Assembly (NCBI GenBank): GCA_002928535.1
Contig: PERG01000010.1
Location: 1 to 64,000 of the forward strand
Length of the DNA stretch: 64,000 nt
Direction of reading: 5' to 3'
Source: Methylotenera sp.
Lineage (GTDB): Bacteria; Pseudomonadota; Gammaproteobacteria; Burkholderiales; Methylophilaceae
The first letter of the stretch is position 1; each line of letters opens with the position of its first letter. Of this stretch, positions 1-64,000 are shown piece by piece. The notes below the pieces were generated by a model that made no database searches, was not told the origin of the DNA, and saw nothing but the letters and a program-made list of their open reading frames with translations. The translations under genes and the position numbers were made by a program.

Positions 1-57
1 GGCGTAGGTCAGCCCACGCTCAAAATCGATGGACTGACTGTAGGTGGCACGGCTTAA
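1..57 (+). CDS. tldD: 3' end of TldD-like metalloprotease (partial)
   Basis: Only the last 18 codons and a TAA stop are inside the window. The tail reads GVGQPTLKIDGLTVGGTA, which closely resembles the conserved C-terminus of TldD, the partner of PmbA/TldE in the zinc protease that trims unfolded peptides (microcin B17 and CcdA processing in E. coli). The call rests on this terminal motif alone; the catalytic HExxxH region lies upstream of the window. Confidence 0.7.
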   Translation, partial: GVGQPTLKIDGLTVGGTA

Positions 58-112
58 GCAACAAACTTAGCAATCCATACTGTTTCCAGTTAATTAGCAA
101 TATTCAAACCTT

Positions 113-132
113 CGGCTGCAAGCTTGCAGCCG
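113..132. promoter_or_regulatory. perfect 20-bp palindrome overlapping the mfd promoter
   Basis: The sequence CGGCTGCAAGCTTGCAGCCG is a perfect inverted repeat, 10 bp per arm, lying between tldD and mfd and ending one base before a TATAAT box (134-139). No T-run follows on the + strand. It could be an operator over the -35/spacer region of an mfd promoter or a hairpin ending tldD; placement next to a good -10 slightly favours an operator. Confidence 0.5.
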
Positions 133-133
133 T

Positions 134-139
134 TATAAT
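134..139 (+). promoter_or_regulatory. candidate -10 box for mfd
   Basis: TATAAT matches the sigma-70 -10 consensus exactly and sits 33 bp upstream of the mfd ATG. The hexamer about 17 bp upstream (TTCGGC) is a poor -35, so the promoter would be weak or activator-dependent. Assigned from sequence only. Confidence 0.4.
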
Positions 140-172
140 CTCAATCTTTAGCATGGCATTCAAAACTCACTC

Positions 173-3100
173 ATGACGCAGACTTCACTGCCTATTCCCA
201 AACCCGGGCAAGCGACTCGTATTGAGCTTGCCGTCCGCGGTGAAGATGGCTTAGCCCTTGCAACCCTCGCACAACAATTCACGCAGTCGCATCCGCAGCA
301 ACCCCTGGTTATCCTGACGGCGAATGCTTTTGATGCGCAGCGTTTGCTGGAAGAGATTCCCTATTTTGCACCAGAGCTGCATGTGCATTTGCTGCCGGAT
401 TGGGAAACGCTGCCTTACGACCAATTCTCCCCGCATCCAGACTTGATTTCAGAGCGGCTAACCACGCTTTACCATATTGCACAGCGCGCTTGCGATGTCA
501 TTATCGTACCGCTTGCCACTGCCCTTATCCGCTTGAGCCCAAAAGCCTATTTAAGTGCCAATACTTTTATGCTGAAAAAAGGCCAGCGGCTCGATACTGA
601 AGCTTTGCGTCGCCAATGCGCAGAAGCAGGCTACCATCATGTCACGCAAGTGATCAGCCATGGTGAATTCAGTGTACGCGGCGGCTTAGTAGATTTATTT
701 CCCATGGGCTCTGCCCTGCCATACCGGCTGGATTTGTTCGGTGACGAGATCGAAACGATTCGTACCTTCGATGTCGATACACAGCGTAGCTTATATCCGG
801 TCCCGGAAATTCGCCTATTACCCGCGCGTGAATTCCCGCTTGATGAAAAAGGCATTAATTTATTCCGTAGCCAATTCCGCGAAGCGTTCGAAGGCGACCC
901 GCAACGCGCTAAAGTCTATAAGGATGTGAGCAAAGGTATCGCTACGGGTGGCATTGAGTGGTACTTGCCGCTGTTTTTTGAAGAAACCGCCACGCTACTT
1001 GACTACCTGCCAGACGACTGCCTGTTATGCCTGCACGGCGATCTGGATGCAAGCGCACAACATTTCTGGCGTGAAGCAGAATCGCGCTATAAATTATTGG
1101 CTCACGATGCAGAACGACCACTACTGACCCCGCAGAAACTGCTCATCAAAACCGAAGATTTCTTTGCTGCCACGCACCGCTTCACGCGCTTGTCACTCAA
1201 TACCAGCGCTGCGTCTAACGGCTTACCCGCGCTCGATATCGAACGACGCGCCGAGCAGCCCTTGCATAAACTACAAAGTTTTATTAACAGTCCCAAAGGC
1301 CGTATTTTAATCGCAGCAGAGAGCCTAGGCCGCCGTGAAATTATTAGCCAGCTTTTTGCCGAACACCATTTAAAACTGCCTCTGATTGAAACCTGGGATG
1401 ATTTCATCAAATCTGAATACCAGGTAGCCTTAGGCGTAGCTCCTTTGCATCATGGCTATCGCACTTCAGATTTCAGCATTATCACCGAGGCAGAACTCTA
1501 TGCCGCAACGGTGCGCCAGCAACGCCGCCGCGAGAAAGAAAAAGCGCGAAGCACAGAAGGCATGCTCAAAGACTTATCCGAGCTGCGTTTAAATGACCCG
1601 GTCGTGCATGAGCAGCATGGTGTGGGCCGTTATAAAGGTTTAGTGAATCTTGATTTTGGCGAAGGTGAAACTGAATTCCTGCTACTTGAATATTTCGGTG
1701 ACGACAAGCTATACGTACCAGTTTCTCAACTTTTCCTGATCTCACGATATTCTGGCGGCCCTCCTGAATCCGCTCCCCTGCATCGCTTAGGCAGTGGTAA
1801 CTGGGAAAAAGCCAAGAAAAAAGCGCTTAAGCAGATTCGTGATACCGCGGCTGAGCTGCTCAACCTGTATGCCCAGCGCGCTGCACGGCGTGGTCATGCG
1901 TTTACCTTAAGCCTGCAAGATTATGAAAAATTCAGCGAAGGCTTTCCTTTTGAGGAAACGCCAGACCAACTAGAAGCCATTGAAAACGTTATCAAAGACA
2001 TGCAATCCGGCCGGCCGATGGATAGATTAGTCTGTGGTGATGTAGGCTTTGGTAAAACCGAAGTAGCCTTACGTGCAGCTTTTGTCGCGGTGATGGGTGG
2101 TCGCCAGGTGGCCGTTCTGGTGCCGACAACCTTATTGGCAGAACAGCATTTCAATAATTTCAGTGACCGATTTGCCGAGTGGCCGATTAAAGTGGCAGAA
2201 ATTTCACGTTTCAGAACAGCTAAAGAACAGACGGAAGCCTTACGCGGCTTGGCTGCTGGCGAAATCGATATCATTATCGGCACACACCGTTTGATCCAGA
2301 AAGATGTCAAATTCAAGAATCTGGGCTTGGTTATTCTGGATGAAGAACACCGCTTTGGTGTGCGGCAGAAAGAACAGCTCAAAGCCTTGCGCGCCGAGGT
2401 GGATGTGTTAACCCTCACCGCCACACCGATTCCACGCACTTTGAGCATGGCCATGGAAGGTCTGCGTGAGTTTTCCATTATTACAACGCCGCCTCAAAAA
2501 CGCCTGAGTATTAAAACCTTCCATACTGATTACTCCGAAGGCATCATCCGCGAAGCTGCTATGCGCGAATTCAAGCGTGGTGGCCAGGTGTACTTCCTGC
2601 ATAATGAAGTGGATACCATCCACTCCATGCGTGAGAAGCTCGAGCGCATACTGCCTGATGCACGTATTGCCGTGGCCCATGGACAATTGCGTGAGCGTGA
2701 GCTGGAACACGTAATGCGCGATTTTTATAATCAGCGTTATAACCTGCTGCTCTGCACAACTATTATTGAAACCGGCATCGACGTACCAACCGCCAACACT
2801 ATCATCATGAATAAAGCGGATATGTTCGGCTTGGCACAGATGCATCAGCTTCGCGGTCGCGTGGGCCGCTCACACCATCAGGCATATGCCTACTTGCTCA
2901 CCGACCCGGATCGTAAAATAACGCCACAAGCGCAAAAACGCCTGGACGCAATTCAACTCATGGAAGATTTGGGCGCAGGGTTCCACCTGGCCATGCACGA
3001 TCTGGAGATCCGCGGTGCAGGTGAGTTGCTAGGCGATTCACAAAGTGGCGAGATGCAGGAGATCGGTTTCCACTTGTATTCGGACATGCTCAACCATGCC

Positions 3101-3583
3101 GTGAAACAGCTTAAAGCCGGTAAAGAGCCGGATTTAAATGCACCGCTGGGCGTGACAACTGAAATTAATCTGCATACCCCCGCGCTATTACCGACAGTCT
3201 ATTGTCCAGACGTGCACGAACGCTTGGTGATCTATAAACGCCTGGCGAACTGTACGAACGATGACGAACTGGATAGCTTGCAAGAGGAATTGATTGACCG
3301 TTTTGGCTTATTACCAGAACAAGGCGAAGCATTGATGGCATGTCACCGCTTGCGTGTTGCGGCTAAACCGATTGGCATCATCAAGATTGATGCCAGTGCA
3401 GATGCGATTCAGCTGCAATTCAACCCAAAAGCAGATATCGATCCAACCAAACTGATTGCCTTGCTGCAGCGAGACAGACGCTGCCGCATGAACGGCCCGG
3501 ATAAATTGCGCGTGACGGTTAGTCTGGAAGACATCAATCATAGGGCAGACTTTGCGAAGGTATTGCTTAAAGAGTTTACCTAA
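173..3583 (+). CDS. mfd: transcription-repair coupling factor Mfd
   Basis: This is an SF2 DNA translocase that binds RNA polymerase stalled at lesions, pushes it off the template and recruits UvrA. At 1136 aa it is full length. The N-terminus (about 1-330) is the UvrB-homology region. The RNAP-interaction (CarD-like) domain lies near residues 480-550, with the motif VVHEQHGVGRYKGL. The helicase core has Walker A GDVGFGKTEVA (about 623-633), the DEEH box (LVILDEEHRFG) and motif VI QLRGRVGRS. The C-terminal TRCF domain follows. Mfd acts in the cytoplasm. The AddAB-like repair genes lie convergently just downstream with a 58-bp gap and no clear terminator. Confidence 0.98.
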   Translation: MTQTSLPIPKPGQATRIELAVRGEDGLALATLAQQFTQSHPQQPLVILTANAFDAQRLLEEIPYFAPELHVHLLPDWETLPYDQFSPHPDLISERLTTLYHIAQRACDVIIVPLATALIRLSPKAYLSANTFMLKKGQRLDTEALRRQCAEAGYHHVTQVISHGEFSVRGGLVDLFPMGSALPYRLDLFGDEIETIRTFDVDTQRSLYPVPEIRLLPAREFPLDEKGINLFRSQFREAFEGDPQRAKVYKDVSKGIATGGIEWYLPLFFEETATLLDYLPDDCLLCLHGDLDASAQHFWREAESRYKLLAHDAERPLLTPQKLLIKTEDFFAATHRFTRLSLNTSAASNGLPALDIERRAEQPLHKLQSFINSPKGRILIAAESLGRREIISQLFAEHHLKLPLIETWDDFIKSEYQVALGVAPLHHGYRTSDFSIITEAELYAATVRQQRRREKEKARSTEGMLKDLSELRLNDPVVHEQHGVGRYKGLVNLDFGEGETEFLLLEYFGDDKLYVPVSQLFLISRYSGGPPESAPLHRLGSGNWEKAKKKALKQIRDTAAELLNLYAQRAARRGHAFTLSLQDYEKFSEGFPFEETPDQLEAIENVIKDMQSGRPMDRLVCGDVGFGKTEVALRAAFVAVMGGRQVAVLVPTTLLAEQHFNNFSDRFAEWPIKVAEISRFRTAKEQTEALRGLAAGEIDIIIGTHRLIQKDVKFKNLGLVILDEEHRFGVRQKEQLKALRAEVDVLTLTATPIPRTLSMAMEGLREFSIITTPPQKRLSIKTFHTDYSEGIIREAAMREFKRGGQVYFLHNEVDTIHSMREKLERILPDARIAVAHGQLRERELEHVMRDFYNQRYNLLLCTTIIETGIDVPTANTIIMNKADMFGLAQMHQLRGRVGRSHHQAYAYLLTDPDRKITPQAQKRLDAIQLMEDLGAGFHLAMHDLEIRGAGELLGDSQSGEMQEIGFHLYSDMLNHAVKQLKAGKEPDLNAPLGVTTEINLHTPALLPTVYCPDVHERLVIYKRLANCTNDDELDSLQEELIDRFGLLPEQGEALMACHRLRVAAKPIGIIKIDASADAIQLQFNPKADIDPTKLIALLQRDRRCRMNGPDKLRVTVSLEDINHRADFAKVLLKEFT

Positions 3584-3641
3584 TTAGCACTGAGATAAGA
3601 ATTAAGCTGTCTTCACTGATGAAATCCTTGAGCTTAGATTG

Positions 3642-6600
3642 TTAAAGTTCTACCAACTCACCCAAGGTAAGGAATAACACGGCTTTTCTAATCGGCAGGC
3701 CTTCAGTTTTAAACAGGCCTGCATAGCGTTCTAATTGATTCATGTGCAGTTGGGCAGTGACATTGAAATCCGGGTGCTCGCCCAAGTCTGTCAATTTGTA
3801 GTCGATTATCCAGCGTTCACCATCCTCGACAAACGTCCGGTCGATGATAAGGTTCCTGACCTGCATATCGCCCTCCAGAGCCGTAGTCTGCATGAGACTC
3901 AATTCACTGCCTGCCGACTCATGGTGGCTCAGCACCCATTGTCCCGTTTTACTTGCCAAAGTCGTCTGCAAAGCCTGCAAAACTGTGGCGGCAGCTTGCT
4001 TGGCCATAGGTGTAGCATGGCCCTGCTGGCGCAGCCAGGCTTGCATGGCTGGTAGACATTGCTGTAATTTTTCAATGTTCCAAGCCGTTAATTCTGCGGC
4101 CATCATCTCCATATACAGATGCGCCAAAATGCCGCTATGGCGGTATAAAGCTTGCGGACCCAATTGATCTGTCACATGGATGGCTTGCGTATCTGAAATT
4201 GAATTTAGATTCAATATAGGTGCTGGCTTTTGTGTTTCTGGCGATTGATTAATCGCGATGATTTCCGGACTGGACAATCGTTGTAATCGCGGTTGAAAGC
4301 TTGCTATATCCATAGTGGTGTTCTGCGAAGCACTAGTGGCCAATGGCTTCGCCACGGCAAAATCCATTTGCACGGCAGGCCACAAGACTTCCAGCATTGA
4401 TTTAGAAGTTGGTTTAAGTTCGCCCTTTTGACTCACTTTCATAGTAGCAATCAGGTGCAGCTGGCGTTCACTGCGCGTGGCCGCCACATAGAGCAGACGC
4501 ACGATTTCGTTATCATTCCGCTGTGTTTCCAATGATTTGAGGAAATCATAAGTAGTAAAAGCACTACTTTTCTTGCCGGAGATTTCTTTTCGAGTAGTAA
4601 GCGGTGCTGCGATTAAATGCGGTTGCTGATTCACCAGCACTTCTTGCCAAAGCACGAGATCATGGTCAGCATGTCTGGGCTTGCGGTTCAATGCCGGCAG
4701 AATGACAGTATCAAATTCCAAACCTTTGGATTTATGGATGGTGAGGAATTGCAGATTATCCGGTGCCTCTATATCAGGCCGCGCATACAGTTTCTGCATA
4801 CCGGATTCCAGCGCAGTAAAGTCTAGGTGCCCATTAAAACCTAAGCGCTCTACCAGGTCAAAAAACACCTGAACATCACGGTTATCGCCGACTTCAACAA
4901 GGCATTTGCCACCACCCAACCGTAACCAAGTGCTTTCCAGCCAGCGGCGTACGGGCATACGACCTTGCGTTGCTAGGCTTTGCGCTAAAATCGTTCTTAG
5001 ATGCATGAGTCGCGTGCGGCCATCATCACTTAATCTGGCCAGGCGCTCTTGCGATTGCATCAATTGCCAGATGGTGCTGTGATGGTCGTCTCCCGCTAGG
5101 ATATGTAGATCGGCCAGAGTTAAACCGCACCAGGGTGCGCGCAGGATATTGAGCCAATGCACACGATCAGCCCGATGATATAAAGCGCGCGTCAAAGACA
5201 AAGCATCCTGCACGGTTTGCCGATCATTGAGATGTTCGATCTCCACCGCCTGAAACGCGAGTTGCGGATGATTACGGCGGATTTCCGTGACCAACTCCCT
5301 TAAGTGGCTGCGGCTACGCACCAGTACGGCGATTTTCTGATGTGCATCTTTTTGCCGAATCTCAGCGATTAGCTGGGCCACGTAACAAGCTTCAATATGC
5401 TTGCTATCAGGGCTTTCCTCATCATCGCCGTTATCAATAATCAGCGGATGCACGACGACGCTCTCCTCCGCGGCTGGCGCCCGCGTTGCCGTGAACGGCC
5501 GGTAGCTGATCGCACCGTGGTGCATATCATCACGTAGCGGGAATACCTGCTGGAAAGCCTGGTTGATCCATTTCACAACAGTTGGATGCGAACGATTATT
5601 ACGGCTAAGCTGTAAGCGTGTAAGTGGTAAATGGCCGATACCGAAATTGGCCGCCTGCAGGAATAAACTCACATCGGCTTTGCGGAAGCGGTAGATCGAT
5701 TGCATGGGATCACCCACACAAAATAAAGTGCGTCCATCATCCGGCTGCCAGCCCTCAATAAGCTTGGCAATGAGGCGCATTTGCACCGGGCTGGTATCCT
5801 GGAATTCATCGATAAGTAGATGCGAAATCTTGTAATCCAGTTTGAGTGCAAGATCCGTAGCGCCCTGTTCGTTTTCCAACGCCAATTGTGCACTTTGCGC
5901 GATGGCGACGAAATCCACTTCACCCGCCGACTGAAACACAGCCCATAAGTGCGTGGCAGCAAGCATCAGCAGTCTGGTTAATGCCTGGATGACAGGCTGG
6001 CTGTCCAGCAAACTGGCAATCGCAGGCAGGCTTAAAACCCGGCCAACGATCTCGCTATTTTCGAGCTGGTTAATGATCGCAAAGTAGTCTTCTTTTTTTT
6101 GTTTGCCTTCCGTGGTTGCCGGAAAGCCATAACGCACATCCAGCTTTTTTCGGAAAGTCTTGCTTTGTGTGACCAGGAACTTGGCTAACGCCTGCCAAAG
6201 CAGCAAATCCTCAGCATCATCTTTCAGCGGTGCTTGCCAATCCAGCAAAGGTGCGAAATCATGCGCTTCCTGGTCGCTTAAATTACTGGCAGCAAAGCGT
6301 GCAAGCGGCATCAAGGCATCTTGCGTGACCGGGTTTACAATCGCGAGCACATCTTTAAGCGCTTCAGCGATTAAATACTTGAGCGCGGCTTCAGTATTTT
6401 TGGAAAGCTGCTCGATATCAGCACCCTGAAACTGTCCCGCCAGTGGCAACCATTGGTCACGCATCGCCAGCATCCTGGCTAATAGGGCAATGAGTTTTTC
6501 GCTGTTGTTGTCCAGGTAACGCAGTGCCGTCGTCACCGTATCATGCTCATCGGTTTCATGGGCGATCTGAGCAATGGTGAGCCTTGCGGCTTCCAGGTAA

Positions 6601-7070
6601 TGCGCTTCAGTATCGTCGCTCACCGCCGGCTGTCCGCCGAATTTGCTCAACAAAGGCATCTGCCGCGTGAGGCTGCTGCACAGCGCATCCATGGTCATGA
6701 TGCGCAAGCGGCTAGGCTGCTGCAAGATATTCCACTGCTGTATGCTCGATTGCTTTAGCGCAGCGTTAGCCAGTTCACGGGTCACCAATTTATGCGGTGC
6801 CATTTCCGTGGTTTGACGCTCTGCATTTTCAAGGCTTAGCAGAATACGGTTACGCATTTCCGCGGCAGCTTTATTGGTGAAAGTGAGCGCAATGATTTCT
6901 TCGGGTTCCTTTACCGTCGCCAGTAATTTAAGGTAACGTTGCGTGAGCAGCTCGGTTTTCCCCGCCCCTGCCGGTGCTTCAACAATAAATGAAGCATGCG
7001 CCAACGCACGTGCCCGGTTGAGTGCGTCTCTCTCATCCAAATCCGTTTGCTTGGTTTCTCGTTGATTCAT
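3642..7070 (-). CDS. addA: UvrD/RecB-like helicase-nuclease, AddA-like subunit
   Basis: This is a superfamily 1A helicase with a C-terminal RecB-type nuclease, 1142 aa. Walker A is APAGAGKTE (about 32-40), the Walker B region is DEFQDTSPVQ, motif III/IV is CVGDPMQSIYRFR, and motif VI is RLLYVAATRSERQL. The PD-(D/E)XK core IIDYKLTD lies near the C-terminus. With the upstream gene it should form the heterodimer that resects double-strand breaks for RecA loading (AddAB role). I place the start at 7070 because the upstream stop overlaps as TGA-T-ATG and an AGG lies 5 nt before this ATG. In-frame ATGs at 7082 and 7097 would overlap the upstream gene. The family is often annotated only as UvrD-helicase domain protein. 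Confidence 0.88.
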   Translation of the reverse strand: MNQRETKQTDLDERDALNRARALAHASFIVEAPAGAGKTELLTQRYLKLLATVKEPEEIIALTFTNKAAAEMRNRILLSLENAERQTTEMAPHKLVTRELANAALKQSSIQQWNILQQPSRLRIMTMDALCSSLTRQMPLLSKFGGQPAVSDDTEAHYLEAARLTIAQIAHETDEHDTVTTALRYLDNNSEKLIALLARMLAMRDQWLPLAGQFQGADIEQLSKNTEAALKYLIAEALKDVLAIVNPVTQDALMPLARFAASNLSDQEAHDFAPLLDWQAPLKDDAEDLLLWQALAKFLVTQSKTFRKKLDVRYGFPATTEGKQKKEDYFAIINQLENSEIVGRVLSLPAIASLLDSQPVIQALTRLLMLAATHLWAVFQSAGEVDFVAIAQSAQLALENEQGATDLALKLDYKISHLLIDEFQDTSPVQMRLIAKLIEGWQPDDGRTLFCVGDPMQSIYRFRKADVSLFLQAANFGIGHLPLTRLQLSRNNRSHPTVVKWINQAFQQVFPLRDDMHHGAISYRPFTATRAPAAEESVVVHPLIIDNGDDEESPDSKHIEACYVAQLIAEIRQKDAHQKIAVLVRSRSHLRELVTEIRRNHPQLAFQAVEIEHLNDRQTVQDALSLTRALYHRADRVHWLNILRAPWCGLTLADLHILAGDDHHSTIWQLMQSQERLARLSDDGRTRLMHLRTILAQSLATQGRMPVRRWLESTWLRLGGGKCLVEVGDNRDVQVFFDLVERLGFNGHLDFTALESGMQKLYARPDIEAPDNLQFLTIHKSKGLEFDTVILPALNRKPRHADHDLVLWQEVLVNQQPHLIAAPLTTRKEISGKKSSAFTTYDFLKSLETQRNDNEIVRLLYVAATRSERQLHLIATMKVSQKGELKPTSKSMLEVLWPAVQMDFAVAKPLATSASQNTTMDIASFQPRLQRLSSPEIIAINQSPETQKPAPILNLNSISDTQAIHVTDQLGPQALYRHSGILAHLYMEMMAAELTAWNIEKLQQCLPAMQAWLRQQGHATPMAKQAAATVLQALQTTLASKTGQWVLSHHESAGSELSLMQTTALEGDMQVRNLIIDRTFVEDGERWIIDYKLTDLGEHPDFNVTAQLHMNQLERYAGLFKTEGLPIRKAVLFLTLGELVEL

Positions 7071-7071
7071 A

Positions 7072-9840
7072 TCAGCCTGCATGTGAATCACTTTCACCTA
7101 CTGGACTTTGAAGAGCGATGTGTTGTGACTCGTATTGCAACAACCGTTCCGGCAAGCGTAGCAAAGGTTTTACATCGCAATAATCCAGGTCACTTTCTTT
7201 GGCAAAAGTGACTGAAGCGATACCTGATTTGATTTCACGCGCGATTGCGGTCAAGCTGGTATGCCAGTGCTGTCTCAAACTATCCCAGTTTTCAAAGCGC
7301 TCAAACGCCGAGCCAGCCCGACTTTTACTTAATACATTGATTCCAGGTAAAACTTCATCATCAGCAATGCCGATAAACTTACTTTCATCACTGCGAATCT
7401 TGGCCAGGCACACTGCAACGACTTTTTCACCTTGTAGCGCTAAAGCGGAATAAATGGGTAACTGCGGTTCCGAAATACGGTCATCTGCCCAACTGCGATG
7501 GGAAACCTGACTACCGGTTTTATAATCAATCACCACTAAGCCACCATTTGCAGTTTCACCTTCATTCGCGTTTTCCGTCAAACGGTCGATCCGGTCAATC
7601 GTGAGACTGAGATTGAATCCCTCCAATTCCACCAAATATTGCTTTTCACAGGCCTCAACGACAAAATCGCTACGCTCGGCTTCTAGCGATAACCAATATT
7701 GCATCAATGCATTAAGGCGCTGCTGCTCAATCTTTAATATCTGCGGAGGCAGCTGAAAACTGATTTCTTCATGCAGTGCCCGGATAGCGCCTTCAATGGC
7801 GCTATCAATTGCATGCTGGCACGCAGTTGGGCTCATAGCTTTTAAAGTTTGGGAGTCACGGCAATCCGACCAGAAATATTGCAGTACTTTATGCAGCAGG
7901 CTGCCGCGCGCCATATTATCGAGGCCGTCCACAGGCGTTTCCAGCTTGCGTGCACCTAAACGGTATTGGTAAAAAGCCCAGGCCGGGCAAATCGCTTGTG
8001 TGGCGAATAATTTCACCCCACCGCGCACTGTTTCATCAGCAGCGATTTCAGGAGCAATACTATCGTCCAGTAGTTCCATGACGACAGGCTGCGCCATCGT
8101 TTCGGCCAAGCTAGGCACGAGCTCTGACGTCACAAGTGTGGATGCCGTTTCATTACTTAACAAAGGTGAAGGCCGCAATTCCCGCTCTTCTTCCTTAAGC
8201 GCATAAGAAAAAACAATCTCTGGCGCACTATTCAATAACCGTGCATGCACTAGCGTGGCAAAAGTGCTTTGGACTTGCGCACATGCGTTAGGCAAGCCGC
8301 GCTGGCGTTGTAGTTCTGCCGGCAAAAGCGGGTTGAGTTTTACTGGCGGCGGCCAATGCTGATCATTCATATTAAGCACCCAGATGGCATCTAACTTGAG
8401 GGCCGGTGTTTCCAGCAGGCCTAACAACTGGATATGCGTATCGCCAATTGCCTCTGGCTGGAACATCGCCGCATTACATAACTCAATCAGTTTCTGCAAT
8501 GCATCCGCGGCGGATATCGGGCCTAATAAAGCATCCAGGCCATTTAATTCGACCAGGCGCTTTTGGAAGGATTGCTGCGTCTGGTATTCATGACTGGAAA
8601 ACGCGCGCGTTTTTGCCCAGGCGATGCTATCCAGCAATTCGGCAAAAGCAGCCACCCAAACCGAAGGCAACTGGCGCTTATGGACTGTAGACTGGAAATG
8701 ACTGATGACTTGTAAATGCGTTAGTAAAGTTTCAAGACCGATATTTTTTGTGGCCAAGTAACCAGCTTGTTCAATCACATGCTGCAGGCTATAGCTGGCA
8801 TTTGAATTCTGACGAAGACTCGCATCCAGTAAAGCGCGTCCATCCAACTCATCCTGGTTGCCCCAATAAGCATCTTGCAAAATAGGGGTCACTTCATCAA
8901 AGCGTAACTGTGCTTTAGTCGACGCAAGCTTTAGCAGGCGCAACGCGCTTTGCACCAAGGCATATTCCTTAAGGGCTAAACCCAGTGAAAAATCATAGCA
9001 ACGCGGCGATTCATAATTCGCGGGATATAAAGTTTCAGGATGAAAAGTATCGTCAAGCAAGTCTGCCAATTCACGGCGGATATGGCCCAAAGCCGGGCTG
9101 ATAATAGCTAGTTGGGCCTGCGGATTTTCTGCCAATTTCTGTTTAGCCCAGGCCACTGCCGCTCGGCATTCTGCATGGCTGTCCGGAAGCGCATATTGCA
9201 TCACATGGCTTGCATGATGCTGCAGCACTATGGTTTCAATATGCACGCCGCGTGTTTCCAAAATACCAAATAAGCGTCGCTCTAAGGGTGTCATACGGTC
9301 AAAACCTGCCAGCTGGATATGCGTCGGCAGAGTTAAACCTGGGGTTTCTATTAAATTAATTTGTTCTGCTTTTAAGCGTACGGCATCAATAGCGTGTTGC
9401 CGCTCGCACAAGGCTAGAAAAGTGTGCTGCCAGCGTAGAAACTGGCGCGTTTCCTGGGTTAAGTAATATTCGCTGATGTCTGCTTCACTCACTTGCCACT
9501 CGTACATGAGCTGGTGCGCTTCCATCGCAGAGTTGGCAATCGCACGGATATCAAACAAGGCGGCGGCTTCATGTTTAGCCAGACATTCGCTAATAGCCTG
9601 CTGCCAGAGATAAGCTTCGGCCACTTCACTCAAGCGCATGAAGTTTAGGGCATCACTTGGGATGATTGCTTGGAGAAGGGCTCGATTCAGCACTGCATCC
9701 AGCCATTGTTGCAAGGTGTAGGCTTCCACAGCATGCCATTGCTGCTGGCCTTGTGCGAGCGCTTGTTGTTGTTGCTGTAAGTGCATGCCGCGCACGAGTC
9801 GCGCGGTAGAACAAATGATCACTGATCCTAAAAAAGCCAT
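7072..9840 (-). CDS. addB: AddB-like PD-(D/E)XK nuclease / inactivated helicase
   Basis: This is the 922-aa partner of the downstream helicase. The N-terminal two thirds look like a degenerate SF1 helicase with no good Walker A. The C-terminal part carries a RecB nuclease core, VVIDYKTGSQVSH, followed by a PQLPIYSALAL QhXXY-type motif. Families of this type are often annotated in proteobacteria as probable DNA repair proteins. Start: the ATG at 9840 gives MAFLGSVIICSTARL. The gene is translationally coupled to the AddA-like gene by a TGA-T-ATG junction. It probably forms the chi-scanning nuclease subunit; the name addB is by analogy of domain order and pairing. Confidence 0.82.
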   Translation of the reverse strand: MAFLGSVIICSTARLVRGMHLQQQQQALAQGQQQWHAVEAYTLQQWLDAVLNRALLQAIIPSDALNFMRLSEVAEAYLWQQAISECLAKHEAAALFDIRAIANSAMEAHQLMYEWQVSEADISEYYLTQETRQFLRWQHTFLALCERQHAIDAVRLKAEQINLIETPGLTLPTHIQLAGFDRMTPLERRLFGILETRGVHIETIVLQHHASHVMQYALPDSHAECRAAVAWAKQKLAENPQAQLAIISPALGHIRRELADLLDDTFHPETLYPANYESPRCYDFSLGLALKEYALVQSALRLLKLASTKAQLRFDEVTPILQDAYWGNQDELDGRALLDASLRQNSNASYSLQHVIEQAGYLATKNIGLETLLTHLQVISHFQSTVHKRQLPSVWVAAFAELLDSIAWAKTRAFSSHEYQTQQSFQKRLVELNGLDALLGPISAADALQKLIELCNAAMFQPEAIGDTHIQLLGLLETPALKLDAIWVLNMNDQHWPPPVKLNPLLPAELQRQRGLPNACAQVQSTFATLVHARLLNSAPEIVFSYALKEEERELRPSPLLSNETASTLVTSELVPSLAETMAQPVVMELLDDSIAPEIAADETVRGGVKLFATQAICPAWAFYQYRLGARKLETPVDGLDNMARGSLLHKVLQYFWSDCRDSQTLKAMSPTACQHAIDSAIEGAIRALHEEISFQLPPQILKIEQQRLNALMQYWLSLEAERSDFVVEACEKQYLVELEGFNLSLTIDRIDRLTENANEGETANGGLVVIDYKTGSQVSHRSWADDRISEPQLPIYSALALQGEKVVAVCLAKIRSDESKFIGIADDEVLPGINVLSKSRAGSAFERFENWDSLRQHWHTSLTAIAREIKSGIASVTFAKESDLDYCDVKPLLRLPERLLQYESQHIALQSPVGESDSHAG

Positions 9841-9977
9841 GCCGTGATTGTAGCGTTTAAAGCGTAAAAATTAAGGCCAACTAATTATAAAAGTTACTGG
9901 GCCCCATAAAAATTACTAGCGGCATACAATATTTGTTAAATTACGCCTGTTAACGATTCCATGCTAATAAACTCCAT

Positions 9978-10376
9978 ATGACCAGCACAACCAAAAACCT
10001 ATTCAAACTCATCTTCTGGCTCGCGATTCTGCCCTTCGCACTATTCTCACTGTATACGTGGATAAGCTTAAATTGGGTGTACTCCTCAGGCGAGCGCGTC
10101 GGCTATGTGCAGAAATTCTCACTGAAAGGTTATGTGTGCAAAACCTGGGAAGGCGAAATTGTGCTGGTGTCCATGCCAGGCACGCAGGCTGAAAAATTCG
10201 TTTTTACGGTAACAGATGACATCATCGCCAAACGCGTCAATGATTCGCTGGGCCAGCGGGTCAAGCTGATTTACGAAGAACATAAAGGCATCCCCTCCTC
10301 GTGCTTCGGTGAAACGCCTTATTTCGTACAGGACATAAAAGTGCTGGAACGTGCCACACCTATGATGGTGAAATAA
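9978..10376 (+). CDS. small single-pass membrane protein, unknown function
   Basis: The protein has 132 aa and one strong N-terminal membrane segment (about 9-31, LIFWLAILPFALFSLYTW), followed by a periplasmic-looking soluble domain with two Cys (in GYVCKTWEG and SSCFGE) that could form a disulfide. I recognise no enzyme motif. Similar small proteins occur in betaproteobacteria as conserved hypotheticals. Its TAA stop is directly abutted by the greB start codon, so the two are probably co-transcribed. Upstream lie 137 bp of AT-rich DNA that must hold the operon promoter; CATACAAT near 9925 is a possible -10. Confidence 0.75.
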   Translation: MTSTTKNLFKLIFWLAILPFALFSLYTWISLNWVYSSGERVGYVQKFSLKGYVCKTWEGEIVLVSMPGTQAEKFVFTVTDDIIAKRVNDSLGQRVKLIYEEHKGIPSSCFGETPYFVQDIKVLERATPMMVK

Positions 10377-10877
10377 TTGGCAGATCAAAAGAATTACATT
10401 ACGCCGGAAGGCCATGCCAAGCTGGAAGCGGAGTTCACACAGCTGCTAAAAGTAGAGCGTCCAGAAGTCGTGCGCGTGGTGTCATGGGCCGCCGGCAATG
10501 GCGACCGTAGCGAGAATGGCGACTATATTTATGGCAAAAAGCGCTTACGGCAGATCGATGGTCGCCTGCGCTTCCTCATGCAGCGCATGGATGCTGCCGT
10601 CATTGTCGATCCCGCAGCTCAGCAAGGCCTTGAAAAGGTGTTCTTTGGCGCTTGGGTGACCCTGTTTTCCCTGAAGCACGATACTGAACACCGTTACCGC
10701 ATCGTCGGCCAAGATGAACTGGAACCGTCTTTGGGCTACATTAGTTGGGTCTCGCCGCTGGCGCGCGCTATGCTCGGCAAGCAAATCGGCGATACCATTC
10801 ATGTCACCACACCGGCTGGCGATGAGGCCTACGAAATCATAGACGTGCAATATCAACCACCTGCTGATGGCAAATAA
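10377..10877 (+). CDS. greB: transcription elongation factor GreB
   Basis: GreB rescues backtracked RNA polymerase by stimulating cleavage of the 3' RNA end through the secondary channel. The 166-aa protein has the N-terminal coiled coil with acidic tip NGDRSENGDYIYGKKRLRQ (residues about 41-59), whose acidic pair coordinates the catalytic metal, and a C-terminal FKBP-like domain. The longer basic coiled coil ending GKKRLRQID favours GreB over GreA. Start is TTG at 10377, immediately after the upstream TAA (10374-10376), which implies translational coupling. It overlaps earP by 11 nt. Confidence 0.93.
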   Translation: MADQKNYITPEGHAKLEAEFTQLLKVERPEVVRVVSWAAGNGDRSENGDYIYGKKRLRQIDGRLRFLMQRMDAAVIVDPAAQQGLEKVFFGAWVTLFSLKHDTEHRYRIVGQDELEPSLGYISWVSPLARAMLGKQIGDTIHVTTPAGDEAYEIIDVQYQPPADGK

Positions 10878-12015
10878 ACGCTGGGACATCTTCTGCAAAA
10901 TCGTCGATAACTATGGTGATATTGGCGTGTGCTGGCGCCTAAGCCGGCAGCTTGCTATAGAGCATGGCTTGAATATAAGACTCTTTATTGATGACTTTAA
11001 AGTCGCCAGTAAGCTCATTGCCGGATTAGAGGAAAATACTTTTAACCAAATCATTGAGGGTGTAGAGATTGTGCCTCGGTCATGCGGGAAGACTACTGAG
11101 CCAGCCCCCGTAGTGCTTGAAACTTTCAGCTGTGACTTACCCGCGCCTTATCTACAAAAAATGGTGAGCGTACAATCAACATGGATTAATGTTGAATATC
11201 TATCTGCAGAGCCTTGGGTCAATGACTTCCACGCGAAACCTTCACAGCAGCCAGCACTTAATCTAACTAAATATTACTTCTTTCCAGGATTTACTGACCA
11301 AACCGGCGGCCTGATTCGCGAGCAAAATTTAATCACACAAAGGAATGCTTTTATCGCCGATGAACAAGCTCAACAATGTTTCTGGCAACGCATGGGTATT
11401 GAGCAAACTGCGGAATTAAGTATTTCACTATTTGCTTATCCGGAAGCTAATGTAAAAGATTTCTTAATAGCCTTAATGCAAAGCCATAAAAGTGCGAATG
11501 TATTTGTGCCGTTTGGCAGCATTCTGGAAGCCATTCAACCTTTGTACCCAAAGCATGACTTTTCAAGCGGTAGTAAGTTGAAAGTGGACGGGTTAACGCT
11601 GTATGTGCTGCCGTTCTTGAGTCAGGAAGAGTATGAACGGCTTTTATGGGCATGCGATATTAATTTCGTACGCGGTGAAGATAGCTGGGTACGCGCCATC
11701 TGGGCTGGCAAGCCATTTATCTGGCAACCTTACATTCAAAGCGAAAATACCCATTTGCTTAAGTTGGATGCATTCCTGGATATTTACTCTACAAATACTA
11801 CACCTGCACTTAAAACGTGCCTGCGAAATGCCCACTTGGCCTGGTCTAATGCCGCAGATGATGCATCTCCTCTCGAAAGCTGGCAAGCCTTTTTTGCTGC
11901 ACTGCCAAGCCTGCAACAATACGCACAAACCCGCTCCCAAGCCTTTGCTGCACAAACTGATTTAGCCACTAAGCTGGTGATTTTTAGTGAAAAAATCGAG
12001 CAAAATCAGGTATAA
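10867..12015 (+). CDS. earP: EF-P arginine rhamnosyltransferase EarP
   Basis: EarP is an inverting GT-B glycosyltransferase (GT104) that transfers rhamnose from dTDP-rhamnose to Arg32 of elongation factor P. The protein is 382 aa, normal for the family (formerly DUF2331). The N-terminal motif IVDNYGDIGVCWRLSRQL (12-29) includes Asp14 and Asp18, matching the catalytic aspartates. The C-terminal nucleotide-sugar site reads RGEDSWVRAIWAGKPFIWQ. The start overlaps greB by 11 nt and the target gene efp follows 50 bp downstream, the standard earP-efp pairing. The dTDP-rhamnose synthesis genes (rmlABCD) are not in this window. Confidence 0.95.
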   Translation: MANKRWDIFCKIVDNYGDIGVCWRLSRQLAIEHGLNIRLFIDDFKVASKLIAGLEENTFNQIIEGVEIVPRSCGKTTEPAPVVLETFSCDLPAPYLQKMVSVQSTWINVEYLSAEPWVNDFHAKPSQQPALNLTKYYFFPGFTDQTGGLIREQNLITQRNAFIADEQAQQCFWQRMGIEQTAELSISLFAYPEANVKDFLIALMQSHKSANVFVPFGSILEAIQPLYPKHDFSSGSKLKVDGLTLYVLPFLSQEEYERLLWACDINFVRGEDSWVRAIWAGKPFIWQPYIQSENTHLLKLDAFLDIYSTNTTPALKTCLRNAHLAWSNAADDASPLESWQAFFAALPSLQQYAQTRSQAFAAQTDLATKLVIFSEKIEQNQV

Positions 12016-12016
12016 T
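12011..12016 (+). promoter_or_regulatory. candidate -10 box for efp
   Basis: A TATAAT hexamer overlaps the earP stop codon, 50 bp upstream of the efp ATG. No convincing -35 is visible (TGAAAA at 17-bp spacing). It suggests efp can be transcribed separately from the greB-earP message. Confidence 0.35.
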
Positions 12017-12065
12017 GCGCGGCTTTAATACTCCAACCTTTTAATCTAGATTCAGCAAGGCACCT

Positions 12066-12626
12066 ATGAAAACAGCACAAGAACTCCGCGTCGGTAATGT
12101 GATTATGATTGGCAATGACCCACTCGTGGTTGTTAAAGCCGAATACAACAAGTCTGGTCGTAACTCAGCCGTTGTAAAAATGAAGTTCAAAAACTTACTG
12201 ACTGAAGCGCCTAGTGAGAACGTATACAACGCTGGCGACAAATTTGATGTCGTAGTGTTAGAGAAAAAAGAAGTGACTTACTCTTACTTCGCTGACCCAA
12301 CTTATGTATTCATGGATGCTGATTACAATCAATACGATGTGGATGCTGATTACCTGGTGGATGCACTGCCTTACCTGGAAGACGGCATGCCGGCCGACAT
12401 CCGCTTTTACAATGAAAAAGCGATCTCAGTGGAATTACCAACCACAGTGGTACGTGAAATCACTTACACCGAACCGGCTGTTAAAGGCGATACATCAGGC
12501 AAAGTGATGAAAACCGCAAAACTGGCATCCGGCTTTGAATTACCAGTGCCTTTGTTCTGCGCCACTGGCGACAAGATTGAGATTGATACACGTACCGGTG
12601 AATATAAAAACCGCGTGATGAAATAA
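12066..12626 (+). CDS. efp: translation elongation factor P, Arg32 type
   Basis: EF-P enters the ribosomal E site and relieves stalling at polyproline. It has 186 aa in three OB-like domains. The modified loop reads [10 protein letters not shown], placing Arg exactly at position 32, the residue rhamnosylated by EarP, rather than the Lys34 used by EpmA-type EF-P. The EarP gene just upstream agrees with this. An AAGG motif before the ATG (AGCAAGGCACCTATG) serves as ribosome binding site. The gene is followed by a strong terminator. Confidence 0.98.
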
Positions 12627-12637
12627 GATAGACAATT

Positions 12638-12690
12638 GATGCTTTGCCGAAGCATCACAAAAAAGGGAGCGAATTTGCTCCCTTTTTTTA
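12638..12690 (+). terminator. rho-independent terminator after efp
   Basis: There are two stem-loops in a row. The first is GATGCTT-loop-AAGCATC (12638-12656). The second is GGGAGC-GAATTT-GCTCCC (12665-12682), flanked by an A-run and followed by TTTTTTT. The second is a textbook intrinsic terminator and separates efp from rpiA. Confidence 0.88.
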
Positions 12691-12760
12691 TGTCAGAATT
12701 TCATTAATCGGGTTAATATAGGTTCATAAGAAATCAAAAAGTAACACTGGAGAATGCATC

Positions 12761-13438
12761 ATGAACGATAAACAATTAGTGGCACTTCAGGCGGCTAAAT
12801 ATGTGCAGGATGGCATGCTGGTAGGTTTGGGCACCGGCTCTACTGCAAATTATTTTATTGATGAGCTGGCCCGACGCCAGCGGGAAGAAGGTCTTAAAGT
12901 CACCACCGTCGCCAGCTCTACCATCAGCGCGCAAAAAGCCCAATCATTACAACTTCCCATCGTTGCCCTGGAACACATCAGCGGCATCGATTTATACGTG
13001 GATGGCGCCGATGAAATCTCACCTGATAAAACGCTGCTCAAAGGCCGCGGCAGCGATCTTGTAAAAGAAAAACTGTTAGCCAAAGCCGCGCAGCAGTTCA
13101 TTGCCGTCGCCGATGAAAGCAAACTGGTAGATTATATTGGCCAGAATTTTGTGATTCCCATCGAGGTCATTCCATTCGCTTGGCAGTTAACCAAAAGAAG
13201 TTTGGAGGCACTAGGCGGCACTGGTGACTTACGCCCTAATGCAGCTAAGGACGGTTACTGGATCACCTCACACGGCAATTATGTATTGGATATGAAGTTC
13301 GACCCAAGCCTAGACGCCAAAAGCCTGAACGATTTATTAAGCAATACGCCCGGTGTGGTAGAACACGGCATCTTTTACAGTTTGGTTGACGCTGTGTTTA
13401 TTGCCGCCAATGGCGATGTCGACGAGCGCTGGGCTTAA
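12761..13438 (+). CDS. rpiA: ribose-5-phosphate isomerase A
   Basis: It interconverts ribose 5-phosphate and ribulose 5-phosphate in the pentose phosphate pathway; in methylotrophs it also feeds the ribulose monophosphate cycle. The protein has 225 aa, the normal length. Family motifs are GLGTGSTANYFIDEL (22-36), the phosphate/sugar site YVDGADEIS with the active Asp, and KGRGSDLVKEKLLA. It is a cytoplasmic dimer. It has its own upstream region after the efp terminator. Confidence 0.97.
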   Translation: MNDKQLVALQAAKYVQDGMLVGLGTGSTANYFIDELARRQREEGLKVTTVASSTISAQKAQSLQLPIVALEHISGIDLYVDGADEISPDKTLLKGRGSDLVKEKLLAKAAQQFIAVADESKLVDYIGQNFVIPIEVIPFAWQLTKRSLEALGGTGDLRPNAAKDGYWITSHGNYVLDMKFDPSLDAKSLNDLLSNTPGVVEHGIFYSLVDAVFIAANGDVDERWA

Positions 13439-13467
13439 CTGAGATTCAGAGCAGAAAACACAAACCG

Positions 13468-14889
13468 ATGCGTTTGTTTTTATCTTATGCTTTAGTGCTG
13501 TTGTTGGCAGCCTGTACGCCATCTGATAATGCGAACAAAGTAGTCGCGTCCGAGAATAAAAAAGAAATTGTCTTTGTAACCCATAGCGGACCAAGTACTT
13601 ATTTTGTGAATGGCGACAATCAATTTGCTGGCTTGGAATATGACTTGGCCACCATGTTTGTCAGTGAGTATGCGCCTGGTTACAAAGCCAAGTTTCTGGT
13701 AGTCAACAGCATTAGCGAAGTCATCCCTGCACTCTTAAAAGGCAAGGCCCATATTGCCTCAGCCAACCTGTCAGTAACCGAACTACGCGAGAAATTAGTG
13801 CAATTCTCGAAACCGTACCAGGAAACACAACAGCAACTTATTTATAACAGTGAAGTTGATAAAAAGCCGAAAAGTTTGGTGGAAATTGCGCACAAACGGA
13901 TTGTCGTACCGGCAGGTACCAGCTTTGAAGAAAGACTGAGTCAGTTACAAAAAGAACAACCGACATTGCGCTGGCAGGCGATTAAAAAAACCAACTCTGA
14001 GTCGCTGCTGGAAGAAGTAGCAAGCGGGCTCTTAGACTTTACAATCGCCGATAGTCACATGGTAGCTGTGATGCAGAATTACTACCCCAACCTTGCGGTA
14101 GCCATGCCATTAGGCGAGGCTGAAAAAATTGCCTGGGCTATGCCTAAAAATGCCGATCCGCAACTCGTCATTAAGGCCAATGCTTTCATAGACCGCATTC
14201 AAAAAGATGGCACCCTGCGTAATCTGGTTGACCGCTATTATGGCAACTCCAAACGTCTCAGCCCGATTGATATCACCACGTTCCTAAAACGCGTAAATAC
14301 CTTGCTGCCTCGTTATATTCATCTATTTAAACAGGCCCAAGAAATTACCGGCCTGGATTGGCGGCTATTGGCAGCGGTGAGTTACCGGGAATCGCACTGG
14401 GATACCTTTAGCACCTCCCCTACTAATGTGCGGGGGCTCATGATGCTCACAGAAGATACAGCTGATCTGATGGGGGTGACTGACCGATTGGACCCCAAGC
14501 AAAGCATTCCTGCCGGGGCTAAATACCTACTTAAACTTAAAGACACCATTCCTGAAGACATTCCGGAGCCGGATCGTACATATATGGCCCTGGCTGCTTA
14601 TAACATAGGTTATGCCCATGTGGAAGATGCCAGGGTGTTAGCACAAAAGCTGAAATTGAACCCGGATAGCTGGGCCGATATTAAAAAGACACTGGTGTTA
14701 TTGAATAACCCGCAATATTACGAGAATGCTAAGTATGGCTATGCCAGTGGTGGTGCACCCGTGATATTTGTGGAATCAATTCGTAGCTATCAGCGCATTC
14801 TTGAACGCTATCAACCCAGCCATAACCCGAATAGTTTTGACACTTTCAAAATTGCCCGTACCGATAAAAAGGCAAAAAAATGGGATTAA
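13468..14889 (+). CDS. mltF: MltF-like membrane-bound lytic murein transglycosylase (lipoprotein)
   Basis: This enzyme cleaves peptidoglycan glycan strands to 1,6-anhydro-muropeptides at the outer membrane inner face. The N-terminus is a lipoprotein signal with lipobox LLLAAC (Cys near residue 16). Residues about 30-260 form a bacterial solute-binding protein family 3 module, and about 280-440 an SLT domain with catalytic Glu in VSYRESHW and the AAYNIGYAH motif. This two-module order is diagnostic of MltF (473 aa, usual about 480-520). In MltF the SBP-like domain gates activity on binding muropeptides. The ATG lies 29 bp downstream of rpiA, so read-through is possible. Confidence 0.92.
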   Translation: MRLFLSYALVLLLAACTPSDNANKVVASENKKEIVFVTHSGPSTYFVNGDNQFAGLEYDLATMFVSEYAPGYKAKFLVVNSISEVIPALLKGKAHIASANLSVTELREKLVQFSKPYQETQQQLIYNSEVDKKPKSLVEIAHKRIVVPAGTSFEERLSQLQKEQPTLRWQAIKKTNSESLLEEVASGLLDFTIADSHMVAVMQNYYPNLAVAMPLGEAEKIAWAMPKNADPQLVIKANAFIDRIQKDGTLRNLVDRYYGNSKRLSPIDITTFLKRVNTLLPRYIHLFKQAQEITGLDWRLLAAVSYRESHWDTFSTSPTNVRGLMMLTEDTADLMGVTDRLDPKQSIPAGAKYLLKLKDTIPEDIPEPDRTYMALAAYNIGYAHVEDARVLAQKLKLNPDSWADIKKTLVLLNNPQYYENAKYGYASGGAPVIFVESIRSYQRILERYQPSHNPNSFDTFKIARTDKKAKKWD

Positions 14890-14924
14890 TGGCTGGTATT
14901 AAACAAATTAAGTAACGCGCTGGC

Positions 14925-16202
<1,278 letters not shown>

Positions 16203-17540
16203 TTATTCTTTCGCTTTATTCTCTGGTTTTTTGCTTTTTAATGCCGCCTGATCCAACTCTTTGAGGCGTTTTAATTTTTCGCTAATTTTACCTTCTAAGC
16301 CGCGCGGTGTGGGCATATAAAATTGCTGTGCTGGCATATCATCCGGAAAATATTGCTCACCTGCAGCATAAGCGTCTTCTTCATTATGCGCATAACGATA
16401 GTCTTTACCGTAGTTTAAGGATTTCATAAGCTTAGTAGGCGCATTGCGTAAATGCAAAGGTACAGGCCGCGATTTATCATTATTGACAAATGATTTACCA
16501 AGATTGTAAGCATTGTAAGAAGCATTACTTTTAGGGGCGACGGCCAAGTAAAGCACAGCATTGGAAAGCGCCAGCTCCCCTTCCGGCGAGCCTAGGCGCT
16601 CATAAATCTGGCAGGCTTCCAGTGCCATGGTTTGTGCACGTGGATCAGCTAGGCCTATATCTTCAATCGCCATGCGGACAATACGGCGGCCCATATACAG
16701 CGGGTCTGCACCGCCATCTAACATGCGTAGAAACCAATATAAAGCTGCGTCCGGATTGGAGCCACGAACCGATTTATGCAATGCTGAAATCTGGTCATAA
16801 AAAGCTTCGCCACCTTTATCGAAGCGACGCATCTTACTGGACATGGTGGTCTGTAAAAAAGCGTCATCAATATGGGTGACTTTGGCATTTTGTGCAGCAT
16901 TAAATAGGCTTTCTGCAAAATTCAGTAGACGTCTTGCATCGCCATCCGCATAGGCCAGCACTTGCTCACGAACTTCATCGGTAAGCGTTACATGACTCGC
17001 TACCAAGGCATGAGCGCGATCCAACAGCAAATTCAACTCGGACTCTGATAATGCATTCAGCACAAATACCTGTGCACGGCTTAACAAAGCACTATTCACT
17101 TCAAAAGAAGGATTTTCCGTTGTTGCGCCAATAAAAGTAATCAGGCCGCTTTCCACAAATGGCAAAAAAGCATCCTGCTGGCCTTTGTTGAAACGATGCA
17201 CTTCATCAACAAACAAGATGGTTTTACGGCCATGCTGCTGTAAAGTCAGCTCTGCGCGCTCGACTGCTTCTCGAATATCTTTGATGCCAGACAATACTGC
17301 AGAAATTGGAATGAATTCCGCATCTGCAGTATTCGCGATCAGGCGCGCCAAAGTGGTTTTCCCAACACCCGGCGGGCCCCATAGAATCATGGAAGGTAAT
17401 TTCCCGGATTGAAAGGCCAACCTTAACGGTTTATTTTCGCCTAATAAATGTGACTGCCCTACAACCTCATCTAAAGTCTTGGGACGCAGTCTTTCCGCAA
17501 GCGGGGCTTCGGGCATTTGCGTTTCAAATAAGCTATTCAA
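16203..17540 (-). CDS. rarA: replication-associated recombination protein RarA (MgsA)
   Basis: RarA is an AAA+ ATPase of the clamp-loader clade that acts at stalled replication forks and interacts with SSB. It has 445 aa. Walker A is GPPGVGKTTLA (about 55-65), Walker B LFVDEVHRFNK, sensor 1 GATTENPSFEVNSALLSRA, and the C-terminal MgsA tetramerisation domain ends near YMPTPRGLEGKI. It follows the GT41 gene by a 5-bp gap on the same strand. In E. coli and many relatives lolA precedes it; here four extra genes lie between lolA and rarA. Confidence 0.97.
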   Translation of the reverse strand: MNSLFETQMPEAPLAERLRPKTLDEVVGQSHLLGENKPLRLAFQSGKLPSMILWGPPGVGKTTLARLIANTADAEFIPISAVLSGIKDIREAVERAELTLQQHGRKTILFVDEVHRFNKGQQDAFLPFVESGLITFIGATTENPSFEVNSALLSRAQVFVLNALSESELNLLLDRAHALVASHVTLTDEVREQVLAYADGDARRLLNFAESLFNAAQNAKVTHIDDAFLQTTMSSKMRRFDKGGEAFYDQISALHKSVRGSNPDAALYWFLRMLDGGADPLYMGRRIVRMAIEDIGLADPRAQTMALEACQIYERLGSPEGELALSNAVLYLAVAPKSNASYNAYNLGKSFVNNDKSRPVPLHLRNAPTKLMKSLNYGKDYRYAHNEEDAYAAGEQYFPDDMPAQQFYMPTPRGLEGKISEKLKRLKELDQAALKSKKPENKAKE

Positions 17541-17545
17541 AATAT

Positions 17546-19771
17546 CTATATCGCTTCTACGACTTTATCGGTTTCAATTACCTGCATATTAACAGGTGGT
17601 AAACCATCACAATAGCGCTGCCACATCATTTTATAAGCACGCTCTAAGTTGCGAGTGGTACGTGCTGTATCAAACAATGGCGCCGTATAGCGTTTAGCTT
17701 TAAGCTTTTCACGCATGGCCTGCCTTGCTTCAGTATTTGTTGCATAATAAATTGACAAGTCCTCATACTCATCAAAAGTATTCGTAATGAGTTCAGGCAT
17801 CTCAAGTGCATTAAGCAATGACGCAGCTAAGCGCGAAGAAATTACCTCACCCGCGCATGTAATTACAGGTAAGCCCTGCCATAGTGCGTCCGCAGCCGTA
17901 GTATGTGCATTATGCCAATACGTATCTAAGAACAAGTCAGCCAATTGGTAACGGGCCAAATGCTCCTCATGTGCCACAAATGGTGCAAAGATTAAACGTT
18001 CTGGATCAATTTGTTGCTCCTGCGCGGCTTCTTTTAATCTAGCTTCAACTTCATTAGGTCCAGAAATCAACCACAGGACACTATTGGGTACAGCTTTTAA
18101 TATGCGCATCCAACAGCTGAAAATTTGTGGCTCAATTTTATAGTTAGTATTGAAACAGCAAAAAACAACGGCTTTTTCTGGCAACTGATAGTCTTTTCTA
18201 GACATGGTGATAGGTAAGTTATTGGTCTGATTATCGTATGGATTATAGGCGTGTGGCATAAACACCAAATGCTCAGCCCAATGCTGGGGTTGATGTGCAA
18301 TAACGGAGTCCACAATCGCATAGTCAATATATTCAGCGCCAGATGTACCTGGAAAGCCTAAATAAGTCACTAGAATAGGTGCCGGACGCATCGCCATTAC
18401 TTTAGGCCGCCCCATTGTGGTGAACCCTGTCATATCCACCAAAATATCGATTTCATCTTTATAAATGCACTGAGCTAATTGTGAGTCGCTTAGCTCAGAA
18501 ACATTATTAAACACATCACAGCCAGTTGCTATACTTTCACGGATGTCGTCTTTTACATCCGAATTAAATAACGAGTATCCATAAACTACAAAAGCATCTT
18601 TATCATGCAGCCCATAAATCTGCCGTGACAAAAGGCCTACAGGATGAATCCTGAAGTCAGCCGATAAATATCCGATTTTTATTTTTTTTTGATTATCAGG
18701 CTTAAAATTAAAAGGCGGCACACCTTCTAACCACGCAATTTCCTGTACCCAATCTGCCATATTTTGGCTTAACTTAAGTCTAACCTCACCATCAAGTGCT
18801 AGGGATATCACTTGAAAACCAAACTCAAGATTATTTACTACTTGATCAATAGAGTCTGGCTTTAACACTGCTTTTTGCCATTCTGCAATATAGTCATTTC
18901 TGTATTTCCAAAAACATTTGGTCTGCGCTTGATACATCGCATCAAGATACAGTGTTCTTGGGCTTAAACTTACTTCTACATTCGGATCTAAATTTGCAAT
19001 TGATGGCAATATATTTTCAATGACTTTTGGATCAAGGATTTGCGCTTCTGCCAAACAGTGATGGGCGGCATCAAACTGTCTTAAACAACTTAATATTAGG
19101 CCTTTTTTAAAAAGTAAATTGGCATGCCTAGGTTGCTTAGCTAGAGCAGTTTCGCAATAGGTTAATGCCTCTTCATAGTGAAATGAACCTAGTAAAGCAT
19201 CTGCGAGATTAAATACGAGTCCGATATGTTCAGGGTGTCTGTGATGTGCAGCACGACAATGTTCTAAACCTTCTGTTTTTTTACCAAGACTCGCTAATAA
19301 CGCGCCACGATTAAGCAATGCTGTTATATTTTTAGGGTTAAATTTCAACGCAATATCATAATAAGTCAGCGCTTCTTCAGGTTTTTTAAGTTTCTCTAAA
19401 ATTGCCCCCATATTGGCATTAACAATTGCATCTTGTGGTGCGATTTCCCAAGCTTTCAAAAGTTGATTGTACGCATCTTCAGGGCGGTTTAATTGATCTA
19501 AACATGACGCTATTGCCTGCATCACATGAATATTTTGTGGATTTAACTCTAGAACTTGATTAAATAATTCTAGAGCGTTTTGTACTTTACCCTGAAACTG
19601 CAAAGCAACACCCAGGTAAAAGTTCGGCTCGAATAGATTTGTATTAGTCACAGAGATGAGCCAAGCACAAAGTTTCTCTGCTTCTGCGTACTGGGCAGTT
19701 TGTAAAAATTGCAGTATTCTTGAGATGGTTTCGCTAGAATTGATTTCTGTTGTATTTTTTTGATTCATCAC
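17546..19771 (-). CDS. TPR-containing GT41-type glycosyltransferase (OGT/SPINDLY-like)
   Basis: The protein has 741 aa. Residues about 10-270 are TPR repeats of roughly 34 residues (for example ALEYFNQVLELNP-like units). After a linker, residues about 360-720 form the GT-B catalytic domain of family GT41. The N-half motif is IGYLSADFRIHPVG with the conserved His, then VDMTGFTTMGRP and YLGFPGTSG; the C-half has LDTYWHNAHTTAADALWQG. Members are cytoplasmic and transfer GlcNAc, glucose or fucose to Ser/Thr or Asn of proteins; HMW1C-type members glycosylate surface adhesins before export. It lies 5 bp upstream of rarA but is not part of the usual ftsK-serS block. The neighbouring secreted FecR protein is a candidate substrate; this is inference. 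Confidence 0.88.
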   Translation of the reverse strand: MMNQKNTTEINSSETISRILQFLQTAQYAEAEKLCAWLISVTNTNLFEPNFYLGVALQFQGKVQNALELFNQVLELNPQNIHVMQAIASCLDQLNRPEDAYNQLLKAWEIAPQDAIVNANMGAILEKLKKPEEALTYYDIALKFNPKNITALLNRGALLASLGKKTEGLEHCRAAHHRHPEHIGLVFNLADALLGSFHYEEALTYCETALAKQPRHANLLFKKGLILSCLRQFDAAHHCLAEAQILDPKVIENILPSIANLDPNVEVSLSPRTLYLDAMYQAQTKCFWKYRNDYIAEWQKAVLKPDSIDQVVNNLEFGFQVISLALDGEVRLKLSQNMADWVQEIAWLEGVPPFNFKPDNQKKIKIGYLSADFRIHPVGLLSRQIYGLHDKDAFVVYGYSLFNSDVKDDIRESIATGCDVFNNVSELSDSQLAQCIYKDEIDILVDMTGFTTMGRPKVMAMRPAPILVTYLGFPGTSGAEYIDYAIVDSVIAHQPQHWAEHLVFMPHAYNPYDNQTNNLPITMSRKDYQLPEKAVVFCCFNTNYKIEPQIFSCWMRILKAVPNSVLWLISGPNEVEARLKEAAQEQQIDPERLIFAPFVAHEEHLARYQLADLFLDTYWHNAHTTAADALWQGLPVITCAGEVISSRLAASLLNALEMPELITNTFDEYEDLSIYYATNTEARQAMREKLKAKRYTAPLFDTARTTRNLERAYKMMWQRYCDGLPPVNMQVIETDKVVEAI

Positions 19772-19801
19772 AGGTTAAGTTTTGGATGAGGGTCATTATC
19801 A

Positions 19802-20752
19802 GTGTTAAAAGAAGTCCACATTATTGCACCATTCATACTCGCTAATGGTGGTGACTGGCATGCGATTGACTTATATCTTCAGTATAGCAAAACCCATCAA
19901 GTAACACTTTGGTCGCATCAGCCAGCGCATCCTGACTTAAAATCTAAGTACCCTATTCAAGAAATCAAGCCGTACAGTGGTCAAGTCCCGAACTCTGGTA
20001 CTCTGCTCGTATCTGGCGCACGTACTGAAATTGGTCACTGGTATAACCATGTCAATTTCGATAAAATAATACTCATACATAATCTGCTATCACCCAGCGC
20101 ATTATATAAAGCACTGCATCGCTTAACGATACAAGGTAGAAGAAAAGTCGAAGTGATATATGTATCAGACTTAACTAAAAGATTTGCAGGATTGACTGGT
20201 GAAGTCGTGCATCACATTCCACCTATTGAACGCTTTGAACCAAAAATTAAAACTTCGCCTAATCACACCACACCATTTACTATTGGCCGCATCAGCAGTG
20301 ACTCTTTAGCAAAACATCATCATAGTGATATCCAGATTTATCGCACCTTACTTGATTTAGGCATGCAGGTGCGCATTATTGGAGGAACCTGTTTATCGCC
20401 GTGGTTAAATAGCCACAGTAATTTAAGCCTATTACCTGCAGTTCCACAAAGTGAAGTTGCGGAGGCTTACAGCACATTAGATTGCTTTTATTACAGAGTA
20501 CCTAGCGTAATTAAAGAAGCATATGGACTAGCGGTGATTGAAGCAATGTTATCGGGCTTACCTGTAGTGTGTCATCGAGAAGGAGGTTATGCTGAAGTCA
20601 TACAGCAAGGGGTAAATGGATTCTTATTTGATCGTGAAGATGAAGCGATTGAAATAATTAATCATCTAAAAAACAATGCCAATCTGCGCAAAGAGATTGG
20701 CATGAATGCACGTCAAGTTATTAATAAATATTTGGTTAATTTAAAGATATAA
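19802..20752 (+). CDS. GT4-like glycosyltransferase
   Basis: A GT-B glycosyltransferase of 316 aa with a Rossmann-like start (EVHIIAPFILANGGDWHAID) and a C-terminal donor site EAYGLAVIEAMLSGLPVVCH, carrying the spaced Glu pair and GG-AEVI loop typical of family GT4. The acceptor is unknown. Start is GTG at 19802, only 30 bp from the divergent GT41 start, leaving almost no room for two separate promoters. Its stop abuts the FecR gene stop from the other strand with no gap. It may work with the GT41 enzyme in elongating a protein-linked glycan; that is inferred from adjacency only. Confidence 0.82.
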   Translation: MLKEVHIIAPFILANGGDWHAIDLYLQYSKTHQVTLWSHQPAHPDLKSKYPIQEIKPYSGQVPNSGTLLVSGARTEIGHWYNHVNFDKIILIHNLLSPSALYKALHRLTIQGRRKVEVIYVSDLTKRFAGLTGEVVHHIPPIERFEPKIKTSPNHTTPFTIGRISSDSLAKHHHSDIQIYRTLLDLGMQVRIIGGTCLSPWLNSHSNLSLLPAVPQSEVAEAYSTLDCFYYRVPSVIKEAYGLAVIEAMLSGLPVVCHREGGYAEVIQQGVNGFLFDREDEAIEIINHLKNNANLRKEIGMNARQVINKYLVNLKI

Positions 20753-21991
20753 CTAACTCGGTGGGCCTGGTGGTGCGGGCGGCGGATTTGCAATAAACCC
20801 AGCAGTGCCTTCAATTTGGCCTGCTGTTGTACTAAAGAAACCATTGTCAAGAAAATCCCCTGGGTTTGTTTCTTTAATAATATATCCCACACTTGCTTTT
20901 TCCGCCTGATTGCCTGAGAAAAAGCCAATGACATTTAAAGTACAAGCGTTGTAACATACGCCAGTCATACTACTATTGGTACCACTCATTGCTAATGAAC
21001 CATTAGAGGCAAGGCCACCAGAGATAGAAAAAACATTTGATCTGGATATCTCAAAACCAGCGCTAGTAGGATTGGGCCGAGATGAATCCACTCCAATTGA
21101 ACCTGAAATCGTGTACCCACTAAAACTAGCAGTGAAATAGCTGCTATCGTTAAGTTTGCTGGTCCAGCCACCTCCCTTTCCAACGCTCGCTACAGTTGTA
21201 TCTAATTTATACTCACCTTCAGCATTGATAGCATTTAAATTCGTTATAACGCTGGAAATACCACAATCTGCAGCAAGACATGCCATCCCAGTGTCTGAGT
21301 ATTGTTCGCTAACTCTAAACACATCATTATTATCGTTTTCTGCTTGCTGCTCTTGCTCACCTTTTTCTGGTTGACCACCTTCCGGTCCTTTTGCACCTAA
21401 GGTCATTTCTTCATCGCTATAGGCTGGCGCTTTACCCGGCTCTACATCGGCACTTTGTCCCGAAAATAGAATAATGTCGCCCTGCTCATTAAAGATATAA
21501 ATCGAGCCCTGGCCTACATGCGCTTTTAATTTTTGCTGGAATTCAGCTAAATAATAGGTACCACGGATCCCAATTGTGGCAACTGGAGTACCCAAGCGAT
21601 AGGCTGGCCGATTTTCACGGCCGACAAACCCAGTTACTGCACGTAAGCCACCGCGTAATAATTTAAAGAAGCCTTTTTCTGAGCCATCTTGCTTACCATT
21701 GAAGTTGTACTCTTCAACTTTAAATTCCGTATTGGGCTGGAATGAAAAATAACCGCCATCAGTAAACCGGACTTGGGCACGTCCATCACCTGTCAATATT
21801 GTGTCACCTTGGTTAACTTCCATGCCCTTGGTTAGCACCTTCGAACTACCATCCACACCCTGTAAAGCAGCTCCGCCCGACGCGAATTCTACTTTACCAG
21901 CGGCAGCGTATGCACCCGCTGGAAAGGCTGCAGAGATCATCGCCATGAGGATCGCTTGGCGGTTTAAATAAATATAATGGGCTTTATCCAT
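20753..21991 (-). CDS. secreted FecR-domain protein with C-terminal beta-rich (TbpB-like?) domain
   Basis: The protein has 412 aa. The signal peptide ends near AFPAGAYAAAG (about 22-32). A FecR domain follows (about 50-165: LTKGMEVNQGDTILTGDGRA, then TPVATIGIRGTYY). Next come a Glu/Gln/Asn-rich linker (GGQPEKGEQEQQAENDNND) and a Gly/Ser-rich C-terminal region with GFFSGNQAEKASVGYI, resembling the FFGP-AEE-GG handle of TbpB-like barrels carried by Slam/type XI secretion cargo. The tail is Pro-rich. Start 21991 was chosen over 22036 because AAGGA lies 7 nt before it and it begins the signal peptide. It is encoded 50 bp downstream of the TPR/beta-barrel gene, probably in the same operon. It is not a typical FecR anti-sigma regulator, having no TM anchor or adjacent ECF sigma gene. 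Confidence 0.75.
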   Translation of the reverse strand: MDKAHYIYLNRQAILMAMISAAFPAGAYAAAGKVEFASGGAALQGVDGSSKVLTKGMEVNQGDTILTGDGRAQVRFTDGGYFSFQPNTEFKVEEYNFNGKQDGSEKGFFKLLRGGLRAVTGFVGRENRPAYRLGTPVATIGIRGTYYLAEFQQKLKAHVGQGSIYIFNEQGDIILFSGQSADVEPGKAPAYSDEEMTLGAKGPEGGQPEKGEQEQQAENDNNDVFRVSEQYSDTGMACLAADCGISSVITNLNAINAEGEYKLDTTVASVGKGGGWTSKLNDSSYFTASFSGYTISGSIGVDSSRPNPTSAGFEISRSNVFSISGGLASNGSLAMSGTNSSMTGVCYNACTLNVIGFFSGNQAEKASVGYIIKETNPGDFLDNGFFSTTAGQIEGTAGFIANPPPAPPGPPS

Positions 21992-22041
21992 GATAATTCC
22001 TTTTAACAACCTAGAGTTAAGTTGAACCGCATGCAAAAAAC

Positions 22042-23400
22042 TTACCAGTTAAAATCTTTGTGTATATTTAGAGAGACTACCCAGCGATCAAACTCATAAA
22101 GATCATTATTAGAGTGGCTATCGATATAACTAATCTGGGGTTTGATCGTGAAATTGTACCCAGGTAAATAACGTAGGCCGATATTTAAATCCAGTTGATT
22201 ATCTTCACGGGCAATTAAAAATGTAGGGTCTTGTTCTTGATAATCCCGGTACTCGTAACTGATACCGGCAAAAGCGACTAATTTGTAATTGATTGCCAAT
22301 TGACCACCGGCGCGTACTCCAAAAATATCATGGCTTAAAAAATCGAAATCATTGTCATCGGTATCTTCTTTGCCCGCATATGCACTTAAATAAGTGACCT
22401 TAGCTTTATCACCGCCAAACGCATGGCCCCAGGCGGTACCGACGATATAGCGTTTTGCGTCCCGGACTGAAATGTCTGGATAATCCAGTTTTGATAATTG
22501 TGTAAACACACTTGTCTGGTTCTGGTCATCTAAATTGCGCTGCCATTGGCCACTAACCCCCATGGCCTCACGAAAGGTATTGCTATTAATGGAGAAGGAA
22601 CCGCCTTGTAAAGCGATGGTGTAATTGTCAATATTGTGTTTAATATTCAGCCCTAGGGAGTAATCCAATGAGGATGGATCAAACTGCTCATCTGCCCAAT
22701 TCATTTTGGTTGTACCCGCTAGTGAGCCGAAGGCTGAGACATTTTTACTAATGGGCGCCCGCACCGATATGCCGCCTGCTGCACTCACGAAATTACTGGA
22801 CTGTTCTAGTGATGCAGCATTCAGTTGAAATGGAATCAGGGGGAAATTAGGCGCTATGGAAACGTTAATCGTGTTTGTGGTGGTTGCGCTATTGATATTA
22901 CTATCGTGACCAATTCCGAAATCCAGGTATGCAGCAAACGCCGTTTTCTGTCCGGTAGCTTTATCAATCGCCTGCATATTATTTTCGATAAGCTTGGTAA
23001 TTTCTGCATTAGGATTTTGGCTTAATACATTGTTAAATTCAGACTTTGCATTTTCCGCTTCACCAGCTTTATAGTAGCCTTTGGCAATCATCGCGCGGGC
23101 CTCGATATTATTAGGTTCTTGCGCCAGCACCCGTTCCAAAGCAAAAATACCGCGGGAATTCTCCCCGCCTTCAATGGCTGCCACACCTAACAACATATCG
23201 TATTCAACATTACCGGAACGGTCAGACTCTAATGGAAGCAGCAATTCATAAGCCGCTTTATGATTGCCGGCTTTGATAAAAGCGCGTGCTTCATTTAATA
23301 CCGTATCATCAGCTGCGAATGCCATGCTAGGCAAGATAACTAAGCACGTCATGATAAAAGACAAAGCAAGCAGCCAATGTCTCAGATTGGATTTACTCAT
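22042..23400 (-). CDS. TPR plus outer-membrane beta-barrel protein, Slam-like (DUF560)
   Basis: The protein has 452 aa: signal peptide (about 1-29, ending PSMAFAADD), periplasmic TPR region (about 30-160, with AKGYYKAGEAENAKSEFNNV), then alternating amphipathic strands to the C-terminus, ending in the aromatic SLNIHKDFNW. This order, TPR then a barrel of roughly 14 strands, is that of Slam surface-lipoprotein assembly modulators (type XI secretion). The start at 23400 is supported by GGGGGA about 6 nt upstream; an ATG at 23436 would precede the signal peptide with polar residues. The barrel reading is from strand pattern, not a domain search. The FecR gene downstream is the natural cargo candidate. 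Confidence 0.75.
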   Translation of the reverse strand: MSKSNLRHWLLALSFIMTCLVILPSMAFAADDTVLNEARAFIKAGNHKAAYELLLPLESDRSGNVEYDMLLGVAAIEGGENSRGIFALERVLAQEPNNIEARAMIAKGYYKAGEAENAKSEFNNVLSQNPNAEITKLIENNMQAIDKATGQKTAFAAYLDFGIGHDSNINSATTTNTINVSIAPNFPLIPFQLNAASLEQSSNFVSAAGGISVRAPISKNVSAFGSLAGTTKMNWADEQFDPSSLDYSLGLNIKHNIDNYTIALQGGSFSINSNTFREAMGVSGQWQRNLDDQNQTSVFTQLSKLDYPDISVRDAKRYIVGTAWGHAFGGDKAKVTYLSAYAGKEDTDDNDFDFLSHDIFGVRAGGQLAINYKLVAFAGISYEYRDYQEQDPTFLIAREDNQLDLNIGLRYLPGYNFTIKPQISYIDSHSNNDLYEFDRWVVSLNIHKDFNW

Positions 23401-23528
23401 TCTTTTCCCCCTTATTTCCCCAATTTCATGATACACAATTTAAGGGAAGAATAGCCAATTCACATAGAGCTATTCGATATATAACAAGAACAAAAACAAA
23501 AATTGTGTTGTCATTACAACAGTTTACG

Positions 23529-23555
23529 TAAAAAAAGGCGCTTACGCGCCTTTTC
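23529..23555 (-). terminator. rho-independent terminator after lolA
   Basis: The stem AAAAGGCGC/GCGCCTTTT with loop TTAC spans 23533-23554; on the minus strand it is followed by a T-rich run (from the A7 at 23529-23536). It lies just after the lolA stop and separates ftsK-lolA from the accessory genes. The run of T on both sides makes it possibly bidirectional. Confidence 0.82.
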
Positions 23556-23571
23556 ATTAGGGGATGGAATG

Positions 23572-24189
23572 TTATTCTTTTACGACATCTACGCCTTTTG
23601 GCGTTTTAAATAAAAACGTTTTGTTATCCAGGCTAGGATTCTGTTCAATTTTGCTGAAACTTATTTTAGTCTGCAAACCAAAGCTATCTATTAATTCCAT
23701 TTCCTTCAATTCGCCTGCTTTAAAGCCTAGTAAAATACTTTCAAAACCAGAATCTTCGATTTTAGGTTCGGCCTTTACCCAATCGATATCATTATTTTGA
23801 TTCGCGTTGGTAAATTTGAAGCTCTTATCCAAGGTGTCATCGCCAGCTAATAGAGCTGCTGGGCTTGAACCCAGCGCTTTGCTTAGAGCACGCACAGTTA
23901 CTTGGGCTAACTCGGTGTCGTATAACCACACTTGCTTACCATCGCTCACAATCTGCTGTTCGTAGGGCTTGTTGTAATCCCAGCGGAATTTATTAGGGCG
24001 TTTCAACTGCATTTCACCTTGCACTTCTTGCACTTTCCGCCCCTGTTTATCAGTCACAATCTGAGAGAAATCAGCGCGCATTGCATGGGTTTGGTTATAA
24101 AAATCACGCAGGCTTTTAACGCCATCTGCAAAAGCGCCACAAGAGAAAGTAGCAAGACTTACAACAACGAACAATTTAATTTTAAGCAT
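23572..24189 (-). CDS. lolA: outer-membrane lipoprotein carrier protein LolA
   Basis: LolA is the periplasmic chaperone that takes lipoproteins from LolCDE and hands them to LolB. It has 205 aa, with an N-terminal signal peptide ending near CGAFA-DG. The mature protein starts with the usual SLRDFYNQTHAMRADFSQIV region, and the WDYNKPYEQQIVSDGKQVW segment is typical. It is 35 bp downstream of ftsK and transcribed with it, the conserved ftsK-lolA order. Unlike in E. coli, rarA does not follow directly; a terminator and four accessory genes do. Confidence 0.96.
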   Translation of the reverse strand: MLKIKLFVVVSLATFSCGAFADGVKSLRDFYNQTHAMRADFSQIVTDKQGRKVQEVQGEMQLKRPNKFRWDYNKPYEQQIVSDGKQVWLYDTELAQVTVRALSKALGSSPAALLAGDDTLDKSFKFTNANQNNDIDWVKAEPKIEDSGFESILLGFKAGELKEMELIDSFGLQTKISFSKIEQNPSLDNKTFLFKTPKGVDVVKE

Positions 24190-24224
24190 TCAAATCCTAT
24201 TAATAATGTTGCTAAAGTTTGTCG

Positions 24225-26534
24225 CTAAACTTCGTGATGTGGTGCGAGTACTTCGCGGTTACCGTTACTTTGCATAGCAGAAACTAAACCAGCACGTTCC
24301 ATATCTTCAATTAACCGCGCTGCACGGTTGTAACCGATGCGTAGCTGTCTTTGCACAGATGAAATACTCGCACGACGTGTTTTAAGCACAATTGCGACGG
24401 CCTCATCATAGAGCGGATCACTATCACTACCCGACTCACCACTCGGCACGCCAAAGTCTGCACCGCCCTCTTCCGCCTCATTGCTTAGGATGCCTTCAAT
24501 ATAGTTAGGTTCACCCTGTGCTTTAAGGTAATTGACGACTTTATGCACTTCCTGATCCGACACAAACGCCCCATGAATGCGCTGCGGGTAACCGGTACCC
24601 GGCGGCATGTACAACATATCGCCTTGACCTAACAACGCTTCAGCGCCCATTTGGTCTAATATAGTTCTGGAATCAATCTTGCTGGACACCTGGAATGCAA
24701 TACGCGTAGGAATATTGGCTTTAATCAGCCCAGTAATCACATCCACCGATGGCCGTTGCGTGGCAAGCACCAGGTGAATACCTGAGGCACGCGCTTTTTG
24801 TGCAAGACGCGCGATGAGTTCTTCCACTTTCTTGCCCACTACCATCATTAAGTCGGCCAGTTCATCGATCACCACCACAATCATCGGCATTTCCATGAGT
24901 GGTTCTGGCTCGTCTGGCGTTAAGCTGAACGGATGCGGGATTTTTTTACCTTCTTTTTCGGCTTCACGGATTTTCTGGTTATAACCGGCTAGGTTTCGCA
25001 CACCTAATGTGGACATTAATTTGTAGCGTCGCTCCATCTCTGCCACGCACCAGTTAAGCGCATTCGCCGCTTGGCGCATATCGGTTACCACGGGTGCCAG
25101 CAAATGCGGAATCCCCTCATATACGGAAAGCTCAAGCATTTTGGGGTCGATCAAAATCATACGGACCTGGCTAGCATCGGCTTTGTAAAGCAAACTCAAA
25201 ATCAAAGCGTTAATCGCCACAGACTTACCGGAACCAGTGGTACCTGCAACCAACACGTGTGGCATTTTTGCCAGATCAGCCACAGCCGGTTTACCGGCAA
25301 TGTCTTTACCCAGGGAAATCGCTAATGGTGAATGCACATCAGCATAAGCCTGGCTGCCCATGATTTCAGATAGATAAACAATTTGGCGTTTAGGGTTAGG
25401 AATCTCCAAGCCCATGCAGGTTTTGCCAGGAATGGTTTCGACCACCCTAACACTGACTACTGAAAGTGCACGTGCAAGGTCTTTGACTAAATTGGTGACT
25501 TGGCTACCTTTTACACCGGCGGAAGGCTCCAACTCATAACGCGTAATGACAGGGCCAGGCAGTGCGGTAAGCACTTTAACTTCTATGCCGAAATCATTCA
25601 GCTTGCGTTCAATCAGCCGTGAAGTGAAATCTAGTGTCTCAGCAGATTGAAACTCTACTGTACCTGCCGGTTCATCTAGCAAATGAATAGGCGGCAATAG
25701 CGAATCGGGGTGAGTTTCAAACAACGGCGCCTGTTTTTCTTTTAGCACACGCGCACTTTGCGGGATTTCGATCACTGGTGTTTCAATTTGCACGGGCTCA
25801 CGTTTTTCAGTCCGTTTACGCTCGCTCTGCACGTATTCGGTACGTTCCATTTCAACGACCTTGCCAGCTTTTCTATCTTGCCAGTCATGCCATTTAAGTA
25901 TTGCCCAGTCATAGGTAGCGATCAACCAGGTACCCAACTTTTCAGTAATCAAAATCCAAGACCAGCCTGTAAAAAGACTAAAGCCAACAACGAACATGGC
26001 AAGCAATACCATGGTAGAGCCTGTGAAGCCAAACATGCCACGTAACAAGTTGTCAAAAGCTGTCCCCAGCATACCGCCAGGCGCTAATGGTAATGAGGCT
26101 GGCAAGCTAACCAAATGCCCAGCTTCTAAGGCGCAAGATGCCACTAGCAACAAGGCAAAACCAATGAAATTAAACAATAGAAATGGCTTGTCGCTGGCAT
26201 TCACCACTTCAAGTTTTAAGTAAACCAACCACATGGCATAGAACGCCAATACTGCCCACCACCATGCGGAGAATCCGAATAAATATAACAACATATCGGA
26301 TAACCATGCCCCTACGGTGCCACCACTATTTTGCACAACAGCATCGTCTGGCGCCATGTGCGACCACGAGGAATCTTCACGGTTATAGGTGAACAAAATG
26401 ACGGTAATAAATGAGCCGACAAGTACTAGGCCAAGCCACCAAGCTTCTTTGATAAGCGTTGAACCAATGGTAGGTGTCTTGGGAGTTTCTGCCGCGCGGC
26501 GCGCATTCACGGGTGTAGTTTTTTTGAAAAACAA
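24225..26534 (-). CDS. ftsK: DNA translocase FtsK
   Basis: FtsK couples chromosome dimer resolution and terminus segregation to septation. It has 769 aa, a short-linker form. The N-terminus has four membrane segments (about 30-190), followed by a short charged linker (about 215-290) and the RecA-like motor with Walker [16 protein letters not shown] and Walker [15 protein letters not shown]. The C-terminal gamma winged helix ([20 protein letters not shown] onward) would read KOPS and activate XerD. It heads the ftsK-lolA unit. Confidence 0.97.
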
Positions 26535-26651
26535 GATGGTAAAAACCCTAGGAATTTTTGAGATCGGATTAATTATAGCAGTATCAAAGTCGCAACGTAG
26601 CGTTTAGAATACCAATCTAAATTCAACCTTATTCCGCACGGAGAATCACGC

Positions 26652-27116
26652 ATGGATATTGGCATTAAAGAGCAAGACCGGAAAGATATTGCAGAAGGTT
26701 TATCCCGATTGTTGGCAGATACTTATACCTTGTATCTTAAAACGCATTATTTTCATTGGAACGTAACGGGACCGATGTTCAATACGCTACACCTGATGTT
26801 CGAAACCCAATATACCGAACTGGCTTTAGCGGTAGATTTAGTGGCCGAACGTATCCGTTCATTGAATATCTATGCACCTGGTACATACCGCGATTTTGCT
26901 AAACTTTCCTCCATTAAGGAAAGCGAATCAGTACCAAAAGCGCAAGATATGATTGCAGAATTAGTCGCCGGCCATGAAGCGGTATGCCGTACTGCCCGCA
27001 GTGTGTTTCCGGCTGCCGAAAAGGCTTCTGATGAAGCAACTGCTGATTTGCTCACGCAACGCTTACAGCTGCATGAAAAAACCGCCTGGATGTTACGTAG
27101 CTTATTGGAAAGTTAA
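26652..27116 (+). CDS. dps: Dps-family DNA-binding ferritin-like protein
   Basis: A 154-aa dodecameric miniferritin that oxidises Fe(II) with peroxide and stores it, protecting DNA. The intersubunit ferroxidase residues are visible as [13 protein letters not shown] (His, then His-Trp) and [13 protein letters not shown] (Asp/Glu). It lacks a long Lys-rich N-terminal tail, so DNA binding may be weak. The start ATG is preceded by GGAG (ACGGAGAATCACGC). It is divergent from ftsK and upstream of trxB, a redox-stress pairing. Confidence 0.95.
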
Positions 27117-27184
27117 TATCAGCCAGCTTTTTTGATCGGCGTGACTTGTAAAAATGATTTATTGCGCCATCTCAGTTTATCTAA

Positions 27185-28159
<975 letters not shown>

Positions 28160-28178
28160 CGCGCTATTTGAGCATGCA

Positions 28179-28751
28179 GTGGCTAAAAGCAAACACAAAC
28201 AGGAAGAAAAGGCGGCGGCCATCGTTATGGACGACGACGTCAACCTGTTCCGCGAGGCAGTTAAGGACGCACGTCCTTTAACTGCCGAGCCTGTTTACGT
28301 CCATAACGTTAAACCTAAACCCATCCCCAAGCAGTTTATTCGTGATGAACGCCAAGCTCTGGCGGACTCACTATCTGATTTTTATATCCCTGCCCATGAG
28401 CTCGAAACCGGCGAAGAACTCCTCTACCTGCGTGAAGGCCATGCACCCGATATTTTAAGCAAGCTGCGCCGCGGTCATTGGGTCGTACAAGGTGCGATTG
28501 ATCTGCATGGTTTGATTAGCGATGAAGCGCGCGTTTATGTCGCTGCGTTTTTAAACGACTGCAAAAAACGTGGCTTGCGTTGCGTACGCATTGTGCACGG
28601 CAAGGGTTTGGGCTCGCGTAACCGTGAACCGGTGTTAAAACACAAATTACGTAACTGGTTGATACAACGGGACGAAGTGATTGCCTATGCAGAAGCGCGC
28701 CGTCAAGATGGCGGCAGTGGTGCTGTGATTGTATTGCTAAAAGCCAACTAA
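28179..28751 (+). CDS. Smr-domain protein
   Basis: The protein has 190 aa with an acidic/basic N-terminal segment (DDDVNLFREAVKDARPL) and a C-terminal Smr domain (about 105-190), marked by AIDLHGLISDEARVYV and the VRIVHGKGLGS loop, as in MutS2/YdaL. Proteobacterial stand-alone Smr proteins (SmrA/SmrB type) include ribosome-collision nucleases; which function this one has is open. A GTG start at 28179, giving a KSKHKQEEK start, fits the family N-terminus; an ATG at 28134 is in frame but overlaps trxB by 26 nt. It probably forms a transcription unit with trxB. Confidence 0.88.
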   Translation: MAKSKHKQEEKAAAIVMDDDVNLFREAVKDARPLTAEPVYVHNVKPKPIPKQFIRDERQALADSLSDFYIPAHELETGEELLYLREGHAPDILSKLRRGHWVVQGAIDLHGLISDEARVYVAAFLNDCKKRGLRCVRIVHGKGLGSRNREPVLKHKLRNWLIQRDEVIAYAEARRQDGGSGAVIVLLKAN

Positions 28752-28809
28752 CACTTCAAACCGCCCTTTTCGCATTTGTTTAAATCATTGGAGCATGAAA
28801 ATTGCCATG

Positions 28810-28823
28810 ATGTAACGTTACAT
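28810..28823. promoter_or_regulatory. 14-bp perfect palindrome upstream of the stressosome operon
   Basis: ATGTAACGTTACAT is fully self-complementary and lies in the 265-bp gap between the Smr gene and rsbR. It could be an operator for a dimeric regulator. No match to a named binding site is claimed. The rest of the gap is AT-rich and presumably holds the operon promoter. Confidence 0.35.
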
Positions 28824-29016
28824 TTCGGCATAGCGCATACTTTTTTGATTATTGCTAAGTTTTGAATCTTGAAACTATCTTATTTATCTATTTTTCCGAT
28901 GGTCTCAAAATAAATATTCAATATTTTATATTTACCCGCTAAACCAATATAAAGACTACTATGTGACCCTTGCATACTCGACTTTTGATGTGTGTAACAA
29001 ACTTAAGGAGGTTGTA

Positions 29017-29871
29017 ATGACACATGCACCAGGGGCACAAATAGTAGAAATAATTAAGAATAACCAAAAAGATTTAGTTGGCGACCTGCTAGCAACAATG
29101 AAAAAGAAAGTCATTCGCCTAGATAAAAGTGCAGAAAATGAAATCATCATCCAAGCAACCCAACTTTTAGGATTTTTAGAAATTGCAATACCGCAAGGCC
29201 AACTCTCAGATCTTGAAACCAGAGCATGGGATGATACAAGGCAGCTATTGAGCGACTTTTCCCAAACCCGCGCGAAAGAGGGCTTTTCTCCCATTGAAAC
29301 AGCGACCTTTATTTTTTCTTTTAAGGAACCGCTATTCACTTTATTAAGGACATCGCTGAGTAATAATCCTCAATTACTCGCCGAAGAAATAGCGGTAACA
29401 AGCTTGTTGTTTGACGAGCTGGGTTTATTAACGATTTCAAGCTACCAAAAAGCGCGCGAGCAAATCATTTTGCGCCAGCAGCAAGAATTGCTTGAGCTCT
29501 CAACGCCCGTTGTTCAGCTATGGCAAAACATCCTTGCATTGCCACTGATAGGTACGCTGGATAGTGCGAGAACACAGGTCGTCATGGAAAACCTGTTACA
29601 AAAGATTGTTGAAACAGGCGCGCTTATTGCCATTATTGATATTACTGGCGTTCCCACAGTAGATACGCTAGTTGCACAGCATCTTCTCAAAACAATTGCT
29701 GCTGCAAGATTGATGGGTGCTGATTGTATTATCAGCGGCATCCGTCCGCAAATTGCTCAAACCATTGTCCACCTAGGTGTTAATTTAGAAGATGTGATTA
29801 CCAAGGCCACCCTCGCGGATGCTTTCGTGGTTGCGCTGAAAACAACTGGCTCCTCAGTCACCAATTCATAA
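29017..29871 (+). CDS. rsbR: RsbR-type stressosome sensor scaffold
   Basis: It is a core protein of the stressosome, which with RsbS traps the kinase RsbT until stress. The protein has 284 aa: an N-terminal helical sensor domain (about 5-155, RsbRD_N-like rather than heme globin) and a C-terminal STAS domain (about 165-275). The STAS domain has the family motif IIDITGVPTVDTLVAQHLL, with candidate phospho-acceptor Thr around 210-217, and ADCIISGIRPQIAQT. The start at 29017 is fixed by a perfect AAGGAGG 5 nt upstream; an upstream ATG at 28963 lacks one. The gene is first in the six-gene rsb/kinase operon. Confidence 0.9.
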   Translation: MTHAPGAQIVEIIKNNQKDLVGDLLATMKKKVIRLDKSAENEIIIQATQLLGFLEIAIPQGQLSDLETRAWDDTRQLLSDFSQTRAKEGFSPIETATFIFSFKEPLFTLLRTSLSNNPQLLAEEIAVTSLLFDELGLLTISSYQKAREQIILRQQQELLELSTPVVQLWQNILALPLIGTLDSARTQVVMENLLQKIVETGALIAIIDITGVPTVDTLVAQHLLKTIAAARLMGADCIISGIRPQIAQTIVHLGVNLEDVITKATLADAFVVALKTTGSSVTNS

Positions 29872-29885
29872 GCTAAAGGCCGAAA

Positions 29886-30239
29886 ATGGAACGTATCCCA
29901 ATATTGAGAATGGGCAAGCTGCTGCTAGTAACCATCCAGGTTGATATGCACGACCGGCTGGCAATGACTTTGCAAGAGGACTTAACGGAACGCATCGTTA
30001 AGGAAAGAGCGACCGGCGTTCTGATTGATATATCCGCTTTGGATATCGTGGATTCCTTCATTGGCCGCATGATCAGTAATACTGCCGCCATGGCCAAGAT
30101 ACTGGATGCAAAAACCGTTGTCGTCGGCATGCAACCTGCAGTGGCTATTACCTTGGTTGAGCTCGGACTTACGCTTGAGGGTGTAATCACTGCATTGAAC
30201 GTTGAACGTGGCATTTCCCTACTTGGCCATAACGCATGA
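29886..30239 (+). CDS. rsbS: RsbS-type stressosome STAS protein
   Basis: A single STAS domain of 117 aa, matching RsbS along its length. The phospho-acceptor region reads VLIDISALDIVDSFIGRM, with Ser57 at the position of RsbS Ser59, followed by VVVGMQPAVAITLVELG. RsbT phosphorylates this Ser to leave the complex; the phosphatase two genes on would reset it. It is separated from rsbR by 14 bp. Confidence 0.92.
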   Translation: MERIPILRMGKLLLVTIQVDMHDRLAMTLQEDLTERIVKERATGVLIDISALDIVDSFIGRMISNTAAMAKILDAKTVVVGMQPAVAITLVELGLTLEGVITALNVERGISLLGHNA

Positions 30240-30296
30240 GTTATATGACAGGAGCGATATCTTAGTGCGTCGGTTTGGAATGTATTTGGTGATAAA

Positions 30297-30713
30297 TTGA
30301 GGACCGCCGCAATTGGGTCAATCGTTCTTCCATTGAGAAGTGATGAAGATGTTGTCCGGTTGCGAAAAGTCGTTAGAGAAGAATTAATTTCACTGGGTTT
30401 TGGTTTGGTAGATCAAACCAAAATGATCACCGCCGCAAGTGAGCTGGCAAGGAATACCCTGAAATACGGCAAAGGCGGCGAAGGCCACGTTCTAAAATTA
30501 AAAGACACGGTAAGAATCGGTTTGGAATTGGTTTTTACTGACGATGGGCCTGGTATTCCAGACATCAGCTTAGCATTGACCGATGGCTATACCAGCGGCG
30601 GCGGGCTTGGATTAGGTTTAAGCGGGGCAAAAAGGCTTTCTGATGAATTCATGATTGATACTGAATCAGGAGTAGGCACAACGGTGCTAATCAGAAAATG
30701 GAAAGTTTCATGA
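30297..30713 (+). CDS. rsbT: RsbT-type serine/threonine switch kinase
   Basis: A GHKL-fold protein kinase of 138 aa that phosphorylates RsbS/RsbR and then activates a downstream partner. The ATP-binding boxes are clear: N-box ASELARNTLKYG, G1 DDGPGIPD, and G2 GGGLGLGLSGAKRLSDEF. Start is TTG at 30297; no in-frame ATG lies upstream before a stop, and this start aligns with the RsbT N-terminus. The ribosome-binding site is weak, so it may depend on coupling within the operon. The stop overlaps the next gene as ATGA. Confidence 0.9.
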   Translation: MRTAAIGSIVLPLRSDEDVVRLRKVVREELISLGFGLVDQTKMITAASELARNTLKYGKGGEGHVLKLKDTVRIGLELVFTDDGPGIPDISLALTDGYTSGGGLGLGLSGAKRLSDEFMIDTESGVGTTVLIRKWKVS

Positions 30714-31732
30714 ATATACTCGGGCAACAAACCGCTTATCATATTGGTGAGCTAAGTGAAGTTTCTTCGGCACGAAGAGCAGGAAATGCGCTGAGTTTAA
30801 AACTTGGTTTTGATGAAATACAATCCGGCCGTTTAGCACTACTGATTACCGAAGCCGGCACAAATATCGGCAAGCATGCAAAGCGTGGGCAGATATTCAT
30901 GCGGTCATTATCCCGAAACGGCCTTAATGGAATCGAAATCATCGCCGTGGATTCCGGGCCCGGCATGTTCAATCCCACCAAGAGTTTTGAAGATGGCTAT
31001 TCCACCACTGAAACATACGGTGTGGGACTAGGCGCTATAAAACGTTTAGCTCACGAGGTTGATATTTATTCAGAATCAGGCAAAGGTACGGTACTTCTAA
31101 TGGTGATATGGAACACAGAGGCTCAAGTAATACCCGGCCAATGGCAAATTGGCAGCATGTGTATTCCGATTGCAAATGAGCGAGTATGCGGAGACTCTTG
31201 GATCGCGGTTGATTGCCAACGCATGCTAACCGTGTTGGTGGCTGATGGCTTGGGACATGGGCCTGATGCTGCTCACGCCTCCTTATTGGCCGTGAGCGTC
31301 TTGGAACAAGCACCAGCAAATTTACCAAGTGAAACCTTACAAAAGAGCCATCAGTTGATGAAGGGAAGTCGAGGCGCGGCCGTCGCTGTAGCTCGTGTTG
31401 ACCTCGATACAGCAGAGTTAAGATACACTGGTGTAGGAAATATTTCCGGATGCATATATAACCATAAAAGTCGGCAGCATCTGTTGAGCCATAATGGGAT
31501 CGTTGGCAGCCACATGAGCAGAACCAAAGAGTTCACACATGCTTGGTGTGAAGACTCTATGTTAGTTATGCATTCTGATGGGGTTGGCACAAAATGGGAC
31601 ATTAACAACTATGCTGGGCTTGAAAGTTGTCATCCTTCTGTCATTGCCGCTGTGCTACACCGCGACCACACCCGAGTTAGAGATGACTCTACGATCGTAG
31701 TGATTAAGAGAGCTCAGATCGCATGTCAATAA
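30710..31732 (+). CDS. ATPase-domain plus PP2C (SpoIIE/RsbX-like) phosphatase
   Basis: The protein has 340 aa. Residues about 1-140 are a GHKL ATPase of RsbW/T type (LLITEAGTNIGKHA, AVDSGPGMF, TYGVGLGAIKRLAHE). Residues about 150-335 are a SpoIIE-type PP2C domain with metal-binding Asp in CGDSWIAVD, VADGLGHGPDAAHAS and HSDGVGTKW. It fills the RsbX place in an RsbR-S-T-X module and should dephosphorylate RsbS/RsbR. The fused ATPase domain is the form common in Gram-negative modules. Start at ATG 30710 overlaps the rsbT stop (ATGA); an ATG at 30698 is in frame too. Confidence 0.88.
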   Translation: MNILGQQTAYHIGELSEVSSARRAGNALSLKLGFDEIQSGRLALLITEAGTNIGKHAKRGQIFMRSLSRNGLNGIEIIAVDSGPGMFNPTKSFEDGYSTTETYGVGLGAIKRLAHEVDIYSESGKGTVLLMVIWNTEAQVIPGQWQIGSMCIPIANERVCGDSWIAVDCQRMLTVLVADGLGHGPDAAHASLLAVSVLEQAPANLPSETLQKSHQLMKGSRGAAVAVARVDLDTAELRYTGVGNISGCIYNHKSRQHLLSHNGIVGSHMSRTKEFTHAWCEDSMLVMHSDGVGTKWDINNYAGLESCHPSVIAAVLHRDHTRVRDDSTIVVIKRAQIACQ

Positions 31733-33552
31733 GATTCTTAACCTTGAAAATCGAATCTGAGCTGGACGTAGTAGCAGCCAGACAACGTGCCAGGGAAATT
31801 GCAGGGATTTGCGCGTTTGGTCTACAAGACCAAGCGCGTATTTCTACGGCTGTTTCAGAGCTTGCACGTAATGTGTACAACTATGCAGTTAAAGGCCGAA
31901 TTGAATTCGCTGTGGAAGGCAACACTGTTCCACAGCTTTTAATCATGACTATCGAAGACCAGGGTCCCGGGATTCCGCATATCGAAGACGTGTTATCAGG
32001 CACTTATCAATCTTCAACTGGAATGGGCGTAGGCGTGATAGGCGCAAAACGCCTGATGGATCAATTCCAAGTAGACACAAGTACTAAAGGCACCACCATC
32101 ACGCTTAAAAAGCTATTTCCCAAAGCCGCACCGCTATTAACTTCAACGATGATAGGCAGTTTGGTCAACAAGCTTTCACAACTGGCACCCAATATTTCCT
32201 TATCGGAAATCCAACATCAAAACCGTGAGTTGCTTAGAACCTTAGACGAACTGAATGCCAGGCAAAAACAGCTGTTACAGTTGACAGAAGAATTGGAAGA
32301 TACTAACCGAGGCGTGCTAGCGCTTTATGCAGAGTTGGATGAAAAAGCGGATCACTTACGCCGTGCCGATGAATTGAAGTCCAGATTCTTATCCAATATG
32401 AGCCATGAGTTCCGCACACCGTTAAATTCTATTCGTGCACTAGCAAAACTACTGCTCGATGAAACCGATGGTGAGCTATCTGAAGAGCAAGAAAAACAAG
32501 TGGAATTCATCCTCAAGGGCGCTATTACGCTGAGCGATCTTGTGAATGACTTACTCGATATCGCTAAAATAGAAGCTGGTAAAACCGAGGTCAAACCTGT
32601 CGAGTTTCAGGTAGACGAGATGTTCAGCGCATTGCGCGGCATGCTCAAACCCTTATTAGTTTCTGATCAGCTTGAACTCAACTTCATGCCGCTTACTGCG
32701 TCCATAAAACTATTCCAAGACGAAGCGAAAGTCTCGCAGATACTCCGTAATTTTATATCGAATGCATTGAAATTCACGGAAGCCGGTTCGATTAATGTCT
32801 CGGCAGTCATAGATGAAGAAGACATGGTTACCTTTAGAGTAATAGATACCGGGCTAGGCATTAATGAAAATGACTTGGGTGTAATCTTCGAAGAGTTTTC
32901 CCAGGTAGAAAATCATTTACAGATCGGCGTTAAAGGCACGGGATTAGGTTTACCGCTTTGTAGAAACCTGGCGGCCTTATTACAAGGTAGAGTCGATGTC
33001 ATAAGCGCACTGGGAAAAGGCTCAACGTTCTCACTTTCCATTCCTGCCCACCTTGAATTGAATTTGCAAGCCGACACATCTGAAACCTTGGACACTCATA
33101 ACGACTCCCGCTTACCCATCCTCATCATTGAAGATCAGGAATATGAGCAGTTAGTTTACAAGCGCTATTTAGATGGGTCCGAATTCAGAGCCATCCCTGT
33201 GAAATCGCTAAGAGAGGCCGAAGTGATTTGGCCACGGGTAAAACCAGTAGCCGTGCTACTGGATATTATGCTTAAAGGCGAAGATTCCTGGAGATGGTTA
33301 TCCGACTTAAAAAGTAATGAAGCGCGACAACATATTCCGGTGATCATTTCTTCAAGTGTTGATGATAAACGTAAAGGGATTGCGTTAGGTGCAGATGTCT
33401 ATCACACCAAACCAATGTTGAAAGTCGACTTGCTTTCAGCATTAAGGAAAGTTTTGAACGTTAGCGAAGACTTGTCTATAGAAACACTTACAAATTTAAA
33501 GTTAAACAAATCAGATCGCCTATCAACGGATACCCCCAATGAAATCAATTAA
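31723..33552 (+). CDS. hybrid histidine kinase with N-terminal RsbT-like kinase domain
   Basis: The protein has 609 aa and no membrane segment. Residues 1-133 are a second RsbT-like domain (SELARNVYNYAVKG, EDQGPGIPHIEDV, GMGVGVIGAKRLMDQF). A coiled coil follows (about 160-215), then HisKA with His228 in LSNMSHEFRTPLNS and HATPase_c (RNFISNALKFTE, DTGLGI, GTGLGLPLCRNL). A C-terminal REC domain begins near PILIIEDQEYE, with its Asp in VAVLLDIML and Lys in YHTKPM. It could sense RsbT release or compete with RsbT for the stressosome and pass the signal to a phosphorelay. It overlaps the phosphatase gene by 10 nt and the next kinase gene by 14 nt. Confidence 0.9.
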   Translation: MSIRFLTLKIESELDVVAARQRAREIAGICAFGLQDQARISTAVSELARNVYNYAVKGRIEFAVEGNTVPQLLIMTIEDQGPGIPHIEDVLSGTYQSSTGMGVGVIGAKRLMDQFQVDTSTKGTTITLKKLFPKAAPLLTSTMIGSLVNKLSQLAPNISLSEIQHQNRELLRTLDELNARQKQLLQLTEELEDTNRGVLALYAELDEKADHLRRADELKSRFLSNMSHEFRTPLNSIRALAKLLLDETDGELSEEQEKQVEFILKGAITLSDLVNDLLDIAKIEAGKTEVKPVEFQVDEMFSALRGMLKPLLVSDQLELNFMPLTASIKLFQDEAKVSQILRNFISNALKFTEAGSINVSAVIDEEDMVTFRVIDTGLGINENDLGVIFEEFSQVENHLQIGVKGTGLGLPLCRNLAALLQGRVDVISALGKGSTFSLSIPAHLELNLQADTSETLDTHNDSRLPILIIEDQEYEQLVYKRYLDGSEFRAIPVKSLREAEVIWPRVKPVAVLLDIMLKGEDSWRWLSDLKSNEARQHIPVIISSSVDDKRKGIALGADVYHTKPMLKVDLLSALRKVLNVSEDLSIETLTNLKLNKSDRLSTDTPNEIN

Positions 33553-35080
33553 GTCTAACTTGTCGGGAAATATGTCCGCACATGACTTAGATGAATTTCT
33601 AATCCTGAATGTTGATGATACCGATGCTGCACTCTATGCGAAATCCAAAATATTAACCCGAGTGGGATTTAAGGTCATCAGTGTTTCCAGTGGAACGGAA
33701 GCCCTACAAAAGGCTAAAGAATTGCTGCCAGATTTGATTTTACTGGATACAAAACTGCCTGACATCAATGGGTTTGACGTTTGCCGCCAGCTAAAAGCAG
33801 ATCCTGTAACGCAATTCATTTCCATTCTACAAACTTCCGCGTCTTTTATAACATCAGGGGATAAAATCACAGCGCTGGACGGTGGCGCTGACAATTATCT
33901 TTGTGAACCTATTGAGCCAGAAGAGTTAATCTCCAACATCAAGGCCTTGATCAGGCTCAGTCTGGCTGAGCGTGAATTAAGTGAAATAAATCGCAAAAAA
34001 GATGCATTTTTGGCAACACTTGCGCATGAATTACGCAACCCTCTTGGGCCTATTCGAAATTCATTAAAGTTAATGGAAACATTAGAAAACTTAACACCTA
34101 AGCATCACCAGTTATTGAATATCATCTCGCGACAAACGAACCAAATGGTCAGGCTGGTGGATGATCTGCTTGATGTATCCCGTATTTCATTGGGGAAAAT
34201 ATTACTTCAACCCAGTAACTTGGAAGTGGATGAATTCATAAACGCAGCCATAGAAAGCAGTACTTACCTGATTCAGGATCGTGGCCATCAGTTAGATGTC
34301 AATATCATGAGCAAAGGCTTATATGTGCATGGCGACAAAGTGCGGCTCGTACAAGTCGTAAGCAACCTACTAAATAACGCAGCTAAATTTACTTCACGAG
34401 ATGGCTTGATTTCACTTTCAGTGGTTCAGGAAAATGACTTTGTCATCATCAAAGTTACTGACAACGGCATCGGCTTAAGCAAACAGAATTTAGCCACAAT
34501 TTTTGATTTATTTGTGCAACATGGACGAGTTGAAGATCGAGTCCATGAAGGCTTGGGCATCGGTCTTTCTCTCGTCAAAAATCTAATTGAACTACATGGT
34601 GGAGAAATATATGTTGATAGTCCCGGCCTTGGACTAGGCAGCACTTTCCTTATTAAATTGAAACTGATCGACGCTCCAATAGTGGACGGCAAAACTACAA
34701 CAGACATTATCAATGCGGTTACACTTAATAAAATTCTGGTGATTGATGACAACGTTGATGCAGCCAATACGCTGGTCGATTTGCTAAGTCTATTTGGGCA
34801 TGAAGTGCAAACTGCATACACGGGCAAGGAAGGTCTTGAGTTAGCCAAGTCTTTTCAACCTCAACTCATTTTCCTCGATATTGGTTTACCAGATATGTTG
34901 GGTTATGAAGCCGCGAGATTACTACGTAAAGACGACAAAAATAAAGGCTGTGTTTTAATTGCATTAACTGGCTATGGTACTGACAATGATAAACAACTCG
35001 CCATCAATGCTGGGTTTGATTTTCACCTAACTAAACCCTTGAATTTAGGAAAGATTAAATTTCTCAATCTAGGGTTTTAA
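33539..35080 (+). CDS. REC-HisKA-HATPase-REC hybrid sensor kinase
   Basis: A soluble 513-aa hybrid kinase. The first REC (about 20-140) has ILNVDDTDAA and phospho-Asp LILLDTKLPD. HisKA has His in LATLAHELRNPLGP, followed by HATPase_c (NLLNNAAKF, DNGIGL, GLGIGLSLVKNLIE). The second REC has ILVIDDNVDAA, Asp in LIFLDIGLPD and Lys in LTKPL. The C-terminus stops shortly after this Lys, so the last helix looks shorter than usual. Start at 33539 overlaps the previous gene; an in-frame ATG at 33572 is possible. It is the last gene of the stressosome operon and the likely phosphorelay output or input; no DNA-binding output is encoded nearby. Confidence 0.9.
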   Translation: MKSIKSNLSGNMSAHDLDEFLILNVDDTDAALYAKSKILTRVGFKVISVSSGTEALQKAKELLPDLILLDTKLPDINGFDVCRQLKADPVTQFISILQTSASFITSGDKITALDGGADNYLCEPIEPEELISNIKALIRLSLAERELSEINRKKDAFLATLAHELRNPLGPIRNSLKLMETLENLTPKHHQLLNIISRQTNQMVRLVDDLLDVSRISLGKILLQPSNLEVDEFINAAIESSTYLIQDRGHQLDVNIMSKGLYVHGDKVRLVQVVSNLLNNAAKFTSRDGLISLSVVQENDFVIIKVTDNGIGLSKQNLATIFDLFVQHGRVEDRVHEGLGIGLSLVKNLIELHGGEIYVDSPGLGLGSTFLIKLKLIDAPIVDGKTTTDIINAVTLNKILVIDDNVDAANTLVDLLSLFGHEVQTAYTGKEGLELAKSFQPQLIFLDIGLPDMLGYEAARLLRKDDKNKGCVLIALTGYGTDNDKQLAINAGFDFHLTKPLNLGKIKFLNLGF

Positions 35081-35519
35081 AAAACACTTTCTCATAAACT
35101 TCAGTAACAACTAATGCGCAGTTTTGGGCCGCAAGCATCAATTTCAAATGAACCTAGAAGATTTCCACAATTTCTGTGGATAACTCTGTGATATCTAGAG
35201 GATTGAAGTCCTAACTTCGTATTCTATAAGGTTTTTTTATAAAAGCTTATAATTTGCTCTTTTATAAAATGCATAATTAAATCAATAACTTAAAATAATA
35301 ATATAGTTTTGCTAGTTAGAGTCAAAAGTTAATGTACCACTTTAAATGTTTGTGCATAACTCGTAAGATTTTTACGTAGAGTCAATGACTTATAGATACA
35401 AAAAGTTAATTTACATTAGTCCATTCGGACTAAACCTTAATCCTAAACTAAAGTCTGTTAGAGCCGGTTTGGCGTAACTCGAAACCCATCACACTTGATT
35501 AAATAGCAAATATGAACTT

Positions 35520-35627
35520 ATGAAGTTAAGATCAATTATGTTAATTATTGCTACCTATATTTTGATAACACTTTTTGCAGGTTGTCCGCCCAACTGCAAC
35601 ATCGCTCAGCAAACTGCCTGCAGTTAG
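35520..35627 (+). CDS. candidate 35-aa small lipoprotein
   Basis: The frame encodes MKLRSIMLIIATYILITLFAGC followed by PPNCNIAQQTACS and TAG. It has a basic N-terminus, a hydrophobic core and a lipobox-like FAGC, then two more Cys. That is the layout of a very small lipoprotein. Against it: no good Shine-Dalgarno motif, short length and no recognised family. Called only as a candidate. Confidence 0.35.
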   Translation: MKLRSIMLIIATYILITLFAGCPPNCNIAQQTACS

Positions 35628-35729
35628 CACATTTAAAACGTCGGCTTTAGGGGTCGTGGCTTTCGGCTCGAAGCGGAACTTCAACGTTTGATTAAGTTGC
35701 TAGGAAACTGGTGAATTAAGCATCCCTCA

Positions 35730-35768
35730 AAATACGGCCCTTCTAAAACTCTTCATCGGGCCGTATTT
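35730..35768 (-). terminator. inverted repeat, possible terminator downstream of the PfpI gene
   Basis: AAATACGGCCC and GGGCCGTATTT form an 11-bp perfect stem around a 17-nt loop, 46 bp past the stop of the minus-strand DJ-1/PfpI gene. The 3' side on the minus strand ends in ATTTTG, a weak T-tract. It could serve either strand. Confidence 0.5.
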
Positions 35769-35814
35769 GACAATAGGCTTAATCACATGAGAATCACGAC
35801 ATATGCACTCATGC

Positions 35815-36501
35815 CTAACTCTTCAGGGGCAATGTTTGCAGTAGAACTCTGGCAGCTTCTGTAGAGGATGCCGGATTTTGGCCTGTGATTAATAATCCAT
35901 CCTGCACAACATAGGACTGCCAGTCTCCGCTTTTTGAGTAAATCGCTCCATGATGAAGCAACTCGTCTTCTACCAGGAAAGGCACGACTTCGGTTAAACC
36001 CACACCCGCTTCTTCAGAATTGGTAAAGCCAGTGACTTTTTTACCTTGTACTAAAGACGTGCCATCAGGGTTTTTTACATGTCTTAAAACCCCGGGCGCA
36101 TGGCATACCAGTGCTACAGGTTTTTCTTGCGCAAGGGTAGCGCTAATTAAATTGATAGAATGTTGGTCTTCAGCCAGATCCCACAATGGCCCGTGACCGC
36201 CTGGATAAAACACTGCGTCATAATCTGTGATATTGACTGTATCTAACCTAAGGGTATTCGATAAATCCGCTTTGGCTTGTAAGTCAACTTCAAAGCGGCG
36301 AGTAGCATCGGTTTGGAAATCTGGCTCGTTGCTTTTTGGATCTAATGGGGGCTGGCCACCTTTAGGCGAGGCCAACACTACCTCAACGCCAGCATCTTTA
36401 AACACATAGTAGGGTGCTGCCAGCTCTTCCAACCAGAAACCTGTTTTGCGCCCTGTATTGCCTAATTGGTCATGCGAAGTTACAACGGTAAGAATTTTCA
36501 T
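35815..36501 (-). CDS. DJ-1/PfpI family class I glutamine amidotransferase-like protein
   Basis: The protein has 228 aa and an HSP31/HchA-like fold. The nucleophile elbow reads VALVCHAPGVL with the catalytic Cys (about residue 131), the acidic partner lies in FYPGGHGPLWDL, and ASPKGGQPPLDP is typical of the glyoxalase III/HSP31 clade. Such proteins detoxify methylglyoxal or act as holdases. The ATG is preceded by AGGAGAGC. It lies near an AraC regulator and a propeller dehydrogenase-like gene on the same strand; shared regulation is possible but unproven. Confidence 0.88.
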   Translation of the reverse strand: MKILTVVTSHDQLGNTGRKTGFWLEELAAPYYVFKDAGVEVVLASPKGGQPPLDPKSNEPDFQTDATRRFEVDLQAKADLSNTLRLDTVNITDYDAVFYPGGHGPLWDLAEDQHSINLISATLAQEKPVALVCHAPGVLRHVKNPDGTSLVQGKKVTGFTNSEEAGVGLTEVVPFLVEDELLHHGAIYSKSGDWQSYVVQDGLLITGQNPASSTEAARVLLQTLPLKS

Positions 36502-36750
36502 AGTGCTCTCCTAATAAGTTGGTAATTAGTAATAACTTCCAGCCGCTCAACTATTCGTCCAGACGTCTAGTAATTAATTAAAAATATATAAATTAAATTT
36601 TATTATTCAAATATAAAAGTGATTTGGTCATCGTCATTGCAGTTCCAAAAGTTTTTGTACGCTGATACTTAGTATGGAAAACTTTAATGAATCTATGATC
36701 AAGTCAGCTCAAAAATTGGCGAGGATTGATGAGGGTGCCGCTAAGCATTA

Positions 36751-36777
36751 AAAAAGGCCGAATAATTCGGCCTTTTG
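36751..36777. terminator. rho-independent terminator
   Basis: The stem AAAAGGCCGAA/TTCGGCCTTTT with a TAA loop (36752-36776) lies 8 bp past the stop of the propeller gene (minus strand). A- and T-runs flank both sides, so it can act in both directions. Confidence 0.85.
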
Positions 36778-36784
36778 TTAGTAA

Positions 36785-38737
36785 TTAATGAATTTGGATT
36801 GGGACCAAAGTGCCAGCTTTCATATCAGGCATCAGTATCGTTTTACCATCAGCAGCTAAATTAATATCTGCTGAAGATTGATGGCCTTCGCTAATTAATT
36901 GAGGAGTAGCTTTAGGCTCACTTAACTGCCAAACTTTACCACCTGCCCAATCACTGATATAGAGCACGCCATTAGGATCACGAATCAAGCCATCTGCAGC
37001 ACCAAAACCTTGATTTAACAGCGTTAAAGTAGATTTAACTTTGCTGCTTTGTTCAGAGTAATCTAATCGGAACAGCTTACCAGTACCAAAGTCAGCAACC
37101 AATAATGCATTAGGGCCATCCATCAGCAAACCATTTGGTCGTTTGATTCCAGATTTCTCGTGAATTAACTGAGTTACTTTACCTTGAGTGGTGATTTTGT
37201 AGACTGCTGCGTGCTTACCGTTATCGTCACCGCTGTCTGATACATACACGTTGCCTAAGCCATCGATTTCAATGTCATTCAGAAAAACAGGTTTATCCGG
37301 GAAATCTGAGGGCTTAGCGAAAACAGTTTTATTACCCTTCAAGTCGATGCGGATCACTTGATCAATATCAGCCACGTACAGCTGATTGTTGAACATATCA
37401 ATGCCTTTAGGATCATTTAACCCATCAGTTAACGTTGTTTTCGAACCATCCGAATTGATGATGGTAATTTTCCCATCATTATTTTTGCCGTAACCACCGA
37501 TTTCCGATAGGAATATACGACCGTCCGGATGAGCTATCGAAGATTCAGGCATTACAAGTCCCGTCACATTACCTTTGAATGCTGTACCTGTGAGTGCTGG
37601 CGCATTGGTAGCATTCCCTTCTCCATAACTTACGCGATAAATTACGCCGTTATAATCATCAGATACTAACAATGATCCATCTGGCAACTGAAGTACATCT
37701 GTCGGACGACCCCAAATTTCTCCATTATTAAGCCAGCCATCAATAAAAACTTCAGTTCCGGTGACACGATGCTGAGCATCGAATTTTACACGCATCAATT
37801 GATAGCCAACTGGTTTGCTACGATTCCAAGAGCCATGTTCGGCCACAATCGCGCTACCGAGGTACTCGGCAGGGAACTGAGAGCCTGTGTAGAATTTGAA
37901 ACCAAGATTCGCGCTATGTGCTTGAAACTCCGCTGCAGGGAAGACTATGTTCTTAGGTGGGGTTTTATTTTTCCAATCCTGCGAAATGGCATCACCGCCG
38001 GCATAATATGGAAAACCGAAATGCTGTCCAGCTTTGGTTGCTGCATTGAACTCGTCATGAGGAATGTCATCCCCCATCATGTCACCGCCATTATCTGTAA
38101 AGTAGGCTACATTGGTTCCAGGCTGGAAATCGATCCCCACTGAATTACGCACCCCTTTGGCAAAAGTTTCTACGTGGCTTCCATCGGGATCCATTCTGAT
38201 GATAGTGCCCTCAATGCCTTTCGTATCGCAAATGTTACAAGGTGCTCCAACCGTTACATACAGCTTATTGTCTGGGCCGAAAGCAATATATCGCCAGCCA
38301 TGGTGAGATTTATTTGGTAATTTGTCATAGATGACTTCACGCATTTGTTTGAATGGTAGATTTAAGTCGAAATCTGGTGCCGCATAGCGTGTAATCCGGT
38401 TTTGCTCCGCTACATAAAGATTTCCTTTATACATAGCCACACCATTCCCTACGTTCAAATCATCTAGCATTGTGACAACTTTATCTGCTTTGTGATCTTT
38501 GTTTTTATCTATGATGCCGTATACCTTGTTACCGCGTGTTCCTACATAAACATTACCATTTGTGCCCAATGCCATTTGACGAGCATCAGGAACTTCCGCA
38601 TAGATTTCAACTTTGAACCCTGCTGGCACATGTAATTTGTTCAAGTTCGCTTGAGCATCGGCTGCTTCCGCTGAAGCATTGAGTGAGATAGCACTTAATG
38701 CTGACCCCATTAGCAATGCAATTGTATTCAATTTCAT
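36785..38737 (-). CDS. periplasmic two-propeller protein (sorbosone/PQQ-glucose dehydrogenase-like plus SMP-30/NHL-like)
   Basis: The protein has 650 aa with a signal peptide (about 1-24, SAISLNASAEA). The first half (about 30-370) resembles the soluble PQQ-dependent sugar/L-sorbosone dehydrogenase propeller (GVRNSVGIDFQPGT, HSANLGFKFYTG, AEHGSWNRSKPVGY, WGRPTDVLQLPDGSLLVSDD). The second half (about 390-650) has NHL/SMP-30-like repeats such as DPKGIDMFNNQLYVADIDQV and RPNGLLMDGPNALLVADFG. A CNIC pair sits in the first half. The substrate is unknown and PQQ binding is not proven. AAGGGA precedes the ATG. It is divergent from the AraC gene, its likely regulator. Confidence 0.8.
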   Translation of the reverse strand: MKLNTIALLMGSALSAISLNASAEAADAQANLNKLHVPAGFKVEIYAEVPDARQMALGTNGNVYVGTRGNKVYGIIDKNKDHKADKVVTMLDDLNVGNGVAMYKGNLYVAEQNRITRYAAPDFDLNLPFKQMREVIYDKLPNKSHHGWRYIAFGPDNKLYVTVGAPCNICDTKGIEGTIIRMDPDGSHVETFAKGVRNSVGIDFQPGTNVAYFTDNGGDMMGDDIPHDEFNAATKAGQHFGFPYYAGGDAISQDWKNKTPPKNIVFPAAEFQAHSANLGFKFYTGSQFPAEYLGSAIVAEHGSWNRSKPVGYQLMRVKFDAQHRVTGTEVFIDGWLNNGEIWGRPTDVLQLPDGSLLVSDDYNGVIYRVSYGEGNATNAPALTGTAFKGNVTGLVMPESSIAHPDGRIFLSEIGGYGKNNDGKITIINSDGSKTTLTDGLNDPKGIDMFNNQLYVADIDQVIRIDLKGNKTVFAKPSDFPDKPVFLNDIEIDGLGNVYVSDSGDDNGKHAAVYKITTQGKVTQLIHEKSGIKRPNGLLMDGPNALLVADFGTGKLFRLDYSEQSSKVKSTLTLLNQGFGAADGLIRDPNGVLYISDWAGGKVWQLSEPKATPQLISEGHQSSADINLAADGKTILMPDMKAGTLVPIQIH

Positions 38738-38893
38738 ATTTATTCCCTTGTGATAGATTTGACCCTATCGAGTTTACTGAGACAAAAGCGCTAGTAAAAT
38801 ACATAAAACTCCGTGTTTATTGCCTAAAACTATTGCTATAAAATAAATATAATGTCCTATAATGGGAATTAATAACCTAATAGTATTTAACTT

Positions 38894-39847
38894 ATGACTA
38901 ATCCAAATTGCTGGCAATATTCAGACCGCAGTAACATGTGTAATCTGCTTAAAAGACTAGCCCCGACAGAAGGTTTTACACTCACACCATTGGATGGCGT
39001 GAAGTTAATGCGCTGGAACCGATCGCTACCCCGCAGCCCGGTGTTATACGAGCCAAGCATCGTAGTGATTTGCTCAGGCCATAAAATCGGTTATCTAGGT
39101 CATGAGATATTTCATTACAACCCGCAGCATTTTTTAGTTCTATCGGTGCCACTGCCTTTTGAAAGCGAAACTATCGCAACCGAAGAAGAACCTTTAATGG
39201 GTATATCAATTCGCATCAACATATCCATCCTTACCGAATTAATTCTAATGTTAGATCAGGGATCTTCACATTCAGATTTGGGTTCTCATGGCATGGTATC
39301 TACGCCACTGGATGCCAAGCTTTCAAATGCCGTGTTGCGCTTATTACAAGCACTTGCTTCTACCGACGAAACCGACATTCTTGGCCACAATATCTTGCGA
39401 GAGATTCACTATCGGGTTTTGACCAGCAGTCAAGGCGAAGCTATCAGGGCATTGCTAAGTCAACAAAATAATCTTGGTAAAATCAGCAAAGCCTTGCGAA
39501 GAATCCATTCAGATTTTGCAGATGACCTCAATATTACGAAGCTCGCTGGAGAATCCGGTATGAGTGTTGCTGCATTCCATGCTAGCTTCAAAGCAGTTAC
39601 GGCAACATCTCCAATGCAATATCTAAAAACAACTCGCTTACATAAAGCCCGGTTATTAATGATTCAGGATGGAACATCAGCAGCACTAGCGTCCACCAAG
39701 GTTGGTTATGAGAGCCCTTCACAATTTAGCCGCGAATTCAAACGACTTTTTGGCAAAACCCCCATGGAAGATGTAGTTGCAACCCGTGAAGCACTCATTA
39801 CCTTACCCTTTGATCCTGCCTCTCGATACGTCACTGTTCAGCAATAA
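38894..39847 (+). CDS. AraC-family transcriptional regulator
   Basis: The protein has 317 aa. The N-terminal domain (about 20-180) is of the AraC_N type with PSIVVICSGHKIGYLG and FLVLSVPLPFESE. The C-terminal double helix-turn-helix (about 205-300) has ITKLAGESGMSVAAFHASFK, SPMQYLKTTRLHKARLL and the second helix VGYESPSQFSREFKRLFG. It lies 156 bp from the divergent propeller gene and probably controls it and perhaps the PfpI gene; this is inferred from gene arrangement. Confidence 0.9.
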   Translation: MTNPNCWQYSDRSNMCNLLKRLAPTEGFTLTPLDGVKLMRWNRSLPRSPVLYEPSIVVICSGHKIGYLGHEIFHYNPQHFLVLSVPLPFESETIATEEEPLMGISIRINISILTELILMLDQGSSHSDLGSHGMVSTPLDAKLSNAVLRLLQALASTDETDILGHNILREIHYRVLTSSQGEAIRALLSQQNNLGKISKALRRIHSDFADDLNITKLAGESGMSVAAFHASFKAVTATSPMQYLKTTRLHKARLLMIQDGTSAALASTKVGYESPSQFSREFKRLFGKTPMEDVVATREALITLPFDPASRYVTVQQ

Positions 39848-39965
39848 ATTTTTATTCGAACCATATACGACTTAATGAATTTACATCCAGTAGTAAGATT
39901 CTGGGGACAATTTCCGCCCAAAGCGGACCTCAGTAGTAATATCAAAGTGAAAAGATTACTTTTGC

Positions 39966-40583
39966 TTATTCAAACTCAGGTAAAACAAATTCAGCTAGTT
40001 CTTGTAGCACTTCATCCGCAGGGCGTTTGCCATATTTGAGATTGAATATCAGATGATCTACACCAATGCGCCTTGATGCTCGCAAATGAACAAGTAGCGC
40101 ATTCCGACCTAATCTGTGTCCTAGATGAATAGGTGTTGGTGCTTCATTAGGGTTGTCACACAAATCAATAAAGTACGATTGAGTGAATGGTTTATATTGA
40201 CCTGGCAAGACGGTCTCTACAGTGTTGCGCCAACGCATAATTACTTGTTCCTGAGCTTCAATACTTCTTGGATAACTCATCCAGCCATCCGCATGTTCGG
40301 CAATCCAAGTTAAATCTTGTTGACTATGGCCAGTCACAAGAAGTGGAACATGAGAAGCGAGTGGTTTAGGTATAACATCTGCGCCATTCAAATAGCCAAA
40401 TCTACTTTCAACATGGGGGAAATTGTTACCCCAATAGATCTTAATGAGTTCAAATTTTTCACGGAAGGCTAATCCGCGGCTTTCAAAATCAACGCCAAAT
40501 GCTGGAAATTCAACTAGCCTATCCCCAGAGGCAACACCTAGTAACAACATAGAAAATGTTTGGAGATCATCATTCTTAGTCAA
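39966..40583 (-). pseudogene. truncated LLM-class flavin-dependent oxidoreductase
   Basis: The frame gives 205 aa beginning at a TTG and quickly matching the interior of LLM (luciferase-like) oxidoreductases: LLLGVASGDRLVEFPAFGVD, VPLLVTGHSQQDLTWIAEHA, and the C-terminal GVDHLIFNLKYGKRP. Full-length members are about 300 aa, so roughly the first 100 residues are absent, including the first strands of the barrel and part of the FMN site. The upstream DNA has an in-frame stop a few codons before the TTG and no trace of the missing part. It is probably a 5'-deleted remnant, though expression of a short protein cannot be excluded. Confidence 0.75.
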
Positions 40584-40792
40584 TTGATTTTAATAACATG
40601 TGTAAGACTTTTGTTCCAGCTGAATACTGCGTTAACATCTTAAAATTATTGATAAGAATAAATCTAGTTTTGTTAAATTTATTTGCAAACACTGTTAAAT
40701 ATGAATGCCTGCTTTGGACCGAAGCAGTCTTCTAATCCTCTAACCTATAAAATTCCACGCGTAATTAACTCAAAAGCGTTAATTTTTATTTA

Positions 40793-42619
40793 TTAAACTT
40801 CACCCAGGAATCCACCACTCTGGTGTGCCCAAAGCGTAGCGTATAAACCGCCGGCTTTTAGCAAACTTTGGTGATCACCATCTTCAATGATCTTGCCTTG
40901 ATCTAATACAATCAAGCGATCCATTGCAGCGATGGTAGAAAGGCGATGCGCAATCGCCACTACCGTTTTACCTTCCATCAGTTTGTACAAGCTGGCTTGA
41001 ATGGCTTGCTCTACTTCAGAATCCAACGCACTGGTCGCTTCATCTAGTAACAGGATCGGCGCATCTTTTAGCATCACACGCGCAATGGCAATGCGCTGGC
41101 GCTGGCCACCGGATAATTTAACGCCCCGCTCACCGACATGGGCGTCATACCCAGTACGACCTTTAGCGTCGGATAATCCGATAATAAATTCGTGTGCTTC
41201 TGCTTGTTTGGCAGCATGCACCATTTCTTCTTCTGTGGCATTTGGTCTGCCATATAAAATATTGTCGCGCACAGAACGATGCAGCAAGGAAGTATCCTGC
41301 GTGACCATGCCAATCTGGCTCCGCAAGCTATTCTGGGTCACATGCCGAATATCTTGTCGATCAATCAATACCCGGCCTTTTTCAACATCATAAAAACGCA
41401 GCAGCAAATTGACAATGGTGGATTTCCCTGCCCCAGACCGGCCAACCAAACCGACTTTTTCACCTGGTTTGATATGCAGTTGTAACGCCTGTAACAAAAG
41501 CTTTTGCTGACCATAAGAAAAGTCGACATGTTCAAACTCAATTTCTCCTTCGCTCACTACAAGTGGCTTGGCATCTTCTGCATCCGCAATTTGCCGTGAT
41601 ATGGATAATGTATTCACACCGTCCTGCGCAGTGCCAACCTGCTCATAAAGAGAGGTCATTTCCCACATGACCCAGTGCGAAATACCATTCAAGCGCAATG
41701 CCATGGCAGTAACTGCTGCCACGCCACCCACAGAAACTTCTCCGCGCGTCCATAGCCATAAGGCCACACCAGAAGTTGCAATGACCAATAGCATATTCAA
41801 CACATGGTTCATCACTTCCACACCTGTCACGTAGCGCATTTGTGCATGCACTGTGCCTAAGAACTCATGCATGGCAGATCTTGCATACCCCGCTTCACGA
41901 CCCGCATGGGAGAACAATTTGACCGTACTGATATTAGTGTAAGCATCGGTAATGCGACCCGTCATTAGCGAACGGGCATCCGCTTGATGCTGGGAGACCT
42001 TTGCTAAACGAGGAACGAAGTAACTTAAGGAAGCGACATAGCACACTACCCAGGCCAGGAACGGCAAGATGACAATCATATTAAAGCTGCCTACCACCGC
42101 CACCATGGTGACAAAGTAGATCACCACGAATACCATGATATCGGCCACGATAAACCAGACGTCACGCACTGCCAACGCAGTTTGCATGACCTTCGCAGCT
42201 ACGCGGCCTGCAAACTCATCCTGGTAGAAGCTCATACTCTGCCCCAGCATGAGGCGGTGGAAATTCCAGCGCAAGCGCATGGGGAAGTTCCCTGCGAGAG
42301 TTTGGTGCTTGATGAGGGTTTGGACACCAATAAGAATGGGGCTTAACAGCAGTAATCCCGCTAACAGCAATAAATGTTTTTGTTCATTCGCCCAAAATAA
42401 GTCTGGAGAAGATTTGCTTAGCCAATCGACCACTTTGCCCATGATGGCGAACAAAACTGCCTCAAATGCGCCGATTAACGCTGTAAAAATCGTCATGACT
42501 GCGATGAATAGCCGAGAACCTTGCGTGCTTGCCCACACGAAGGGCCATAGCGCTTGTGGGGGTGAATTTATTTCCTCAACAGGGAATGGGTTTAACAGGT
42601 TTTCAAACCAACGCAGCAT
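40793..42619 (-). CDS. ABC exporter, fused permease-ATPase (MsbA/ABCB type)
   Basis: A 608-aa half-transporter. Six membrane helices (about 35-330) are followed by a nucleotide-binding domain (about 355-600): Walker A VGRSGAGKST, Q-loop VTQDTSLLHRS, signature VKLSGGQRQRIAIARV, Walker B APILLLDEATSALDSE, and His switch AIAHRLST. It would work as a homodimer, exporting a lipid or drug-like substrate that sequence alone does not define. No partner gene lies beside it. Confidence 0.9.
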   Translation of the reverse strand: MLRWFENLLNPFPVEEINSPPQALWPFVWASTQGSRLFIAVMTIFTALIGAFEAVLFAIMGKVVDWLSKSSPDLFWANEQKHLLLLAGLLLLSPILIGVQTLIKHQTLAGNFPMRLRWNFHRLMLGQSMSFYQDEFAGRVAAKVMQTALAVRDVWFIVADIMVFVVIYFVTMVAVVGSFNMIVILPFLAWVVCYVASLSYFVPRLAKVSQHQADARSLMTGRITDAYTNISTVKLFSHAGREAGYARSAMHEFLGTVHAQMRYVTGVEVMNHVLNMLLVIATSGVALWLWTRGEVSVGGVAAVTAMALRLNGISHWVMWEMTSLYEQVGTAQDGVNTLSISRQIADAEDAKPLVVSEGEIEFEHVDFSYGQQKLLLQALQLHIKPGEKVGLVGRSGAGKSTIVNLLLRFYDVEKGRVLIDRQDIRHVTQNSLRSQIGMVTQDTSLLHRSVRDNILYGRPNATEEEMVHAAKQAEAHEFIIGLSDAKGRTGYDAHVGERGVKLSGGQRQRIAIARVMLKDAPILLLDEATSALDSEVEQAIQASLYKLMEGKTVVAIAHRLSTIAAMDRLIVLDQGKIIEDGDHQSLLKAGGLYATLWAHQSGGFLGEV

Positions 42620-42769
42620 AAATACACTTTGAGAATATTGGGTTATTGAACAGGCTTGGACTACTACTTACTTACGCATTAAGAATGACAGGTGTAGGTG
42701 ATGGAGCCAATCCATCATCAAAAATTCAATTCTTAGTAGGCTACAAGGCTATCAGTCTTCAGCCTAATG

Positions 42770-43255
42770 CTAGGTTAACTTTTGTATAACGCAGACAGCC
42801 TCTGCCGCAATGCCTTCACCACGTCCTGTGAACCCTAACTTTTCAGTCGTGGTTGCTTTTACATTAATAGCATCTATCGCGACCTGACAATCCGCAGCAA
42901 TATGCGTGCGAATCGCCTCAGTGTGCGGCGATAATTTTGGCAATTCACAAATCACCGTGCTATCGATATTGCCAACCACATAGCCATGCTGTTTAAGCAA
43001 GGCTACCACATGCCGGAGCAACTCTCGTGAATCAATGCCTTGATAACGCATATCAGAAGGTGGAAAGTGTTTGCCAATGTCGCCCAATGCCGCAGCACCT
43101 AGCAGCGCATCACAGATTGCATGCAACAATACATCGGCATCTGAGTGACCTGCCAAGCCTTTTTCAAAAGGTATCGTTACACCGCCGATAATGCATTTTC
43201 TGCCTGATACCAATTGATGAACATCAAAGCCATGGCCAATCCGGATATTTGTCAT
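42770..43255 (-). CDS. ispF: 2-C-methyl-D-erythritol 2,4-cyclodiphosphate synthase
   Basis: IspF cyclises CDP-ME 2-phosphate to MEcPP in the MEP isoprenoid pathway. It has 161 aa. The metal ligands are in [12 protein letters not shown] (Asp and His of DVH), and the family motifs [20 protein letters not shown] and [17 protein letters not shown] are intact. It is 20 bp downstream of ispD on the same strand, the usual ispDF pair. Confidence 0.97.
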
Positions 43256-43275
43256 ATATTTTCAAATTAAGTAGG

Positions 43276-43962
43276 TTAAATATCAGTAGCTAACAAAGCC
43301 GTTAATACCGCCAAATCCTGGGCATAGGTCACTTTGAGATTGCGCAGTTCACCAGTAACTAACCTGGGTTTTAAGCCCAGTGCTTCAATGGCTTCTGCCT
43401 CATCTGTAGGCGAACCGGGGAAAGATTCCAATGCTTTTTTAAGCGCGGCATAACGAAACATTTGCGGTGTTTGTGCTTGCCAGAGTGCTGTACGAGGTAT
43501 TGTTGCTTCTGCCAGCCCATTGTCATCAGCGCGTTTCAAAGTGTCCGCTAGAGGCATCGCTAATAACCCCCCTACAGCATCTTCTTTAAGCGTATCTAAC
43601 AGCTGATTGAGTAAGGCATCACTCAACCCTGGACGAGCCGCATCGTGTACTAGAATCCAATCTTCGTTCAGTACATGGTTTTCAATAGCTTTCAAACCAT
43701 TGAGCACCGTATCTGCACGCGTACTTCCGCCGCAATGATGAATTCTTAATTTGGCTTCATCGCCAATGCTTAAGGTTTCCCAATAACTATCTTGGGGACT
43801 GAGAATAATGTGGATACTTTTCACACGATCCGCCGCTGCAAAAAGCTCCACCACGTGTTGAATAAGCGCTTTGCCGTTGAGCTTTAAATATTGTTTTGGA
43901 AATGTAGATTCCATGCGGCTTCCCGTGCCCGCTGCTGGAATAATGACATGATAGGCTGTCAT
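43276..43962 (-). CDS. ispD: 2-C-methyl-D-erythritol 4-phosphate cytidylyltransferase
   Basis: IspD makes CDP-methylerythritol from MEP and CTP. It has 228 aa, with the nucleotide-binding VIIPAAGTGSRMESTFPKQY start (about 6-25), the motif VHDAARPGLS, and RTALWQAQTPQMFRY. It is the first gene of the ispDF operon. Confidence 0.96.
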   Translation of the reverse strand: MTAYHVIIPAAGTGSRMESTFPKQYLKLNGKALIQHVVELFAAADRVKSIHIILSPQDSYWETLSIGDEAKLRIHHCGGSTRADTVLNGLKAIENHVLNEDWILVHDAARPGLSDALLNQLLDTLKEDAVGGLLAMPLADTLKRADDNGLAEATIPRTALWQAQTPQMFRYAALKKALESFPGSPTDEAEAIEALGLKPRLVTGELRNLKVTYAQDLAVLTALLATDI

Positions 43963-44145
43963 GCTAGAGACTATAGATAAATAAATGCATATAGCATTTT
44001 AACATAGCCTTTTTGTATAACTCTTTTCTCGCATTTAGAGCACTACATGATGTCCTACATTCAAATCAGACCTTGACATCTACTCCGTTCAATCAGTCAG
44101 TTGTAAGTTACAAAATTAATTAGCAATTTATTAGGAGCGCACAAT

Positions 44146-44388
44146 ATGTTAAAGCCAAATGCAAAATCGGGCGGTCTTGCTTATTCAGAAAAAAGCAAGG
44201 TTAACCACGGCAATTCAAAAGAGTTAGATGCATTAAATGATGGTTTTGAAAATGATGAAGTTAATGTCACCAATACCGGCAAGTTAGAACACGACCTATC
44301 AATTGCCAACCAGAAAAATGACAAAGAACATGACGTTCCGGCAGCAAAACCGGAAAAGTATGATGACCTAGCTTCATCAGGGACTTAA
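44146..44388 (+). CDS. small hydrophilic protein, unknown
   Basis: The protein has 80 aa, rich in Asn, Lys, Asp and Glu, with no hydrophobic core, and is probably disordered (KLEHDLSIANQKNDKEHDV). AGGAG lies 8 nt before the ATG, a good ribosome-binding site. A TTGACA hexamer at 44073-44078 could be its -35. Composition recalls small stress-induced hydrophilic proteins, but I recognise no family. Gaps of about 200 bp on either side suggest a monocistronic gene. Confidence 0.6.
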   Translation: MLKPNAKSGGLAYSEKSKVNHGNSKELDALNDGFENDEVNVTNTGKLEHDLSIANQKNDKEHDVPAAKPEKYDDLASSGT

Positions 44389-44595
44389 CTATTAAACCGG
44401 ACTCGCATACCTAAAATTGGAACTGAACACTAAAGCCGAGACCCTCATTGCATACATCAAGCTAGACTCTGCCTCATTGTAGCAAGTAAGTCCCAGGACA
44501 TCTAAAAAGTCCAATGAAAACAAATACATTCATTTACTTAACATAATGTATGGTTTACTATCACTGGAGGTCTTACATCTGAATAGAGCGCCTAA

Positions 44596-45657
44596 ATGCA
44601 TGAACAAAGCCCTCATGATTTTGCTCACTTAAAACCCACGCGTTCTGAGCAGCTAGACATGTTGGATTTGGGCGAAAAGGACAAAGCGATGGCTGCCCTT
44701 CTTCAAAGTGACATCATAAAACCCAATATTCAATTCATTTTAGAAGAGTTCTATAACGCTCTTTTAACTTATCCAATATTCAATGAAATTATTGCTCGCG
44801 GGTTTGATTTAAATCATCTTAAACAGGTGCAATCAAAGTACTTGGAAACACTGGGTGTCAATTTTTCAGACGCCAATTATTTTGAAGAAAGATCTCGTAT
44901 AGGGCTGACGCATGTGCGTGTAGGGGTGCCACTTCATGCGTATCTATTTGCTTACCGCAAGTTACAACAATTACTTATTCAAAAAATCCCACGTGAAAAA
45001 TTAAACGTATCTACAGTTGAGAGTTTGATAGCATTTATTCTTAAAATCACTGCATTGGACATCGCTTTAGCAGCGGAATCCTATCATTTGGGTAGTATTC
45101 AAGACTTGCAGCATAATTTGGATGACCTGCATGATAGGCACATTCAATTAGAACATGAAGTGGGTATTGATTATCTAACGGGACTCTCCAATCGGCAGCG
45201 GATTATGGTATTACTGGACGCTGGCATTAAAAGAAGTCAGATAGAGGCCATTCCAATATGCGTCATCATGGCTGATTTAGATTTTTTCAAAGATGTGAAT
45301 GATACTTATGGTCATCAGGTGGGAGATCTTGTATTGAAAGCGACTGCAGCCAGAATTGAATCCGCCGTACGTGAAAAAGATGTGATCGGGCGGTACGGAG
45401 GTGAGGAGTTTATTATTGTACTTATCGATAAAAGTTTGAATCAAGCAGTAGATATTGCTGAGCGAATCCGCACCCAAATTGAATTTAACCCGATCAATAC
45501 CCATAACAGTACTATTCGAATGACTATCAGTCTTGGTGTCGCTCAAGCACACCTTAATGACAATTCTGATCAATTAATTGCCCGGGCGGATGCTGCACTT
45601 TACCGTGCGAAAAACAACGGTCGCAATCAAATTGCAGTGGACAAAGTAGATGCCTAA
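44596..45657 (+). CDS. globin-coupled diguanylate cyclase (DosC-like)
   Basis: The protein has 353 aa. Residues about 20-165 form a protoglobin-type sensor domain, with candidate proximal heme ligand His106 in RIGLTHVRVGVP. A short coiled linker (about 167-190) leads to a GGDEF domain (about 190-350). The active-site loop is RYGGEEF (GGEEF 268-272), and an inhibitory RxxD site (R259-D262) sits five residues before it, so product inhibition is expected. It would make c-di-GMP in response to O2 or another heme ligand. The GGAGG at about 44566 is rather far from the ATG, so the start is less certain. It is monocistronic. Confidence 0.9.
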   Translation: MHEQSPHDFAHLKPTRSEQLDMLDLGEKDKAMAALLQSDIIKPNIQFILEEFYNALLTYPIFNEIIARGFDLNHLKQVQSKYLETLGVNFSDANYFEERSRIGLTHVRVGVPLHAYLFAYRKLQQLLIQKIPREKLNVSTVESLIAFILKITALDIALAAESYHLGSIQDLQHNLDDLHDRHIQLEHEVGIDYLTGLSNRQRIMVLLDAGIKRSQIEAIPICVIMADLDFFKDVNDTYGHQVGDLVLKATAARIESAVREKDVIGRYGGEEFIIVLIDKSLNQAVDIAERIRTQIEFNPINTHNSTIRMTISLGVAQAHLNDNSDQLIARADAALYRAKNNGRNQIAVDKVDA

Positions 45658-45817
45658 ACTTATACCGGAACTGCTGATTCCATTTTTCAATATATTTTCG
45701 TAACTCAAATTAACTTTAAATCTTGTAATTATCGAGTTCATTAGAGAGTGTTTAAACCCCTCAAAACTGCGTGGCATATTGGACAGATTAGCTCATTACA
45801 GAGTTACTCATTTTGCT

Positions 45818-46282
45818 TCATTGCCCATGTTGAGATGAATTGGGTTCCTTCACTAGCAATACTGGCGTGTTGCAATATCTGACTACATTTTCTGCATCAC
45901 TTCCCATCACTAATCGATATATCCCTTTTAAACCATGCGTGCCGAGTACTATTAAATCTGCGGGCCATTCAGCTGCGTAATCAACAATATATCCCGATAC
46001 CGGTTTACCTTTAGATTCAATCATCCGCGAATCACAGGTTACCCCTTCCTGTTGCGCAACTGTTATTGCGTTATGCAATAAGTGCTTGCCACTTTCACGC
46101 GCTACATCATCAGAGAAATCTGGGCTAAACTCCATGGAGCTAATGATCATTGGTACATACATATCGACCACATGGATAAGACGTAAAGTAGCATTTAAGT
46201 CTTTAGCAAGATGGATAGCTTCTTGTAAACCTGCATTAGAGGTTGTACTACCATCAATGGCACATAGGATATTTTTGTACAT
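45818..46282 (-). CDS. universal stress protein UspA family
   Basis: The protein has 154 aa with one Usp domain. The N-terminal strand is YKNILCAIDGSTTSNAGLQE, and the ATP-binding motif LIVLGTHGLKGIYRLVMGSDAENVV (positions about 112-136) has the G-2x-G-9x-G-S/T-like spacing. Start at 46282 has AGGAGA 5 nt upstream; an ATG at 46321 would add an unusual 13-residue leader. It is downstream of the P-type ATPase on the same strand with a 112-bp gap. Confidence 0.9.
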   Translation of the reverse strand: MYKNILCAIDGSTTSNAGLQEAIHLAKDLNATLRLIHVVDMYVPMIISSMEFSPDFSDDVARESGKHLLHNAITVAQQEGVTCDSRMIESKGKPVSGYIVDYAAEWPADLIVLGTHGLKGIYRLVMGSDAENVVRYCNTPVLLVKEPNSSQHGQ

Positions 46283-46394
46283 AAAATTCTCCTGGATTAA
46301 GCTTTGAATTTCAATGTTCATAAGGGGTACGTCAAATCTAAAACCTGCTGCATTACCTTTCCGGACCTGAATTACCCCTCGATTACGCTTAGTA

Positions 46395-48995
46395 TTAACT
46401 ATAAGTTTGCCTATTACTGTTCGAGGCTGATCTGCCTGGTTTAAACCATAGGTTTTTTACTGCTTCCAAAACAATAAGTATGACAACTCCTGTTGCGAAA
46501 CTTATTCCTAAATTTAGATAAGTCAACTCTCCAAAATGAAAAAGGATTTGCATCGGTTGCCAGAAAAGCGAAGTCATCAGTAAACCTAACACTATTGAAA
46601 TCAATATCCACATTGAGCGGTTCGGATTTCTTACAGCATGCATTAGTGAACTTTCAAATGATCGATTGACCAAAATTAAACACAAGTTGCAAATCACTAA
46701 AGATGCGAATACGAGAGCCCTAACCTGATTTTCAGCCATTCCTGCATTGGTCGTCCAGATTAACAAGCTTGCAAGCATGACAAAAACCAATGACCCCTGA
46801 AACACTGCCCATTGGATTCTTCTTGATTGAAGTAACGGCAGCTTGGGATCCCTGGGCGGCCGCTTCATAATATTTCTTTCTGCATTTTCTGCCTCGAAAA
46901 TAATAGAACATGCGGGATCTATAATCATTTCCAGAAATGCGATATGTATAGGCGTTAATAGAAGAGGTACCCCCCATGCCAAGGGAAATAATGCTAACCC
47001 TGCAATAGGGATATGCACTGCAATAATGAATTCAATGGCTTTCAAAAGGTTGTCATATATGCGACGACCAAGCGAAATAGTTTTCACGATAGAAGCAAAA
47101 TCATCTTTGATCAAAACCAAAGCAGAAGCCTCCCTTGCCACATCTGTGCCTCTTCCCCCCATCGCGATCCCAATGTGGGCGGCTTTAAGTGCTGGCGCGT
47201 CATTTACGCCATCACCCGTCATAGCAACTATTTCACCGTTGGCCTTTAAACTTTCAATAATGCGGAGCTTTTGCAAAGGAGTGATGCGAGCAAAAATTGA
47301 TATTTGCCCTATCAAATTCTTTAACTCTGCTTCGGTCAAACCATCTATGTCGTCTCCAGACAACACCTGAGACTTAACTATTCCTGCTTGAGTGCCGATA
47401 GACTGCGCAGTAATCGGATAATCTCCCGTAATCATAATCACCCGTACCCCAGCCGCATGGCATTCTGATATTGCTGCAGGTACGGAAGTGCGTAACGGAT
47501 CCGAGAATCCAATTAATCCCCAAAAATCAAATTGAAACTGTTTGGGCGTATCTGGCAATGAAGCGCCATCTGTAATATTCAAGTTGCTACCTTTTGCCAC
47601 CCCCAGCACCCTTATCCCTTTACGTGACAGTTCGTCAGCTTGGAGCCTTATGCGGTCAGCTCTCTCGGCACTAATTCCAGTCAAGTTTAAAATTGCTTCA
47701 ATAGCTCCTTTGGAATAAGCCTCAAATTTAATAGCGCTAGTAGTTTTTATTACATTCGTTACTGCAAGCAAGTCTGGTCTTATGCCGTATGTGCGAACAA
47801 GTTGGTCTGGTTCCAGCTTTTGTGTGATATGACTATTTGAAGATGCAAGTACTTGAATGGCGATATCCATCGGATCTTTTTGATCGATTGCACTCGCGAA
47901 TAAAGCACCAAATAAGATATTTTTAGTTTCAGCTGTGAGTGGTTTAGCATCCGCTGCAATCCAAGATTCACTTTCACTGACGAGTGCGGAGACAGTCATT
48001 TTATTTTCTGTCAGCGTCCCCGTTTTATCAGTACACAATACTGTTGTTGCACCTAAAGTTTCTATTGCTGAGGCTTTTCGCGTTAATACGCCAGCCCGTG
48101 AAATCCTCCATGCGCCCATTGCCATGAATACCGCTAACACCAAGGGCAGCTCTTCCGGTAACAAGGACATTCCAATCGCAATGCCCCCCAAAAAAGCTTC
48201 TATCCAGGTACTTCTGAATAAGCCAGTGACGATTATTGAAGTGACTGCTGCCATCGCGGCAATGATGGCAAAGTCTCTTACAAACCATTTCATTTGTTTC
48301 TGTAAATGGGGTTGTTCTGTTTCTATGTTTTTAAGGGCATGCCCAATCTTACCCATTTCCGTATTTAAGCCCGTGGAATATACGACAGCTCTTCCATTGC
48401 CTCTTACCGCCAATGACCCAGCAAATATCTTTGAATTTTTATCAATCGCTTCAAAATGATCATTATTGAGCGTATTGGAAACTTGCTTAAGGGTAGGCAT
48501 TGATTCGCCAGTGAGTAATGACTCATCCATCAATAAGTCATGTGCAGATATGACTAACGCATCGGCAGGTATTCTATCGCCCTCAGAAATGATGAGCAGA
48601 TCTTCACGCACCACCTCCCTGCCATTAACCAGGCATGTGATGCCATCTCTAATTACTGTGGCTCTGGGGCTTGCTAAATCTCGCAGGGACTGCAGAACTT
48701 TTTCACTTCTGGACTCTTGAATGATGGTAATTAATACAGAAAAACAAGCGAATAAAAGAAGGAATAGTGCTTCAACCTTGTCGCCTAATAATAGATAGAT
48801 CAGCCCTGCCAACAATAAAAGTGAGAACATGGGTTGCAGCAATATTTCGAAGATGATGCGGTGAAAACCTCTTTTTTCAGGTGAAGGTAATTCGTTGTAC
48901 CCTTCTACTTCAAGGCGCTCAGATGCTTGCTCAGAAGTCACCCCCTTATATGAAGGGCTATTAAGAATTTTCGATTTAATTGAGTTTTCAATCAT
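46395..48995 (-). CDS. P-type cation-transporting ATPase (P2 type)
   Basis: An 866-aa ion pump with about ten membrane helices. The N-terminal cation ATPase domain (GVTSEQASERLEVEGYNELP) is followed by the actuator loop LLTGESMPT, the phosphorylation site VLCTDKTGTLTENKMTV, and the hinge MTGDGVNDAPALKAAHIGIAMG. TM4 carries LLPEELPLVL, with PEELP where Ca pumps have PEGLP, so the ion may be Ca2+, another divalent cation or Na+. The C-terminal cation ATPase domain is present. Start at 48995 (MIENSIK) has AGGG upstream; 49010 is an alternative. The adjacent Usp gene suggests stress-linked expression. Confidence 0.9.
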   Translation of the reverse strand: MIENSIKSKILNSPSYKGVTSEQASERLEVEGYNELPSPEKRGFHRIIFEILLQPMFSLLLLAGLIYLLLGDKVEALFLLLFACFSVLITIIQESRSEKVLQSLRDLASPRATVIRDGITCLVNGREVVREDLLIISEGDRIPADALVISAHDLLMDESLLTGESMPTLKQVSNTLNNDHFEAIDKNSKIFAGSLAVRGNGRAVVYSTGLNTEMGKIGHALKNIETEQPHLQKQMKWFVRDFAIIAAMAAVTSIIVTGLFRSTWIEAFLGGIAIGMSLLPEELPLVLAVFMAMGAWRISRAGVLTRKASAIETLGATTVLCTDKTGTLTENKMTVSALVSESESWIAADAKPLTAETKNILFGALFASAIDQKDPMDIAIQVLASSNSHITQKLEPDQLVRTYGIRPDLLAVTNVIKTTSAIKFEAYSKGAIEAILNLTGISAERADRIRLQADELSRKGIRVLGVAKGSNLNITDGASLPDTPKQFQFDFWGLIGFSDPLRTSVPAAISECHAAGVRVIMITGDYPITAQSIGTQAGIVKSQVLSGDDIDGLTEAELKNLIGQISIFARITPLQKLRIIESLKANGEIVAMTGDGVNDAPALKAAHIGIAMGGRGTDVAREASALVLIKDDFASIVKTISLGRRIYDNLLKAIEFIIAVHIPIAGLALFPLAWGVPLLLTPIHIAFLEMIIDPACSIIFEAENAERNIMKRPPRDPKLPLLQSRRIQWAVFQGSLVFVMLASLLIWTTNAGMAENQVRALVFASLVICNLCLILVNRSFESSLMHAVRNPNRSMWILISIVLGLLMTSLFWQPMQILFHFGELTYLNLGISFATGVVILIVLEAVKNLWFKPGRSASNSNRQTYS

Positions 48996-49317
48996 TTCGC
49001 ACCCTATCATTCAAGCAATTGATGATATTCGTATAGCAAATATCTTAATGCAAAAAGCAATTGTAAAAGCTCAATAGATAAAGAAACTGACATGGGAAAC
49101 TATGATTAGCGGAGCAAAAGTCTAAGAAAACTTTTAGCTAATCATTTAACTAACAGGGAATGATAAGGTAGGTTTTGGGGGAGATTAGGCTGTCACCTAA
49201 TTACACAAAGCATGCACAAGCACCTCTAATAGAAATGCTTGTGATGTTTTGACAGCATCATTACTCAATATTGATTTAGATAGCCCTATAGACTATTTTG
49301 ATAATGCTAAAAAAAGG
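48996..49317. other. 322-bp intergenic region
   Basis: This lies between amtB (minus, its 3' end) and the P-type ATPase (minus, its 5' end). It must hold the ATPase promoter. I see a partial inverted repeat TAGC...AAAAGT and ACTTTTAGCTA around 49113-49142, and no open frame with a ribosome-binding site. Confidence 0.5.
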
Positions 49318-50508
49318 TCAGTCCTCTGCAGTGGACCCAATTCTATGAATGCTCAAATCTGCACCATCAAACTCTTCTTCTGTAGACATGCGGATACCGA
49401 CCAATAGTTTAAGTCCACCATAGACAATCACGCCACCCACGATTGCAATAACGACCCCTAAACCCGTGCCGATCAATTGAGAAGCCAAGCTCACGCCCCC
49501 TATGCCGCCTAAAGCCTTTGCCCCAAAGATCCCGGCAGCGATTCCACCCCATGCGCCGCACAAACCGTGCAATGGCCATACGCCTAACACATCGTCAATT
49601 TTTAAACGATTTTGCGTTAACGTAAAAGCCCATACAAATAATGCACCTGCTACAGCTCCTGTGGCTAAAGCGCCCATTGGATGCATAATGTCAGAACCTG
49701 CACACACAGCAACTAAACCAGCCAATGGGCCATTATGGACAAAACCAGGGTCATTTTTGCCTAACAATAGTGCCGCTAAAGTACCGCCAACTAAAGCCAT
49801 CAACGAATTAATGGCGACTAAGCCGGAAATACCTTGAATCGATTGGGCAGACATGACATTGAAACCAAACCAGCCTACCGTCAGTATCCAAGCACCTAAG
49901 GCTAAGAACGGAATATTTGATGGTGGATGGGCATGTAGCTGGCCTTCTTTACCATAGCGACCATGACGGGCGCCTAATAAAACTACTGCTGCTAAGGCAA
50001 TCCAGCCACCCATTGCATGCACCACGACTGACCCGGCAAAATCCCGAAATTTAGCGCCAAAAGTGACTAATAGCCAATCTTGAATGCCGTAATGTCCATT
50101 CCATGCAATGCCTTCAAAAAATGGATAAATAAAACCGACCAGCAGAAAAGTGGCAGCAAGCTGGGGGTTAAACTTGGCACGCTCCGCGATACCGCCGGAG
50201 ATAATTGCCGGAATAGCGGCTGCAAAAGTTAATAAGAAAAAGAATTTAACAAGGTCGTAGCCATTTTTGGCCGCGAGTATTTCAGCACCGCTAAAAAAAT
50301 TAACACCGTAAGCAATACTGTAACCAATGAAAAAGTAAGCAATAGTGGACACAGAAAAATCCACCATGATCTTCACCAATGCATTAACCTGGTTTTTTTT
50401 ACGTACCGTTCCCACTTCTAAAAATGCAAATCCAGCATGCATTGCGAGCACCATAATGGCGCCTATCAATACGAACAACACATCATTTGCAGAAATTAAT
50501 GAATCCAT
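49318..50508 (-). CDS. amtB: ammonium transporter AmtB
   Basis: A 396-aa inner-membrane channel of the Amt/Rh family with 11 helices. The twin pore histidines are visible in SVVVHAMGGWIALA and WPLHGLCGAWGGI, along with the gate region AFLEVGTVRKKN and FEGIAWNGHYG. There is no cleaved signal peptide. A PII (glnK) gene, the usual partner, is not adjacent. The upstream DNA carries a sigma-54 promoter and NtrC-like sites, so it should be induced by nitrogen limitation. Confidence 0.96.
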   Translation of the reverse strand: MDSLISANDVLFVLIGAIMVLAMHAGFAFLEVGTVRKKNQVNALVKIMVDFSVSTIAYFFIGYSIAYGVNFFSGAEILAAKNGYDLVKFFFLLTFAAAIPAIISGGIAERAKFNPQLAATFLLVGFIYPFFEGIAWNGHYGIQDWLLVTFGAKFRDFAGSVVVHAMGGWIALAAVVLLGARHGRYGKEGQLHAHPPSNIPFLALGAWILTVGWFGFNVMSAQSIQGISGLVAINSLMALVGGTLAALLLGKNDPGFVHNGPLAGLVAVCAGSDIMHPMGALATGAVAGALFVWAFTLTQNRLKIDDVLGVWPLHGLCGAWGGIAAGIFGAKALGGIGGVSLASQLIGTGLGVVIAIVGGVIVYGGLKLLVGIRMSTEEEFDGADLSIHRIGSTAED

Positions 50509-50545
50509 TTATTAAAACTCCCATAATTTTAAGCCTGCGAAATCA

Positions 50546-50561
50546 AGCAAATAGCGCGCCA
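50546..50561 (-). promoter_or_regulatory. sigma-54 promoter of amtB
   Basis: On the minus strand the sequence is TGGCGCGCTATTTGCT, matching the -24/-12 consensus TGGCACG-N4-TTGCW with the GG and GC 12 bp apart. It lies 38 bp upstream of the amtB start. The match is seen directly; dependence on RpoN is inferred from the consensus. Confidence 0.85.
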
Positions 50562-50613
50562 AAAGGTATCTATTTGTTTCTTAATGACTAATATGTAAAC
50601 AAGGGGATTTTAA

Positions 50614-50660
50614 TGCACATTATCAGTGCTGCACGTGGTGCACTGCACCATTAAGGTGCT
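50614..50660. promoter_or_regulatory. paired NtrC-like enhancer sites upstream of amtB
   Basis: Two 17-bp dyads, TGCACATTATCAGTGCT (50614-50630) and TGCACCATTAAGGTGCT (50644-50660), have centres 30 bp apart. The second closely resembles the E. coli glnA enhancer site TGCACCAACATGGTGCT. A third partial dyad, TGCACGTGGTGCA, spans 50630-50642. Their position about 50-115 bp upstream of the -24 element suits NtrC activation. Confidence 0.8.
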
Positions 50661-50696
50661 ATTTAGATGAAAGGTGAGAAGAGATTCTAAGATGAT

Positions 50697-51371
50697 TTAC
50701 TGAAGCATGTTGCCTGAACCATCTTGAAGCACCATGCTGGCTGCATCCGGGTTACCCGACCAGAAATGATAAAATTCGCGTACGACAACCAGAAAAAGCC
50801 GGCGATTCTGTTTGATACTGAATAATGGCAATGTTAAATCTACAGCGGTGCGGTAGGATTTATGGTTTTTATCCGGTGCATTTCTTAAACGAATTAAAAT
50901 GACTTTAGCCAACTTCACGCGGGTATCCACTAAGGATTGTTCTGCGCCTTCGTGTCTTAAAGCCTGGGTATAGGCCTTTAGCGGCCAATTTTCAGAAGTG
51001 TCGAATTTTTCGGTTTCCAGGCTATCCCAAATCGTTTTCAACGACGTTTGTAATGGCTTCCAATTAGAAGTCTGGATATCGAACCCTGCTCCTAAACTTA
51101 AAGCCGCAATAGCTTTAAAATCTTTTACCCAGAATGGATAAAACTCACGCGCGGTATTTAAACTCTCATGCCATTCTTCCGGTGGCATTGTTTCCATAAC
51201 AAGCTCTATGACTTCGCGATACTCTGTACCATCGAGAATTCTGTCCGCTAATTGCGCGCATAACTGCTCTAGAAACGCAGTACGTTTTTGCAACACTTCA
51301 TCACTAGCGCCCTTGGATTGTAAAAGCTTTAGGTATGCGTTGACTGCTTCTTGTTCACGCGCTGGAATCAT
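50697..51371 (-). CDS. conserved protein of unknown function
   Basis: The protein has 224 aa, mostly helical and soluble, with no signal peptide. The N-terminal part (1-110) has REQEAVNAYLKLLQSKG and EEWHESLNTAREFYPFWVKDF; the C-terminal part has RTAVDLTLPLFSIKQNRRLFLVVVREFYHFW. FYPFW and FYHFW appear as two similar aromatic motifs, hinting at an internal duplication. I do not recognise the family. It shares a 237-bp divergent region with the DUF3301 gene. Confidence 0.75.
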   Translation of the reverse strand: MIPAREQEAVNAYLKLLQSKGASDEVLQKRTAFLEQLCAQLADRILDGTEYREVIELVMETMPPEEWHESLNTAREFYPFWVKDFKAIAALSLGAGFDIQTSNWKPLQTSLKTIWDSLETEKFDTSENWPLKAYTQALRHEGAEQSLVDTRVKLAKVILIRLRNAPDKNHKSYRTAVDLTLPLFSIKQNRRLFLVVVREFYHFWSGNPDAASMVLQDGSGNMLQ

Positions 51372-51608
51372 GGAATTAAATTTAGAATTAGGTTGACGAA
51401 CTATTTCTGTTTCACTATTTTTGCTTCGCTATGCGTTTAGCATACAATTCAGATAATAATAGATTTTAGGGTATGCGTCTTAAACTTTTATAACATTCGT
51501 CGCTGGATGTTGCATTAAAGTCTTTTAAATATTGAGTCTTCTTTAAATGATTGATAATGGCGAAATCAACGCCATATCATCACCATTATAAAAAATCGAA
51601 AGTCGTTC

Positions 51609-51920
51609 ATGGAATTCGCCCTACTGTTCATTCTGATTGCACTGGCTTGGTTCTGGCTGGATAGCATGGCAAAGCGTGAAAGAGCTATTTTGTTGGGAAG
51701 CGAGCTAGCGGCACGCTTTAACCTTCAGCTACTGGACGAAACGGTCGCTTGCAGCAAACTATGGATGGGTCGCAATCGCCGTGGACATGCACAACTGTTA
51801 CGCACCTATGAATTTGACGTAAGCGCAAACGGCACTGACCGTTTACATTGCCATTTAATGTTATTGGGTAATCAGTTAGGCTCGTGGCATATTCCGCCCT
51901 ACCTGCAGCCCGACCAATAG
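51609..51920 (+). CDS. DUF3301-type small membrane-anchored protein
   Basis: The protein has 103 aa with an N-terminal hydrophobic helix (about 3-18, FALLFILIALAWFWLD-like) and a cytoplasmic tail containing LLRTYEFDVSANGTDR, as in DUF3301. Function is unknown. Its TAG stop and the gluQRS ATG are one base apart, so the two are co-translated, a common pairing in betaproteobacteria. Confidence 0.82.
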   Translation: MEFALLFILIALAWFWLDSMAKRERAILLGSELAARFNLQLLDETVACSKLWMGRNRRGHAQLLRTYEFDVSANGTDRLHCHLMLLGNQLGSWHIPPYLQPDQ

Positions 51921-51921
51921 C

Positions 51922-52815
51922 ATGTATATCGGCCGTTTTGCTCCTTCGCCTACCGGTCCCTTGCATTTTGGTTCGCTAGTTGCAGCCGTAGCCAGTTATC
52001 TGGAAGCCAGGATCCATCAAGGTCGTTGGCTGGTGCGTATGGAGGATGTCGATAAGCCCCGGGAAATGCCGGGGGCAGCTGCAAATATACTGAATACTTT
52101 AAGCGAGTTTGGTTTTGAGTGGGATGGTGAAGTCGTTTATCAAAGCCAGCGTGAAAGCGATTATCAGCGCGCTTTTGAAATACTTAAATCCAACGCTTTA
52201 GTGTATGCATGTAGCTGTTCGCGCAAGGAAATTGCGGATTCTGCGAATCATGGCATCGAAGGCCTGGTATATCCGGGTACTTGCCGAAATAAACATCATC
52301 AAACTGCTGAGCGCTTAGCATGGCGCGTTAAGGTTAATGCTGACCTCATTGAGTTTGACGATGCAATACAAGGCCATCAGCTGCAACAATTAAGTCAGGA
52401 TATCGGCGACTTCGTACTAAAACGGTCGGATGGTTTTTTTGCATATCAACTCGCGGTCGTCGTAGATGATGCCTTGCAAAAAGTCACGCATATCGTACGC
52501 GGCGCGGATTTATTAGCATCAACTCCCCGCCAAATTTACCTACAACGATTATTAGGTTATACCCAACCGCAGTATGCGCATCTGCCTTTGGTGACCAATC
52601 AAAATGGCGAAAAGCTAAGTAAGCAAACCTTAGCTGCGCCTATAGAAATCCATGATGCAAAAGCACAGCTATGGTTTGCACTGGATTTTTTGAACCAGCA
52701 GCCCCCACTTTCCCTCAAAACCAGCTCACTTAGTACATTATGGCAATGGGCGCTGGAAAATTGGCGTCTGGGCAATATCAATCCACATAATGCAATGGCG
52801 ACTGCATATAAATAG
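51922..52815 (+). CDS. gluQRS: glutamyl-Q tRNA(Asp) synthetase
   Basis: It attaches glutamate to queuosine at position 34 of tRNA-Asp. The protein has 297 aa, a GluRS catalytic domain without the anticodon-binding half. The start FAPSPTGPLHFGSLVAA contains the HIGH-like motif, Zn-binding Cys are in YACSCSRKE and YPGTCR, and KLSKQT is the KMSKS-like loop. The short length separates it from gltX. Confidence 0.95.
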   Translation: MYIGRFAPSPTGPLHFGSLVAAVASYLEARIHQGRWLVRMEDVDKPREMPGAAANILNTLSEFGFEWDGEVVYQSQRESDYQRAFEILKSNALVYACSCSRKEIADSANHGIEGLVYPGTCRNKHHQTAERLAWRVKVNADLIEFDDAIQGHQLQQLSQDIGDFVLKRSDGFFAYQLAVVVDDALQKVTHIVRGADLLASTPRQIYLQRLLGYTQPQYAHLPLVTNQNGEKLSKQTLAAPIEIHDAKAQLWFALDFLNQQPPLSLKTSSLSTLWQWALENWRLGNINPHNAMATAYK

Positions 52816-52861
52816 TCAGTTAATCCTGAGCAATACACTTTGCGAATGTTAAAATAAGCGT

Positions 52862-53758
52862 ATGGAAAATCATCAAGATGCATTACAGCGTTTCGTATTT
52901 GAGAGCACACCAGTACGCGGCAATATCGTTAATCTGAGCCAGACATTCAAGCAAGCGCTTCACCAGCAGCAAATGCCAACTGGTTTACGCCGCAGCTTAG
53001 GCGAATTAATGGCGGCCAGTGCCTTGTTATCAGCCACACTTAAGATGCGCGGCTCCTTGGTATTGCAAATTCAAAGCAAAGGTTTGCTTAAATTGCTGGT
53101 CGTAGAATGCAATTCCGACTTTGGGATTCGTGCTACGGCTAAATGGGATGAGGCTGTAACCGACACCCAGGACTTGTTTGAATTGATTGAACAAGGACAA
53201 TGCATGATTACCTTAGATCCTAAAGATGAAGGTCAGGCTTATCAGGGTATCGTACCACTTGAGGGTAATTCAATCAGTGAAGTGCTGGAAAATTACATGT
53301 TGCGCTCAGAGCAAATAGATACGCGTATCTGGCTCAGTTGTAATGGTGAGTCTGCTACAGGCATGTTACTGCAGAAGTTACCTGAGACTGTGAATCAGAT
53401 CACCACTACGCACGATCTCGACACCTGGAATCGCGTCTGTCAATTAGCAAATACGCTGACAGATAGCGAGCTGCTCAATTTACCTGCTGAGACGTTGCTG
53501 ACGCGTTTATTTCACCAGGAAGAGGTGCGGCTGTTTGAACAAAGTCCGACCCAGTTTTATTGCAGTTGCTCACGAGTGAGCGTGGCTAATATGCTGCGCA
53601 TGCTAGGGAGTGAGGAACTAGAAAGCATTATTGAAGAGCGTGGTGAGATCGAAGTGAATTGCGACTTCTGTAATACTTTATATCGCTTTGACAAAATTGA
53701 TGCAGCGCAATTACTTGCTGCAGAACCACTCAATCCTCCAAGCTCTGCAATGCATTAA
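52862..53758 (+). CDS. hslO: redox-regulated chaperone Hsp33
   Basis: Hsp33 is activated by disulfide formation under oxidative stress and holds unfolded proteins. It has 298 aa. The C-terminal zinc switch is complete: Cys-x-Cys in FYCSCSRVS and CxxC in VNCDFCNTLY. The N-terminal globular domain has PTGLRRSLGELMAASALLSA. It faces the methyltransferase gene convergently with a 19-bp gap. Confidence 0.96.
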   Translation: MENHQDALQRFVFESTPVRGNIVNLSQTFKQALHQQQMPTGLRRSLGELMAASALLSATLKMRGSLVLQIQSKGLLKLLVVECNSDFGIRATAKWDEAVTDTQDLFELIEQGQCMITLDPKDEGQAYQGIVPLEGNSISEVLENYMLRSEQIDTRIWLSCNGESATGMLLQKLPETVNQITTTHDLDTWNRVCQLANTLTDSELLNLPAETLLTRLFHQEEVRLFEQSPTQFYCSCSRVSVANMLRMLGSEELESIIEERGEIEVNCDFCNTLYRFDKIDAAQLLAAEPLNPPSSAMH

Positions 53759-53777
53759 TGATGTACTTACTACTGGT

Positions 53778-54569
53778 CTAACCTAAAGTTTCAGCCTGTC
53801 GTTTACGTTCAAACAAGCAAATTGCAGCCGCAGCACCAGCATTTAACGACTCTACCGAAGCGCCTTTTGCAGCCATGGGAATCGTGATTCGCTTGGTGGC
53901 TGCTGCAATGGTTTGCGCACGCAAGCCTGCGCCTTCATTGCCAAAAACAAAAGCAGTGGAGCCGCAAAGGTCTTGTGCATAAAGTGATTCGCCATCCATT
54001 GCAGTCGCAAAACTATTGCCTGAAAAGTTGCGCAATTCGTTAACCAGGTCTGCACGTTCAATGATAGGCACTACGAACTGTGCACCTTGCCCGCCACGCA
54101 AGGCTTTGGGTGACCAGGCATCGGTGCAGCTGGTACTCAGGTAAACTGTATCCACCCCCGCCGCCGCCGCAGTACGCAATATGCTGCCTAAATTACCCGG
54201 GTCTTGAATATCTTCCAGCATCAATACAAAGGTTCGCGTTTCCGGCATCTCAAGGGGCGGGATTTTCACCAAAGCTAAAATTCCTGTGGCATGCGTTACC
54301 GGAGAAAGTTCTGCAAACATCAAAGTGGGCAGCATCACAGTGGAAACATGCTCTAAGGATTGAATCAAGCTTGTGGCTTCTACACTGCTTTTGCCTTCCG
54401 GAATAATCACCACATCTGGCTCACCGAAAGTGGCCAGATACGCCTCAATCAGGTGCACACCATCCAATAACGTTTTGCCTTCGGTGCGGCGCTCCCTAGC
54501 GTTTTCAGCCAGTTTTTTTAGATGCTTAAAAATTGGATTATCACGTGATGTGATGTGTTTGAAAGACAT
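53778..54569 (-). CDS. TrmH/SpoU-family RNA 2'-O-methyltransferase
   Basis: The protein has 263 aa. An N-terminal substrate-binding domain (about 1-100, KHITSRDNPIFKHLKKLAEN) is followed by a SPOUT knot domain with the three motifs EDIQDPGNLGSILRTAAAAG, VFGNEGAGL and IPMAAKGASVESLNAGAAA. It uses SAM and acts on rRNA or tRNA; RlmB-like 23S methylation is possible, but the precise nucleotide cannot be set from sequence. Confidence 0.9.
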   Translation of the reverse strand: MSFKHITSRDNPIFKHLKKLAENARERRTEGKTLLDGVHLIEAYLATFGEPDVVIIPEGKSSVEATSLIQSLEHVSTVMLPTLMFAELSPVTHATGILALVKIPPLEMPETRTFVLMLEDIQDPGNLGSILRTAAAAGVDTVYLSTSCTDAWSPKALRGGQGAQFVVPIIERADLVNELRNFSGNSFATAMDGESLYAQDLCGSTAFVFGNEGAGLRAQTIAAATKRITIPMAAKGASVESLNAGAAAAICLFERKRQAETLG

Positions 54570-54700
54570 GCCAGTTGACTCAAAAATAAAGTGCTAGTTT
54601 AACTTAAAGCGGCATTGGCTACTTAACTTGGTATGCACTTACTTGAATAACGCTAAATGCTCTGGTTTATAATTCGTACTTATTGTTTAGCGATTAACTT

Positions 54701-55411
54701 ATGCAACTTGAACGTATCCTTCATGCCCAGGGATTTGGCAGCCGAAAATTATGCCGCATCATGATTCGAAATGATGAGATTACCGTCAATGGCGAACCAT
54801 GTGATGACCCGAATGCAGATTTCCCGACAACAGGTTTAACATTCACTGTAAGAGGCGAAGCTTGGGAATATCACGAAAAGTCTTACCTCATGCTGCATAA
54901 ACCCAGCAATTATGAGTGCTCCCATAAAACGCAGCATCACCCTACGATTTATAGCCTATTACCCTACCCCTTGGTAGCACGAGATGTGCAATGCATAGGC
55001 CGCCTGGATGAAGACACGACTGGATTGATCTTAATTTCCGATGATGGGCAATTCATCCATAGAATGAGCTCACCTAAACATAAAGTGCCCAAAGTGTACG
55101 AAGTGGTTTGTAAGCATCCTGTAGACCAACAGCAAATTGACCATATTTTAAAAGGCGTACAGTTAGTAGATGAGGATGCGCCAATCGCTGCCCTAGCCTG
55201 CACAAGAATCAGTGATCATGTGATTCATATGACCTTGGCAGAGGGTAAGTATCATCAAGTCAAAAGGATGGTGGCCGCTATTAGCAATCGCGTAGAGGGA
55301 CTGAAGCGGATCCAGATAGGTGCGCTTAAGTTGCCAAACGATTTAGTGGTAGGACAATGGCGCTGGTTAACAGATAAAGATTTGCAACTATTGAAACCTG
55401 ATGCTGCCTGA
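54701..55411 (+). CDS. rsuA: RsuA-family 16S rRNA pseudouridine synthase
   Basis: The protein has 236 aa, with an S4 RNA-binding domain (about 1-60) and a catalytic domain with the RsuA/RluB motif GRLDEDTTGLILISDDG carrying the catalytic Asp. The final KYHQVKRMVAAISNRVEGLKR segment is typical of the family. RsuA (psi516) is the best fit by length and S4 order; RluE/RluF-type alternatives remain. Confidence 0.85.
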   Translation: MQLERILHAQGFGSRKLCRIMIRNDEITVNGEPCDDPNADFPTTGLTFTVRGEAWEYHEKSYLMLHKPSNYECSHKTQHHPTIYSLLPYPLVARDVQCIGRLDEDTTGLILISDDGQFIHRMSSPKHKVPKVYEVVCKHPVDQQQIDHILKGVQLVDEDAPIAALACTRISDHVIHMTLAEGKYHQVKRMVAAISNRVEGLKRIQIGALKLPNDLVVGQWRWLTDKDLQLLKPDAA

Positions 55412-55429
55412 TACTGAGTGAAATATCTG

Positions 55430-55957
55430 ATGCAAAAATGGATGGTCATGGCTTTCGCTTTATATGCGCTAAGCGCCTGCACGGGTGTCCCTAAAGGTGT
55501 AGAACCAGTTGCAAGCGTAGATACTAAGCGATATTTAGGGACGTGGTATGAAATTGCACGACTTGATCATTCATTTGAACGGGGCCTACAGCAGGTAACA
55601 GCCACTTACACTGAAAATCCAGATGGTAGTATCAAAGTCATCAACACGGGGTATGACCCTGTAAAGAAAAACTGGAAAAGTGCTGAGGGGAAAGCCCTGT
55701 TTATTAACAATGAAAATAACGACCATACTCGCACGGGCCGGCTAAAGGTTTCTTTTTTCGGCCCCTTTTACAGTAGTTACAACATCATTGATTTAGATAT
55801 AAATTATCAATATGCCGTTATTTGTGGTCCCAATAAATCATACTTTTGGATTGTATCCCGAACTCCTACTATGGATAAAAATCAAATAAAGCAATTGGTC
55901 GAAAAAGCGAAAAGCCAAGGTTTTAAAACTGAACAGCTTATATATGTAAGTCACTAA
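55430..55957 (+). CDS. blc: outer-membrane lipocalin (Blc-like)
   Basis: A lipocalin of 175 aa that binds lysophospholipids or fatty acids at the outer membrane. The lipoprotein signal MQKWMVMAFALYALSAC ends in a lipobox, the mature part has KRYLGTWYEIARLDHSFERG (GxW motif), and the closing strand YFWIVSRTP is typical. I chose ATG 55430; a GTG at 55418 would add four residues. It lies directly downstream of rsuA on the same strand. Confidence 0.9.
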   Translation: MQKWMVMAFALYALSACTGVPKGVEPVASVDTKRYLGTWYEIARLDHSFERGLQQVTATYTENPDGSIKVINTGYDPVKKNWKSAEGKALFINNENNDHTRTGRLKVSFFGPFYSSYNIIDLDINYQYAVICGPNKSYFWIVSRTPTMDKNQIKQLVEKAKSQGFKTEQLIYVSH

Positions 55958-55970
55958 GTGAATAAATAGG

Positions 55971-56000
55971 TAAAAAAAAGCCACGCATTTACGCGTGGCG
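55971..56000 (-). terminator. rho-independent terminator for the EF-hand/BON gene
   Basis: The stem GCCACGC/GCGTGGC with loop ATTTAC is followed on the minus strand by TTTTTTTTA. It lies 43 bp past the stop of the minus-strand gene and can also stop the convergent lipocalin message. Confidence 0.85.
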
Positions 56001-56042
56001 AGGGGGCTCTGCTAGAGAGATTAACTGTTGAGGGGGCCGAAA

Positions 56043-56741
56043 TTAACTTCTGACCACCAAATCATTGATGACTGCTTTAACACCTGATATTTGTGATACC
56101 ACAGTTTCCGCTTTCATCTTGTCTTGCTGACTTCTTACAAATCCATTTAACATCACTTCGCCTTGGAAAGTGGCTACACTAATCTGCAGACCTTCTAAAT
56201 CATCGGTAGCGAGAATCGTCGTAATCGCTTTGGCATTAATTACTTGGTCAGCATTAGCATCACCATTGGCTTTTTCTTGTGCTTGAACTAAGGTTTGCTC
56301 GTGGGCTTCTACTAAGCTTTGTAACTCAGCACTCATGCCTTCTTCATTCAAATCATACAAAGAAAGTTCATCACGAGGCGGCACTATTTCTGCAGGCATC
56401 TCGTTTGAAGGAGTGCTAACATCTGGTGTTGGAGCCACAGGCATGCTTGTTTGTGGAGACTGCATATTTTCAGGCCAAGCACCTGTTTTAAAATAAATAA
56501 ATTCATTTTGATCAATATTACCATCATGATCGACGTCTGCTTTTGCAAATGATTTTTTATTAAATGCAGTGCCTACTTCATGCGGTTTTAACAAACCATT
56601 ACCAGAGGTATCTAATCTAGAAAATTCCGCAGCTAAAGGGGTTTGCCAGCCAGTCGTTTCAATCTCTACTTCTGCCATAGCGGATACGCACACAGTGCTG
56701 ATCAATAAACCTAATGCTGAAGTAGTGTGGAATATTTTCAT
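56043..56741 (-). CDS. periplasmic EF-hand and BON-domain protein
   Basis: The protein has 232 aa. The signal peptide ends near VSAMAE (about 23). Two canonical EF-hand loops, DTSGNGLLKPHE (44-55) and DVDHDGNIDQNE (69-80), carry ligands at 1, 3, 5, 9 and 12. A Pro/Thr/Ser-rich linker leads to a C-terminal BON (OsmY-like) domain (about 165-230: INAKAITTILATDDL, QGEVMLNGFVRSQQDKM). It is likely a Ca2+-responsive periplasmic stress protein that binds membranes or peptidoglycan. This combination of domains is uncommon. A terminator follows. Confidence 0.85.
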   Translation of the reverse strand: MKIFHTTSALGLLISTVCVSAMAEVEIETTGWQTPLAAEFSRLDTSGNGLLKPHEVGTAFNKKSFAKADVDHDGNIDQNEFIYFKTGAWPENMQSPQTSMPVAPTPDVSTPSNEMPAEIVPPRDELSLYDLNEEGMSAELQSLVEAHEQTLVQAQEKANGDANADQVINAKAITTILATDDLEGLQISVATFQGEVMLNGFVRSQQDKMKAETVVSQISGVKAVINDLVVRS

Positions 56742-56875
56742 ATTTTTGCTCCTTTTTTATTCATTCGGTGAACTTTTTCCGAAATTAAGTATTGAAGCCA
56801 TTTTAGGGAGATGAGCTGACAAAATAAGTCCTGATAAGACCTATTTTTTTGTAGGAAATAACCTACATAAAAGTA

Positions 56876-56896
56876 AAGCCACTACTCGAGTGGCTT
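56876..56896 (-). terminator. stem-loop downstream of the CHASE3 kinase gene
   Basis: AAGCCACT and AGTGGCTT form an 8-bp stem with a 5-nt loop, 20 bp past the kinase stop. The T-tract on the minus strand is broken (TTTACTTTTA), so it is a modest terminator. Confidence 0.5.
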
Positions 56897-56916
56897 CCGT
56901 TGTTCAGATAAGAGAA

Positions 56917-58365
56917 TTAGGACGTAATATCCAAGGGTAACAATGCTCTGGTCAGGAGACCTTTACCTGGTTCACTGTCTAATTCAAAATGACCGCCGAT
57001 AGCCAGTACCCGATGGCGCATGCCTGATAAACCATGCGTATTCCCTTTCAATAGCACCATATCAATGCCAACACCGTTATCTTGGATTTCTATTTTAAGA
57101 AATTTTTCATCCAACATCATATGAATGGAAACTGCAGTGGCTTTGGCATATTTATTAGCATTATTCAACGTTTCCTGCACAATACGATAAGCCACCAGAC
57201 TCAATGTTTCCTGTAGAACCGTAGTTTCTTCGGGCAAATTAAGTGTTAATTGCCAATGATTACGGCTGACGGCATCCTCAATTAATGAGCGTAAAGCCGG
57301 CCAAAAACCAAAAGTAGATATCATGGAGGGATGCAGCTCTTGTACAACTTGCCGTTTGAAATTAATTCCTTGATCAATATAGCGATTGGTGATTTTCAGC
57401 TTATCGAGGAGTTCGGCACTTAAAGCTGGGGGCGACACTTCTTTCAATTTCTTCATTAACCAACTGACGTCCATCTTAGTTGCCGTCAAGATAGAGCCAA
57501 GCTCATCGTGCAATTCTCGTGACAATTTTTGCCGTTCGCGTTCAACGTCAGCTTGATAATCAAGCGCTAAACTTCTTAGTAATTTAGATTGCTGCGCGAG
57601 TTTATGTTCATAGATTTCATTCTCCTTAGCCACTTGTAGCTGTAACTGGCTTTTTACCGCAATTTCACTTAACAACTGTCTTAATACAAACGAAACCAAA
57701 AGGATGAGGATGATGGCAGTGGCAATTTTCATTATGCGCGTCATTAAAAGTGTATCTGAACGTCTCTGTTCATTTATTTCAAGCAAAGCCGTTTGGTTCC
57801 TGATAACCATATTGGTATATTCAATGAATTTCTTCATTTCAATTAAACCTGCATCAAGATTAGTAACATGCTGTGCTTCTAGTTTCTTGCCGGTTTCCAC
57901 TAAATCCAAGGTCACCTTCATTTCGGCAATTTTAGCCTCTAGACTACCCGAGATCGCTCTTAACCATTCCAACTCCTCCGCCTGTTCTTTGCCGGTAGAG
58001 GTCTGATTAATAAGCATTTCAATTTTCATAATATTTTCTCGTGCATCGTTCAGCGCCCTATTAAAAGGCTCTACGTAAGTCGCACGATTGGTGTAAAGAT
58101 ATCCGCGTTGTGCACTTTCTGCTCGGTATAAATTGGTCTGAAGTTGTTGAACAGTAGCAATCGTTGTACGAATCTGTGCAATGAGGTGATTTTGCCGATC
58201 AATTTTGACGAGCTGATTGTCTCCTAAAATTACAGAGATGATGGTAATCAACAAGGTGCCGGCCAATGTGGCGATCGTACGGCCACCCAATAGGGCTATG
58301 ACTTTTTCAGCCCCACGCCAAATTTGGTACCAGATTGATTTTAAGGATTGCCAGATAAGATCCAT
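56917..58365 (-). CDS. membrane sensor histidine kinase, CHASE3 plus HisKA_3 (NarX/UhpB type)
   Basis: The protein has 482 aa. TM1 is near 28-48 and TM2 near 215-235, enclosing a helical CHASE3-type periplasmic domain (AESAQRGYLYTNRATYVEPF). A coiled coil then leads to HisKA_3 with phospho-His in KLSRELHDELGSILTATKMD and HATPase_c (QETLNNANKYAKA, DNGVGIDM, GLSGMRHRVLAIGG). It pairs with NarL/FixJ regulators; the NarL-type gene at 59873 on the other side of the small-protein genes is the obvious partner. Sensed signal unknown. Confidence 0.9.
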   Translation of the reverse strand: MDLIWQSLKSIWYQIWRGAEKVIALLGGRTIATLAGTLLITIISVILGDNQLVKIDRQNHLIAQIRTTIATVQQLQTNLYRAESAQRGYLYTNRATYVEPFNRALNDARENIMKIEMLINQTSTGKEQAEELEWLRAISGSLEAKIAEMKVTLDLVETGKKLEAQHVTNLDAGLIEMKKFIEYTNMVIRNQTALLEINEQRRSDTLLMTRIMKIATAIILILLVSFVLRQLLSEIAVKSQLQLQVAKENEIYEHKLAQQSKLLRSLALDYQADVERERQKLSRELHDELGSILTATKMDVSWLMKKLKEVSPPALSAELLDKLKITNRYIDQGINFKRQVVQELHPSMISTFGFWPALRSLIEDAVSRNHWQLTLNLPEETTVLQETLSLVAYRIVQETLNNANKYAKATAVSIHMMLDEKFLKIEIQDNGVGIDMVLLKGNTHGLSGMRHRVLAIGGHFELDSEPGKGLLTRALLPLDITS

Positions 58366-58474
58366 GTCAGTGCTTTCTTACATTCAAATCAGATTATAGC
58401 GGCTTAAGCTTATTTCAAGAGCTTACTAAAATGACTGTCAGTGCTAAATATAGCCTTAATAATAAAGGAAAATC

Positions 58475-58648
58475 ATGCTTTTTTACGCCATTCTATTTTT
58501 TATTATCGCAATAGTAGCAGGCTTACTAGGCTTCAGAGGAATTGAATCTGGGGCAGCTAAAATCTCAAAAATATTTTTTGCTATTTTTCTTATATTGGCA
58601 ATATTAGTTGTACTAGCCATTTTATTAGGCATTAAATTGGCATTTTAA
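58475..58648 (+). CDS. DUF1328 small membrane protein, copy 1
   Basis: A 57-aa peptide with two membrane helices around the loop [18 protein letters not shown], the DUF1328 (YtjA) signature. AAAGGA lies 5 nt before the ATG. Members are stress- or stationary-phase-induced inner-membrane proteins of unknown action. It is first in the row of small envelope genes divergent from the CHASE3 kinase. Confidence 0.85.
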
Positions 58649-58697
58649 TACTCTCAAATTTAGGCGATTTACATAACTTTTCATCAGGAGGTTTGTC

Positions 58698-58856
58698 ATG
58701 CTTCATTACACCTTAGTATTTTTTATCATTGCTTTAATCGCCGCAGTTTTTGGCTTCACAGGTATTGCCGCAGGTGCAGCAGAAATTGCAAAAATTATTT
58801 TTGTAATATTTTTAATTATCACAATTATTTCATTCATCATGGGTCGCAAACCTTAA
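58698..58856 (+). CDS. DUF1328 small membrane protein, copy 2
   Basis: A 52-aa paralogue of the preceding gene: AVFGFTGIAAGAAEIAKI corresponds to the loop of copy 1. A strong CAGGAGG lies 6 nt upstream of the ATG. The tandem copies differ mainly in the second helix and tail. Confidence 0.87.
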   Translation: MLHYTLVFFIIALIAAVFGFTGIAAGAAEIAKIIFVIFLIITIISFIMGRKP

Positions 58857-58888
58857 TACTCATGTGAACTTCAGTAAAGGAATCAATC

Positions 58889-59329
58889 ATGTATGAACCA
58901 ACAAAAGAGGTAAAAAAAATGGAAGTTAAAGAAAATGTCTCTAACTTAGTGAATAACACTAGGGACACAGCTTCTGAAATAGCTAGCGAAGCACGTGCTT
59001 CCGCTTCACGTATGGGTGACACCTTACAAGAGCGTACTGGAGAAGCACGTTCTGAGGTTTTAAATGTTATTAACAGCTTAAAAGCACTCATTGCACAGTA
59101 CACAGACTTCGACCGTGCTACCGATCTTAAAAACCAGCTGGTTGGTAAGGCTGTAGAGATTAAAGGTGTGGTACAAGATGAGATGGTCAATGCTTATCAT
59201 GTAGGTAAAGAACGTACCGTTCAGACAGTACAAGACAAGCCATTAACCAGTGTTGCAGTTGCCTTGGGTGCAGGTGTTTTGTTAGGCTACATTTTAGGGT
59301 CTAAACAATCTCATTCTAATAACTTCTAA
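58889..59329 (+). CDS. YqjD/ElaB-like DUF883 membrane-anchored protein
   Basis: The protein has 146 aa: a long charged helical N-terminal part (about 10-115, repeated Ala/Glu/Arg heptads such as ASEIASEARASASRMG) and one C-terminal helix (about 122-140, SVAVALGAGVLLGYILG). This layout matches YqjD/ElaB/YgaM, tail-anchored proteins that bind ribosomes in stationary phase. An ATG at 58919 (MEVKENV) is an alternative start. Confidence 0.85.
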   Translation: MYEPTKEVKKMEVKENVSNLVNNTRDTASEIASEARASASRMGDTLQERTGEARSEVLNVINSLKALIAQYTDFDRATDLKNQLVGKAVEIKGVVQDEMVNAYHVGKERTVQTVQDKPLTSVAVALGAGVLLGYILGSKQSHSNNF

Positions 59330-59347
59330 TAATTGCTTGGAGTGACA

Positions 59348-59803
59348 ATGTTAAAGACTGTGCTTAAACTGGCCGTGTTTTTATTTTTACGTTCTAAAGT
59401 AAAAAATGTCCAGGCAACTACCGATGACCATTTAAGTACAGTAAAGCATAACATTGTTCATATGGCTGAGATGCGTGCAGCCGTTTTCAAGCAAAATTTT
59501 AATAATGAGTTGAAGCGACTTGGCAATAGCGTTATAGGCTTTATGCTGATGCTGGTGGCTGCAATTTGTTCGGGATTAATCGGTTTAATGTGGCTGTTTG
59601 CTTTGGCATGGAGCAGCCCAGACCGCAATATTATTCTGAGTCTTGCATTTATACTTCCTTTATTATTGTGTGTAGGGATTTATGCTTACTTACGATACTC
59701 TTGGAAAAAAGAACCGCTTTTTGAGCAAGCAATTAGTCAGATTGCTACAGATTGGCGTTTATTTAAACATGGCATGAAGCATATGAATGAAGATATGCAC
59801 TAA
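59348..59803 (+). CDS. YqjE-like membrane protein (phage holin superfamily III)
   Basis: The protein has 151 aa with two central membrane segments (about 65-90 and 98-118) and charged ends, following the DUF883 gene as yqjE follows yqjD in enterobacteria. ATG 59348 has GGAG 6 nt upstream; a TTG at 59333 is less likely. Function unknown. Confidence 0.78.
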   Translation: MLKTVLKLAVFLFLRSKVKNVQATTDDHLSTVKHNIVHMAEMRAAVFKQNFNNELKRLGNSVIGFMLMLVAAICSGLIGLMWLFALAWSSPDRNIILSLAFILPLLLCVGIYAYLRYSWKKEPLFEQAISQIATDWRLFKHGMKHMNEDMH

Positions 59804-59872
59804 CCTGTATGGGTTATTTATCTTTTCAAATGCACTAGCTATTATTTAATTATGGGATGGATATAAATATCG

Positions 59873-60505
59873 ATGAAAAAGATTTTGTTAGTTGATGATC
59901 ATAATATCGTCCGTCAAGGTTTAAGAAATCTAATAGCACTTGAATCTGATCTTGAAGTTGCTGGTGAGGCCTCCTCTGGCGTGGAGGCTTTAAAATTAGT
60001 GCGTAGCAACAACTATGATGTTGTTGTTTTAGATATATCCATGCCAGATAAAAACGGGGTTGATACCTTACACGATTTAAAGCATATATCCCCTGATTTA
60101 CCTGTGTTGATTCTAAGTGGCTATGCTGAAGAGCAATATGCACTGAATTTAATACGCAGTGGATGTAAAGGGTATTTATCGAAAGACGCCGACTCAGAAG
60201 AAATTATTAAAGCAATACGCACTATTGCGGGTGGCAAGCGCTATATTTCAGCTGAGCTGGCAGAGTTGATGAGCAATGAGTTAAGCCATCCTTCCGAAAA
60301 ACTCCTGCATGAAACTTTGTCGGACCGTGAGTTCCAAGTATTTTTTAAATTAGCAGGTGGACTAAGCCCTACTGAAATCGCTAATGAGCTCAATATCAGC
60401 ATTAAAACTGTGAGTACTTACCGTACCCGCATACTGGAAAAAATGAGTTTAAAAACCAATGCGGACTTAACTTATTACGCGATTAAAAATGAATTGGTTT
60501 CTTAA
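59873..60505 (+). CDS. NarL/FixJ-family response regulator
   Basis: The protein has 210 aa. REC domain: LLVDDHNIVRQGL, phospho-Asp in VVVLDISMPDKNG (about Asp54), Lys in GYLSKDADSEE. A LuxR-type HTH follows near the C-terminus (LSDREFQVFFKLAGGLSPTE, then LNISIKTVSTYRTRILEKM). It fits the CHASE3/HisKA_3 kinase 1.5 kb away, with the small-envelope genes between them as likely targets. Confidence 0.92.
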   Translation: MKKILLVDDHNIVRQGLRNLIALESDLEVAGEASSGVEALKLVRSNNYDVVVLDISMPDKNGVDTLHDLKHISPDLPVLILSGYAEEQYALNLIRSGCKGYLSKDADSEEIIKAIRTIAGGKRYISAELAELMSNELSHPSEKLLHETLSDREFQVFFKLAGGLSPTEIANELNISIKTVSTYRTRILEKMSLKTNADLTYYAIKNELVS

Positions 60506-60528
60506 TAGCACCAGTTATTGCACTGTAA

Positions 60529-60547
60529 GGCTTTGTAAGACAAAGCC
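60529..60547 (+). terminator. weak stem-loop after the NarL-type gene
   Basis: GGCTTTG-TAAGA-CAAAGCC, a 7-bp stem, 24 bp past the stop. No T-run follows directly, so termination efficiency is doubtful. Confidence 0.4.
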
Positions 60548-60614
60548 CCATATTATTAATAATGTTATTGTTTTAGAATCAATCCTGTAGAATTAATTAA
60601 TCATATAAATATTT

Positions 60615-61073
60615 ATGCACATGGCCTCTTCAAATCATCATGCTTCTCAAGCATCAGCGCTCTACAAAGCGCCCATGAGAGTATTATTGGTTGAAGATTC
60701 TGTATTAATCCGTAATGCCTTGATGGAAATGCTCGTTGATTCTCATGATTTATCCATTGAAGGTATAGCTGCCACACAAAAAACAGCCATTGAATTATTA
60801 AATGAACGCCATTTCGATATGTTGCTAATTGATATCGAATTGGCTGAGGGTAATGGCTTTGAAGTCATACGTCACACGCAAAAAGAAACTTACCCTTATC
60901 CCCCGCCAGTGTCAGTGATGTTAACTAACCATGCTTATCCGCAATACCGTACGCTCGCTAAAAATTTAGGCGTTAAGTATTTCTTTGATAAATCCATGGA
61001 TTTTGATCGTGCGATTGAAACCATTGAAACCGAGGCAGCAAACTTTTCACAAACGCAGCAAGTGGGTCATTAA
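60615..61073 (+). CDS. receiver-only response regulator
   Basis: The protein has 152 aa, a REC domain without an output domain. Motifs are RVLLVEDSVLIRNALME, phospho-Asp in DMLLIDIELAEGNGFE, and FFDKSMDFDRAIE with the Lys. The first 20 residues (HMASSNHHASQASALYKAP) are low-complexity. Possible single-domain relay for the nearby kinase. It is 2 bp upstream of the next membrane-protein gene. Confidence 0.87.
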   Translation: MHMASSNHHASQASALYKAPMRVLLVEDSVLIRNALMEMLVDSHDLSIEGIAATQKTAIELLNERHFDMLLIDIELAEGNGFEVIRHTQKETYPYPPPVSVMLTNHAYPQYRTLAKNLGVKYFFDKSMDFDRAIETIETEAANFSQTQQVGH

Positions 61074-61075
61074 TA

Positions 61076-61585
61076 TTGATTAATTTGCAAACGTGGGAAT
61101 TGTTAAGCTATATCGTCACAGTATTTGGTTTACCCCTCGCCATATTTTCTTTTATTTGGCAGCAACGTAAAGAACGTGAAAACGAAGAAGAAGCCGTTTA
61201 CCAGTTACTTTCCGATGCCTATACCGATTTTCTGAAACTGGTGATGGAAAATCCGGATCTTAAATTACGTTCACAAGGCGTTACTTCCGACCTAACCGAA
61301 GAAAATTTTACCCACGAGCAACTAGAACGCATTCAAGTGTTGTTTGAAATACTCATTTCCTTATTCGAACGTGCTTACCTATTGGCCTATGAAGACAAAA
61401 TGACTGGCAAGCAGCTCCGGCGCTGGGCTTCGTGGGATGACTATATGCGTGAATGGTGCGCTAGAGAAGATTTTCAGCAAATGCTGCCACGTTTATTGCA
61501 AGGGGAAGACCCAGATTTTTGTGCTTATATTCAAAAATTGGTCCCTACTGCACATACAGAATTAAAAGGAGTTAACCATGTCTAG
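61076..61585 (+). CDS. single-pass membrane protein, unknown
   Basis: The protein has 169 aa. One N-terminal membrane helix (about 8-26, ELLSYIVTVFGLPLAIFSFIW-like) is followed by a cytoplasmic helical domain with ERENEEEAVYQLLSDAYTDF and WASWDDYMREWCAREDF. Start is TTG at 61076. It overlaps the EncFtn-like gene by 8 nt and follows the receiver gene by 2 nt, so all three are an operon. I do not recognise the family. Confidence 0.75.
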   Translation: MINLQTWELLSYIVTVFGLPLAIFSFIWQQRKERENEEEAVYQLLSDAYTDFLKLVMENPDLKLRSQGVTSDLTEENFTHEQLERIQVLFEILISLFERAYLLAYEDKMTGKQLRRWASWDDYMREWCAREDFQQMLPRLLQGEDPDFCAYIQKLVPTAHTELKGVNHV

Positions 61586-61868
61586 TATTGGATTTCATGA
61601 GGACGCATCAGACTTAAGTGACAAAACCAAAGATATGCATCGCGCCATCGTTTCCTTAATGGAAGAATTGGAAGCAATCGATTGGTACAATCAACGTGTG
61701 GATGCTTGTACAGATACAGAGTTAAAGGCTTTACTGGTTCATAATCGCGACGAAGAAAAAGAACATGCCGCGATGGTGCTGGAATGGGTGCGTCGCAATG
61801 ATCCGGTATTTTCAGGCTATCTCAAAGAGTTTCTATTTACCGACAAACCCTTGGCTAAACACGAGTAA
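61578..61868 (+). CDS. EncFtn-like (encapsulated ferritin family) ferroxidase, no targeting tail
   Basis: The protein has 96 aa matching encapsulin-associated ferritin EncFtn over its whole core: HRAIVSLMEELEAIDWYNQR and HNRDEEKEHAAMVLEWVRRN. Glu30, Trp36, Tyr37, Glu60 and His63 correspond to the R. rubrum ferroxidase residues Glu32, Trp38, Tyr39, Glu62 and His65. EncFtn usually ends in a Leu/Gly-rich encapsulin-targeting peptide; here the protein stops at LFTDKPLAKHE and no shell gene is near. It may act free as an annular decamer that oxidises Fe(II). GGAG lies about 10 nt before the ATG. Confidence 0.85.
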   Translation: MSSIGFHEDASDLSDKTKDMHRAIVSLMEELEAIDWYNQRVDACTDTELKALLVHNRDEEKEHAAMVLEWVRRNDPVFSGYLKEFLFTDKPLAKHE

Positions 61869-61905
61869 CTGATGCCGGTCCGTCGTTTGTCTTCTGTGAT
61901 TATTA

Positions 61906-62766
61906 CTACTTAATAGCATGTAACTGATAACCGGCCTTTTTGAGGCTGGCGATCAAACCACCCTCTCCAGCCAAGTGTGAAGCACCTACGGCAACAAACA
62001 CTGCTTTACGCTTAGCCTCATCAATCACGCGTTCTGCCATCACTTTATTACGCTCGTCCAAGATTTTTGTTCGCATACGCGCCCATAAGTCAGGGGATAA
62101 CATCCCGCCGGTAATACTATCATCCAGCGCTGCGATCTTATCGCTATCTCCAGCCAGGTAAGCACTGATTAAACGGTCAAAGTCACGCTGCTTTTCGGCA
62201 TCGCTACGTTTTAACACGGCACGCAACATTGTCAGTTGCTCATCTAAGCTAAAACTATCCATTACGCCAAAATGCTCTTGGGTGTCTTCAATACCAATCA
62301 CCTGTTTGCCCAAGTCTTCTGCCAATGCCATCAATAAGTTATCTTGGGCAAATGGCGTGAGTGGGCGCGGCGAATCAAATACCACAGCCAATAGCCATGG
62401 TTTCATGTGTAAAGCAGCCTCTCGGTGCATAACATGAAACTCTGCCAACGCATGGACTTTATCCAACTCCTGCTCAGTAAGCAGGTCACTCAGATTATTC
62501 TGCATCATGAAAACCGCGGGGTCATTAGGTGCTAGCGTTTCCATCATGAAAACATCTACGGATTGCAGAGCAGCTTTTACTGAGGGGGCGAAATTAGTGA
62601 CACGATTATCATCGGTATGTATCGTGCCGAAAAGATAAATTGGCTTGCTATTAGGCGACTCTGCTTTCCAGAACAAACCCTGTTCAGCGAAAGTATTGGT
62701 ACTGAATATAGCCATAAAGCTGAGCATGGCGATATTACGGAAAAGATTTATAAAATTAAATGTCAT
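61906..62766 (-). CDS. TraB/GumN (PrgY-like) family protein, secreted
   Basis: The protein has 286 aa with an N-terminal signal peptide (about 1-26, LSFMAIFSTNTFAEQ). TraB motifs are IYLFGTIHTDD near the start of the mature protein, METLAPNDPA, and VAVGASHLAGEGGLIASLK at the end, with conserved GxxH motifs. The family has Tiki-type metalloprotease relatives; activity here is unknown. It is probably periplasmic. Confidence 0.9.
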   Translation of the reverse strand: MTFNFINLFRNIAMLSFMAIFSTNTFAEQGLFWKAESPNSKPIYLFGTIHTDDNRVTNFAPSVKAALQSVDVFMMETLAPNDPAVFMMQNNLSDLLTEQELDKVHALAEFHVMHREAALHMKPWLLAVVFDSPRPLTPFAQDNLLMALAEDLGKQVIGIEDTQEHFGVMDSFSLDEQLTMLRAVLKRSDAEKQRDFDRLISAYLAGDSDKIAALDDSITGGMLSPDLWARMRTKILDERNKVMAERVIDEAKRKAVFVAVGASHLAGEGGLIASLKKAGYQLHAIK

Positions 62767-62851
62767 ATCGGCCTTTATAGCTAAATAGTAAATAGCGCTT
62801 ATTAAGAAATGTTTGAAGCCCGCAACAACGCGATACGTCCAAAATCATTTC

Positions 62852-64000
62852 CTAGGAATATTTACGCTTGCTTTCAGACACTCGTCTAGGTCTACTAGTT
62901 CTTTCAAGTTTTTCACCACGTACTGTAGTGATAGGCTTGGTAGATAATGGCTGCCATGCCGGAATCAGATGATGTTTGCCATTACCGATCAAATCAGCGC
63001 GTCCCATTTTCTTGAGGGCTTCACGCAACATCGGCCAGTTATTAGGGTCATGGAAGCGGATAAATGCTTTGTGCAATTTGCGCACATTACCCGCTTTAGG
63101 GATAGGCACGTCATCAGAATCTGCCGTCACTTTGCGTAACGGGTTTTTGCCTGAATGGTACATCGCGGTGGCCATGGCCATAGGCGTTGGCGTGAAGGTT
63201 TGCACTTGATCTAGCTTGAAATCATATTTCTTAAGCCACAGCGCTAAATTCAACATATCTTCATCCGTAGTGCCAGGATGGGCAGCGATAAAATAAGGAA
63301 TCAGGTATTGCTTCTTACCCGCTTCAGCGCTGAATTTTTCGAACATGACTTTGAATTCATCATAAGCGCCCATGCCAGGCTTCATCATCTTGCTTAATAC
63401 GTTTTCTTCACTATGTTCAGGCGCAATTTTCAAGTAGCCGCCGACGTGGTGCTGCACCAGTTCTTTTACATACTCAGGCGATTTCACTGCGAGATCATAA
63501 CGTAACCCGGAACCGATTAAAATCTTCTTCACACCTTTAATGGCACGTGCTTTGCGATATAACTGAATCAACGCACTATGGTCGGTATTCAAGTTTTCGC
63601 AAATGCCCGGATACACGCAACTTAACTTACGACAAGACTGCTCAATCTTCTCGCTCTTGCAGGCAATGCGATACATATTAGCCGTGGGCCCGCCTAAGTC
63701 TGAAATCACGCCGGTAAAGCCTTCTACCTTGTCGCGAATCTCTTCCACTTCTTTCAAGATGGATTCTTCACTGCGGCTTTGGATAATACGACCTTCATGC
63801 TCGGTAATGCTGCAGAATGTACAGCCGCCAAAACAGCCGCGCATAATGTTTACGGAAAAGCGGATCATGTCCCAAGCAGGAATTTTTGCATTTTTGTAGA
63901 TTGGGTGCGGTTTACGCGCATAGGGCATGTCGTACACATAATCCATCTCTTTGGTGGTGAGCGGGATAGGTGGTGGATTCAGCCACACTTCCCTGTCGCC
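62852..64000 (-). CDS. ygiQ: YgiQ-family radical SAM protein (5' end beyond the window)
   Basis: 383 codons are inside the window and the frame stays open to position 64000, so the GTG at 63988 is internal, not a start. The radical SAM cluster motif is [10 protein letters not shown], followed by [12 protein letters not shown] and [19 protein letters not shown], typical of YgiQ, with a short basic C-terminal tail. Full-length YgiQ is about 700 aa, so roughly half the protein is missing here. Its substrate is not known. Confidence 0.9.

Follow-up and report, generated by a model that had tools for sequence, protein, structure and literature searches.

The genes that separate lolA from rarA in Methylotenera sp. 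probably encode an exporter–cargo pair of the type 11 secretion system (T11SS, Slam type) with a dedicated O-glycosyltransferase as an optional third partner. The gene set, the families and predicted folds of its products, its recurrence across chromosomal sites, and the clustering of the linked GT41 glycosyltransferases are direct observations from the window, i.e., the entire stretch of 64,000 nucleotides that was analyzed, and from related loci.

Organization of the locus

The lolA–rarA interval (positions 17541–23571; 6,031 bp) holds genes for a TPR/beta-barrel protein, a FecR-domain protein, and two glycosyltransferases (GT4 and GT41), as identified from open reading frames and Pfam matches (Table 1). 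This bears out the first-pass annotation, which had four genes of these families parting lolA and rarA by about 6 kb. The hairpin directly downstream of lolA, with its run of T, suggests that the genes of the barrel and the cargo are transcribed separately from lolA. The GC content is 0.39–0.40 in the GT4 and GT41 genes, 0.43–0.45 in the barrel and cargo genes, and 0.46–0.48 in rarA, serS, and ftsK. The location in the ftsK-lolA-rarA-serS block is a trait of Methylophilaceae and lies outside the system itself; the position between lolA and rarA was rejected as an essential feature because other families carry the set elsewhere.

Table 1. Features of the lolA–rarA interval and its flanks (positions in the window)
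Feature	Position	Strand	Description
serS	14925-16202		Flank of interval; Pfam 151.8 bits
rarA	16203-17540	-	Pfam MgsA_C 214 bits
OGT-like GT41	17546..19771	-	PF13844 and TPRs; predicted cytoplasmic
GT4-type glycosyltransferase	19802..20752	+	PF00534; between cargo and GT41, opposite strand
Cargo candidate (FecR protein)	20753..21991	-	Signal-like start, FecR domain, linker, predicted C-terminal eight-stranded TbpB-type barrel; 412 aa; open reading frame 20753-22036, analyzed from ATG at 21991
T11SS/Slam-family outer-membrane protein	22042..23403	-	Signal peptide, TPR helices, predicted 14-stranded beta-barrel; 453 residues; open reading frame 22042-23436 opens at 23436, analyzed from 23403
Terminator-like hairpin with T run	23530..23554	-	Directly 3' of lolA; read from sequence
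lolA	23572-24189	-	Pfam 179 bits
ftsK	24225-26534		Flank of interval; Pfam 254 bits

The predicted exporter

The barrel protein belongs to the Slam/T11SS family. It matches SlipAM (PF04575, formerly DUF560) with 38.5–38.6 bits (Pfam cut-off 22) and also TPR_19, so the profile search confirmed the Slam-like assignment made in the first-pass annotation. SlipAM was matched with E-values up to 0.001 in all 38 barrels scanned (the window and 37 of 79 related loci, chosen by hand). The AlphaFold2 model (pLDDT 93.3) shows TPR helices followed by 14 long and two short strands; TPRs preceding a 14-stranded barrel are the Slam architecture described in passages of PMC5449769. POTRA_2 and ShlB, the domains of two-partner secretion of the HMW1B type, are absent from the Pfam matches of the window barrel (E up to 0.1) and from the table of the SlipAM scan.

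That the protein is instead a polysaccharide export porin of the PgaA/BcsC/PelB type, with the glycosyltransferases making the exported polymer, was rejected as very improbable. The best solved structures among the listed Foldseek matches of the barrel model are indeed BcsC, FadL, and PelBC (the absence of a Slam structure from these matches is no evidence either way), but Pfam favors SlipAM, the NCBIfam profile of BcsC, whose cut-off is 858, scores only 19.9 bits, and no PgaA match is listed for the window barrel. Moreover, Pfam recognizes no polysaccharide synthase in the four-gene set, and the partner of the barrel has the predicted fold of a T11SS cargo.

The cargo candidate

The FecR protein, which had been proposed as the cargo candidate, remains so because its C-terminal domain is modeled as the eight-stranded barrel of T11SS cargo. 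VIA-align placed 48 of the 50 structural rows shown in this category, with fHbp, TbpB, LbpB, HpuA, hemophilins, and NHBA among the cargo-type matches. The clear assignment comes from VIA-align, which is a second look at the same list of structures as Foldseek; the latter gave two matches with E-values up to 0.001, both to TbpB, with low TM-scores for the whole model (about 0.2) and a large rmsd. The Pfam profile TbpB_B_D has no match in the window protein and was found in 4 of the 51 cargo proteins scanned (E up to 1, best 0.0019; the window and 50 of 61 proteins, 11 having been left out by hand). Known T11SS cargo proteins share their fold without sequence similarity, according to passages of PMC5449769.

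Judged by inspection with simple rules, the N-terminus of the FecR protein is hydrophobic, with an A-x-A site and no lipobox; a lipobox-like string occurs in only 2 of 61 cargo proteins. The match to PF04773 (33.7 bits; cut-off 24) starts at residue 63, about 33 residues past the likely cleavage site. FecR anti-sigma factors are the best-known proteins with PF04773, an association that would make the protein a periplasmic signaling protein of this type rather than a cargo. This role was rejected as highly implausible, because the FecR domain follows a signal-like segment, a cytoplasmic N-terminal domain of the kind found in anti-sigma regulators and any further Pfam domain above cut-off are absent from the protein, and the model predicts a cargo barrel at the C-terminus. 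Likewise, hydropathy shows no second segment comparable to the N-terminal one, and none of the genes that Pfam identifies between lolA and rarA encodes a sigma factor (neighbors at other loci are only partly annotated).

The glycosyltransferases

The GT41 protein matches PF13844 with 329 bits (cut-off 25) and carries TPRs. Its best solved relatives are OGTs (up to 325 bits), and the alignment to OGT shows that the H-P, Y-K, and H-T-T positions, which we take to be catalytic, are conserved. The first-pass annotation had called the protein OGT/HMW1C-like; only the first half of this label holds, because the match to the NGT/HMW1C equivalog (NF049992) falls far short of its cut-off of 1000, with 38 bits, and TPRs take the place of the AAD, so that an HMW1C-like GT41 was rejected. 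OGT, an animal enzyme that adds sugars to proteins, is a Ser/Thr O-transferase of the cytoplasm. By its sequence, the GT41 of the window is expected to act in the same manner and compartment, and hydropathy revealed no signal peptide.

The GT4 protein (64.1 bits to PF00534; cut-off 26.4), in which no signal peptide was seen either, keeps its place and strand in other loci but has a patchy distribution, being present in fewer loci than GT41. A PaaK-like adenylation gene is found in 11 of 79 loci, with or without GT41, and a methyltransferase-like gene in two tested loci, so the shared theme may be another modification.

Recurrence in related genomes

Out of 315 relatives of the barrel, the best 80 were retained; they yielded 79 loci, which represent near relatives of the window barrel rather than all T11SS and are not independent events because many have inherited the same chromosomal position. 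The cargo gene lies 3' of the barrel in 67 of them, and the barrels of L081, L083, L084, and L088 have no recognized cargo. After the cargo, GT41 is the commonest downstream family in neighbor clustering (34/79 loci). With the final labels, it is located downstream in 33 of the 79 loci, including 30 of the 58 with at least 4.5 kb of downstream sequence, and never upstream where at least 4.5 kb is available on that side (58 loci). These labels exclude L120 (a TPR-only match of 67 bits on the other strand) and include L086 and L130 (just past the limit of 6.5 kb), whereas the earlier labels (32/79 positive) had L120 but not the other two. The gap between cargo and GT41 is 10–37 bp in 12 of the 31 cases measured.

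Other Betaproteobacteria have the exact order of the four genes, with GT4 inverted, elsewhere on their chromosomes. At least two sites carry the set: lolA–rarA and, elsewhere, often the interval between genes of an Orn/Lys/Arg decarboxylase (adjoining in 18 of 79 loci; family named from one representative) and a dihydrofolate reductase (13 loci). The lack of co-occurrence that would have refuted the first-pass annotation is thus not seen, since the genes are found together in other genomes as well; a chance neighborhood was rejected, the co-occurrence exceeding chance across related loci and sites.

Linkage of GT41 to the cargo

Phylogenetic analysis of 35 linked and 21 unlinked GT41s (the latter chosen away from barrel matches; linked proteins shorter than 580 aa, the G070 copy from the same locus as L105, and L120, which fell to a 300-residue filter, were omitted) required two label changes, compared with 17.2 in shuffles, none of which (0/500) was as low. 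The second GT41 of the Methylotenera genome clusters with the unlinked proteins. Many deep forks are open and none of the bootstrap trees has a single label change, so the tree does not establish a single origin.

Of the 67 cargo proteins, 61 are 330–700 aa long, and 52 of these entered the Ser/Thr test, the others having short flanks and no GT41. The C-terminal half contains 23.2% Ser+Thr in loci with GT41 (31 loci) and 19.9% in those without (21 loci), a difference with a Mann–Whitney p of 0.009 and a distance-corrected p of 0.001 (0.009 and 0.003 with the earlier labels); Ser/Thr content is one of several features examined, and the p values carry no correction for this. The result holds when L101, whose GT41 has a very long branch, is dropped. 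With the earlier labels, the effect is mostly due to Thr (p 0.005; Ser alone 0.13), and neither the FecR part nor the exporter barrel, which served as controls, differs in Ser/Thr with GT41. The window cargo, at 20.3%, is near the mean of the GT41-free loci. N-x-S/T sequons are equally frequent in the C-terminal half with and without GT41 (3.58 vs. 3.57; earlier labels), which fits O- rather than N-linkage and led to the rejection of N-glycosylation. Distances among GT41s correlate with those among barrels (r 0.46, p 0.0001, 33 loci), although less closely than those among cargo proteins (r 0.81; both with the earlier labels); shared ancestry alone produces some correlation.

Barrel and FecR protein could also form a T11SS pair that is merely co-located with glycosyltransferases serving another envelope protein or a polysaccharide. 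This alternative, which is unlikely but deserves consideration, would account for the patchiness of GT4 and for the many loci, about half, that are devoid of GT41, and the AT-richness of both genes relative to barrel, cargo, rarA, serS, and ftsK suggests a separate acquisition. It does not explain, however, why GT41 lies on the downstream side of the cargo, at different chromosomal sites, and upstream of the barrel in none of 58 loci, why linked GT41s cluster on the tree, or why the Ser/Thr enrichment is seen in the C-terminal half of the cargo and in neither control; moreover, the closest solved relatives of GT41 act on proteins.

Proposed mechanism

In the favored interpretation of an exporter–cargo pair with a dedicated glycosyltransferase, we infer substrate, sugar, surface location, and the order of steps from the gene set. 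GT41, together with GT4 where present, would modify Ser/Thr residues in the C-terminal half of the FecR cargo in the cytoplasm. The cargo, which has a signal peptide by inspection and no lipobox, would then cross the inner membrane via Sec, and the TPR/14-strand protein, judging from family and predicted fold, would recognize the C-terminal eight-stranded barrel and move the cargo to the surface. In the weakest step, GT4 may extend or replace the first sugar. Because GT41 is lacking from about half of the loci and GT4 is present in even fewer, export in general cannot depend on the glycosyltransferases; GT41 would thus modify the cargo but be dispensable for its export. The proposal of an exported, glycosylated surface protein is partly supported, namely with respect to the T11SS family, the modeled cargo fold, and the recurrence of the set; the glycosyltransferases are optional.

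The FecR domain has the fold of the periplasmic retention module of LapA/MpAFP; the profile of the LapA-type module (NCBIfam NF033682) remained below cut-off in the FecR protein. In a lipid-free anchoring variant, which we regard as rather doubtful, GT41 would decorate the C-terminal half in the cytoplasm, the C-terminal barrel would lead the way through the outer-membrane protein, and the N-terminal FecR domain would act as a periplasmic plug, so that a sugar-coated barrel is displayed on the surface. If true, this would unite protein glycosylation of the OGT type and retention-module anchoring in a new secretion variant.

Comparison with known systems

The combination is undescribed in the open-licence literature searched, supplementary tables apart; the nearest works are PMC8406197, PMC9100927, PMC5449769, PMC3983070, and PMC12282271, each represented by selected passages. 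In those of the 2025 T11SS survey (PMC12282271), most outer-membrane proteins are without known or predicted cargo, the seven verified cases all fall into one animal-associated cluster, and the authors consider that further T11SS cargo may be glycosylated. With a predicted betaproteobacterial cargo that has another type of N-terminal domain, and with an OGT-family enzyme as the candidate for a dedicated glycosyltransferase, the present set makes both gaps directly testable, e.g., in the isolates Methylovorus sp. MM2 (L079) and Azospira oryzae (L113). It suggests that these bacteria sugar-coat a protein ahead of its display on the surface.

The set shares SlipAM/DUF560, TPRs, 14 strands, and an adjoining cargo gene with the T11SS/Slam systems that export TbpB, fHbp, LbpB, HpuA, and hemophilin, and the C-terminal eight-stranded barrel predicted for its cargo with their substrates; hemophilins are soluble T11SS cargo of the signal-peptidase-I type (passages of PMC8406197, PMC5449769, and PMC12282271). 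It differs in its betaproteobacterial origin, in the OGT-like GT41 and occasional GT4 of the cluster, and in the N-terminal FecR domain, which is absent from the N-terminal types in the section on cluster 1 cargo of PMC12282271. Cluster 1 T11SS typically occur with TonB and heme genes, whereas none were recognized among the annotated part of the neighbor families. Glycosylation has been suspected, from aberrant gel mobility, also for the Pls-like T11SS cargo of Haemophilus parahaemolyticus, which has Pls repeats and no FecR domain; the passages concerned (PMC12282271) mention no linked protein glycosyltransferase.

The GT41 shares its TPRs, GT41 domain, and conserved positions in the alignment with OGT and XcOGT, but is linked to a predicted exported cargo. 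The closest counterpart in layout is HMW1A/HMW1B/HMW1C of Haemophilus influenzae (passages of PMC3983070), where a cargo, its outer-membrane translocator, and a cytoplasmic GT41 as third partner are likewise co-encoded. The components differ: the translocator is SlipAM rather than ShlB/POTRA (type Vb), the GT41 is TPR/OGT-like rather than an NGT with an AAD domain, and the cargo is a FecR and barrel protein with N-sequons independent of GT41 rather than a TPS adhesin. By analogy, the set of the window is best read as a functional parallel to HMW1A/B/C.

A putative export and glycosylation locus between lolA and rarA

The insertion of about 6 kb with barrel, FecR, GT4, and GT41 genes that the first-pass annotation had placed between lolA and rarA is borne out: the two genes are parted by 6,031 bp, and all four intervening genes exceed curated Pfam cut-offs. 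Read along the minus strand, they encode a TPR/beta-barrel protein (the barrel), a FecR-domain protein (the candidate cargo), an inverted GT4, and a GT41 that ends 5 bp before the start of rarA as called. A hairpin and T run read from the sequence directly after lolA suggest that the barrel gene probably starts its own transcript. GC content is 0.43-0.45 in barrel and cargo and 0.39-0.40 in GT4 and GT41; among the surrounding genes it is 0.46-0.48 (rarA, serS, and ftsK) and 0.41 (lolA).

Conserved genes flanking the insertion in the window
Gene	Position	Strand
ftsK	24225-26534	minus
lolA	23572-24189	minus
rarA	16203-17540	minus
serS	14925-16202	minus

The proposed Slam-like nature of the barrel is confirmed by its match to the SlipAM profile (formerly DUF560; 38.6 bits against a Pfam cut-off of 22), which is shared by all 38 barrels scanned (the window and 37 of 79 related loci). 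Its AlphaFold2 model (mean pLDDT 93.3) consists of TPR helices followed by 14 long and two short strands; PMC5449769 gives TPRs and a predicted 14-stranded barrel for Slam. In Foldseek, the solved structures that match the model best also belong to TPR-bearing or large outer-membrane barrels: BcsC, FadL, and PelBC.

The GT41 had been described as OGT/HMW1C-like, of which only the OGT part holds: the protein carries TPRs, and its nearest solved structures are OGT (up to 325 bits; XcOGT, 230). The H-P, Y-K, and H-T-T positions, which we take to be catalytic, are retained in the alignment with OGT. The GT4 matches PF00534 (64 bits). No signal peptide was seen in the sequence of either glycosyltransferase.

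Distribution and genomic context

Among 101 genomes (that of the window and 100 relatives), the barrel is present in 27 (E up to 0.001), with strong matches (E up to 1e-30; visual count) in 20. Of these 20, all except G098 and, owing to a contig end, G035 have a FecR-domain gene beside the barrel (18 genomes); a GT41 also adjoins in six (G000, G004, G052, G083, G070, and G073). GT4 relatives (E up to 1e-10) occur in 3 of the 101 genomes, including that of the window; in G004, the gene has the same place and orientation, and the slot holds all four genes, divided between two contigs. In the family of the window (61 genomes), lolA and rarA share a contig in 54 genomes and lie at most 350 bp apart in 41 of these, so the insertion is patchy. 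Other slots hold barrel and cargo only (G030, G038, and G060), both with GT41 (G052), or both with PaaK-like and methyltransferase-like genes (G056).

The slot of two other genomes of this family (L171 in G042, L172 in G058) holds a small FecR-domain protein and a two-partner pair of a ShlB/POTRA_2 and a TPS-domain protein, with an additional GT28-like glycosyltransferase in L172; in a third (L174 in G015), where the rarA side alone is visible, a small FecR-domain protein accompanies a YDG-repeat protein. This slot looks like a hotspot for systems of outer-membrane export. In G002, G037, G049, and G041, nothing but a short FecR-domain gene of about 226-236 aa, broken by a stop in G041, was found in the slot, the contents of which were read directly for G037 and G041. 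L081, L083, L084, and L088 have a barrel gene in the slot and no recognisable cargo gene next to it; the cargo was possibly lost, moved, or unrecognised.

When named bacterial genomes were searched with the alignment of the barrel and the best 80 of 315 relatives were kept, 79 loci emerged. The cargo gene comes next after the barrel in 67 of them (63 of 72 where the downstream flank is 1.2 kb or longer). In neighbour clustering, GT41 is the commonest downstream family after the cargo (34 loci, always on the barrel strand); further families are dihydrofolate reductase (13 loci), PaaK-like adenylation genes (11, some copies upstream), rarA (10), and GT4 and serS (9 each, GT4 always on the strand opposite to the barrel). 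With corrected labels, GT41 is present in 30 of 58 loci with at least 4.5 kb downstream; none was found within 6.5 kb upstream in the 58 loci with at least 4.5 kb on that side.

The co-occurrence of the four genes recurs in other genomes. The full order of barrel, cargo, inverted GT4, and GT41 is found in L074, L087, L099, L112, L114, L126, and L136; L115 shows it with a GT41 truncated at the edge of the contig, and in L130 three PaaK-like genes intervene between the cargo and the GT4. The record titles of these loci include Azonexaceae, Dechloromonas, Rhodocyclaceae, Propionivibrio, and Betaproteobacteria bins. Among these loci, only L074 has the set between lolA and rarA. In many other loci (e.g., L093, L102, and L131), it lies between dcd/Orn-Lys-Arg decarboxylase and dihydrofolate reductase/thymidylate synthase genes; the same set thus occupies at least two unrelated chromosomal sites. 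The latter site may explain the published co-occurrence of type 11 secretion systems (T11SS) with one-carbon and nucleotide metabolism.

PaaK/AMP-binding-like genes occur near the cargo, sometimes in two or three copies and with or without GT41, in L080, L085, L086, L089, L101, L109, L112, L119, L128, L130, and L131; both that were tested fell just under the Pfam cut-off. Methyltransferase-like genes are present near the cargo in L080 and L131. In L104, L111, L114, L115, L118, L121, L126, L128, L129, L132, L134, and L139, mainly Rhodocyclaceae-like records, the barrel gene is immediately preceded by one for a second FecR-domain protein (240-363 aa). L097 and L106 are metagenome bins labelled Bordetella parapertussis, a label that may be wrong.

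Association of GT41 with barrel and cargo

When 56 GT41 domains (35 linked to a barrel, 21 unlinked) were placed on a maximum-likelihood tree, the linked label required only 2 changes; with shuffled labels it required 17.2, and none of the 500 shuffles went as low. The GT41 of the window joins the linked domains (two starred sets, with 2 and 5 rows), and the second GT41 of the same genome joins the unlinked ones (starred, 9 rows). The deep forks of the tree are open, so that a single origin of the linked GT41s is one possibility compatible with it. Distances of GT41 and barrel correlate (Mantel r 0.46, p 0.0001, 33 loci; species descent included). For cargo and barrel the correlation is stronger (r 0.81), a difference that freer exchange of GT41 would lead one to expect.

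In its C-terminal half, the cargo contains 23.2% Ser+Thr in 31 loci with GT41 versus 19.9% in 21 loci without (p 0.009), and the excess persists in a regression correcting for barrel distance (p 0.001). The effect, an exploratory correlation, is mostly due to Thr; the cargo of the window (20.3%) is not outstanding. With earlier labels, neither the FecR half nor the exporter barrel differed in Ser+Thr content between loci with and without GT41, and N-x-S/T sequons were alike in both groups. The enrichment could be a trace of Ser/Thr O-glycosylation on the C-terminal half of the cargo.

Proposed mechanism and comparison with known systems

Judging for cargo and exporter from family and fold, GT41, without a signal peptide, would act first, on the cargo in the cytoplasm; the cargo would then cross via Sec, be recognised through its C-terminal barrel, and be moved to the outside by the TPR/14-strand protein. 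GT41 is missing from about half of the loci, which means that export as such does not depend on the sugar.

The analysis of T11SS clusters 1 and 3 in PMC12282271 distinguishes about ten architectures among cluster 1 cargo, states that a known cargo is missing for most T11SS proteins, and suggests glycosylation of further T11SS cargo as possible. Its main text contains neither "FecR" nor "O-GlcNAc"; "FecR" is likewise absent from those of PMC8406197, PMC9100927, and PMC5449769. Among the open-licence papers searched, DUF560 with FecR gave no match, and no title found there couples O-GlcNAc transferase with type XI/11 secretion or with Slam. On these grounds, we rate the set as a new variation on the known T11SS, with a putative new cargo architecture and an optional, probably dedicated glycosyltransferase.

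The proposed logic is that of HMW1A/B/C: PMC3983070 describes HMW1C as a "third partner" in the cytoplasm and considers it unlikely that export requires HMW1C activity. The two differ in the secretion system, T11SS here versus type Vb there, and in the glycosyltransferase, which is an OGT-like GT41 here and an NGT in HMW1A/B/C.
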